DNA from: an uncultured Oscillospiraceae bacterium
GTDB lineage: Bacteria; Bacillota; Clostridia; Oscillospirales; Oscillospiraceae
Length of the DNA: 34,937 nucleotides
Assembly (NCBI GenBank): GCA_944385405.1
Contig: CALWXB010000020.1
Coordinates: forward strand, 1 to 34,937
Reading direction: 5' to 3'
Shown here piece after piece: positions 1 to 34,937 of the stretch. Position numbers and translations under genes: made by a program. Numbering within the stretch: the first letter of the stretch is position 1; every line of letters starts with the position of its first letter. The notes beneath the pieces were generated by a model, which had not been told where the DNA came from, made no database searches, and saw only the letters and a program-made list of their open reading frames with translations.

Positions 1-626
1 GGGTTGAGCTGGATGTCCTTGCCGTCCCAGGTGGGCTCCATCTTCCCCTGGACCCGCAGCCACATGCCGGGCTTCACAGCGCTTTCCAGAGCCTGGGCTT
101 CCTTGGCGGTGAGGTTTTTCTGCACCGTCACGGAGTTGGTGTAGTCCGTCATATCGAAGCTCAGCCGCCACATGCCGGGCCGCCGGGTCTCCCGGCATTC
201 AAAGGCAAAGACCTTTCCCTCCACGATGGCATTGCCCATCTTCAAATCCAGCATCTTCATGGGCACCGGCTTTCCCTTGATGGGATTGCCCATCAGCACT
301 TTCCCCGCCGCGGGCTTGGCCGCAGGGGCGGAAGATGCCTGTGCCGCCGCAGGCGCGGCGGCGGGACGGTCGGCAGCACACACCGACTGGGTGCAGGTGA
401 CCGCGATCTTTGCATCGGCGAAGCCATAGATGGCGCAGATTGCAGACGCCAGATCCCGGACGTCCGATTCCTCCAGCGGAAAGCGCACCGTCAGACTGAG
501 CTGGATGGTCATGGCGCTCTGGTCGATACAGGCGTTGGTGAGCTCCGCTCCCGCCAGCTTCAGCCGCAGCGCGCCGGAGAGCTGCAGCTCGGCAAACATT
601 TCAAAAAACGGGATGTTCCTGGACAT
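1..626 (-). CDS. polC: DNA polymerase III PolC-type, N-terminal part (cut by window edge)
   Basis: This is the N-terminal 208 codons of the Gram-positive replicative polymerase PolC; the rest lies outside the window. Residues 1-80 match the PolC N-terminal domain. Residues 88-107 are an Ala/Pro-rich linker. From about residue 110 an OB-fold region begins, including the PolC-like segment around residues 159-171 (MTDYTNSVTVQKN), which precedes the PHP/exonuclease/polymerase core in the family. The ATG at 626 has a good purine-rich ribosome site (AGAGGGGG) just upstream. It is the last visible gene of the pyrH-to-polC operon and starts 59 bp after the ispG stop. A DnaE-type polymerase is unlikely because DnaE lacks this N-terminal arrangement. 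Confidence 0.9.
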   Translation of the reverse strand, partial: MSRNIPFFEMFAELQLSGALRLKLAGAELTNACIDQSAMTIQLSLTVRFPLEESDVRDLASAICAIYGFADAKIAVTCTQSVCAADRPAAAPAAAQASSAPAAKPAAGKVLMGNPIKGKPVPMKMLDLKMGNAIVEGKVFAFECRETRRPGMWRLSFDMTDYTNSVTVQKNLTAKEAQALESAVKPGMWLRVQGKMEPTWDGKDIQLN

Positions 627-685
627 GGGTCCCCCTCTGTTTCACTGGTTTGTATGCATGGCGGAAGCTGCGGCCGCATCAGCGG

Positions 686-1723
686 TCACAGCTTCTCGAT
701 CTCCTCCATCAGCTTGTCCACAAGCTGCTCCTGATGCACCTTGTAAAGGATCTCTCCTTTCCGGAAAATCAGGCCCTCACCCTTACCTCCGGCAATGCCG
801 ATGTCCGCGGCGGCGGCCTCGCCAGGGCCGTTGACGGCGCAGCCCATCACCGCCACGGTAATGTTCTTCGTGCAGCCCATGAGCCTCCGCTCCACCTCTT
901 CTGCCATGGGGATAAGGTCGATGCGGGTCCGGCCGCAGGTGGGACAGGCAATGAGATTCACCCCATCCTTCCGCAGCCCCGCCGCCTTGAGGATCTTCTT
1001 GGCGGCGTAGATCTCCTCCACCGGGTCTGCGGTCAGCGTCACCCGGATGGTGTCGCCGATGCCCAGGCACAAAAGTCCGCCGATACCCATGGCGGATTTG
1101 ATGATGCCCATGGAGGGCGTCCCCGCCTCCGTGACACCCAGGTGCAGCGGATAGTCCGTCTGCTGGCTCAAAAGCCGGTAGGCCTCCATGGTCAGCGGCA
1201 CGTCAGAGCACTTGACGGAGATGCAGATGTCATCAAAATCGAATTTATTGAGAAGGCGCACGTGGCCCATGGCGCTCTCCACCAGGGCCTGGGCGGTGAC
1301 ACCGCCGTACTTGGCCCGCAGCTCCTTTTCCAGGGAACCGCCGTTGACGCCGATGCGGATAGGGATGTGCTTTTTCCGGCACATATCCGCCACTGCCCGA
1401 ACCTTCTCTTCCCCGCCGATGTTGCCGGGGTTGATGCGGATGGCATCAATGCCCCGCTCTGCCACCTCCAGGGCATATTTGTAGTTGAAGTGGATATCAG
1501 CGATCAGCGGAATGGAGATCTGCTCCTTGATCCGGTCCACGGCCTCCGCCGCCGCCTGATCCGGGATGGCCACCCGGATGATCTCGCAGCCGGCCTCCTC
1601 CAGGTGATGGATCTGGGCCACCGTGGCCTCCACATCGTCGGTCTTGGTATTGCACATGGACTGGATGGACACCGGGGCGCCTCCACCCACGGCTACCGAT
1701 CCCACCATCAGCTGTTTGGACAT
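686..1723 (-). CDS. ispG: 4-hydroxy-3-methylbut-2-en-1-yl diphosphate synthase (GcpE/IspG)
   Basis: IspG converts 2-C-methyl-erythritol 2,4-cyclodiphosphate to HMBPP, the penultimate step of the MEP isoprenoid pathway, using a 4Fe-4S cluster. The protein is 345 residues, the usual bacterial length. It starts with the family's typical MSKQLMVGSVAVGGGAPVSI segment. The cluster ligands are visible as Cys260 and Cys263 (CPTCGR), Cys295 (MGCAVNGPGE) and Glu302. The gene lies 13 bp after rseP and two genes after dxr, an earlier enzyme of the same pathway, so the operon groups MEP steps with uppS, which consumes the products. All key residues are intact. Confidence 0.97.
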   Translation of the reverse strand: MSKQLMVGSVAVGGGAPVSIQSMCNTKTDDVEATVAQIHHLEEAGCEIIRVAIPDQAAAEAVDRIKEQISIPLIADIHFNYKYALEVAERGIDAIRINPGNIGGEEKVRAVADMCRKKHIPIRIGVNGGSLEKELRAKYGGVTAQALVESAMGHVRLLNKFDFDDICISVKCSDVPLTMEAYRLLSQQTDYPLHLGVTEAGTPSMGIIKSAMGIGGLLCLGIGDTIRVTLTADPVEEIYAAKKILKAAGLRKDGVNLIACPTCGRTRIDLIPMAEEVERRLMGCTKNITVAVMGCAVNGPGEAAAADIGIAGGKGEGLIFRKGEILYKVHQEQLVDKLMEEIEKL

Positions 1724-1736
1724 GGAATCCGCCTCC

Positions 1737-2804
1737 TCATTGTATCAATCGAAACACGTCGTGGAACGTCACCAGCAGCATGAAGCCCATCAGTACCATG
1801 AATCCGGCAAAATTCACCGCCATCTGGTACCGCTCCGGCACCTTGCGTCCCAGGATCAGCAGGGACACCGCGTCGATGAGCAGAAACAGGATCCGTCCGC
1901 CGTCCAGCGCAGGGATCGGCAGCATGTTCATCACCGCCAGATTCACTGCCAGCAATGCCGCAAAATAGAAGATCTGGCTCCAGGCATCGGCAGCTGTCTC
2001 CGCCTGGCTGCCTACCTCCGTGATGGTGGAGACGATGCCCACCGGACCGCTGAGGTCCTGCATCCCGGCGTTTCCGGTCACCAGCTGCACCAGACTGAAC
2101 CACACCAGTTGCACAAAGTCCAGGGCGGTGTACCAGGTGTACTGCAGCTTGGTGGCCAGCGTCGCCTCTACAGCACAGATGCCCACATAGACACCATAGC
2201 CCGTGTAGGTAGTGACGCCGTCGGTACTGGTGCAGGTCTGCAGCGGCACATCCTCCACCAGGATATGCCGTCCGTCCCGGACCACCTCGATATCTGCGGT
2301 CTCTCCGGAATAGCTCAGAAACAGCTGCGCATCTCCTTTCAGGTAGGTGCGGTAACCGTTTACTTTGTAGAACACATCTCCGGCCATCAGGCCGTCCTCT
2401 CCGGTCTGTTGGAACTCCGGCGCCAATCCTGTCACTTGGTCGGTGTAGAATACCGCGGCGCCGGCATAGAGCGCCAGCAGGATCACCACCCCAGTGAGAA
2501 AATTCATAAAGGAGCCTGCCGCTAAAATCACAAACTTTTTCCAAAAACCCTGCCGGACGAAGGACCGCTCATTCCCGGTATTCTCATCCTCACCTTCCAT
2601 GGCGCAAAATCCGCCGATGGGCAGCGCCCGGAGGGAGTATTGGGTCTCCCCCCGCTGCGTACGCCAGATCAGCGGACCCATACCGATGGAAAACTCGTCG
2701 ACCAACACGCCGCAGAGCTTTGCCGCCAAAAAATGGCCCAGCTCGTGCACAGCGATCAACACACCGAAAATCAAAATTGCCGCCAGAAGAAAAATAGGTT
2801 GCAT
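1737..2804 (-). CDS. rseP: RIP site-2 zinc metalloprotease RseP
   Basis: This is an intramembrane protease of the RseP/RasP family, which cleaves anti-sigma factors and signal-peptide remnants within the membrane. The zinc site HELGH is at residues 20-24 in the first membrane segment. A PDZ-like region covers about 120-195. The third zinc ligand is Asp301 in NMLPIPALDGG (residues 293-303). Total length is 355 residues with about four membrane segments. I chose the ATG at 2804 because it has GGAG seven bases upstream; a TTG four codons earlier is less likely. The gene sits directly after dxr, the order seen in many Firmicutes. Confidence 0.95.
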   Translation of the reverse strand: MQPIFLLAAILIFGVLIAVHELGHFLAAKLCGVLVDEFSIGMGPLIWRTQRGETQYSLRALPIGGFCAMEGEDENTGNERSFVRQGFWKKFVILAAGSFMNFLTGVVILLALYAGAAVFYTDQVTGLAPEFQQTGEDGLMAGDVFYKVNGYRTYLKGDAQLFLSYSGETADIEVVRDGRHILVEDVPLQTCTSTDGVTTYTGYGVYVGICAVEATLATKLQYTWYTALDFVQLVWFSLVQLVTGNAGMQDLSGPVGIVSTITEVGSQAETAADAWSQIFYFAALLAVNLAVMNMLPIPALDGGRILFLLIDAVSLLILGRKVPERYQMAVNFAGFMVLMGFMLLVTFHDVFRLIQ

Positions 2805-2816
2805 GTTCAGCTCCAA

Positions 2817-3968
2817 TCAGCTCCTCACAGTGCGCAAAACGATCTCCCTGGCGGCCTGATCTGCCTCCAGGATCTCTTCCAGACCCGGGGCAGCCGCGGG
2901 AGCCACCTCCGCCCGGGCCAGCTGCACCAGACGGGAAATGTCGTGGAATCCGATGCGGTCCGCCAGAAACAGACGCACAGCCTCTTCGTTAGCGGCATTC
3001 AGCACCGCGCAGGCCGTGCCGCCCTCAGCCGCAGCCTCCTCCGCCAGACGCAGGCACGGGAACGCCTCCCGATCTGGCGCGGCGAAGGTCAGCGGCGGGC
3101 AGTGCAGCAGATCCAGCGGCTCAGCCGGGTTCTCTCCCCGGCCCGGATACGTCATGGCGTAGCGGATGGGCAGACGCATATCCGGCGTGCCCAGCTGAGC
3201 CAGCACAGCTCCGTCCCGATACTCCACAAGAGAGTGCACGATGCTCTGCCGGTGGATCACCACGTCCACCTGCTCCAACGGCAGGCGGTAGAGGCGCATG
3301 GCCTCGATGACCTCCAGTCCCTTGTTCATCAGCGTGGCGCAGTCCACAGTGATCTTGGGTCCCATGGTCCAGTTGGGGTGCTTCAGCGCATCCTCCCGGG
3401 TCATCTTGCCCACTTCCTCGTATCCCATGCCGTAAAACGGTCCGCCGGAGCACGTCAGGATCAGACGCCGGATCTCCCGGCGGTCCCGACAGCCCTGCAG
3501 GCACTGGAAGATGGCGGAGTGCTCGGAGTCTACCGGCACGATCTCCGCGCCGCTGCGCTCCGCCGCGTCCATCACCAGCTCCCCGGCACACACCAGCGTC
3601 TCCTTGTTGGCCAGGGCGATGCGCTTTTTTTCACCGATGGCAGCCAGCGTGGGCCGCAGGCCCACCATGCCCACCACAGCGGTGACCACGGTATCCGCCT
3701 CCGGCAGCGTGGCTGCCTCCATCAGACCGTCCGCGCCGCCCACGACCCGGGTATCCGTATCCGCCAGCCGCACCGCCAGATCCGAGGCAGCCTCCTCGTC
3801 GGTCAGCACCGCCAGAGCGGGACGGAACCGGCGGACCTGCTCCTCCATCCGCGCCGCGCTGGCATTGGCGGTCAGCGCCGCCACCCGCAGCCCCATCTGC
3901 TCCGCCACGTCCAGCGTCTGCCGCCCAATGGAGCCGGTGGAGCCCAGTATGGAAATCCTATTCGCCAT
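2817..3968 (-). CDS. dxr: 1-deoxy-D-xylulose-5-phosphate reductoisomerase
   Basis: Dxr converts DXP to 2-C-methyl-erythritol 4-phosphate with NADPH, the first committed MEP step, in the cytoplasm. The NADPH-binding loop GSTGSIG is at residues 9-15. The metal ligands are Asp147 and Glu149 (PVDSEHSA) and Glu219/Glu222 in NKGLEVIEA. The catalytic-loop segment around HPNWTMG (198-203) is present. The protein has 383 residues, the normal length. It lies 9 bp downstream of cdsA and its stop is 12 bp before the rseP start, so co-expression is likely. Confidence 0.97.
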   Translation of the reverse strand: MANRISILGSTGSIGRQTLDVAEQMGLRVAALTANASAARMEEQVRRFRPALAVLTDEEAASDLAVRLADTDTRVVGGADGLMEAATLPEADTVVTAVVGMVGLRPTLAAIGEKKRIALANKETLVCAGELVMDAAERSGAEIVPVDSEHSAIFQCLQGCRDRREIRRLILTCSGGPFYGMGYEEVGKMTREDALKHPNWTMGPKITVDCATLMNKGLEVIEAMRLYRLPLEQVDVVIHRQSIVHSLVEYRDGAVLAQLGTPDMRLPIRYAMTYPGRGENPAEPLDLLHCPPLTFAAPDREAFPCLRLAEEAAAEGGTACAVLNAANEEAVRLFLADRIGFHDISRLVQLARAEVAPAAAPGLEEILEADQAAREIVLRTVRS

Positions 3969-3977
3969 AAGCTCATC

Positions 3978-4784
3978 CTATCTCACAAATTTGAACACGA
4001 TCTCAATGACCGGCGTGACGAACAGCACGCTGTCGAACCGATCCAGCACGCCGCCGTGCTCCAGAAACAGATGTCCGTAGTCCTTGATGCCGAACTCCCG
4101 CTTGATGAGGGAGAAGCTGAGATCCCCGATCTGCGCCACTACACTGCAGAAAAGGCCCAGCAGGATCATGGCCGCATAGCTGTTGACGATGCCGGCATCG
4201 AACCAGCGGTTCATCACCGCCGCGAAGATCACACCGCCCAGGGCGTTGCCCACCAGACCGCCGATGGACCCCTCGATGGTCTTTTTGGGACTGACTTTGG
4301 GGGCCAGCTTGTGCCTGCCGAAAAAGCGCCCGGCGAAATAGCCGCCGGTGTCGCTGAGGAAGCTGAACACGAACGGCAGCAGCAGACACACCCGGGGCAC
4401 GCCAGCGTCCTCCATCCGGATAAACGCGCCGAAGGAGTAGGGGATCAGCATGACGGCGAACATACCGGCGAGGATATGCTGGAACGGCACCTCTCCCGCT
4501 TTCAAAATGGCGTAGAAAAATGCCGCCACCACATAGAGGAACCACAAAATCTCCAGATAGCCCGGCCGGTCGTAATACCAGCTGACCGTGAACACCGCGC
4601 AGATCACCGTCCAGCTGCTCAGAAGGTTCCACTTGTCCGCTCCGGCCACGCACTTCATCAGCTCCATGGCCGCGATGCCCGCAAGCAGGCACAACGCCAC
4701 CACCATCAAAATGGCCGGCGCGCCCAACACGATATAAAACAGCAGCGGCAGTCCCACCACGGCAACCAGCAGTCTCGATTTCAT
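3978..4784 (-). CDS. cdsA: Phosphatidate cytidylyltransferase (CDP-diacylglycerol synthase)
   Basis: CdsA makes CDP-diacylglycerol from phosphatidate and CTP at the membrane, the branch point for phospholipid synthesis. The 268-residue protein is largely hydrophobic, with several membrane segments between residues 5 and 200. The family signature is in its usual place: Ser-Asp at 143-145, Lys residues around 159-169, and EGSIGG at 171-176. A conserved C-terminal segment ending LEHGGVLDRFDS follows. A strong GGAGGAGG ribosome site precedes the ATG at 4784. The gene follows uppS by 25 bp. Confidence 0.95.
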   Translation of the reverse strand: MKSRLLVAVVGLPLLFYIVLGAPAILMVVALCLLAGIAAMELMKCVAGADKWNLLSSWTVICAVFTVSWYYDRPGYLEILWFLYVVAAFFYAILKAGEVPFQHILAGMFAVMLIPYSFGAFIRMEDAGVPRVCLLLPFVFSFLSDTGGYFAGRFFGRHKLAPKVSPKKTIEGSIGGLVGNALGGVIFAAVMNRWFDAGIVNSYAAMILLGLFCSVVAQIGDLSFSLIKREFGIKDYGHLFLEHGGVLDRFDSVLFVTPVIEIVFKFVR

Positions 4785-4809
4785 GGGCGCCCCTCCTCCC
4801 TGTTAAGGA

Positions 4810-5562
4810 TCATTTCTTTACACCGCCAAAGCGGCGGTCTCTTTGGCGGTAGGCCTCGATGGCCCGGTCCAGCTCCGCCTCGTCGAAGTCCGGCCACAGG
4901 GTATCCGTAAAATAGAACTCCGAATAAGCACACTGCCACAGCAGGAAATTTGACAGCCGCAGTTCTCCGCTGGGGCGGATGATGAGCTCCGGATCCGGGA
5001 TGCCCCGGGAATCCAGATATCCGGAAAAGAGGGACTCGTCCAGCTCCTCCGGCTTCCGCTCTCCGGCAGCACACTCCGCGGCAAAGCGGCGCACCGCCCG
5101 CAGGATCTCGTCCCGGCCGCCGTAGTTGAGACAGACGTTGGCCTGGAAATCCCTCTCCGGCAGGTGGGCGGAGATCTCATCCGTCTCATGAGCCAGCGCC
5201 CGCAGCTCCGGAGCGATGGGTGTCATATCCCCAAAGAAACGGAGGCGGATATGGTCCCGCTCCATGCTGTCCACGGCCTCCAGCAGATACCGCTTCAAAA
5301 GGCCCATGATAGCCCCCACCTCATCGGTGGATCGTTTCCAGTTTTCCGTGGAAAAGGCATAGACCGTCAGGTATTCCACACCCAGATCCTTGCAATGGGT
5401 GGCGATCCGGCGGAAGGTCTCCGCACCCGCCTTATGGCCGGCAGTACGGGGCAGACCACGCTGCGTGGCCCAGCGGCCATTGCCGTCCATAATAATCGCA
5501 ATATGGCGAGGCAGACGCTCCGTCTGCCCCGCCGTATCCTTCTTTTTCCAAATATTCGCCAT
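4810..5562 (-). CDS. uppS: Isoprenyl transferase (undecaprenyl diphosphate synthase)
   Basis: UppS is a cis-prenyltransferase that condenses isopentenyl diphosphate onto farnesyl diphosphate to give the C55 lipid carrier for peptidoglycan and other envelope polymers. The signature MDGNGRWA is at residues 25-32 with the essential Asp26. The C-terminal conserved stretch RPSGELRLSNFLLWQ and the acidic FTDTLWPDF are present. Length is 250 residues. Its ATG overlaps the frr stop codon by one base (TGATG), which suggests translational coupling. It is the immediate consumer of the products of dxr and ispG in the same operon. Confidence 0.96.
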   Translation of the reverse strand: MANIWKKKDTAGQTERLPRHIAIIMDGNGRWATQRGLPRTAGHKAGAETFRRIATHCKDLGVEYLTVYAFSTENWKRSTDEVGAIMGLLKRYLLEAVDSMERDHIRLRFFGDMTPIAPELRALAHETDEISAHLPERDFQANVCLNYGGRDEILRAVRRFAAECAAGERKPEELDESLFSGYLDSRGIPDPELIIRPSGELRLSNFLLWQCAYSEFYFTDTLWPDFDEAELDRAIEAYRQRDRRFGGVKK

Positions 5563-6119
5563 CAGACCGCCATCAGTTCCTTCTCTTTTTTCGCCAGCAG
5601 CTCGTCCAGCTTCTTGCAGCTGTCATCGGTGAGCTTCTGCAGATCCTTCTCCGCCTGCTTCATCTCATCCTCCGTGATCTCAGAGGTCTTTTCCAGCTTT
5701 TTGAAGTGCTCAATGGCATCCCGGCGGATGTTGCGGACGGCCACCTTGCCGCTTTCCGCGTACTTGCGGATCTGCTTGACCAGATCCTTGCGGCGCTCCT
5801 CCGTCAGCTGGGGGAAGTTCAGCCGGATACTCCTGCCGTCGTTCTGAGGATTGATGCCCAGATCGGAGTTCTGGATGGCTTTCTCAATGGATTTCAGGGC
5901 AGAACCGTCCCAGGGGGAGATCAGCAGGGTACGGGCGTCCGGAGAGGAAATGGCCGCGATCTGCTGGATGGGGGTGGGGCTGCCGTAATAGTCCACGGTG
6001 ATGCGGTCCAGCACGGCGGCGTTGGCCCGTCCAGCCCGTACAGAGGCAAAGTCCGCAGCCACGGAATCGATGCTCTTCCCCATTTTCGTCTCGTAAACCT
6101 TGTATTCGTCCTTCAACAT
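5562..6119 (-). CDS. frr: Ribosome recycling factor
   Basis: RRF works with EF-G to split the post-termination ribosome. The 185-residue protein has the usual length and the conserved features of the family: an N-terminal helix, the VRAGRANAAVLDRITVDYYG segment (about 27-46) and the RLNFPQLTEERRKDLVKQ segment (about 103-120). The C-terminal third is a charged three-helix-bundle sequence. The ATG at 6119 has AAGGAAGG upstream. It lies 52 bp after pyrH, the order conserved in most bacteria. Confidence 0.97.
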   Translation of the reverse strand: MLKDEYKVYETKMGKSIDSVAADFASVRAGRANAAVLDRITVDYYGSPTPIQQIAAISSPDARTLLISPWDGSALKSIEKAIQNSDLGINPQNDGRSIRLNFPQLTEERRKDLVKQIRKYAESGKVAVRNIRRDAIEHFKKLEKTSEITEDEMKQAEKDLQKLTDDSCKKLDELLAKKEKELMAV

Positions 6120-6171
6120 TGCAGAGTCCTTCCTTTCACATCTCAGTTATGGGAGGCGCGCATCCGCGCGG

Positions 6172-6888
6172 TCAGTCGCCGACGATAGTACCCACTTTTT
6201 CGCCGCAGATAGCCCGGATGATATTCTTCGGGTCCTTCAGCGCAAACAGGAGCACTGGGATCTTGTTGTCCATGGAAAGCGAGGTAGCCGTGGAGTCCAT
6301 CACCATCAGGTGCTGTGCCAGGACCTCATCATAGGTGATGGAGTCATACTTTACGGCGCTGGGATCCTTTACCGGGTCTGCGCTGTACACGCCGTCCACA
6401 TTCTTGGCAAGCAGGATCACATCGGCATTGATCTCCGCGGCACGCAGTACAGCAGCAGTATCCGTGGAGAAATAGGGATTGCCGGTGCCGGCGCCGAAAA
6501 TCACCACACGGCCCTTTTCCAAATGCCGAATGGCCCGGGAACGGATATACGGCTCCGCCACGGCCCGCATCTCCACAGCCGTCTGGACCCGGACGGGGAT
6601 GCCCTTCTGCTCGCATACATCCGCCACAGCCAGGCAGTTCATCACCGTGGCCAGCATGCCCATATGGTCGGCACGGGTGCGCTCCATTTTGCCGCCGCTG
6701 TTCTTGGCGCCGCGCCAGAAGTTGCCGCCGCCCACCACCAGGCCTACCTGGACGCCCATGTCCAGACACTCCTTGATGACATCACACACCTGACCGATGA
6801 CTTCAAAGGCCAGACCGGTATGCTTCTCGCCGGCCAGAGCCTCGCCGCTGATCTTCAGCAGCACGCGCTGATAAACAGGTTTCACCAT
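6172..6888 (-). CDS. pyrH: UMP kinase
   Basis: PyrH phosphorylates UMP to UDP, is allosterically controlled, and belongs to the amino-acid-kinase fold. The N-terminal nucleotide loop [11 protein letters not shown] is at about residues 9-19, followed by GGGNFWRG and the C-terminal [12 protein letters not shown] start at the ATG at 6888, giving [10 protein letters not shown] and 238 residues, because GGAGG lies eight bases upstream; an upstream in-frame ATG would add 37 unrelated residues. The gene is the first of the pyrH-to-polC operon. Its usual upstream partners rpsB and tsf are absent here; instead the engB terminator lies upstream. Confidence 0.96.
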
Positions 6889-6926
6889 GTTCAAGCCTCC
6901 GTTTGGATGGGAATTTACACAGGTGT

Positions 6927-6955
6927 ATTTTAACGTATTTTCCCGCATTTGCATA
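6927..6955 (-). promoter_or_regulatory. Possible promoter of the pyrH-to-polC operon
   Basis: Reading the minus strand there is a TAAAAT -10 box (6932 to 6927) preceded at 17 bases by a poor -35 box, TATGCA (6955 to 6950). It lies between the engB terminator and the pyrH ribosome site, where a promoter is needed. The weak -35 makes this tentative. Confidence 0.35.
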
Positions 6956-6979
6956 GGGGGTTCCGAAAAGATTTTCCCG

Positions 6980-7012
6980 AAAAAAACAGGGAGCGGCATG
7001 TGTCGCTCCCTG
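6980..7012 (-). terminator. Intrinsic terminator after engB
   Basis: On the minus strand a perfect 9-bp stem (CAGGGAGCG paired with CGCTCCCTG, 7012-7004 and 6995-6987) with an 8-base loop is followed by seven T residues. It begins 6 bases past the engB stop and ends the clp/lon/engB transcript. Confidence 0.9.
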
Positions 7013-7018
7013 TTCCTC

Positions 7019-7618
7019 TCATGCTTCTTCGCAGGCGCGGCTCAAAAGTCCCGCCAGCTCATCCCGGCCAACACCTTTTTCCGCGGAGAAAGGCACCAGA
7101 ATGTCCCCCTCTCCCAGCTCCATCGTCTCCCGGATCAAAGCCAGCGCCGGCTCCACCTGGCTCTTTTTCAGCTTATCCAGCTTGTTGGCCACCACGATCT
7201 CCGGACAGCCGGATTCCCGAAACCAGGCGTGCATGGTGACGTCGTCCGCCGTGGGCTTATGGCGAATGTCCACGATCAGCACGCCGGTGGTGATGAGGCC
7301 GCCTTCATCCTGAAAGTAGCTCTCCATCAACCGGCCCCAGCGCTCCTTCTCTGCCCGGGAGACCTTAGCATAGCCGTAGCCCGGCAGGTCCACCAGATAG
7401 GCCCGCTGGTCCACCAGAAAGTAATTGATCTGGGTGGTCTTTCCAGGAGAAGCGCCTACGTAGGCCAGGTTCTTCCGACCCAGCAGGCGGTTGATCACCG
7501 AGGACTTCCCTACGTTGGACCGCCCCGCAAAGGCGAACTGGGGCCGGCCGTCCCGGAGGAAGTGCTCCCGGGTACCGGCGGAGCGCACAAACTCCGCCTT
7601 CTGAAAATTCAAGGTCAT
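7019..7618 (-). CDS. engB: Ribosome biogenesis GTPase EngB (YsxC/YihA)
   Basis: EngB is an essential GTPase that helps mature the large ribosomal subunit. The G1 loop GRSNVGKSS is at residues 32-40, the G3 motif DLPGYG near residue 80, and the G4 motif NKLDKLKK follows. Length is 199 residues, normal for the family. I use the ATG at 7618, which has AAGGAGG upstream, rather than an ATG 11 codons earlier that overlaps lon. It follows lon by 10 bp; lon-engB adjacency is common in Firmicutes and is seen here at the end of a protein quality-control operon. Confidence 0.95.
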
Positions 7619-7628
7619 GCCGTCCTCC

Positions 7629-10046
7629 TTACTGCCGCAGTCCTGCATCACCGCCGGAGGTTTGCCCCACCGGCGCGAAGGCGGCCACCCGATCTGTCAT
7701 ATCCTCCCGCACAGGCTCACTCGCCTGACACAGGATCTCGGCAAAGACCTGATCCACCGTCTCCACCGGCACAAACCGCAGTGCGGCACGCACCGTCTGG
7801 TCGATCTCCTCCAAGTCTCGAACATTGTCCTTTGGAAGGATCACCGTACGCAGGCCGTTGCGCCGGGCGGCCATGGTCTTTTCCTTCAGACCGCCGATGG
7901 GTAGCACGCGTCCGCGTAAAGTAATTTCACCTGTCATGGCGTATCCTGCCTTGATTTTTCGACCGGTCAGTGCAGAGAGCATGGCCGTGGCCATGGCGAT
8001 GCCCGCGGAAGGACCGTCTTTTGGCACAGCGCCCTCGGGGAAATGGACATGGATGTCCCTGGTCTTGTAGAAATCCGGCTCGATACCCAGTGCCGCGGCC
8101 CGGCTGCGCAGGCAGCTGAGCGCCGCCTGCGCGGATTCCTTCATCACGTCGCCTAAGTTTCCGGTAAGCTCCAGCTTGCCGGAACCCTCCATGACATTGA
8201 CCTCTACCTCCAGGATCTCGCCGCCGGCTTCCGTCCAGGCAAGGCCGTTCACCACACCGACCTCCTCTCTGTCCGTATGGACAGCAGGCGGATAAGGCTG
8301 GCAATCCAGCAGCTTTGGTAGCTCCTCCTCTGTCACGGTGATCCGCTTTACATCTCCTTTCAGCAGGCGCATGTCGGCCTTCCGGCAGATGGCGGCCAGA
8401 CGGCGTTCCAGGAGACGGACGCCAGACTCCCGGGTGTAGTCCCGGATCACGGCCCGCAGCACCTCATCGCTGAGGCGCAGCGTCCCCTTGCGGATACCGT
8501 GCTGAGCCATCTGCTTGGGCAGCAGGTGACGCCGGGCGATCTGGAGCTTTTCCTCATCGGTATAGCTGTTGAGGCGTATCACCTCCATCCGGTCCAGCAG
8601 CGGCCGGGGAATGGTGTCTGTTGTATTGGCCGTGGTGATGAACATGACCTTGGAGAGGTCCACCGGGATCTCCAGGAAATGGTCCCGGAAGGAGCTGTTT
8701 TGCTCGCTGTCCAGCACCTCCAGGAGCGCCGAGGCGGGATCGCCACGATAGTCATTGCCCAGCTTGTCGATCTCGTCCAGCAGCAGCAGCGGGTTCATGG
8801 CCCCGGAGCGGCTGATGGCCTCGATGATCCGGCCGGGCATGGAGCCTATGTAGGTCTTGCGGTGACCGCGGATATCCGCTTCATCCCGGACGCCGCCCAG
8901 GGAGAGCCGGGCCAGTTTCCGGTTAAGCGCTTTGGCCACAGAGATGGCAATGGACGTCTTGCCCACGCCCGGGGGCCCCACCAGACAGAGGATCTCCCCC
9001 TTCCCCTCCGGGTTCATCTGCCGCACGGCGATGGTTTCCAGGATCCGCTCCTTCACCTTTTCCAGGCCGAAGTGGTCCTTTTCCAGCACTTTTCTGGCCG
9101 CATCCACACTGACGCGCTCCTTGGTGACGGTGTTCCAGGGCATCTCCAGACACACGTCCAGATAATTCCGGATCACAGCGCCTTCAGCGCTGCCGAATGG
9201 CTGCTTGGAGAGCTTGTTCACTTCCTTGAGCAGGGACTTCTCCGTCTCCGGCGCCAGCTTCAGCGCCAGGATGCGCTGGCGGTAGCCGTCGATCTCATCG
9301 TCCCCGTCCTCTTCTCCCAGCTCATTCTGCAGCACCCGGATCTGGGTGCGCAGGATCTGATCCCGCTGGCTGCGGGCCAATTGATCTCGGACCTTGCCTT
9401 CCATCTCGTGCTCAAAGCCCAGAACGTTGCACTCCCGGGCCAGAAAGCCGTTGAGCTTGCGGAGGCGCACAAAGGGGACCATTTCCTCCAGGATCTCCTG
9501 CTTGTCCGTATGGCGCAGCGCGATGTTCTGGGCAATGAAGTCTGCCAGGTATCCCACGTCCCGGCAATCCATCACAGTGGTGGCCACCTCTTCCGCAACT
9601 CCGCCGGCCAGCTCTGCATACTCGCTGAAGAGGTTCCAGGTCTGGCGCAGCAGCGCTTCTGTCCGGGGACTGCGGCGGAAGGCCTCGCTCACCGCCGCCT
9701 CTTCCTGTTCCTCCACATTGCCCTGAAGGAAGGGCGTGGTCTGCCACAGACGGCGCAGGCGGGCCCTCTGCCGTCCCTCCACCATCACCCGGACGGAGGT
9801 AGCGGAGATCCGCAGGATCTGTGTGATATGGGAGACCGTGCCGATCTCATAGAGGTCTTTTTCCTCCGGCTGATTCACGCCGATCTCCCGCTGGGTCACC
9901 AGGAAGATCTCCTGGTCCGCTTCCATGGCCCGTTCCAGGGCCGCAATGGAGATGGGACGCTCCACATCGAAGGTGAGGTTCATATGGGGAAACACCGTCA
10001 GGCCGCGCAGGGCCAGAACGGGGATATTCAGTGTCGTCGGTTCCAT
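7629..10046 (-). CDS. lon: ATP-dependent protease Lon
   Basis: Lon is a homo-hexameric AAA+ serine protease that degrades misfolded and regulatory proteins in the cytoplasm. The 805-residue protein has the LonA layout: an N-terminal substrate domain from about residue 7 to 205 (IPVLALRGLTVFPHM at the start), a helical region, the Walker A loop GPPGVGKT near residue 358, Walker B LLLLDEIDK near 420, and the C-terminal protease domain. The catalytic Ser lies in PKDGPSAGIA (about residue 679) and the catalytic Lys in GGLKEKTMAA (about 721). AAAGGAA upstream of the ATG is a plausible ribosome site. It follows clpX by 70 bp. Confidence 0.97.
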   Translation of the reverse strand: MEPTTLNIPVLALRGLTVFPHMNLTFDVERPISIAALERAMEADQEIFLVTQREIGVNQPEEKDLYEIGTVSHITQILRISATSVRVMVEGRQRARLRRLWQTTPFLQGNVEEQEEAAVSEAFRRSPRTEALLRQTWNLFSEYAELAGGVAEEVATTVMDCRDVGYLADFIAQNIALRHTDKQEILEEMVPFVRLRKLNGFLARECNVLGFEHEMEGKVRDQLARSQRDQILRTQIRVLQNELGEEDGDDEIDGYRQRILALKLAPETEKSLLKEVNKLSKQPFGSAEGAVIRNYLDVCLEMPWNTVTKERVSVDAARKVLEKDHFGLEKVKERILETIAVRQMNPEGKGEILCLVGPPGVGKTSIAISVAKALNRKLARLSLGGVRDEADIRGHRKTYIGSMPGRIIEAISRSGAMNPLLLLDEIDKLGNDYRGDPASALLEVLDSEQNSSFRDHFLEIPVDLSKVMFITTANTTDTIPRPLLDRMEVIRLNSYTDEEKLQIARRHLLPKQMAQHGIRKGTLRLSDEVLRAVIRDYTRESGVRLLERRLAAICRKADMRLLKGDVKRITVTEEELPKLLDCQPYPPAVHTDREEVGVVNGLAWTEAGGEILEVEVNVMEGSGKLELTGNLGDVMKESAQAALSCLRSRAAALGIEPDFYKTRDIHVHFPEGAVPKDGPSAGIAMATAMLSALTGRKIKAGYAMTGEITLRGRVLPIGGLKEKTMAARRNGLRTVILPKDNVRDLEEIDQTVRAALRFVPVETVDQVFAEILCQASEPVREDMTDRVAAFAPVGQTSGGDAGLRQ

Positions 10047-10080
10047 AGGGGAATCGTTCCTTTCTTGGGTATCAAAAGCG

Positions 10081-10107
10081 AAGGGGACGCCATGCGGGCG
10101 TCCCCTT
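10081..10107 (-). terminator. Hairpin between clpX and lon, weak terminator or attenuator
   Basis: A perfect 11-bp stem (AAGGGGACGCC with GGCGTCCCCTT) and 5-base loop sits 9 bases past the clpX stop. On the minus strand it is followed by CGCTTTTGATA, only four T residues. It could partly uncouple lon from clpX or shield the clpX mRNA end. Confidence 0.5.
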
Positions 10108-10116
10108 AAAATCCGG

Positions 10117-11427
10117 TCAGGACGCCGACTTAGGGGCGGAGCCGGAGGCAGGCTTGTCGCCCTTGCCGGTATTCAGTTTCACGGGATGAGTCACACGCTG
10201 AGGATCCCGGGTCAATTCCGGCTCTGCGGTCCCTTCCACGCACGCTCGGGTAATGACCACCTTGGTGACTGTGGGATCGGAGGGGATATCATACATGATC
10301 TCCGTGAGGATGCCCTCCATGACGGCCCGGAGGCCCCGGGCACCAATATTCCGGGCGATGGCCTTGTCTGCAATGGCCTCCAGCGCCTCCGGCGCGAACT
10401 CCAGGTCCACGTCGTCATATTCCAGCAGCTTCTTGTACTGCTTGACCAGAGCGTTTTTCGGCTCCTGCAGGATACGCACCAGATCCTCCCGGCGCAGCGC
10501 GTCCAGAGACGCGATCACCGGCAGGCGGCCCACCAGCTCGGGGATGATGCCGAACTTCAGGATATCGTGGGGCTGTACCTCCCGCAAAATGGCGGAGAGA
10601 TCCTCCTTCTTGCTCTGGACGTTGGCACCGAAGCCGATGCTCTTCTGGTCCAGCCGGCGCTCGATGATCTTGTCCAGACCCTCAAAGGCGCCGCCGCAGA
10701 TGAAGAGGATGTTCTTGGTGTTCATCTGAATGAACTCCTGATGCGGGTGCTTTCGGCCGCCCTGAGGCGGCACGTTGGCCACCGTGCCCTCCACGATCTT
10801 CAGCAGAGCCTGCTGCACACCCTCACCGGAGACGTCCCGGGTGATGGAGGTGTTTTCGCTCTTGCGGGCGATCTTGTCGATCTCATCCACGTAGATGATG
10901 CCGTGCTCCGCCCGCTCCACATCGAAGTCTGCGGCCTGCAGCAGCCGCAGAAGGATATTTTCCACGTCGTCGCCCACATAGCCGGCCTCGGTAAGGGTAG
11001 TGGCGTCGGCGATGGCAAAGGGCACCTTCAGGATCCGGGCCAGAGTCTGGGCAAAGAGCGTCTTGCCGGAGCCAGTGGGACCCAGCATCAGGATGTTGCT
11101 CTTCTGGAGCTCCACATCCTCGCCGCCGCCGTAGAAAATCCGCTTATAGTGGTTGTATACCGAAACGGACAGCGCCACCTTGGCCGCATCCTGGCCGATG
11201 ACGTACTGATCCAGCACTGCCTTGATCTCCTTGGGGGTAGGCAGCTGATCCGGCATATCCTCCAGGGGAGCCGCATCGTCCTCGAAGCCGTCGCTGAGGA
11301 TGCTCATGCAAAGCCGCACACACTCATCGCAGATCCGCACACCGGGACCCTGGATCATGCGGTGGACCTGATTTTCATGCTTGCCGCAGAAGGAACACCG
11401 CAGTGTCTTCTTGCCGTCGTCGTTCAT
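10117..11427 (-). CDS. clpX: ClpX, ATPase and substrate-binding subunit of ClpXP protease
   Basis: ClpX unfolds substrates and feeds them into ClpP. The N-terminal zinc-binding domain is intact with Cys11, Cys14, Cys33 and Cys36. The AAA+ module follows, with Walker A GPTGSGKT at about residue 112, Walker B YVDEIDK, and the ClpP-docking loop motif IGFG in [14 protein letters not shown]. Length is 436 residues. I start at the ATG at 11427 (MNDDGKKTL), with a GAGGT ribosome site; an upstream start would add 22 non-family residues. It follows clpP by 25 bp, so subunits of one protease are made from one mRNA. Confidence 0.97.
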
Positions 11428-11452
11428 GCTATTACCTCGGTTTCTGGGAATT

Positions 11453-12040
11453 TTACTTCTTGCCGCTGACAATGATCTTGTCGATGAGACCAAATTCCTT
11501 GGCCTCCTCGGCGCTCATGAAGTTGTCCCGCTCACAGGCAGCGGTGACTTCCTCGATGGATTTGCCGGTATTCTCCGCCAGGATGCGGTTCATCCGCTTC
11601 TTGATGATCTCCAGGCGCTTGAGATGGATGGCCATATCGGTGATCTGGCCCTGGGTGCCGGCAGAGGGCTGGTGGATCATGATCTCTGCGTTGGGCAGCG
11701 CGATGCGCTTGCCCTTGGCACCGGCAGAGAGCAGGAATGCACCCATGCTGGCGGCCATGCCCACGCAGATGGTGGACACGTCGCACTTGACATACTGCAT
11801 GGTGTCGTAAATGGCCATGCCGTCAGTGACGGAACCGCCGGGGCTGTTGATATAAAGCTGGATGTCCTTGTCAGGATCCTGGGCCTCCAGATACAGCAGC
11901 TGTGCCACCACGAGACTTGCGGTGGTGGCGTTGACCTCCTCGCCCAGGAAGATGATGCGGTCGTTGAGCAGGCGGGAGAAAATGTCATAGGACCGCTCTC
12001 CCCGACTGGTCTGCTCCACAACATACGGGACTAAACTCAC
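11453..12040 (-). CDS. clpP: ClpP, proteolytic subunit
   Basis: ClpP forms the two-ring serine peptidase chamber that degrades substrates delivered by ClpX. With the GTG start at 12040 the catalytic triad is Ser98 (GMAASMGA), His123 (MIHQP) and Asp172 (CERDNF), as in the well-studied enzymes. The GTG is chosen because GGAGGT sits seven bases upstream and because it gives the standard N-terminus ([15 protein letters not shown]); an upstream ATG would add 15 residues encoded within a hairpin and the ribosome site. Length is 195 residues. It sits between tig and clpX, the classic tig-clpP-clpX order. Confidence 0.97.
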
Positions 12041-12074
12041 GTTGAATACCTCCAATCTTTTGTGGCCTATAAAC

Positions 12075-12111
12075 CATTCTCTCATGATACCACAGGTACC
12101 ATGAGAGAATG
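12075..12111. promoter_or_regulatory. Long perfect palindrome between tig and clpP
   Basis: CATTCTCTCATG at 12075-12086 is the exact reverse complement of CATGAGAGAATG at 12100-12111. After one mismatch a further TACC/GGTA pair closes a 3-base loop. No T-run follows on either strand, so it is not a normal terminator. It may be an operator, a processing site or an mRNA 5' structure for clpP. It does not match the CtsR heptad repeat. Confidence 0.6.
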
Positions 12112-12148
12112 TGTCGAATCTGTAAAATAGCGGAAAAAATGTTGGGGC

Positions 12149-13531
12149 TTACTCGCCGGCCTTCTCCTCGCTCTCAGTGGGTTCCTCCCCGGCCTCTGCA
12201 GACTCGTCCTTCTTGGCGGTCTTCTTGGTGGTCTTCTTGGCAGTCTTCTTCTCGGGCTTGGTAGCCTCAGCGCTGTCCACCACCACGGCAATGGCCTTCT
12301 GGCTGACGATCTGGTCCTTCACCTGCTCGGGCTGGAGATACTTCTTCACCATCTCGACGTCCATTCCGTACTGGTCGGCCATCTTCTGGAACTCGGCCTC
12401 CACGTCCTCGTCGGTGGCCTCCAGGTTCTCCGCCTTGATGATGGCGGCCATGGCCAGATCCATCCGCACCTGACGGGTGGCGGGCTCCTTGGCATCCTCC
12501 AGCAGCTTGGCCTCGTCCATGCCGGTCATCTTCATGTACTGGTCATAGGGGATGCCCTGCTGGGCGACCTGCATTTTGAAGTTGTCCAGGAACTGACGGC
12601 ACTGGGCCTCCACCATGGCATCCGGGATGTCGGCGGTGATGCCCTCAGCCACCTGCTCCATCAGAGCCTCCTCGAAGGCACGGTCGGCAGCCTTCTGACG
12701 CTCCTCAGTGATCTTCTTCTTCAGATCGGCCTTCAGGTCCTTCAGGGTATCGAACTCGCTGACGTCCTTGGCAAATTCGTCGTCCATGGCAGGAACATCC
12801 TTCTCCTTGACCTCGTGGACCTTCACCTTGAACACCACAGCCTTGCCGGCCAGGTCGGCATGATAATCCTCAGGGAACGTAATGTCGATGTCCTTTTCAT
12901 CGCCGGCCTTCATGCCGATGACCTGCTCCTCAAAGCCGGGGACAAAGCTGTGGGAACCCAACTCCAGGCTGTGATTCTCACCCTTGCCGCCGTCAAAGGG
13001 CTTGCCGTCCAGGAATCCCTCGAAGTCGATGACGGCAGTATCGCCCTCCTTGGCCTCCCGCTCCACGCTCACCAGGCGGGTGTTGCGGTCAGCGAGCTCC
13101 TTGAGCCGCTCATCCACATCTGCGGCAGAGACCTTCACTTCATCCTTGGGAGCGGACAGCCCCTTGTAAGCGCCCAGCGTCACCTCGGGATACACGGGGG
13201 CCACGGCCTTGAAGGTGAAGCCCTCCTTGGTGCACTCACCCACCATCTCCACGGAGGGATAACCCACCACCTGGAGCTCCTGCTCCTTCACGGCAGCCTC
13301 ATAGGCCTCCGGGAACGCGATATTAATGGCCTCCTCGAAAAACACCTCTGCGCCGTACATGCCCTCGATGATCTTGCGGGGGGCTTTGCCGGGACGGAAG
13401 CCCGGGACGTTGATCTTCTTGCGCATCTTCTGATATGCCTTTTCGACAGCAGCCTCAAATTCCTCCGCGCTGACTTCCACGGTCAGAGCGACCTGGCTTT
13501 TTTCAAGTTTTTCGCAGTTCTTCACAGTCAT
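12149..13531 (-). CDS. tig: Trigger factor (ribosome-associated chaperone and prolyl isomerase)
   Basis: Trigger factor binds the ribosome exit tunnel and shields nascent chains. The ribosome-docking signature GFRPGKAP is at residues 44-51. The FKBP-type domain covers about 160-245 (GDTAVIDFEGFLDGKPF near its start). The helical substrate arms follow. The protein has 460 residues, a little longer than the usual 430. The extra length is a low-complexity tail of about 35 residues, first Lys/Thr/Ala-rich (KKTAKKTTKKTAKK) and then Glu-rich. The ATG at 13531 has GGAGGAG seven bases upstream. It heads the tig-clpP-clpX-lon-engB set. Confidence 0.96.
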   Translation of the reverse strand: MTVKNCEKLEKSQVALTVEVSAEEFEAAVEKAYQKMRKKINVPGFRPGKAPRKIIEGMYGAEVFFEEAINIAFPEAYEAAVKEQELQVVGYPSVEMVGECTKEGFTFKAVAPVYPEVTLGAYKGLSAPKDEVKVSAADVDERLKELADRNTRLVSVEREAKEGDTAVIDFEGFLDGKPFDGGKGENHSLELGSHSFVPGFEEQVIGMKAGDEKDIDITFPEDYHADLAGKAVVFKVKVHEVKEKDVPAMDDEFAKDVSEFDTLKDLKADLKKKITEERQKAADRAFEEALMEQVAEGITADIPDAMVEAQCRQFLDNFKMQVAQQGIPYDQYMKMTGMDEAKLLEDAKEPATRQVRMDLAMAAIIKAENLEATDEDVEAEFQKMADQYGMDVEMVKKYLQPEQVKDQIVSQKAIAVVVDSAEATKPEKKTAKKTTKKTAKKDESAEAGEEPTESEEKAGE

Positions 13532-13580
13532 TATGTTTACTCCTCCGTTCATCAACGGCTCGTGGCCGCCGCAAATCAAT

Positions 13581-13589
13581 ATTCTAGCA
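13581..13589 (-). promoter_or_regulatory. Extended -10 promoter for tig
   Basis: On the minus strand TGCTAGAAT (13589 to 13581) is an extended -10 element (TG, one base, then TAGAAT). The -35 region at 17 bases is poor (TAGCAT), as expected for extended -10 promoters. The predicted mRNA leader to the tig ATG is about 43 bases. Confidence 0.55.
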
Positions 13590-13606
13590 GAAAAATCTAG
13601 AAAATG

Positions 13607-14308
13607 CTAGCCTTTTTTCACAGAATCGCAAATTTTTTTTGGAACAAATCCCAAATGGTCCGCGGAAATCAGCGCAAACTCCGTTCCGCCCCGTATCCCC
13701 TCGATCCTGCGGCGGATCACCGGACCGTGGAGGTGTCCGTAACAGCAAAGGCTCACATGGTATCGCTCCAGTACGGAGAGGATCTCCGGACACTGATAGC
13801 CCTGATACAGCGGGGGATAGTGAAGGAAACACAAAATGGGCCTCTCCCCCGCTGCCTGCAGCGACGTCTCCAGCCGACCCACCTCCCGGTTGAGCACCTT
13901 GGCGTTGTGTGGCTTCTGCTCCTCCTCCAGGAACCATCCCCGGGTTCCGCAGAGGGCATAGTCTCCGTAGAAATGACAGTTGTTGTGGAGGAAATCCAGG
14001 GTGGTGAACCCCTTTTCCGCGAAAAAGCCCTTCATCTTGGACACCGTGGACCACCAGTAATCATGGTTTCCCTTCACCAGCAGCTTTTTACAGGGAAATT
14101 GATCCAGAAAGCGAAAGTCCGCCTCCGCCTCGGCAAGGTCAATACCCCAGGAGGTGTCCCCCGCCAGGATCAGCGTGTCCTCGGCGGTAAGCTGTCCCAG
14201 CGAGGCTTCGATGCGGCCCACGTAGTTCCCCCACGCCGGTCCGAATACCTCCATGGATTTGTTGGCCGTCAGGGACAGGTGCAGATCCCCCATGGCATAG
14301 AGGGCCAT
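13607..14308 (-). CDS. Calcineurin-like metallophosphoesterase
   Basis: This is a cytoplasmic dinuclear-metal phosphoesterase of unknown substrate. The family motifs are all present: GDLH at residues 7-10, GD at 50-51 (LILAGDTSWG), GNHD at 80-83, a metal His163 (FLHYPP) and GHLHG at 191-195. Length is 233 residues with no signal peptide or membrane segment. It is the last gene of the lepB-to-phosphoesterase run and stops 18 bp before the tig promoter region. GGGAGGGG precedes the ATG. The motif spacing does not by itself tell whether it acts on nucleotides, phosphodiesters or proteins. Confidence 0.9.
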   Translation of the reverse strand: MALYAMGDLHLSLTANKSMEVFGPAWGNYVGRIEASLGQLTAEDTLILAGDTSWGIDLAEAEADFRFLDQFPCKKLLVKGNHDYWWSTVSKMKGFFAEKGFTTLDFLHNNCHFYGDYALCGTRGWFLEEEQKPHNAKVLNREVGRLETSLQAAGERPILCFLHYPPLYQGYQCPEILSVLERYHVSLCCYGHLHGPVIRRRIEGIRGGTEFALISADHLGFVPKKICDSVKKG

Positions 14309-14326
14309 ACGCGCCCCTCCCTTCCC

Positions 14327-14347
14327 GGCGCTGCGGCAGGCAGCGCC
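14327..14347 (-). other. Hairpin between zinc-ribbon gene and metallophosphoesterase
   Basis: GGCGCTG and CAGCGCC form a 7-bp GC-only stem around a 7-base loop in the 39-base gap. It directly adjoins the stop codon of the upstream gene and lies just ahead of the next ribosome site. No T-run follows, so an mRNA-processing or translational role is more likely than termination. Confidence 0.35.
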
Positions 14348-14647
14348 TTATTTTTCTGCCGGCTCCTCGTCATCGTAGAGGAGGAGCTGGCTGCAGCCGG
14401 GGCAGCGCACTTGCTGCCGCCCCGGCTTCCACCGCACGGGTGCCATGCCTTTTCCGCAGTACGGGCAGCGCAGCTCGCTCATCCGCTCGCTGCCCGCCAG
14501 GATAGCACACACCACGCACACCCCGAAGCTGCCGGCAAACCACAGTGAGGAGATATCCCCGGAAATGAACGCGGACATCAGCGACAGTACAGAAGCCGCC
14601 GCCAGCAGGATGCACCGCCGCGCCCGCTTGCGCTCCAGACGCTTCAT
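14348..14647 (-). CDS. Small membrane protein with C-terminal zinc ribbon
   Basis: I do not recognise this 99-residue protein as a named family. It has a basic start (MKRLERKRARR), two hydrophobic segments at about 12-29 and 34-51 that look like a membrane hairpin, and a cytoplasmic zinc ribbon with Cys61/Cys64 (CPYC) and Cys82/Cys85 (CPGC). An acidic tail ends it. Basic residues before the first membrane segment favour both termini inside. It lies between thrC and the metallophosphoesterase in the same run of genes. The ribbon could bind a protein or nucleic acid; no enzyme motif is present. Confidence 0.8.
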   Translation of the reverse strand: MKRLERKRARRCILLAAASVLSLMSAFISGDISSLWFAGSFGVCVVCAILAGSERMSELRCPYCGKGMAPVRWKPGRQQVRCPGCSQLLLYDDEEPAEK

Positions 14648-14662
14648 GCTCTCCGCCTCCGC

Positions 14663-16150
14663 TCACTTCAAAAAGTCCAGCACCACGCCGTCCATACCGG
14701 GCTTTTCGCAGGTGAGGTCAAAGCGCCGCATCTTGCCCTTCAGGGCAGCCAGCCGCCTGGGGATGGCCACGCCAGTGACTTCATGGAGCTGATCCAGCAG
14801 CTCCACACCGTCTCCCGCCGGGGTCTCACCGATGGCGCTGAGCACGTGGTTGCAGAACTTATAAGGCGAGGCAGTGGAGGCGAACACCGTCACCGCATCA
14901 TCGCCGGTGGCGGCGCGGTACTGGGCCAGCACGTCCGCCGCCACGGCGGTGTGGGTGTCGATGAGATATCCGTAGTCCCGGTAATACCGGGCAATGGCAG
15001 CGGCTGTCCCCTCCTCGCCGCAGCAGCCGCCCCAGTACTGCTCCGTGAGCGCTGCCTTGACGGCGTCGGAGACCTCATAGCGTCCACTCTCGGCCAGCTG
15101 GGCCATGTAGCCCCGGATCTCCTGGGCATTCTCGCCGGAGAGGTCAAAGAGCAGCCGCTCCAGATTGGAGGAGACCAGGATGTCCATGGAGGGGCTCATG
15201 GTGTTGTGGAAGGGCCGGTTCCGGTCATACACGCCGGTGCGCAGGAAGTCTGTGAGGACGTCGTTGCGGTTGGAGGCGCAGATCAGCTTCCCCACCGGCA
15301 GACCCATGCGCTTTGCATAGTATGCCGCCAGGATGTCGCCGAAATTGCCGGTGGGCACGCAGAAGTTCACCTTCTGGCCCATGGTGATCTCGCCATCCCG
15401 GAGCAGGTCGCAGTAGGCAGAGATGTAGTAGACCACCTGGGGCAGGATCCGGCCCCAATTGATGGAGTTGGCGGAGGAGAGGAAATAGCCCCGGCCCGCC
15501 AGGGTGGCACGGATGGTCTCATCGGAGAAGATCCGCTTCACGCCGGCCTGGGCGTCGTCAAAGTTGCCCACCACAGCGCACACGCCCACGTTGGCCCCCT
15601 CCTGGGTGACCATCTGGGCCTCCTGCACAGCGGAGACGCCGTCCTTGGGATAGAACACCATGATCTTGGTCTGGGGCACATCGGCAAAGCCCTCCATGGC
15701 GGCCTTGCCGGTGTCGCCGGAGGTGGCCACCAGAATGCAGGCGGTCTTGTCCTCCCCGGTCTTGCGCAGAGCCGCGGAGAGGAGCTGGGGCAGCATCTGC
15801 AGCGCCATGTCCTTGAAGGCGGAGGTGGGGCCGTGCCAGAGTTCCAGACAATGGGTATTGCCGTCCACCTTCCGCAGCGGCGCCACAGCAGGGGTATCAA
15901 ATTTCTCGGGGCCATACGCATTCTCCGCGAAGGTCAACAGTTCTTCCTCGGTATAGTCCGTCAGGTACAGCGCCATGACCTTGGCGGCCCGCTCCTGATA
16001 GCGGGCGTGCACCAGGCTCTCCAAAAACGCCTGATCGATCTGGGGGATCGCCTCCGGCGTCAGCAGTCCGCCGTCCCGGGAGAGCCCCATCTTCACGGCT
16101 TCCGCCGATTCCATCCGGACGGAAGTATCCCGCGTGCTGTAATACTTCAT
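14663..16150 (-). CDS. thrC: Threonine synthase
   Basis: ThrC is a PLP enzyme that makes threonine from O-phosphohomoserine. The PLP lysine is Lys113 in the signature WHGPTSAFKDMALQ. The N-terminus MKYYSTRDTSVRMESAEAVKMGLSRDGGL (long-form bacterial and fungal class) and the length of 495 residues place it in the long ThrC class. The glycine-rich phosphate loop follows in the form ATSGDTGKAAMEGF. It is located among ribosome-assembly and nuclease genes without other threonine genes, so it is probably transcribed from the same lepB promoter. Confidence 0.96.
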   Translation of the reverse strand: MKYYSTRDTSVRMESAEAVKMGLSRDGGLLTPEAIPQIDQAFLESLVHARYQERAAKVMALYLTDYTEEELLTFAENAYGPEKFDTPAVAPLRKVDGNTHCLELWHGPTSAFKDMALQMLPQLLSAALRKTGEDKTACILVATSGDTGKAAMEGFADVPQTKIMVFYPKDGVSAVQEAQMVTQEGANVGVCAVVGNFDDAQAGVKRIFSDETIRATLAGRGYFLSSANSINWGRILPQVVYYISAYCDLLRDGEITMGQKVNFCVPTGNFGDILAAYYAKRMGLPVGKLICASNRNDVLTDFLRTGVYDRNRPFHNTMSPSMDILVSSNLERLLFDLSGENAQEIRGYMAQLAESGRYEVSDAVKAALTEQYWGGCCGEEGTAAAIARYYRDYGYLIDTHTAVAADVLAQYRAATGDDAVTVFASTASPYKFCNHVLSAIGETPAGDGVELLDQLHEVTGVAIPRRLAALKGKMRRFDLTCEKPGMDGVVLDFLK

Positions 16151-16182
16151 GCTTCATTTCCTCACTTTCAGGAAAGATTTGC

Positions 16183-16542
16183 TTATTCAAACGCACTTTC
16201 CAGATATTCCACCCGCAAAGCGCCGTTTTTCTCCTGATAGACCTCCGCCACGTCAAACCGGGCGGGGGCATCGATCTCATGATATGCCATCCAGGCGGCC
16301 GCCGCGGCCCGGAGCCGCGACTGCTTGCGGCGGTCCACCGCCTCCCGGGGCAGCGCCATGGCCTCTGCGCTCCGGAGCTTGACTTCCACGAAACACAGCG
16401 TGTTCCTGCGGTCCCGGGCCACCAGGTCCAGTTCACCGAACCGGCATCGCCATTGGCTGGCCAGTAGTGTATAGCCCTTTTTCCGCAGATATCGGGCCAC
16501 CTCGGCTTCTCCGCGGTTCCCGGCGTCTCTGGCTGCGCTCAT
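16183..16542 (-). CDS. YraN-family (UPF0102) nuclease-fold protein
   Basis: This is a 119-residue protein of the YraN/UPF0102 family, which has a restriction-endonuclease-like fold but no firmly established role. The catalytic-type pattern is visible: GELDLVARD with Glu37 and Asp39, then VEVKLR with Glu53 and Lys55. The ATG at 16542 overlaps the rnhB stop as ATGA, and GGGAGG lies upstream; longer in-frame starts would sit inside rnhB. The rnhB-yraN linkage is common in Firmicutes and suggests a DNA- or RNA-related job. Confidence 0.9.
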   Translation of the reverse strand: MSAARDAGNRGEAEVARYLRKKGYTLLASQWRCRFGELDLVARDRRNTLCFVEVKLRSAEAMALPREAVDRRKQSRLRAAAAAWMAYHEIDAPARFDVAEVYQEKNGALRVEYLESAFE

Positions 16543-17162
16543 CCCCGCCGCGCCTCCCACTTTTTCAGGAAGCTGCGCCGGTGGGCCGGGCAGGGGCCGT
16601 ACTGATCCAGCATGGCGTAGTGGAGCTTGGTGCCGTAACCCTTGTGCTTTGCGAACTGATACTGGGGATACTGCGCTTCCAGCTCCGTGGAAACGTACCG
16701 GTCCCGGCTGACCTTGGCCAAAATGGACGCCGCTGCAATGGAGGCACTCTTCCCGTCTCCGCCCACGATGCAAAGGTGTGGCGCGGTGACGGCCACGGCG
16801 CTGCCGTGATCCCGGTTGCCGTCGATGAGGCAGAGGTCCGGCTTTTGGGCAAGGCCGTCGATGGCCCGCTGCATGGCCAGCATCCGGGCGTTGAGGATAT
16901 CCATTTCGTCAATCTCCTCTGCCGTGACGAACGCCACGCTGTACGCCGCCGCCCGGGCGGTGATGACGTCGAAAAGAGCCTCACGCTTCTTTTCCATCAG
17001 CTTCTTGGAGTCGTTGAGGCCGGGGATATCCGCCTCCCGGGGCAGGATCACCGCCGCGGCGTACACCGGTCCCGCCAGAGGGCCGGCTCCGGCCTCATCC
17101 ACGCCGCAGACCGTGGAGACGCCGCTGTTCCATTGTTCCCGCTCATAGGTCCAAAGGTCCAC
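16539..17162 (-). CDS. rnhB: Ribonuclease HII
   Basis: RNase HII cuts RNA in RNA-DNA hybrids and removes single ribonucleotides from DNA. The family signature [15 protein letters not shown] is at residues 19-33 with Asp22 and Glu23. Further motifs are NDSKKL and the C-terminal [10 protein letters not shown]. The start is ambiguous. I choose the GTG at 17162, giving 207 residues, because AGGAG lies eight bases upstream; the GTG two codons earlier is too close to that site. The start overlaps the end of rbgA by 20 bp. Confidence 0.93.
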
Positions 17163-18048
17163 AGTCACTTCTCCTTTGCTCCTCCGGCATCTCCAGTGTA
17201 AAGCGTCCAAGCTTGCCGCCGCGGAACTCGTCCAGCAAGATCTTCGCCATCCGCTCCGTGTCCACTTCCCCACCGGAGATCAAAAAGCCACGCTTCTTCC
17301 CCGCTACCTCCAGCAGCCGGTAGCCCCAGGCCACGTCGTTTTCCTCCGCCGCCCGCTCCGGGATCCCGGAGAGCTTGTAGGCGGCGGCCAACTCATCGGA
17401 ATAATGTGTCCCCAGATAGGCCATCAGATGGCAGCCCAGGGTCTCTGTGTCCAGGATATCATCCTTTACCGCGCCGGTAAAGGCCAGGTTCAGTCCCACG
17501 CTCTGGTCTTCAAACTTGGGCCAGAGGATACCGGGGGTATCCAGCAGCTCCAGGTTCCGGTCGATGGGTACCCACTGCTTGGAGCGGGTGACGCCGGGCC
17601 GGTCCTCAGTCTTTGCCGTCTTGCGGCCCGCGATCCGGTTGATGAAGGTGGATTTGCCCACATTGGGGATACCCAGGATCATCACCCGGATCACCCGGTT
17701 CTGCCCCTTGGCCTCATAGGCCCGGATCTTCTCCGAGAGCAGCTCCCGGACAGCGACGGCGAACCGGGCCGTTCCCTGCCCGCTTTTGGCGTCGGATTCC
17801 AGCACGGCATAGCCCTTTGCCCGGAAATATGCCGCCCACCGGTCTGTGGAAGCCTTGTCTGCCTGATCCACCCGGTTCAGCACCACCAGCCGGGGCTTCC
17901 CCGCCGTCAGCTCATCCACATCCGGGTTCCGGCTGGAAACCGGGATCCGGGCATCCAGGATCTCGCACACCGCATCTACGTTCTTGATCTGCTCGGCGAT
18001 CATCCGCCGGGTCTTGGTCATATGACCGGGATACCACTGAATGTTCAT
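17143..18048 (-). CDS. rbgA: Ribosome biogenesis GTPase RbgA (YlqF)
   Basis: RbgA is a circularly permuted GTPase needed for late 50S subunit assembly. The permuted order is visible: G4 NRVD at residues 58-61, then G5-like SDAKSG, then G1 [10 protein letters not shown] at 127-136, then G3 DTPG at 170-173. The N-terminal [11 protein letters not shown] at 5-15 is diagnostic. Length is 301 residues. Its ATG overlaps the stop of the upstream signal peptidase as ATGA. The lepB-rbgA-rnhB order is typical of Firmicutes, though rplS, often upstream, is not here. Confidence 0.96.
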
Positions 18049-18647
18049 GCGATCACTCCAATGCGCCCGAAGTCCCGTTTCTCAGAATCCTCATCCGTTC
18101 CGGGGAAGGCAAGAAATACCGCCTTTCCGATGACGTACCGGGTATCCACCGTACCCAGCCGGGCATCTCGGCTGTCGCTGGAGTGGTTCCGGTTGTCGCC
18201 CATGACGAAGATGCAGCCATCCGGCACCGTCAGGGGGAATTCCGTCCCCTCCTGCAGAAAAGTCAGTTCGTTGACATAGGGCTCGTCCAACAATGTGCCG
18301 TCCACATACACACTGCCGCTTTCGAAGTCAATATCCACCGTCTGACCCTCTGTGGCAATGACCCGCTTGACGATGGGTTCCTCCAGAAACTCTGACTTCC
18401 GCAGCACCACGATATCTCCGTATGCATAGTCGTCATACAGAAGAGAGCTGAGCACCAGCAGCCGGTCCCCGTCCTGCAGGGTGGGGACCATGGAGTGCCC
18501 GTCCACCCCGATGAGGCGGATCACAAATGTAAACAGCAGCACCACTGCCAGGACCGAGCACACCAGCGCCTGGACCCATTCATAGAGATCCCGGCCCTCC
18601 TGCCTGTCCCGGGCGGGCTGTTCCTTTTCCTGTTCATTTTCCAGCAT
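18045..18647 (-). CDS. lepB: Signal peptidase I, copy B
   Basis: This is a type I signal peptidase, which removes signal peptides from exported proteins at the outer face of the membrane. A charged 20-residue start is followed by one membrane anchor (about 24-47). The catalytic Ser52 is in GHSMVPTLQ and the catalytic Lys94 in [11 protein letters not shown]. The conserved [12 protein letters not shown] box is at 150-161. The 200-residue protein closely resembles the copy just upstream, so the pair looks like a tandem duplication. It is followed by rbgA with a 4-base overlap. Confidence 0.95.
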
Positions 18648-18663
18648 AACTGCTTCTCCTCAT

Positions 18664-19230
18664 TCAGCTCAAGATTCCCATCCGGCTCCACTCCCGCCGG
18701 TCCAGCTCTGCCGTCTTGCCCGGCACTACCAGGGCCACCGCCCGGCCGACGATCTTCCGGACATCTACCGGTCCCAATGCCGCATCCCGGCTGTCCTGAC
18801 TGTCGTTGCGGTTGTCGCCCATGACGAACACGCAGTCCTCCGGAACTGTGAGGGGAAACTCCGTCCCCTCCTGCAGATGGGTGGCCTCCCGGATATATGG
18901 CTCGTCCAATGCAGCACCGTCCACATACACGACGCCCTGATCAAAGTCGATGTCCACCGTCTGTCCTTCCGTGGCGATGACCCGCTTGACGATCATTTCC
19001 TTTTCCCGCAGCGCACCGCCCACGATCACGATATCTCCCCGGCGGTAATCCCCGCACCAGAGACTGTTGAGCACCAGCAGCCGGTCCCCGTCCTGCAGGG
19101 TCTCCCGCATGGACTCCCCGGAAACGGATACCACCCGGATCCCCAGCGTGAACACCAGCACCACCGTCACCACGGCGGGCACCAGCACCCGGATCCACTC
19201 ATAGAGGTTTTTTGCCGTCTTGTTTTCCAT
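18664..19230 (-). CDS. lepB: Signal peptidase I, copy A
   Basis: This is the first of two tandem type I signal peptidases. The single membrane anchor is at about 14-34, the catalytic Ser40 in SGESMRETLQ and the catalytic Lys82 in [11 protein letters not shown]. The box GDNRNDSQDSRD is at 138-149. Both active sites are intact, so neither copy looks degenerate. I use the ATG at 19230 (MENKTAKNLYEW), giving 188 residues, with GGAG ten bases upstream. It is the first gene after the promoter at 19303-19275. The residues after the catalytic Ser differ between copies (MRET here, MVPT in copy B), a possible sign of altered substrate preference. Confidence 0.95.
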   Translation of the reverse strand: MENKTAKNLYEWIRVLVPAVVTVVLVFTLGIRVVSVSGESMRETLQDGDRLLVLNSLWCGDYRRGDIVIVGGALREKEMIVKRVIATEGQTVDIDFDQGVVYVDGAALDEPYIREATHLQEGTEFPLTVPEDCVFVMGDNRNDSQDSRDAALGPVDVRKIVGRAVALVVPGKTAELDRREWSRMGILS

Positions 19231-19274
19231 AAGTTTCCATCTCCGCCATTTCCGGCTGCACGTCATATTGTAGC

Positions 19275-19303
19275 ATTATAACAAAATCCCCCCGATTCCA
19301 CAA
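19275..19303 (-). promoter_or_regulatory. Promoter of the lepB-rbgA-rnhB-thrC run
   Basis: On the minus strand TTGTGG (19303 to 19298) and a perfect TATAAT (19280 to 19275) are separated by exactly 17 bases. The -35 box lies in the loop of the EamA gene's terminator hairpin and the spacer forms its 3' arm. The mRNA leader to copy A would be about 38 bases. Confidence 0.75.
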
Positions 19304-19319
19304 GGGACCGGGGAGATTT
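19283..19319 (-). terminator. Terminator of the EamA transporter gene
   Basis: The arms AAAATCCCCCCG and CGGGGAGATTTT (plus-strand reading) form an 11-pair stem with one mismatch around a 14-base loop. It begins about 9 bases after the transporter stop. On the minus strand the stem ends in TTTT followed by GTTATAATG. It overlaps the lepB promoter. Confidence 0.6.
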
Positions 19320-19327
19320 TTTGCCGG

Positions 19328-20239
19328 TCAAGCCGGAGCGTGTTTCCGGGATGCGGGCAGCTGCGCCAGGACCACCGCCGCCAGCATCAGAAGGCACCCC
19401 AGATACTCCCGCCCGTTCATCCGGTCGTGGAGCACCACTGCCCCCGCCAGCGTGGCGAATACCGACTCCAGGCTCAAAAGCAGGGACACCACTGTGGGAT
19501 TGGAGTCCTTCTGGGCCAGGATCTGCAGCGTGTACGCCACGCCGCTGGAGAAAACGCCCACATAGAGGATGGGCCATGCACACTGCGCCAGAGCAGTCAG
19601 AGACGGAGACTCCGTCAGCACCATACCGGCACCGGAGAGCACCGTGGCCACCAGAAACTGCACGCAGGAAAGTTCCACGCCGTCCACCTTCTGGGTGAAA
19701 TGGTCAATGATGAGGATGTGGGCGGAAAAGCAGAAGGCACACAGCAGCACATAGAAGTCCCCCGTCGTCACCGTGAGGTCCTCCGTGATGCAAAGGCAGT
19801 AAAGGCCTGCCACTGCCAGCGCCACACTGAGCCAGATGGTCCGGGGCGCCCGCTTTTTCAGAAAGATCCCCACGATGGGCACGATGACGATGTACAGCGC
19901 AGTGATAAAGCCGGCTTTGCCGGAGGTGGTGGTCTCCAGCCCCTTTTGCTGGAGATTGGCCGCTACTGTCAGCGCTGTGCCGCAGCAGATACCTCCCAGG
20001 ATCAGATCCCGCCGCGCAGCGGGACGGGCCTCTGCCGCGCCGGAAAAATCCCGGCTTCTGGCGCGGCGAAATACCGCACACAGGATCAAAAGAAATAAAA
20101 ACGCGATCCCGGAACGGGCAGCATTGAAGGTAAAGGGCTCCACGTAGTCCGCCCCCACGCTCTGGGCCACAAAGGCCGTACCCCAGATCAGCGCCGCCAG
20201 CACGGGAAATACATTCTGTCTGACTGTGTTTCCTCTCAT
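19328..20239 (-). CDS. EamA/DMT-family membrane transporter
   Basis: This is a ten-segment drug/metabolite transporter family protein, 303 residues, built from two EamA repeats (about 10-150 and 160-295). Hydrophobic segments alternate with short charged loops throughout. The substrate cannot be read from sequence; relatives export amino acids, nucleobases or other small metabolites. I prefer the ATG at 20239 (MRGNTVRQNVFP), with AGGAG eight bases upstream, over a TTG seven codons earlier that has no such site. It diverges from the DNA glycosylase operon. Confidence 0.9.
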   Translation of the reverse strand: MRGNTVRQNVFPVLAALIWGTAFVAQSVGADYVEPFTFNAARSGIAFLFLLILCAVFRRARSRDFSGAAEARPAARRDLILGGICCGTALTVAANLQQKGLETTTSGKAGFITALYIVIVPIVGIFLKKRAPRTIWLSVALAVAGLYCLCITEDLTVTTGDFYVLLCAFCFSAHILIIDHFTQKVDGVELSCVQFLVATVLSGAGMVLTESPSLTALAQCAWPILYVGVFSSGVAYTLQILAQKDSNPTVVSLLLSLESVFATLAGAVVLHDRMNGREYLGCLLMLAAVVLAQLPASRKHAPA

Positions 20240-20271
20240 TCCACTTGCTCCTATTTTCAATCCGTGTTATA

Positions 20272-20299
20272 TTGTGAAATATGCAACCCGCAGTAAATT
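20272..20299 (+). promoter_or_regulatory. Possible promoter of the DNA glycosylase operon
   Basis: TTGTGA (20272-20277) and TAAATT (20294-20299) are 16 bases apart in the 85-base divergent gap, just ahead of the glycosylase start. Both boxes are only fair matches. No LexA-like palindrome is present here. Confidence 0.35.
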
Positions 20300-20324
20300 T
20301 GTATTTTAGCATCGAGGTGTGAAA

Positions 20325-20933
20325 ATGGCAAGGCTTTCCCGTGATTTTTACGATCAGGACACCGTGGAGGCAGCCCGCAGGCTCTTGGGGATGTATCTGG
20401 TACGCCGCCTGGATGGGGAAACGCTGGCTGGGCGCATCACGGAAACCGAGGCCTATGTGGGCCGGTGCGACAAGGCCTGCCATGCCTACCAATACCGCCG
20501 GACAGAGCGCACGGATGTGCTGTTCATGCCGCCCGGTCATGCCTACATCTATCTCATCTACGGGATGCATCACTGTCTGAATCTGGTGACGGAGCCGGAA
20601 GGCGAGCCTGCGGCGGTGCTGATCCGGGGCATCGAGCCGGTGGCGGGGGTGGATACCATCCGCCGCCTTCGCTGCGGAGACAAGCCTCTGACCGCCTACC
20701 GCTCCAGGCATCTCACCGACGGTCCCGGCAAAGTATGTCAAGCTCTGGGGCTGACGCTGGCGGAAAACCGGATGGATCTCACTGGGGACACGCTGTATGT
20801 CTGCACCGCGCCGGAGGATCTGGGACTCTCCCTCCCCGCCCACGGACCGGAGCGGATCTGTGCCGGCCCCCGCATCGGTGTGGACTATGCCCAGGAGGCC
20901 CGGGACTTTCCCTGGCGGTTTTGGCTGGAATAG
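20325..20933 (+). CDS. 3-methyladenine DNA glycosylase (AAG/MPG family)
   Basis: This base-excision enzyme removes alkylated and deaminated purines from DNA. The 202-residue protein matches the AAG family: the active-site segment RITETEAYVG at 38-46 with catalytic Glu42, the intercalating-loop region HAYQYRRTERTD, the strand HAYIYLIYGMHHCLNLVT at 72-89, and the C-terminal GPRIGVDYA. The ATG at 20325 has GAGGT six bases upstream; a GTG two codons earlier is possible. It is the first gene of a four-gene operon whose other members are not DNA-repair proteins. Confidence 0.94.
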   Translation: MARLSRDFYDQDTVEAARRLLGMYLVRRLDGETLAGRITETEAYVGRCDKACHAYQYRRTERTDVLFMPPGHAYIYLIYGMHHCLNLVTEPEGEPAAVLIRGIEPVAGVDTIRRLRCGDKPLTAYRSRHLTDGPGKVCQALGLTLAENRMDLTGDTLYVCTAPEDLGLSLPAHGPERICAGPRIGVDYAQEARDFPWRFWLE

Positions 20934-20947
20934 GAGGATCGAAGCAC

Positions 20948-21601
20948 ATGTTTTTCTTTGATATGGATGGGACCCTCATCGACTCCAACCGGGTGTGGAA
21001 GGAAGTGGACGAGCGGTTCCTGGCCCGGCGGGGCATCCCCTACACCCGGGCCTACTACGAGGGCGTGGCCCATACGATCCTCCCCCTGGCCGCCCAGTTC
21101 ACCCGGGAGTTCTGCCATCTGGAGGAATCCTGTCAGGAGATCATGGACGAATGGATGGACATGGCCAAGGACATCTATGCCCACGTCACCGTCAAGCCCG
21201 GCGTCCGGGCATACCTCAAGCAGTGCCGGACGGAGGGCCGGCGGCTTGGCGTGGTGACCTCCAGCGTTCCGGAACACTGCCACACTGCTTTGCAGCGGCT
21301 GGGGCTGGAGAAATACTTTGAGTCCATCACCTTCGCCCAGCAGCTGGGTCTGGAGAAAAAGGACCCCCAGGTGTGGCTGGAGGCAGCGCGGAAAAGCGGC
21401 GTGGAGCCGGAATCCTGCACCATCTTCGACGACAGTCTCTCCGCCTGCCGGGGCGCCCGGGCTGCCCGGATGCGGGTGGTGGGCGTTTACGACAGCTTCT
21501 TCGCCCGGGACGAGCGGGAGATGCGGTCTTTCTGTGACGTGTATATCCGCAGCTTTGAAGAGCTGCTATGGCTCCCGGAACAGCGGGACCGGAAAAAATA
21601 A
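20948..21601 (+). CDS. HAD-superfamily hydrolase
   Basis: This is a haloacid-dehalogenase-type phosphatase of 217 residues. The catalytic loop FFDMDGTLIDS has the nucleophile Asp5 and acid/base Asp7. An alpha-helical cap covers about 15-80. Motif II is in GVVTSSVPEH, motif III Lys in LEKKDP, and motif IV in CTIFDDSLSACRGARAA. The layout is that of the beta-phosphoglucomutase/phosphoglycolate-phosphatase branch, but the substrate is not readable. AGGAGG precedes the ATG at 20948. It is 14 bp after the glycosylase gene and 12 bp before the aldolase gene. Confidence 0.92.
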   Translation: MFFFDMDGTLIDSNRVWKEVDERFLARRGIPYTRAYYEGVAHTILPLAAQFTREFCHLEESCQEIMDEWMDMAKDIYAHVTVKPGVRAYLKQCRTEGRRLGVVTSSVPEHCHTALQRLGLEKYFESITFAQQLGLEKKDPQVWLEAARKSGVEPESCTIFDDSLSACRGARAARMRVVGVYDSFFARDEREMRSFCDVYIRSFEELLWLPEQRDRKK

Positions 21602-21613
21602 GGAGTGACGACA

Positions 21614-22384
21614 ATGAATCGAGTACAGGAAAAATTCATGAAGAAGGAGCTGTCCGTGGGGACCTTCACCCAGCTCAACAGCGCTACCGCCGTGGAATGC
21701 CTGGGGCAGACCGGACTGGACTATGTCCTCATCGATACGGAACACACCGCGGTGGGCATCGACTTCCTCACCGCCGCCATCACCGCCGCCGACGCCGCAG
21801 GACTGGTTCCTCTGGTCCGGATCAACGACATCACCCGCAGCAAAGTCCTCCAGCCCCTGGACTACGGCGCCCAGGGCCTCATCATCCCCGCCGTGGAGAC
21901 GGTGGAGGAGGTGCGCCGACTGGTGGAGTACGCCAAATTCCCGCCTCTGGGCAACCGCGGCTTCTGCCCTACCCGGGACGGCAAGTGGGGCTATGACGAG
22001 GCTTCCCAGGCGGGCACCGATGTCTACTTTGACCGCTGCAACCGGGAGACGCTGCTGATCCCACAGTGCGAGACCCGCGGGTGCCTGGAGCACATCGAAG
22101 AGATCCTGTCCATGGACGGCGTGGACGGCATCTTCGTGGGCCCCTTCGACCTTTCCATTGCTCTGGGCCATCCCATGGAGTTCGACTGCCCGGAGATGCG
22201 CGCTGCCCTGGACCGCATCCTGGCCGCCTGCAAGAAGTACAACAAGATGTCTTTCATCTTCTGCGGCGACGCCCAGACCGCCCGCAAGCGGGCATCCGAG
22301 GGCTATGACAGCGTCACCACCGGTCTGGACGCTCTGGCCCTCATCGAGTCCTACCGCGCCATGGTACGGGACATCCGAGCGTAA
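21614..22384 (+). CDS. HpcH/HpaI-family aldolase
   Basis: This is a class II (metal-dependent) pyruvate-type aldolase family member, related to enzymes that split 2-keto-3-deoxy acids. The 256-residue TIM-barrel sequence has the expected residues: DTEH with His44, Arg69 (PLVRIN), the metal ligands Glu153 (PQCETRG) and Asp179 in GPFDLS. The ATG at 21614 is chosen because AGGAG lies eight bases upstream; a GTG three codons earlier overlaps that site. Its natural substrate is unknown. The adjacent HAD phosphatase could act in the same route. Confidence 0.9.
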   Translation: MNRVQEKFMKKELSVGTFTQLNSATAVECLGQTGLDYVLIDTEHTAVGIDFLTAAITAADAAGLVPLVRINDITRSKVLQPLDYGAQGLIIPAVETVEEVRRLVEYAKFPPLGNRGFCPTRDGKWGYDEASQAGTDVYFDRCNRETLLIPQCETRGCLEHIEEILSMDGVDGIFVGPFDLSIALGHPMEFDCPEMRAALDRILAACKKYNKMSFIFCGDAQTARKRASEGYDSVTTGLDALALIESYRAMVRDIRA

Positions 22385-22393
22385 ACAGCGGGA

Positions 22394-23413
22394 ATGGAGC
22401 CCTACTACTACCATCGCCTCAGCAAACCTGCCCAGGCAGTGTATCACGCCATGAAGGCCGGGTTCTCCGCCTTGCAGCCCGCCTTTTCCGTGCCCCGGCT
22501 GGATGGGAGCGTACTTACTGATCTCTTCTTCCAGCTGCGGCTGGACTGCCCGGAGATCTTCTATGTCACCGGCTTTTCCTACCGCTACGCCCCCGGCGCA
22601 GAGAACGTGGAGCTGCTGCCAGAATACCTCTTTGAAAAATCCAAGATCCGGGACCAGCAGAAGGCCCTCACCGCCCGGGTGGAGAAACTGACCCGTCCCC
22701 TGCAAGACGGCAGCGTCTGGGACCAGGAGCGGGGCATCCACGATTTTATCTGCTCCAACGTCCGCTACGACAAGCTGAAAAAGCCCTATTCCCACGAGAT
22801 CATCGGTCCTCTCACCAACGGCGTGGGGGTGTGCGAGGGCATCGCCAAGACGGTGAAGATCCTCTGTGACGCCCTGGGCATCTGGTGCATGATCGCCGTC
22901 TCCGAGGCAAACCCGGAGCGTGGCGTGAAATACCGCCACGCCTGGAACATTTTGAAGCTGGACGGACAGTATTATCACCTGGACGCCACCTTCGACAACT
23001 CCCTGGGGGAGGACGGCGTCCTCCGGTACGACTACTTCAACCTGGACGACAAGCGCCTCTTCCGGGACCACCAGGCTCCCCTCTATCCCCTGCCGGCCTG
23101 TCCGGACGGGAAGCACACCTACTATCAGCTCCAGAAGTGCTCCTTTACCACGGCGGAGGAGGTGTGCAAACGTGCCCAGATGCCCCTGCGCAAGGGGCTG
23201 CCCTTCGTGTTCCACTGGCGGGGCGGCACGCTGAACCGGGACATCCTTGCGGAACTGGTGCGGGTTCTGGAGGAATCGGCACAGAAGCGCGGCCGCCACG
23301 CCGCCATCTCCTACAATTACCCTCAAGCGGTGCTGTGCGTGCAGTTTCCCAAGGAGCTGCCCCGGGAGGAGCTGGTCGCCCAGGAGGCCGACGAGGCGGA
23401 ACGAGACGAATAA
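22394..23413 (+). CDS. Transglutaminase-like domain protein
   Basis: This is a 339-residue protein with a transglutaminase/protease-like core. The catalytic triad is clear: Cys147 in GVGVCEGIA, His182 in YRHAWNIL, and Asp197 in YHLDATFD. No signal peptide or membrane segment is present, so it appears cytoplasmic, which is less common for this superfamily in Gram-positive bacteria. The C-terminal 100 residues have no recognised domain. It begins 9 bp after the aldolase and ends the operon at a bidirectional terminator. Peptidase or amide-cleaving activity is as likely as cross-linking. The ribosome site is weak, so coupled translation is likely. Confidence 0.85.
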   Translation: MEPYYYHRLSKPAQAVYHAMKAGFSALQPAFSVPRLDGSVLTDLFFQLRLDCPEIFYVTGFSYRYAPGAENVELLPEYLFEKSKIRDQQKALTARVEKLTRPLQDGSVWDQERGIHDFICSNVRYDKLKKPYSHEIIGPLTNGVGVCEGIAKTVKILCDALGIWCMIAVSEANPERGVKYRHAWNILKLDGQYYHLDATFDNSLGEDGVLRYDYFNLDDKRLFRDHQAPLYPLPACPDGKHTYYQLQKCSFTTAEEVCKRAQMPLRKGLPFVFHWRGGTLNRDILAELVRVLEESAQKRGRHAAISYNYPQAVLCVQFPKELPREELVAQEADEAERDE

Positions 23414-23450
23414 AAAAACAGCCGACAGCAATGCTGTCGGCTGTTTTTTC
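23412..23450. terminator. Bidirectional terminator between the glycosylase operon and pcrA
   Basis: A perfect 17-bp stem (23413-23429 with 23433-23449) with a 3-base AAT loop carries an A-run on one side and a T-run on the other, so it works for both strands. The stop codons of the two converging genes lie on the outer edges of the stem. Confidence 0.92.
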
Positions 23451-25962
23451 ACAGCTTTTTCATGTGGGCCCCTGCAGATCTCAGCATCAGCTTCTTGGCT
23501 CCCACCTTGTCGAAAGCCACCTCCGCCAGCGCGTCGCCGCCCATGGGACGCACGGAGAGCACCATGCCCCGTCCAAAGGCGGTGTGCTCCACCATGTCGC
23601 CCTTTTGCAGCTGCATCAGCGGCGCAGAGGTCCCGCCGCTCCGGGCTGCGGCAGCGGACCGGCGGGCAGGAGCCGCCGTCTCCCGACGGGGGACGGAGCC
23701 GCCGCTCCAGGCGCTGCCGGACGAATACCCGCCTGCCGGACGGGCCGGGCGCGGAGCTGCACTGAAGGAAGTGCCGTAGCTGTCGGAAACGCCGCCGTCC
23801 CAGCGGTCGCCGCCGAACGTCGCGTCCTGCTCCATGCCGCCGAAGCGGGGCTGGGGCTTGCTCTCCCAGCGCATGTTCTCCTCCGGGATCTCCTCCAGGA
23901 ACCGGGAAGCCCGGTTGGCTGTGGTGCGGCCGTAGAGCATCCGCTGGCGGGCGTTGGTGAGCGTCAGCTTCTCCCGGGCACGGGTCATGGCCACATAGCA
24001 AAGCCGCCTCTCCTCTTCCAGCTCCTCCGGGTCGTACTGGGCGGAGGAACCAGGGAACACCCCCTCCTCCATGCCCACCACGTACACCACCGGGAATTCC
24101 AGGCCCTTGGCGGAGTGGATGGTCATCATGGTGACGCACTCGTCGCTGTTTTCCACGCTGTCCAGGTCCGTATACAGCGCGATCTCATTGAGGAAGCCCG
24201 CCAGAGTGGCGTCCTCCGGGTCCCGCTCCAGAAAGCCCAGGATATTGGACTTCAATTCCTGGACGTTTTCGATACGTCCCCGGCTCTCCAGGTCGTTCTT
24301 CTCCTCCAGAGCCTTGACATAGCCGCTCTCCTCACACACCGCGTCGTAAAACTCCGGCAGGGCCAGCTCCGCGCCCCTGCGGCGCAGGGAGTCGATGAGG
24401 TCTGCGAACTTCAAGAGCTTGGAGGCAGCGCTTTTCAGCTCCGGGAAGAGATCCGCGTTGCGGATGATCTCATAGAGGCTGGCCCCCTGGCTCTCCGCCA
24501 GAGCCGCCACCTTGTCCAGCGTGGTGGCGCCGATTCCCCGGGGCGGATTGTTCACGATCCGCCGCAGCCGGAGGTCGTCCAGAGGATTGTTCAGCACACA
24601 CAGGTAGGAGAGCATGTCCTTCACCTCCGCCCGGTCGAAGAACTTCATGCCCCCCACCACCTTGTAGGGGATGCCGTTGCGCTTCATGGCGTATTCCAAA
24701 GCGTTGGACTGGGCATTCATCCGATAGAGCACAGCGCAGTCCCGGAAGCTGCGGCCCCGGTTCATCCCCGTAAGGATATCCCCTACCACATAGTTGGCCT
24801 CGTCGGTCTCGTTGAAGGCGGTCTTTACCGTCACGGGATCTCCGGCGCCGTTTTCCGTCCACAGGGTCTTGCCCTTGCGGCCCACATTGTTCCGGATGAC
24901 GGCGTTGGCCGCGTCCAGGATGTTCTGGGTGGAGCGGTAGTTCTGCTCCAGACGGATGGTGCGGGCGTCCGGATACTGCTTTTCAAAGCTGAGGATGTTC
25001 TCGATGTTGGCGCCCCGGAAGCGGTAGATGGACTGGTCGTCGTCGCCCACCACGCAGAGGTTCCGCCGCCCCCCCGCCAGCAGCCCCGTCAAGAGGTACT
25101 GGAGATGGTTCGTGTCCTGGTATTCGTCCACCAGCACATAGCGGAACTTGTTTTGATAATAGGCCAGCACCTCCGGCTCCTGCTGCAAAAGCGTGACGGT
25201 ATGATAGATGATGTCGTCGAAATCCAGTGCGTTGGCGGCGCGCAGCTTCTGGGCGTACCGCTCGTACACCTTGGCGATGCGGCTCATCTTCCAGTCGTTC
25301 TCCCCTTCATGCTTCTTGGCAAAGGCGGCTGGGCTTTCATAATTGTCCTTTGCGGTGCTGATGACGCCCAGGATCGTCTTGGGCTGGAAGGCCTTCTCGT
25401 CCAGGTTCAGCTCCTTGACGATGTCCCGGAGCACCCGCTTGGAGTCGTCTGTGTCGTAGATGGTGAAGTCCTTGTCAAAGCCCAGGCGGTCGATATCCCG
25501 GCGCAGGATCCGCACGCAGGCGGAGTGGAACGTGGAGGCCCACACATCATTTGCCACCGGACCCAGCCGGGCCGCCAGACGGTCCTTCAGCTCTCCGGCA
25601 GCCTTGTTGGTGAAGGTGATGGCCAGGATCTCCCAGGGCCGGGGCACATCCACTGCGCACAAACGCCGGGCCCGCTCCACCTGAAATTCATCCGGACGCT
25701 GAGGGAAAGACTCCAGAAAGGCCAAATCCTCTTCCGTGGCCCAGGGGGGCACATCGCTGCAGTCGCTGCCCCGGCCGTAGGTCAGGAGATTGTACACCCG
25801 CTGGATCAGAACCGTGGTCTTGCCGCTGCCGGCACCCGCCAGCAGCAGCAGCGGTCCCTCTGTGGTCATGGCGGCCTGGCGCTGCATGGGATTGAGCCGC
25901 TGCAGATCCGCGGCGATGACCGCCCGGCGGGCGGCGATGTAACGTTGGTCGAAGTCAGTCAT
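23449..25962 (-). CDS. pcrA: ATP-dependent DNA helicase PcrA/UvrD
   Basis: PcrA is an SF1A 3'-5' helicase used in nucleotide-excision repair and for removing proteins from DNA. The 837-residue protein has the Q motif (LNPMQRQA, 24-31), Walker A AGAGSGKT (42-49), TFTNKAA (motif Ia), VDEYQDTN (motif II), GDDDQSIYRFRGA (motif III), QNYRS (motif IV) and the C-terminal SAKGLEFPVVYVVG and TRA motifs. Two features are less usual. About 40 residues are inserted between motifs I and Ia, rich in acidic and aromatic residues. A Gly/Ser/Ala/Arg-rich linker precedes the C-terminal Tudor-like module (GDMVEHTAFGRGMVLSV), which binds RNA polymerase in homologues. It has its own promoter. Confidence 0.96.
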   Translation of the reverse strand: MTDFDQRYIAARRAVIAADLQRLNPMQRQAAMTTEGPLLLLAGAGSGKTTVLIQRVYNLLTYGRGSDCSDVPPWATEEDLAFLESFPQRPDEFQVERARRLCAVDVPRPWEILAITFTNKAAGELKDRLAARLGPVANDVWASTFHSACVRILRRDIDRLGFDKDFTIYDTDDSKRVLRDIVKELNLDEKAFQPKTILGVISTAKDNYESPAAFAKKHEGENDWKMSRIAKVYERYAQKLRAANALDFDDIIYHTVTLLQQEPEVLAYYQNKFRYVLVDEYQDTNHLQYLLTGLLAGGRRNLCVVGDDDQSIYRFRGANIENILSFEKQYPDARTIRLEQNYRSTQNILDAANAVIRNNVGRKGKTLWTENGAGDPVTVKTAFNETDEANYVVGDILTGMNRGRSFRDCAVLYRMNAQSNALEYAMKRNGIPYKVVGGMKFFDRAEVKDMLSYLCVLNNPLDDLRLRRIVNNPPRGIGATTLDKVAALAESQGASLYEIIRNADLFPELKSAASKLLKFADLIDSLRRRGAELALPEFYDAVCEESGYVKALEEKNDLESRGRIENVQELKSNILGFLERDPEDATLAGFLNEIALYTDLDSVENSDECVTMMTIHSAKGLEFPVVYVVGMEEGVFPGSSAQYDPEELEEERRLCYVAMTRAREKLTLTNARQRMLYGRTTANRASRFLEEIPEENMRWESKPQPRFGGMEQDATFGGDRWDGGVSDSYGTSFSAAPRPARPAGGYSSGSAWSGGSVPRRETAAPARRSAAAARSGGTSAPLMQLQKGDMVEHTAFGRGMVLSVRPMGGDALAEVAFDKVGAKKLMLRSAGAHMKKL

Positions 25963-25994
25963 ATGTTCACCAGTTTTCTATAAATTCGCCCTTC

Positions 25995-26023
25995 ATTTTA
26001 CGGCAAAAACCCATCCGGGTCAA
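25995..26023 (-). promoter_or_regulatory. Promoter of pcrA
   Basis: On the minus strand TTGACC (26023 to 26018) and TAAAAT (26000 to 25995) are exactly 17 bases apart, about 26 bases ahead of the pcrA leader start. No complete LexA palindrome is present near it. Confidence 0.75.
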
Positions 26024-26079
26024 CCGTTGGTTTTCGGGGCGGGGACAAACTTCCCCTTCCCTTTTCTCTCTTTTTCCAG

Positions 26080-26085
26080 TATACT
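26080..26085 (+). promoter_or_regulatory. Possible -10 box for the rhodanese gene
   Basis: TATACT lies 22 bases before the ATG, ahead of a strong AAGGAGGG ribosome site. The region 17 bases upstream is a C/T tract with no clear -35 box, so the promoter is tentative. Confidence 0.3.
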
Positions 26086-26107
26086 TTCCTACAAGGAGGG
26101 AACGGAC

Positions 26108-26503
26108 ATGAAAGACTTTTTCGCACTGGCTGCCCTGATCGTCTGCGCGGTGGCCGTGCTCAAGCTCTACAATGCCAAGATGCCCGGCGCATCCGCGCCG
26201 AAACGGACGCCTCAGGAGGTCCGGGCTCTGCTGGACTCCGGTGCTGCGGTGACGCTGCTGGATGTCCGAACGGAGGATGAATTTGCCGCCGGCCACATCC
26301 CCGGCGCCGTCTGCCTGCCGGTAGACGCCCTGTCCGCCCGGGCCGCCGCCATGCTGCCGGACAAGGAGGCGGAAATCCTGGTGTACTGTCAGTCCGGCCG
26401 CCGCAGCGCCGCCGCAGCGGCCCGGCTTTTGAAGCTGGGATATACCAACGTCTCCGACTTCGGCGGTATCCAGGACTGGCCCTATGATATTACCGCAGAT
26501 TAA
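26108..26503 (+). CDS. Membrane-anchored single-domain rhodanese
   Basis: This 131-residue protein has one N-terminal hydrophobic segment (about 4-20) and a rhodanese domain (about 32-128). The active-site loop is CQSGRRS at 94-100 with Cys94. LDVRTEDEFAAGHIPGA at 51-67 is the other conserved block. The six-residue loop after Cys is typical of sulfurtransferases and not of Cdc25-like phosphatases. A single positive charge before the anchor leaves the topology open. It is a lone gene between its own leader and a bidirectional terminator, divergent from pcrA. The ATG at 26108 has AAGGAGGG seven bases upstream. Confidence 0.9.
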   Translation: MKDFFALAALIVCAVAVLKLYNAKMPGASAPKRTPQEVRALLDSGAAVTLLDVRTEDEFAAGHIPGAVCLPVDALSARAAAMLPDKEAEILVYCQSGRRSAAAAARLLKLGYTNVSDFGGIQDWPYDITAD

Positions 26504-26504
26504 G

Positions 26505-26534
26505 AAAAAACCGCGCCGAGAGGCGCGGTTTTTT
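26505..26534. terminator. Bidirectional terminator between rhodanese and DHHW genes
   Basis: A perfect 13-bp stem (AAAAAACCGCGCC with GGCGCGGTTTTTT) and a GAGA tetraloop serve both strands. The DHHW gene's stop codon overlaps the T-run. Confidence 0.92.
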
Positions 26535-27649
26535 CACTGGGCCAGCAGCACCAGATTCTGATCCGTCAGGAAGTTCTGGACACTGTAGAGCACCGCGATG
26601 CGGTCGATGCCGTTTTCCGCGGCGTACTGGGCCAGAGGCAGGCGGTAATACCGCAGGTCCACCAGGTGGATCTCGGCGAACCGTCCGGCCAGCAGCGGCG
26701 CCAGGGCGTCGGAATAGGAGTCCCGCACCAACAGCAGCTTCTCCCCCTCCGGCAGCGCCTCGTTGCGGATCACGCACAGAGGCTGGTTGCCGCCCAGGAA
26801 GGCGGAATACTTGTCCTTCTTTTCCAGGTAGCTCCGGTCATAGAGCATACCGGGCCGGGCCTCTCCCGTGCGCCAGGAAGTGATGGAAAGGCCGTCCTCT
26901 TTCGCCCAGAACTCCATGGTATCCGGCGTCAGCCAATGGATGCCGGAGGTGGAGTACAGCGTACCGTTGAAGTCCCGGCTGACCACCTCGGGAGTGAAAT
27001 CCGACTGTGACAGCGGCGTCTGCCCCAGGGATTCCAGTAAGGCGTTGGCCCCGTAGAAGGCCCCCAGCGTGGTCCAGTGGTGGTCCGTGCGGTAGAAGAT
27101 CTCCTCACCGGCATGAGCCGCCAGGGCGGATTCAAAATCCACCGCGGGAAGGCCCGTAGCCTCCGCCGCCTCCAGAAGCTGCATCTGGTCCCAGCTCTCC
27201 GCCCCGGCAGGGAGCTTGTTCTTCCAGATCTCCGCCGCGGTGGGGATCAGCCCCAGATACACCGGGATCTCCGTCTTTTCCGACAGCCGCATCACATAGG
27301 AGAGGGCCTTGTCCACCTGTCCATCGGCCGGGACTTCCACCTTGGAGATCAGCGTGTCTCCACACAGGTACACGCCGTTGAAAAGCTCCTTGCCGATCAG
27401 CTGTTCTGCCCGGGCCTTGAGGCCCGTCCAGCCGTCCCGCAGGGGGAACTGATCGGCAAAGTACTCCTCCACCGCCGCTGTATAGCTGCCGTCCACCAGC
27501 GCCCCCCAGGAAAACTGCGGCACCTGGGCCAGCGTCCGGTTCTCCACCTCCGAGCGGTCCCGATCCGGCAACACGATGTGCCAGAGCAGGAGTCCGCCCA
27601 GAAAGAGGCAGAAGCATACCGTGAGAAAGCGGCTGTATTGCTTTGTCAT
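26534..27649 (-). CDS. DHHW-family (AlgX/DltD-like) envelope protein
   Basis: This 371-residue protein has one N-terminal membrane anchor (about 8-27) and an extracytoplasmic SGNH-hydrolase-like domain. TDHHWT at 188-193 is the motif for which DHHW proteins are named. VRDSYSDAL at 308-316 is the serine block. Relatives such as AlgJ/AlgX and PatB pair with an MBOAT protein to move acetyl groups onto polysaccharides outside the membrane. Here the MBOAT gene is 15 bp upstream in the same operon. GAGGAGG lies eight bases before the ATG. The glycan acceptor is unknown. Confidence 0.88.
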   Translation of the reverse strand: MTKQYSRFLTVCFCLFLGGLLLWHIVLPDRDRSEVENRTLAQVPQFSWGALVDGSYTAAVEEYFADQFPLRDGWTGLKARAEQLIGKELFNGVYLCGDTLISKVEVPADGQVDKALSYVMRLSEKTEIPVYLGLIPTAAEIWKNKLPAGAESWDQMQLLEAAEATGLPAVDFESALAAHAGEEIFYRTDHHWTTLGAFYGANALLESLGQTPLSQSDFTPEVVSRDFNGTLYSTSGIHWLTPDTMEFWAKEDGLSITSWRTGEARPGMLYDRSYLEKKDKYSAFLGGNQPLCVIRNEALPEGEKLLLVRDSYSDALAPLLAGRFAEIHLVDLRYYRLPLAQYAAENGIDRIAVLYSVQNFLTDQNLVLLAQ

Positions 27650-27664
27650 GAAATGCGCCTCCTC

Positions 27665-29071
27665 TCAGAACCGGAAATACAGGAAGGGATTGTAGCTGCC
27701 GTCCACCAAATAGGCAGTGCAGACCATCAGTCCCAACAGCATCAAAAGCGGCATCAGCACCCGCCGCGCCTTCTCCGGCGCCTTCTCCCAGGCATCTTTG
27801 CCAAGGGTGGTGGAGGCCAGGATCAGCACCAGGAAGGTCACGGCATAGCTGCGCAGCCGGAAGCCGTCCGCCGCGGTCCAGAGGGGCGCGCCGCCGAAGC
27901 ACGCGGCCAGATACCGGCCGCACACTCTCAGATCCTCCATGGCGAAAATGCCCCAGCCCACGAACACCACCACCAGGGTATAAAAATGCTTCACCGCGTC
28001 GGGCGTCCGCTCCAGAACGCCCCGAAGCAGATACCGCTCCAGCAGGAACCAGAGGAAGAAATACATCCCCCAAAGCACAAAGTTCCAACTGGCCCCGTGC
28101 CAGAAACCGGTGCAGAACCACACCAGGAAGAGATTGCGCAGGGTCTTGGCCGTGCCGTGGCGGTTGCCGCCCAAGGGAATGTAGAGATAGTCACGGAACC
28201 AGCCGGTCAGCGACATGTGCCAGCGGCGCCAGAATTCCGACACCGAGGCGGCAAGATACGGATACCGGAAGTTCTCGTTGAACCGGAAGCCGAACATGTA
28301 TCCCAAGCCGATGGCCATATCAGAATAACCGGAAAAGTCAAAATAGATCTGGAAGCCGAAGGCCAGCAGCCCCAGCCAGCCGCTCACCGCCGTCAGCGTA
28401 CCCGCAGCCTGGGCCGCCAGGCACTCCTCCCACAGCGCGCCGATGGAGTTGGCCAGCAGCACCTTTTTGGCGAGGCCCACCGTGAACCGGCCCGCGCCCC
28501 GGGCGAAATCCTCCGTGGTGTTCACCCGGTGCTCCAGAGCGGCAGCCACCGTTTTATACTGGACAATGGGGCCGGCGATGAGCTGGGGGAACATGGTGAC
28601 GAACGCACCGAACTTCACCATGTCCCGCTGCACCGGGGCATCCTGCCGGTAGACGTCGATGGTGTAGCTCATGGTCTGGAAGGTGAAAAAGGAGATGCCG
28701 ATGGGCAGCGGGATCCCGAACTGAGGGATCTGGACCCCGGGGATCAGGGACAGATTGGCCGCCAGAAAGTCCCAGTATTTGAAAAAGCCCAGCAGCAGCA
28801 GATTGAAGATCACCGACTGGGTCACGAACCACCGGGCTTTCCGGTCGTCGGACCGGTATTTTTCCACCAGCATGCCGTGGGTGTAGTCGATGAGGATGGA
28901 GAGGAACATGATGAGGATATACACCGGCTCTCCCCAGCCGTAGAAAAACAGGCTCACCACCAGCAGCACCCAGTTCCGCCAGCGCAGCGGCACCAGGAAG
29001 TAGAGCGCCAGCGTCACCGGCAGGTATGCGAAAAGAAACGTCAGACTGCTGAAGATCACCGAAACACCCAT
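27665..29071 (-). CDS. MBOAT-family O-acyltransferase (AlgI/DltB-like)
   Basis: This polytopic membrane enzyme of about 468 residues moves an acyl group across the membrane to an extracytoplasmic partner. The conserved MBOAT stretches are present: YFDFSGYSDMAIGLGYMFGF (243-262), FWRRWHMSLTGWFRDYLYIP (280-299, His285) and FWHGASWNF (323-331, the invariant His325). The start is uncertain. I use the ATG at 29071, but its ribosome site abuts it, and a GTG at 29059 (giving MIFSSLTFLF, close to the usual family N-terminus) is also plausible. It lies between a lipoprotein gene and the DHHW gene. Alginate is not implied; the shared chemistry is O-acylation. Confidence 0.92.
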   Translation of the reverse strand: MGVSVIFSSLTFLFAYLPVTLALYFLVPLRWRNWVLLVVSLFFYGWGEPVYILIMFLSILIDYTHGMLVEKYRSDDRKARWFVTQSVIFNLLLLGFFKYWDFLAANLSLIPGVQIPQFGIPLPIGISFFTFQTMSYTIDVYRQDAPVQRDMVKFGAFVTMFPQLIAGPIVQYKTVAAALEHRVNTTEDFARGAGRFTVGLAKKVLLANSIGALWEECLAAQAAGTLTAVSGWLGLLAFGFQIYFDFSGYSDMAIGLGYMFGFRFNENFRYPYLAASVSEFWRRWHMSLTGWFRDYLYIPLGGNRHGTAKTLRNLFLVWFCTGFWHGASWNFVLWGMYFFLWFLLERYLLRGVLERTPDAVKHFYTLVVVFVGWGIFAMEDLRVCGRYLAACFGGAPLWTAADGFRLRSYAVTFLVLILASTTLGKDAWEKAPEKARRVLMPLLMLLGLMVCTAYLVDGSYNPFLYFRF

Positions 29072-29085
29072 CCTTTCCAAAAGAG

Positions 29086-29112
29086 AGCGGCCACGGCGAT
29101 GCCGCGGCCGCT
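29086..29112 (-). other. Hairpin between the lipoprotein and MBOAT genes
   Basis: AGCGGCC and GGCCGCT, then one mismatch, then CGGC/GCCG, form a strong stem closed by a GAT loop. On the minus strand only CTCTTTTGG follows. It overlaps the leader of the MBOAT gene and probably lowers transcription or translation of the downstream pair relative to the lipoprotein. Confidence 0.5.
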
Positions 29113-29128
29113 ACCCCTGCTGTTCACA

Positions 29129-29653
29129 TCAGGCAAACTGCGCATTGAACGCCTCTTCGATCTCGCTTTGATGCTCCGCCGACGCGATCATGGCCACATA
29201 TGTGCCCTGCTGGATCACGCTGGCCTTGCCCCAGGCCTCCATGGATTCGGGATACCAGGCACCGCCCTCAGCCTGGGCGTCCACACGGTCCTGCAAAATG
29301 GCGGCAGCTGCCTTGGCATCCTCCTCCGTCTCGCACTGGACCAGCACGATCTCATTCACCACAGAGCTCATCAGCGGCATCTTGGCAACAAACTGCTTGG
29401 TGGCCAGGTCACTGAGCCCGGGATAATAGCTCTCCAGCATCTCGCCCTCGATGGGACTCATCAGCAGATCGCCCTCTTCACTTTGCTCAGGGTCCTCGCT
29501 CCAGTGATAGTCCTCCGCAAGACCCGCGTAAAAGCTATCCAGTGCCACGTCCGACTCCTGGGCAGAATCCTCCGCCTTGTCGGAACCGCAGCCGGCCAGC
29601 AGGCCAGTGAGCATCAGGGCCGCCAGGACCAATGTCATCCATTTCTTCATCAT
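29129..29653 (-). CDS. DUF4358-like lipoprotein
   Basis: This is a small secreted lipoprotein of 174 residues. A basic start, a hydrophobic stretch and the lipobox LAGC with Cys22 give a type II signal peptide. The mature part begins with an acidic linker (residues 25-60). The segment from about 90 to 160 (MPLMSSVVNEIVLVQCETEE at its centre) resembles DUF4358 domains, a family of unknown function. AAGGA precedes the ATG pair at 29653/29650. It heads an operon with MBOAT and DHHW genes, so it may be an envelope accessory factor of that pair. Confidence 0.8.
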   Translation of the reverse strand: MMKKWMTLVLAALMLTGLLAGCGSDKAEDSAQESDVALDSFYAGLAEDYHWSEDPEQSEEGDLLMSPIEGEMLESYYPGLSDLATKQFVAKMPLMSSVVNEIVLVQCETEEDAKAAAAILQDRVDAQAEGGAWYPESMEAWGKASVIQQGTYVAMIASAEHQSEIEEAFNAQFA

Positions 29654-29763
29654 TCGTATCCTTTCTGATCGGTGTATTTCTGTATCATAGACGAGAAACA
29701 TCCAGAAAAAGTTCCTCTCTTTTTCATCAGTATTCCCCGCCCCAGCGGATTTCTTTCCCCTTC

Positions 29764-29792
29764 TTGCATTTATACCCGAAGCGCGGTATGAT
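29764..29792 (+). promoter_or_regulatory. Promoter of the threonine aldolase gene
   Basis: TTGCAT (29764-29769) and TATGAT (29787-29792) are exactly 17 bases apart, giving a leader of about 60 bases. In the same gap a TATGAT on the minus strand (29689 to 29684) may be the -10 box of the divergent lipoprotein operon; its -35 is unclear. Confidence 0.65.
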
Positions 29793-29858
29793 TGCAACAT
29801 CAATTCCGTAACAGTTTTCCCCTGTTTTTGTTATTTTTTAAGAAGGCGGATCATTGTC

Positions 29859-30890
29859 ATGTATAGTTTTCGAAACGATTACAGCGAGGGCGCCCATCCC
29901 TGCGTCCTCCAGGCCCTCTCCCGGACCAACACCGCTCAGACCTGCGGCTACGGACAGGATCCATTTTGCCTGGACGCCGCAGCCCGGATCCGTGCACTCT
30001 GCCATGCACCTAAAGCCGATGTCCATTTTCTGGTGGGCGGCACCCAGACCAATCTGGTGACCATCGACGCGCTGCTGCGGCCCTGCGAGGCGGTGATCGC
30101 TGCCCACACCGGCCACGTCAACGTTCATGAGACCGGCGCCATCGAGGCCACCGGCCACAAGGTCTGTGCCGTCCCCTCTCCCGACGGGAAGGTCACCTGC
30201 GAGATGGTGGAATCCGTAGTGCGGGCCCACAGCTCTGAACACATGGTCATCCCCCGGCTGGTATACATCTCCGACACCACGGAGATCGGCACCGTCTACA
30301 CCCAGGCGGAACTGGCCGCTCTGCGCCGCTGCTGTGACGCCAATGATCTGCTGCTGTATCTGGACGGTGCCCGTCTGGGCTCCGCCCTCACCATCCCCGG
30401 TGCGGATGTGACACTGCCGGACCTGGCCGCCCTTACCGACGCCTTCACCATCGGCGGCACCAAAAACGGAGCCCTCTTTGGAGAGGCGCTGATCCTCACC
30501 ACGCCCTGCCCCCGTTTCCGCTGGCACATGAAGCAGCGGGGCGCGGTTCTGGCCAAGGGGCGGCTGCTGGGCGTGCAGTTCCAGGCCCTGCTGAAAGAAG
30601 GGCTCTACTTCGATCTGGCCCGCCACGCCAACGAGATGGCGCAGCAGCTGCGGCAGGGACTGGAATCTTTGGGCTGCACAATGGCCTGGGACTCCCCCTC
30701 CAACCAACAGTTCGTGATCCTTCCCGATCCCGTGATCCAGGCGCTGCAGGACGGCGGCTATGAATTTGAAACGGACCACCCGGCAGGTCCGGACCGCACC
30801 TGCATCCGGCTGGTCACCAGCTGGGCCACGCCCACCCAGGCAGTGGACACATTTTTGCAGGATCTTGCCGCCCTCCTCCCTACCCCCTGA
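29859..30890 (+). CDS. ltaE: Low-specificity threonine aldolase
   Basis: This PLP enzyme splits threonine or allo-threonine to glycine and acetaldehyde. The 343-residue protein has the fold-I pattern of the family: the N-terminal FRNDYSEGAHPCVL, the phosphate loop GGTQTN (60-65), the ring-stacking His83, Asp169 in YLDGARLGSA, and the PLP Lys202 in IGGTKNGALFGE. It has its own promoter and a hairpin terminator, so it is a single-gene unit. The ribosome site is modest (AAGGCGG). Confidence 0.92.
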   Translation: MYSFRNDYSEGAHPCVLQALSRTNTAQTCGYGQDPFCLDAAARIRALCHAPKADVHFLVGGTQTNLVTIDALLRPCEAVIAAHTGHVNVHETGAIEATGHKVCAVPSPDGKVTCEMVESVVRAHSSEHMVIPRLVYISDTTEIGTVYTQAELAALRRCCDANDLLLYLDGARLGSALTIPGADVTLPDLAALTDAFTIGGTKNGALFGEALILTTPCPRFRWHMKQRGAVLAKGRLLGVQFQALLKEGLYFDLARHANEMAQQLRQGLESLGCTMAWDSPSNQQFVILPDPVIQALQDGGYEFETDHPAGPDRTCIRLVTSWATPTQAVDTFLQDLAALLPTP

Positions 30891-30897
30891 CGCGTTC

Positions 30898-30927
30898 AGC
30901 TCCCGTCCTCTATGGGCGGGAGCTTTT
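30898..30927 (+). terminator. Terminator after the threonine aldolase gene
   Basis: AGCTCCCGTCC and GGGCGGGAGCT form an 11-pair stem (one G-U) with a 5-base loop, followed by TTT. It ends immediately before the first LexA-like box. The short T-run makes it moderate in strength. Confidence 0.6.
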
Positions 30928-30941
30928 CGAATATTTGTTCG
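30928..30941. promoter_or_regulatory. LexA-box-like palindrome 1
   Basis: CGAATATTTGTTCG is an imperfect match to the Firmicute LexA/DinR consensus CGAACRNRYGTTYC. It lies just upstream of the -35 box of the radical SAM cassette promoter. Confidence 0.6.
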
Positions 30942-30948
30942 ATTTCTC

Positions 30949-30977
30949 TTGACAGAAACATTTGTTCGAGTTATAGT
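30949..30977 (+). promoter_or_regulatory. Promoter of the SOS radical SAM cassette
   Basis: A perfect TTGACA (30949-30954) and TATAGT (30972-30977) are exactly 17 bases apart. The spacer itself is LexA box 2. Such a strong promoter would need repression, which the three boxes can provide. Confidence 0.88.
30955..30968. promoter_or_regulatory. LexA box 2
   Basis: GAAACATTTGTTCG reads on the minus strand as CGAACAAATGTTTC, a complete match to the Firmicute LexA consensus CGAACRNRYGTTYC. It fills the space between the -35 and -10 boxes. Confidence 0.88.
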
Positions 30978-30983
30978 AATTAT

Positions 30984-30997
30984 CGAACAAACGTTTC
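30984..30997. promoter_or_regulatory. LexA box 3
   Basis: CGAACAAACGTTTC is a complete match to CGAACRNRYGTTYC and covers the expected transcription start. Box centres are about 27 and 29 bases apart, so three dimers could bind in a row. Confidence 0.88.
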
Positions 30998-31015
30998 TAT
31001 CAGGAGGTATGTAAC

Positions 31016-31135
31016 ATGACTGGATGGACGCTCTTTTTCGTTCTGGTGGGTGCGGCTTTTCTCACCGCGCAGCTCTTCCGCTTTATCGACTTTATCGAGC
31101 GCCCCGCCAGGCCCGCGCGGCACAGAGGCCGGTAA
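31016..31135 (+). CDS. 39-residue single-pass membrane peptide, SOS cassette
   Basis: This short gene starts with ATG at 31016, eight bases after a strong AGGAGG, and ends with TAA at 31133-31135. The peptide has one hydrophobic segment (about residues 4-25, WTLFFVLVGAAFLTAQLF at its core) and a basic tail rich in Arg and Pro (IERPARPARHRGR). The tail favours an outside N-terminus and an inside C-terminus. It is the first gene under the LexA-boxed promoter, and the radical SAM gene begins 4 bases later with a weaker ribosome site, so the two are probably translationally coupled. I do not recognise a family. A role like the SOS-induced small membrane division inhibitors, or anchoring of the next gene's product, is inference only. 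Confidence 0.75.
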   Translation: MTGWTLFFVLVGAAFLTAQLFRFIDFIERPARPARHRGR

Positions 31136-31139
31136 TCCC

Positions 31140-32399
31140 ATGGACGTGCTGGAGAAGCTGACGATCCTGACCGACGCGGCCAAATATGACGCGGCCTGTA
31201 CCTCCAGCGGAGGCAACCGGACAGCCAAAAAGGGGATGATCGGAAACACCTCTTCCTCTGTGGCCGGGTGCTGCCACTCCTTCTCCGCAGACGGCCGGTG
31301 CGTCACATTGCTGAAGGTCCTGATGACCAATCGCTGCATCTACGATTGCAAATACTGTGTGAACCGCCGCAGTAACGACACCCCCCGTGCTGCTTTCACG
31401 CCGGAAGAACTGGCTGACCTGACCATCGGCTTCTACCGCCGCAACTACATCGAAGGCCTCTTCCTCTCCTCCGGCGTTTTCCGCAGCCCGGATTATACCA
31501 CGGAACTGATGATCCGCGCCCTGCGTCTGCTGCGGGAGGAATACCGCTTCAACGGCTACATTCATGCCAAAGCCATTCCAGGTACTGCGCCGGAGCTGGT
31601 GGAACAGTTGGGACTGCTGGCAGACCGCCTCAGTGTCAACATTGAGCTCCCTTCCGAGGCTGGTCTGCGGATTCTGGCCCCGGATAAAACCAAGGAAGCG
31701 ATCCTGGCTCCCATGCGGCAGATCCGCACCCGGAACCTCCAAAGCAAGGAAGAACTGATAAAATACCGCCATGCGCCCCGCTTCGCACCGGCCGGCCAAA
31801 GCACCCAACTGATCGTTGGCGCCACATCAGACAGTGACTTCCACATCCTGCGGTTGACCCAGGCGCTTTATCAGCAGTACCGGCTCAAACGGGTGTTCTA
31901 TTCCGCCTATGTCCCGGTGGTGGAACATGCCCTTCTGCCTGCCAAGACCGTCAAGCCCCCACTGCTGCGGGAGCATCGTCTTTACCAGGCGGACTGGCTG
32001 CTTCGTTTCTATGGTTTTCGGACGGAAGAACTGCTGGATGAGCATCACCCTGACTTTGACATTCGGCTGGATCCCAAATGCAGCTGGGCGGTAGCCCATC
32101 CGGAATTCTTTCCGGTGGAAGTGAACACCGCCGACTATGAAGCACTGCTGCGGGTCCCCGGCATCGGCGTGACCTCCGCCAGACGCATCCTCTCCGCCCG
32201 CCGAACTGGGAGCCTCCGCCCGGAGCAGCTGCCCCGCCTGGGCGTTGTTATGAAACGGGCGCAATATTTTCTCACAGCCTCCGGCAAACTGCCGGAGGGC
32301 TTGCGTTTCACGCAAGACGGTCTGCTCCGGCGGCTCATCGCCGCAGAGCGTCCTGCCCCGGATTTCCAGCAGCTCTCCCTTTTTGACGCCATGGCCTAA
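31140..32399 (+). CDS. Putative DNA modification/repair radical SAM protein
   Basis: This 419-residue protein belongs to the radical SAM superfamily branch named as a putative DNA modification/repair protein (TIGR03916 as I recall it). The cluster motif is CIYDCKYC with Cys66, Cys70 and Cys73. Upstream is a Cys pair at 44-45 and a segment common to the family (AKYDAACTSSG). A helix-hairpin-helix region at about 328-375 (RVPGIGVTSARRIL) is a non-specific DNA-binding element. A short C-terminal segment ends FQQLSLFDAMA. The reaction and substrate are not established. Here it sits under LexA control and next to its usual partner. I start at 31140; a longer frame would overlap the small upstream gene. 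Confidence 0.92.
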   Translation: MDVLEKLTILTDAAKYDAACTSSGGNRTAKKGMIGNTSSSVAGCCHSFSADGRCVTLLKVLMTNRCIYDCKYCVNRRSNDTPRAAFTPEELADLTIGFYRRNYIEGLFLSSGVFRSPDYTTELMIRALRLLREEYRFNGYIHAKAIPGTAPELVEQLGLLADRLSVNIELPSEAGLRILAPDKTKEAILAPMRQIRTRNLQSKEELIKYRHAPRFAPAGQSTQLIVGATSDSDFHILRLTQALYQQYRLKRVFYSAYVPVVEHALLPAKTVKPPLLREHRLYQADWLLRFYGFRTEELLDEHHPDFDIRLDPKCSWAVAHPEFFPVEVNTADYEALLRVPGIGVTSARRILSARRTGSLRPEQLPRLGVVMKRAQYFLTASGKLPEGLRFTQDGLLRRLIAAERPAPDFQQLSLFDAMA

Positions 32400-32410
32400 G
32401 GATGCTGACT

Positions 32411-33268
32411 ATGACCGAAATGATTTATCTCTACGACGGCAGCTTTCAGGGTTTTTTGTGCTGCGTCTTTGACAGCTATGCGTACAAAGAAGTCCCCACC
32501 GCTATCTGCTGCGATGAGGACTCTGTTCCTGCACTCTTTGACACACGCGGCATCGTCACAGATCAAGGCCACGCGGAGCGCGTATACCGAAAGATTGTAA
32601 AGTGTTCTCCCTATGCAGCTTCTCTGCTCCAAAAATGTTTTCTCACCTGCCTTCCTCAGCGGGAAATGCGAATGTATCATCTGGTTTCAAAGCTTCTGAA
32701 ACAGGGCAGCGGCTTTTTGCGGGATCCCTCCGACGAGACCCTCTATCCTGTGCTCCGGGCAGTCCGTCATCTGGAAGGAGAGGCACATCTTCTCAAAGGC
32801 TTTGTCCGGTTTTCACAGCTGGGAGATGTCCTGGGCGGAGAGATCCGGCCCAAAAACCGGGTCCTGCCCCTCCTTCGGCATCACTTCTGTGCCCGCTATG
32901 CCGGAGACCGCTTTTTCCTTTATGACCGCACCCATCGGGAAGTGCTGTTCTATACATCGGGTCAGGCGTGCATCCGGCCCCTGGACGATTTTCAGATGGC
33001 ACAGCCGGATGCAACAGAAGCTCACTACCGCCTGCTCTGGAAACGATTTTATGACACCATTGCCATTCGGGAGCGGTACAATCCCCGCTGCCGACAAACC
33101 CAGATGCCCAAGCGCTATTGGTCTACCATGACGGAGTTTCAGGATGCTACCTATTTCACCCCTCAAAGCTCTTGCGCAGCCGTTCCAGACCCCGGCGCTC
33201 CAGCCGGGATATCTGCACCTGAGACACCTTCAGGATTCGGGCCGTCTGCTCCTGCGTCAATCCCTTGA
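32411..33268 (+). CDS. TIGR03915-like DNA metabolism protein, partner of the radical SAM protein
   Basis: The first 244 residues match the family that neighbours the radical SAM repair protein (TIGR03915/DUF4130 as I recall it), from IYLYDGSFQGFLCCVF to the conserved end PKRYWSTMTEFQ. In some genomes this domain is fused to a uracil-DNA-glycosylase-like domain; here that domain is absent. Residues 245-285 are a Ser/Pro/Ala-rich tail with no family likeness. From about residue 249 on, the tail is encoded entirely by the antisense strand of sigF, a 113-bp convergent overlap. This suggests loss of the original stop codon. I start at the ATG at 32411, nine bases after AAGG; ATGs at 32402 and 32420 are alternatives. 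Confidence 0.88.
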   Translation: MTEMIYLYDGSFQGFLCCVFDSYAYKEVPTAICCDEDSVPALFDTRGIVTDQGHAERVYRKIVKCSPYAASLLQKCFLTCLPQREMRMYHLVSKLLKQGSGFLRDPSDETLYPVLRAVRHLEGEAHLLKGFVRFSQLGDVLGGEIRPKNRVLPLLRHHFCARYAGDRFFLYDRTHREVLFYTSGQACIRPLDDFQMAQPDATEAHYRLLWKRFYDTIAIRERYNPRCRQTQMPKRYWSTMTEFQDATYFTPQSSCAAVPDPGAPAGISAPETPSGFGPSAPASIP

Positions 33269-33860
33269 AATACCGCAAAAGGATCGTCATGCGCTCCCGC
33301 TCCGGCAAACTGTCGATGGCCTCCCGCAGCGCGATGCGCTCTACCAGCCCCTCTTCCGGCGCTTCCGTCCCAAGCACACCCTCCAGGGTCAGTCCATCCC
33401 CCACTTCCTGCTGCAGGGATTCCGGTGCATCCGTGGCCAGATCGATCCGGGCGATCTCCTCCGGTGTCAATCCTGCAGCCTCAGACAACTCGGACAGAAG
33501 CGGTTCCCGGCCGAGCTGATGTCGTAAGCGCTCACGTATGCCGTAAAGTGTTTGTGCTTGCTCCCGTATACTGCGTCCCACTTTGATGGATCCATCATCC
33601 CGCAAAAAGCGTCGTATCTCACCAGCAATCTTGGGAACGGCATAGGTGGAAAAGCAGGTCCCATAGGAAAAGTCAAACCCCTGGATCGCTTTCAGAAAAC
33701 CCAGGCATCCCAGCTGATAGAGGTCCTCCGGGTCCACGCCCCGTCCATAATAGCGCCGCACCACGCTCCAGATCAAGCCGTTGTTCTCTACCACTGCCCG
33801 CTCACAGGCTTCCCGGTCCCCCTCCTGTGCCGCCCGCAGCAGCTCCAGTGCCGCGCTCAT
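33156..33860 (-). CDS. sigF: Sporulation sigma factor F (SpoIIAC)
   Basis: This is the forespore-specific sigma-70-family factor, 234 residues. Region 2 is at about 25-90 (DPEDLYQLGCLGFLKAIQGF then FSTYAVPKIAGEIRRFLRDD), region 3 follows, and the region 4 helix-turn-helix is near the C-terminus (LTQEQTARILKVSQVQISRLE). Its place as third gene after spoIIAA and spoIIAB separates it from the related sigma G. Its ATG overlaps the spoIIAB stop as ATGA. Its 3' end overlaps the convergent gene by 113 bp and no terminator follows. Confidence 0.95.
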   Translation of the reverse strand: MSAALELLRAAQEGDREACERAVVENNGLIWSVVRRYYGRGVDPEDLYQLGCLGFLKAIQGFDFSYGTCFSTYAVPKIAGEIRRFLRDDGSIKVGRSIREQAQTLYGIRERLRHQLGREPLLSELSEAAGLTPEEIARIDLATDAPESLQQEVGDGLTLEGVLGTEAPEEGLVERIALREAIDSLPERERMTILLRYFKGLTQEQTARILKVSQVQISRLERRGLERLRKSFEG

Positions 33861-34306
33861 CTCCCTGCATTGGCCCTGGGAGCCAGCTTCTTTTTCATGG
33901 TGACGCTGGTCCCGCGTCCTGGCACAGACCGTACCTGCAGCCGATCCATAAAGCTCTCCATAATGGTAAAGCCCATGCCGCTGCGCTCTTCACCCCCGGT
34001 AGTAAACATTGGCTCCCGGGCCTTATCTACATCCGGGATCCCACAGCCATGGTCTTTCACCGTCACCTCCAGCACGTTGCCTGGACAAATTCGGGCCTTT
34101 ACCACTACTTTTCCGATGGCATCCGGATAAGCATGTACGATGGCATTGGTAACCGCTTCACTGACAGCAGTCTTGATATCCTCCAGCTCATTCATCGTGG
34201 GATCCATTTGGGCGGCAAAACATGCCACTGCTGCTCGGGCAAATCCCTCGTTGCTGCTGCGGCTGGGAAATTCCATCAGGACTTCATTTTGTGCCTTCGT
34301 TTTCAT
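33857..34306 (-). CDS. spoIIAB: Anti-sigma F factor and kinase SpoIIAB
   Basis: SpoIIAB holds sigma F inactive and phosphorylates SpoIIAA. It is a 149-residue GHKL ATPase. The N box is EAVTNAIVHAYP (50-61) with Asn54, the G1 box DHGCGIPD (85-92) with Asp85, and the G2 box GMGFTIM (110-116). Length and layout match the family. It lies 18 bp after spoIIAA and overlaps sigF by 4 bp, giving matched synthesis of inhibitor and target. Confidence 0.96.
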   Translation of the reverse strand: MKTKAQNEVLMEFPSRSSNEGFARAAVACFAAQMDPTMNELEDIKTAVSEAVTNAIVHAYPDAIGKVVVKARICPGNVLEVTVKDHGCGIPDVDKAREPMFTTGGEERSGMGFTIMESFMDRLQVRSVPGRGTSVTMKKKLAPRANAGR

Positions 34307-34324
34307 GTATGTACTCCTCCCTGT

Positions 34325-34630
34325 TTATCGTATCGTCACCAGACGGCCGATCCCGGCAGCATCCAGTACCCGTTTTGCCTGCGGCGGTACATTGCACACC
34401 AACAGGCTTCCGTCCAACAGCTGCATCCGCTGCTGCGCCCGCAGGATCAGGGCGATTCCGGAGCTGTCCATAAAGGTCACACCACCCAGGTCCAGCACCA
34501 ACTTTTTGGGCAGCGCCGCATCAATGGCCTGCTCTACCTCCCACAGCGCATTCCTTGCGCCATGGTGATCCAATTCCCCGGAAAATTCCAGCAGCAGATT
34601 TCGATCGGCACATTTTATTTGCATTTCCAT
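34325..34630 (-). CDS. spoIIAA: Anti-sigma F factor antagonist SpoIIAA
   Basis: SpoIIAA is the STAS-domain protein that, when dephosphorylated by SpoIIE, binds SpoIIAB and frees sigma F. It has 101 residues. The phosphorylation loop FMDSSGIAL is at 53-61, with Ser57 matching the known phospho-serine. The N-terminal strand LLLEFSGELDHH is typical. GAGG lies eight bases before the ATG at 34630. It is the first gene of the operon, preceded by a sigma-H-like promoter and a Spo0A box. Confidence 0.95.
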   Translation of the reverse strand: MEMQIKCADRNLLLEFSGELDHHGARNALWEVEQAIDAALPKKLVLDLGGVTFMDSSGIALILRAQQRMQLLDGSLLVCNVPPQAKRVLDAAGIGRLVTIR

Positions 34631-34653
34631 TTAATCAGCCTCTTTTGTGGTTC

Positions 34654-34680
34654 ATTCTTTGGAAAACCGTTTTTTCCCAT
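34654..34680 (-). promoter_or_regulatory. Sigma-H-like promoter of the spoIIA operon
   Basis: On the minus strand ATGGGAAAA (34680 to 34672), an 11-base spacer and AAAGAAT (34660 to 34654) match the sigma-H pattern RNAGGAWWW-N11/12-RNNGAAT with one mismatch. It lies 24 bases before the spoIIAA ATG. The operon is sigma-H dependent in Bacillus subtilis. Confidence 0.7.
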
Positions 34681-34711
34681 GTGGTGATCATACCATGTCC
34701 TTTTCCTGCTT

Positions 34712-34720
34712 TTTGTCAAA
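34712..34720. promoter_or_regulatory. Spo0A box
   Basis: TTTGTCAAA fully matches the 0A-box pattern TTTGTCRAA and lies about 30 bases upstream of the sigma-H-like -35 element. A second, weaker candidate is TTTCGAA at 34751-34757 (one mismatch to TGTCGAA). Confidence 0.65.
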
Positions 34721-34817
34721 TCTGCCCGCACATCCCGGAAAATTCCGCTGTTTCGAAAGGAAAACTCCCGTTGCCGCACTTTATGGCATCTGAATGCCGT
34801 TGTGTCCGGCGGAAATG

Positions 34818-34863
34818 ATATAAAAAGATCCCCTGTCCATACGGACAGGGGATCTTTTTATAT
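34818..34863. terminator. Strong bidirectional terminator left of the etfA end
   Basis: A 21-bp stem (core AAAAAGATCCCCTGTCC at 34822-34838 with its exact complement at 34843-34859, extended by four A-T pairs) closes an ATAC loop. It starts 6 bases past the stop codon of the gene entering from the right. It works in both directions and is the first strong plus-strand terminator after the SOS cassette. Confidence 0.92.
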
Positions 34864-34869
34864 GGCTTC

Positions 34870-34937
34870 TTACTTCGCAGCCTTGGCGGCCCGGATGGCC
34901 TCCGTCAGCATCGGGGTGACCTTGAACAGGTCGCCGC
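34870..34937 (-). CDS. etfA: C-terminal end of probable electron transfer flavoprotein alpha subunit
   Basis: Only the last 21 residues are in the window, reading GDLFKVTPMLTEAIRAAKAA plus a final Lys, then TAA. The pattern resembles the EtfA C-terminus (GD-aromatic/hydrophobic-VxPxLxEAI), after the FAD-binding region. With so little sequence, other proteins are possible. The strong terminator follows directly. Confidence 0.45.
   Translation of the reverse strand, partial: GDLFKVTPMLTEAIRAAKAAK

Follow-up and report, generated by a model that had tools for sequence, protein, structure and literature searches.

The analysed window, a stretch of 34,937 nucleotides from an uncultured Oscillospiraceae bacterium, contains near its end a compact group of three genes, which is preceded by a promoter with three LexA-type boxes. 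The features of this locus are, in the order in which they lie on the DNA:

30898..30924, plus strand: likely intrinsic terminator hairpin, which closes the upstream PLP-dependent lyase/aldolase gene (29859-30890)
30928..30941, minus strand: LexA-type box 1, upstream of the -35 hexamer, two mismatches to CGAACRNRYGTTYC
30949..30954, plus strand: -35 hexamer TTGACA, from the promoter scan
30955..30968, minus strand: LexA-type box 2, between the -35 and -10 hexamers, no mismatch to CGAACRNRYGTTYC
30972..30977, plus strand: -10 hexamer TATAGT, from the promoter scan
30984..30997, plus strand: LexA-type box 3, covering the predicted start of transcription, no mismatch to CGAACRNRYGTTYC
31002..31008, plus strand: Shine-Dalgarno sequence AGGAGGT of the peptide gene, a 7-base match
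31016..31135, plus strand: gene of a 39-residue single-span membrane peptide of an unnamed family, from the open reading frame and its conservation
31140..32399, plus strand: TIGR03916 radical SAM protein with a C-terminal helix-hairpin-helix (HHH) region, from the profile search
32402..33268, plus strand: TIGR03915/DUF4130 partner protein, from the profile search

The promoter is of the sigma-A type, TTGACA-17-TATAGT (30949-30977), and agrees with the consensus at 11 of 12 bases. The first-pass annotation had described three LexA-like palindromes around a near-consensus promoter, and this arrangement was confirmed, boxes 2 and 3 being exact and box 1 a degenerate half-site (GAATATTTGTTC). The hairpin upstream of them folds with -24.3 kcal/mol (z -5.62) and is followed by UUUU; it was absent from the output of the consensus scan. 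When up to two mismatches to CGAACRNRYGTTYC were allowed, 15 matches were found in the window, against a mean of 6.85 and a maximum of 14 in 100 shuffles, and the only exact matches across the 2.2-Mb assembly are boxes 2 and 3, while the reversed control pattern likewise has two. A 16-bp matrix, for which 18 boxes from lexA promoters within the taxonomic family were the only input, gave 18.3 bits for box 2 and 16.5 bits each for boxes 1 and 3, which are thereby ranks 1-3 in the 35-kb window, with the next site at 9.6. The tight repression and late response that had been predicted from several boxes are compatible with such a three-operator promoter.

A survey of orthologues, as had been suggested along with the original description, showed LexA boxes in front of TIGR03916 genes, in the taxonomic family as well as in Clostridia at large. 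For the matrix, a threshold of 11 bits had been chosen before the counts, yet after the pattern scans had been seen, and one of 8 bits was added later. The family set comprises the 52 of 150 genomes above the TIGR03916 cut-off minus the window's own, i.e. 51, and excludes partial homologues (G002, the second copy in G108 and the fragments in G139). In this set, 35 of 51 genomes carry a box of at least 11 bits upstream of TIGR03916 (shuffles, 9 of 1020), and the controls gave 2 of 51 within the gene and 0 of 48 for regions farther upstream. Named relatives, represented by the 80 top-ranking of the 345 stretches that were found, possess such a box in 76 of 80 cases (shuffles, 30 of 1600; 0 of 80 within the gene, 5 of 74 farther upstream); since at least five genomes (e.g. 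L123 and L028) are common to both sets, their counts are not to be summed. The class survey covered the 70 best-scoring loci, excluding the window, from the 109 of 291 genomes above the cut-off, with 38 left unread, and it revealed a box of at least 11 bits upstream of TIGR03916 in 60 of 70 loci compared with 1 of 70 within the gene. As boxes are present at most of the surveyed Clostridia loci, the role of TIGR03916 and TIGR03915 can be tested in ordinary strains.

The occurrence of the boxes also follows that of LexA, taken as detected when PF01726 matched at about 1e-14 or better. Family genomes with LexA have the box in 34 of 42 cases, those without detected LexA in 1 of 9 (Fisher p 1.5e-4), and two genomes (G014 and G047) possess LexA and show no box even at 8 bits. 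A tree of 92 rows, consisting of the window, the 51 family genomes and every second named locus, offered 5 independent pairs, of which a mean of 2.2 at 11 bits and of 3.0 at 8 bits showed LexA and box together, with none in the opposite direction; these are too few for significance. No convincing site was recognized in 13 of 30 family lexA promoters. The lexA box of the sister genome is GTGGAACAAATGTTTGCATT, and AGGAACAAATGTTTGC of Clostridium difficile lexA is listed with high affinity among sites tested with purified LexA in the accessible text of PMC4234289. LexA (SOS) control of the operon, as originally proposed and with the boxes as candidate operators, is thus strongly supported, because orthologues in the family and elsewhere in Clostridia have conserved boxes in front of them, because these resemble the boxes of lexA itself, and because they are mostly missing where LexA is undetected.

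A PF01726 search did not find a classical LexA in the genome of the window, the assembly of which is 88% complete. LexA is present in G082, a genome of the same genus. The lexA-rpoA stretch of the sister genome and its RpoA protein also found no match in the window's assembly, and it is therefore likely, given the incompleteness, that the missing lexA reflects an assembly gap. The sole and weak PF01726 match is a 361-residue reading frame that turned out on reading to be HrcA.

The missing gene could be taken to mean that the boxes belong to another repressor, for example an XRE-Peptidase_S24 protein (G000 C22) that replaces LexA. Such a protein is indeed encoded in the assembly, its gene is preceded, at a distance of about 200 bases, by a GAACAAACGTTC site, and phage-like repressors of the S24 type run the SOS response in Bacteroidetes according to the accessible part of PMC8565304. 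However, its own promoter shows ACAAGNNNCTTGT-like repeats, by eye a different operator, LexA occurs in close relatives that share the promoter, with a like motif at lexA, and the boxes are mostly lost where LexA is undetected, so that we regard this replacement as highly unlikely. The other two S24 matches in this genome are signal peptidase I. That the boxes are chance palindromes of an AT-rich promoter might be argued from the loose patterns, as GAACRNRYGTTY shows no excess genome-wide (8 matches versus 10 for its reversed control) and GAACRWAYGTTY in four relatives gave 12 versus 11. Such an origin is nevertheless hardly conceivable, as the boxes recur throughout the class, are rare in shuffles, and their positions are kept in 67 loci of the peptide type: 66 of these 67 share the 17-base spacing between -35 and -10, 63 have a promoter with 11 or 12 of 12 matches, 58 a spacer box (at least 8 bits, offset 3-8 from the -35 hexamer) and 56 a start-site box (at least 8 bits, offset 31-37). 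Among the other GAACRNRYGTTY sites in the window's genome, C5 is by eye a terminator-like hairpin and C38 is flanked by inverted repeats.

The first gene under this LexA-type promoter encodes the short membrane peptide that the first-pass annotation had pointed out, and this assignment held up. Its 39 residues follow the pattern MTGW..FF..G....QLFR.ID.IERP plus a basic tail, with a hydropathy peak of 2.05 over 17 residues, and its stop codon is separated from the next ATG by four bases. The peptide is conserved in 66 of the 80 named relatives (the best 80 of 345), and Q19, R22, D25, E28 and P30 are nearly fixed. Alignment A4 corresponds to A3 without the wrong or broken rows L014, L019, L075, L088 and L149. 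The window peptide scores 76.9 bits against the family profile, which includes the window sequence itself. As judged from its codons, the peptide is a real protein family under selection, because pN/pS is 0.33 in frame, compared with 0.96 and 1.98 off frame (computed from 54 of 65 usable peptide genes, the 11 divergent ones being excluded). It was found in one clade only, and the multi-operator promoter accompanies it. Searches with the peptide profile in Pfam, NCBIfam and PHROGs returned no family, only scattered matches with E 0.014 or worse, and PDB sequences gave it no useful match. The peptide itself had no phage match, whereas a paralogue had one at chance level and was without a match among viral contigs. 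None of the three operon proteins was listed by PADLOC, and in the literature on TIGR03916, TIGR03915, DUF4130, COG4277 and LexA, with subscription papers outside the search, no description of the peptide was recognized.

The function of the peptide can be approached by several proposals. A membrane-side damage effector, for example a brake on division, is in our view the likeliest, with a little less than an even chance. It is rather doubtful that the peptide is an anchor for the repair pair, and there is a small chance each of a depolarizing peptide like TisB and of something else altogether, a mere leader included. The leader proposal in its strict form, in which the reading frame acts in cis to open the start of the radical SAM gene and its product has no job, is very unlikely. 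In the peptide loci listed, the end of the frame lies between -21 and +22 bases from the next start, which would suit translational coupling, with the qualification that the filter for peptide loci itself required an end within 60 bases of that start. A leader would not account for amino acids that are kept well beyond start and stop, as seen in the pN/pS value and the five near-fixed residues, nor for the paralogues outside the operon or the many relatives that possess the radical SAM gene without the peptide.

The second gene product reaches 648.2 bits against TIGR03916 (cut-off 343.5), and the domain scan assigned Radical_SAM and HHH_3 domains, the HHH region scoring 26.1 bits, slightly below the cut-off of 27. 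The CX3CX2C motif is C66-C70-C73, so that the description as a CX3CX2C radical SAM protein with an HHH region agrees with the profiles. In alignment A2, which consists of 46 chosen rows, C20, C45, H46, C54, C66, C70 and C73 are invariant in all 46. In Clostridia, 59 of 70 loci passed the cysteine-motif filter, a test that is fair only for C20, C45, H46 and C54, because the filter requires C66, C70 and C73. The structural model points to a radical SAM core similar to that of lipoyl synthase, in which three further cysteines are invariant. In lipoyl-synthase-like enzymes, N-terminal cysteines bind a second iron-sulfur cluster. The 50 PDB matches listed for the model did not include SplB, which is no argument either way. 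The third gene product is TIGR03915-like, as had been stated, with 203 bits (cut-off 112.25) and 142.6 bits for DUF4130. A fusion of TIGR03915 to a uracil-DNA glycosylase-like domain is found only in some members. Domain scans of the partner gave TIGR03915/DUF4130 and no such domain, in agreement with the earlier remark that it is absent. Its model suggests a resemblance to degenerate RecJ/DHH folds, with consistent but middling Z scores of 8.2 and below and a Foldseek E of 0.003 at best. For 35 partner members, DHH/DHHA1 was not among the 12 Pfam families listed with E up to 1, the PDB sequences gave no useful match, and by eye the partner showed no DHH triad, only a YDG motif near its N-terminus. 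These fold leads, the extra cysteine set and the RecJ-like partner, point to concrete biochemistry. With its last 113 bases, the partner gene overlaps in antisense the 3' end of a sigF-like gene (33156-33860, minus strand).

We consider it probable that the three genes form a LexA-repressed SOS operon that works as follows. LexA bound to the operators would block RNA polymerase, until RecA filaments trigger its self-cleavage and the strong promoter fires. The peptide, with its full Shine-Dalgarno sequence, would be made first, and translation of the radical SAM gene would be coupled through the four-base gap. The peptide would reside in the membrane and point its basic tail into the cytoplasm, as expected from the positive-inside rule. 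The HHH tail would keep the radical SAM protein on DNA, the partner would present the DNA, and the 5'-deoxyadenosyl radical would reverse or modify a base lesion. In the first-pass claim of DNA repair under SOS control, the SOS part stands, while repair is suggested by three things, the family names, the HHH region and the SOS control. Under SOS control, the pair might instead act in stress on RNA, the nucleotide pool or protein and not on DNA directly. We regard this as unlikely, as HHH regions are typical of DNA binding and the TIGR03916 family, named rSAM_link_UDG, is tied to uracil-DNA glycosylase elsewhere. COG4277 we take to be the group of TIGR03916. The COG1573-COG4277 operon, in the accessible text of PMC8565304, speaks in the same direction; it is described there as SOS-controlled in Bacteroidetes, with earlier reports from Verrucomicrobia and Alphaproteobacteria. 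Like the window pair, it is a two-gene putative repair operon in an SOS network, but it has a uracil-DNA glycosylase, none of which was seen in the window, its operator motifs are different, and that text mentions no peptide.

To our knowledge, no reaction is established for TIGR03916 or TIGR03915, and searches of the open literature found no paper under these two family names or on UdgX with radical SAM. The statement that they are known only as putative repair proteins is correct, with the addition that LexA control of the pair was predicted in 2013 for CAC3343-CAC3344 of Clostridium acetobutylicum (PMC3828012, accessible text). The SOS control of this pair is thus not new, and the same text has no mention of a membrane peptide or a multi-operator promoter. 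SplB-like radical SAM photolyases with DUF4130 are described in PMC3765255; TIGR03916 is a family model separate from these, and the accessible text gives no DUF4130 fold. The suggested likeness of the partner to RecJ, Cdc45 and the DHH phosphoesterases concerns the fold only.

SOS-induced small membrane proteins include SidA, DidA, YneA, SosA and TisB. The window peptide is likewise small, membrane-bound and predicted to be under SOS control, but it matches no family in the libraries searched, probably has a cytoplasmic basic C-terminal tail and lies in the operon of a radical SAM pair. What is new here is this selected peptide family of one clade and the multi-operator promoter alongside it, and the peptide is a defined, conserved target for studying the membrane response to DNA damage in anaerobic gut bacteria. 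More speculatively, and with considerable doubt, the peptide could represent a new class of SOS membrane effectors (a damage checkpoint or a tether of the repair pair to the membrane) that one clade of gut Oscillospiraceae added, together with the three-operator promoter, to an ancient LexA-controlled repair operon of a two-cluster radical SAM enzyme and a degenerate RecJ/Cdc45-like DNA-holding subunit. This class would perhaps be shared with mobile elements, since some of the paralogues that occur away from the operon adjoin a RecE-exonuclease-like tail.

The genome that carries the window is Oscillibacter-like, and its closest named relative is an uncultured Oscillospiraceae MAG whose radical SAM protein is 95% identical. 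Three LexA-type boxes and a promoter matching the consensus at 11 of 12 bases lie 5' of three forward-strand genes:

30928-30941, LexA-type palindrome, box 1
30949-30954, -35 element TTGACA
30955-30968, LexA-type palindrome, box 2
30972-30977, -10 element TATAGT
30984-30997, LexA-type palindrome, box 3
31016-31135, forward strand, 39-residue membrane peptide gene
31140-32399, forward strand, TIGR03916 radical SAM gene
32402-33268, forward strand, TIGR03915/DUF4130 gene

A hairpin 5' of the boxes is likely the terminator of the upstream gene. The box matrix was derived solely from lexA promoters of the same taxonomic family, radical SAM promoters being left aside. Among 30 lexA loci, 18 have a site with at most one mismatch from GAACNNNNGTTC in the 260 bases upstream and 12 have none; 17 of these sites are of the GAACAAATGTTTGC kind and one (L057) is doubtful, and all 18 entered the matrix. 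Its scores for these boxes are 18.3, 16.5 and 16.5 bits, versus 9.6 for the runner-up site in the 35-kb window. The boxes, promoter and gene order described in the first-pass annotation are sound. Exact CGAACRNRYGTTYC occurs at only two sites in the whole assembly, both of them boxes of this promoter. PMC4234289 assayed AGGAACAAATGTTTGC, the operator of C. difficile lexA, along with other sites using purified LexA and classes it as high affinity. Weighing against LexA control, loose box patterns show no genome-wide enrichment in the window's own genome (8 versus 10 for a reversed control) or in four relatives (12 versus 11), one of which, G005, has none. The same-genus sister G082 has 9 strict-pattern matches versus 8 in the control, and those of at least 15 bits lie at lexA, at the radical SAM operon and at two further places.

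The first-pass annotation had also proposed a survey of LexA boxes upstream of orthologues across Clostridia, here scored with a threshold of 11 bits in the 350 bases upstream of TIGR03916, an 8-bit level being added later. Boxes were found in 60 of the 70 best-scoring loci of the class (1/70 inside the gene), in 35 of 51 family genomes (controls: 9/1020 shuffles, 2/51 inside the gene, 0/48 further upstream) and in 76 of 80 named relatives, the best of 345 stretches found (30/1600, 0/80 and 5/74, respectively), the family and named sets sharing genomes. Family genomes with a detected LexA have the box in 34 of 42 cases versus 1 of 9 without (p 1.5e-4, inflated because the genomes are related), or in 40/42 versus 1/9 at 8 bits; the sole genome that has boxes although LexA was not found in it is 85% complete. 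A tree of 92 radical SAM proteins offers only five independent pairs for comparing LexA with the box; at 11 bits an average of 2.2 of them agree, at 8 bits 3.0, and no pair runs the other way. Together with the lexA-promoter matrix, these boxes support the proposed SOS control well. Neither LexA by PF01726 nor a box at the radical SAM operon was found in family genomes G003, G008, G010, G028, G035, G111 and G112.

A classical LexA was not found in the window's own assembly, which is 88% complete. The lexA-rpoA stretch of G082 and its RpoA protein also have no match there; because rpoA is essential, the simplest reading is an assembly gap, though an empty result carries no weight without a positive control. 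The assembly contains three S24-type matches, one XRE-S24 repressor and two signal peptidases. The repressor (L034, 2163-2420; G000 C22) has ACAAGNNNCTTGT-like repeats in its own promoter and adjoins tRNA-Tyr and tRNA-Thr, with a perfect GAACAAACGTTC in between. In the window, 18045-18647 and 18664-19266 (reverse strand) encode adjoining 200-residue proteins, each a signal peptidase I (126 bits each) with a weak Peptidase_S24 match.

SOS control of the radical SAM pair is largely known already: PMC3828012 predicted, from footprinting and expression, that LexA controls the pair in C. acetobutylicum, and PMC8565304 places a UDG-COG4277 operon in the Bacteroidetes SOS network and reports it in other phyla. 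The new part is the conserved peptide with its multi-operator promoter; how the repair pair and the peptide work is a matter of inference. The peptide has no named family in Pfam, NCBIfam, PHROGs or PDB sequences, and no description was found in accessible literature on TIGR03916/TIGR03915, DUF4130 or LexA regulons.

A Shine-Dalgarno and reading-frame filter found the peptide in 65 of the 80 named loci, or 66 counting L176, whose gene has a weaker ribosome site; filter matches at L157, L163 and L164 were excluded by eye as not of the family. Judging from its variation, the peptide is under selection: pN/pS is 0.33 in its own frame, against 0.96 and 1.98 when the other two frames are read, and variation is greatest at third codon positions. 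The main type shows almost no variation at W4, G12, Q19, F21, R22, D25, I27, E28 and P30, and a divergent type keeps the same layout. Peptide presence requires three changes on the tree. When 150 family genomes were searched with a profile of the peptide, eight gave a match, seven at the radical SAM operon and one marginal (G103, E 0.009). Five weaker paralogues in three of these genomes sit away from the operon, with no LexA boxes nearby. Three follow a small protein (L190, L191 and L193, at 1501). Of these small proteins, the one scanned against PHROGs, from L191, is similar to the tail of a phage RecE-like exonuclease (60.9 bits), which points to mobile elements as another possible home of the peptide family.

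In 67 peptide loci (the window and 66 named), the promoter matches 11 or 12 of 12 consensus bases in 63 and has a spacing of 17 in 66; a box of at least 8 bits is found within the spacer at 58 loci, 3' of the -10 at 56 and upstream at 41. Two or more 11-bit boxes occur in 49/66 named loci with the peptide versus 1/14 without, and in 5/6 versus 8/45 in the family set. All five three-box loci of the family set have the peptide, and a single box predominates across the class (52/70 loci).

Outside CX3CX2C, three cysteines and one histidine of the radical SAM protein (residues 20, 45, 46 and 54) are invariant in aligned orthologues, which suggests a second metal site. The end of the TIGR03915 gene (33156-33268, 113 bases) is antisense to the 3' end of a converging sigF-like sporulation gene, and the resulting C-terminal extension recurs in several relatives. 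Elsewhere, with names taken from reading translations, a 19.1-bit LexA box near 436 of L269 is divergent from a Y-family polymerase-like gene, and in G036 (L267 near 1501) a UvrD/PcrA-like helicase gene and the radical SAM operon are arranged divergently.
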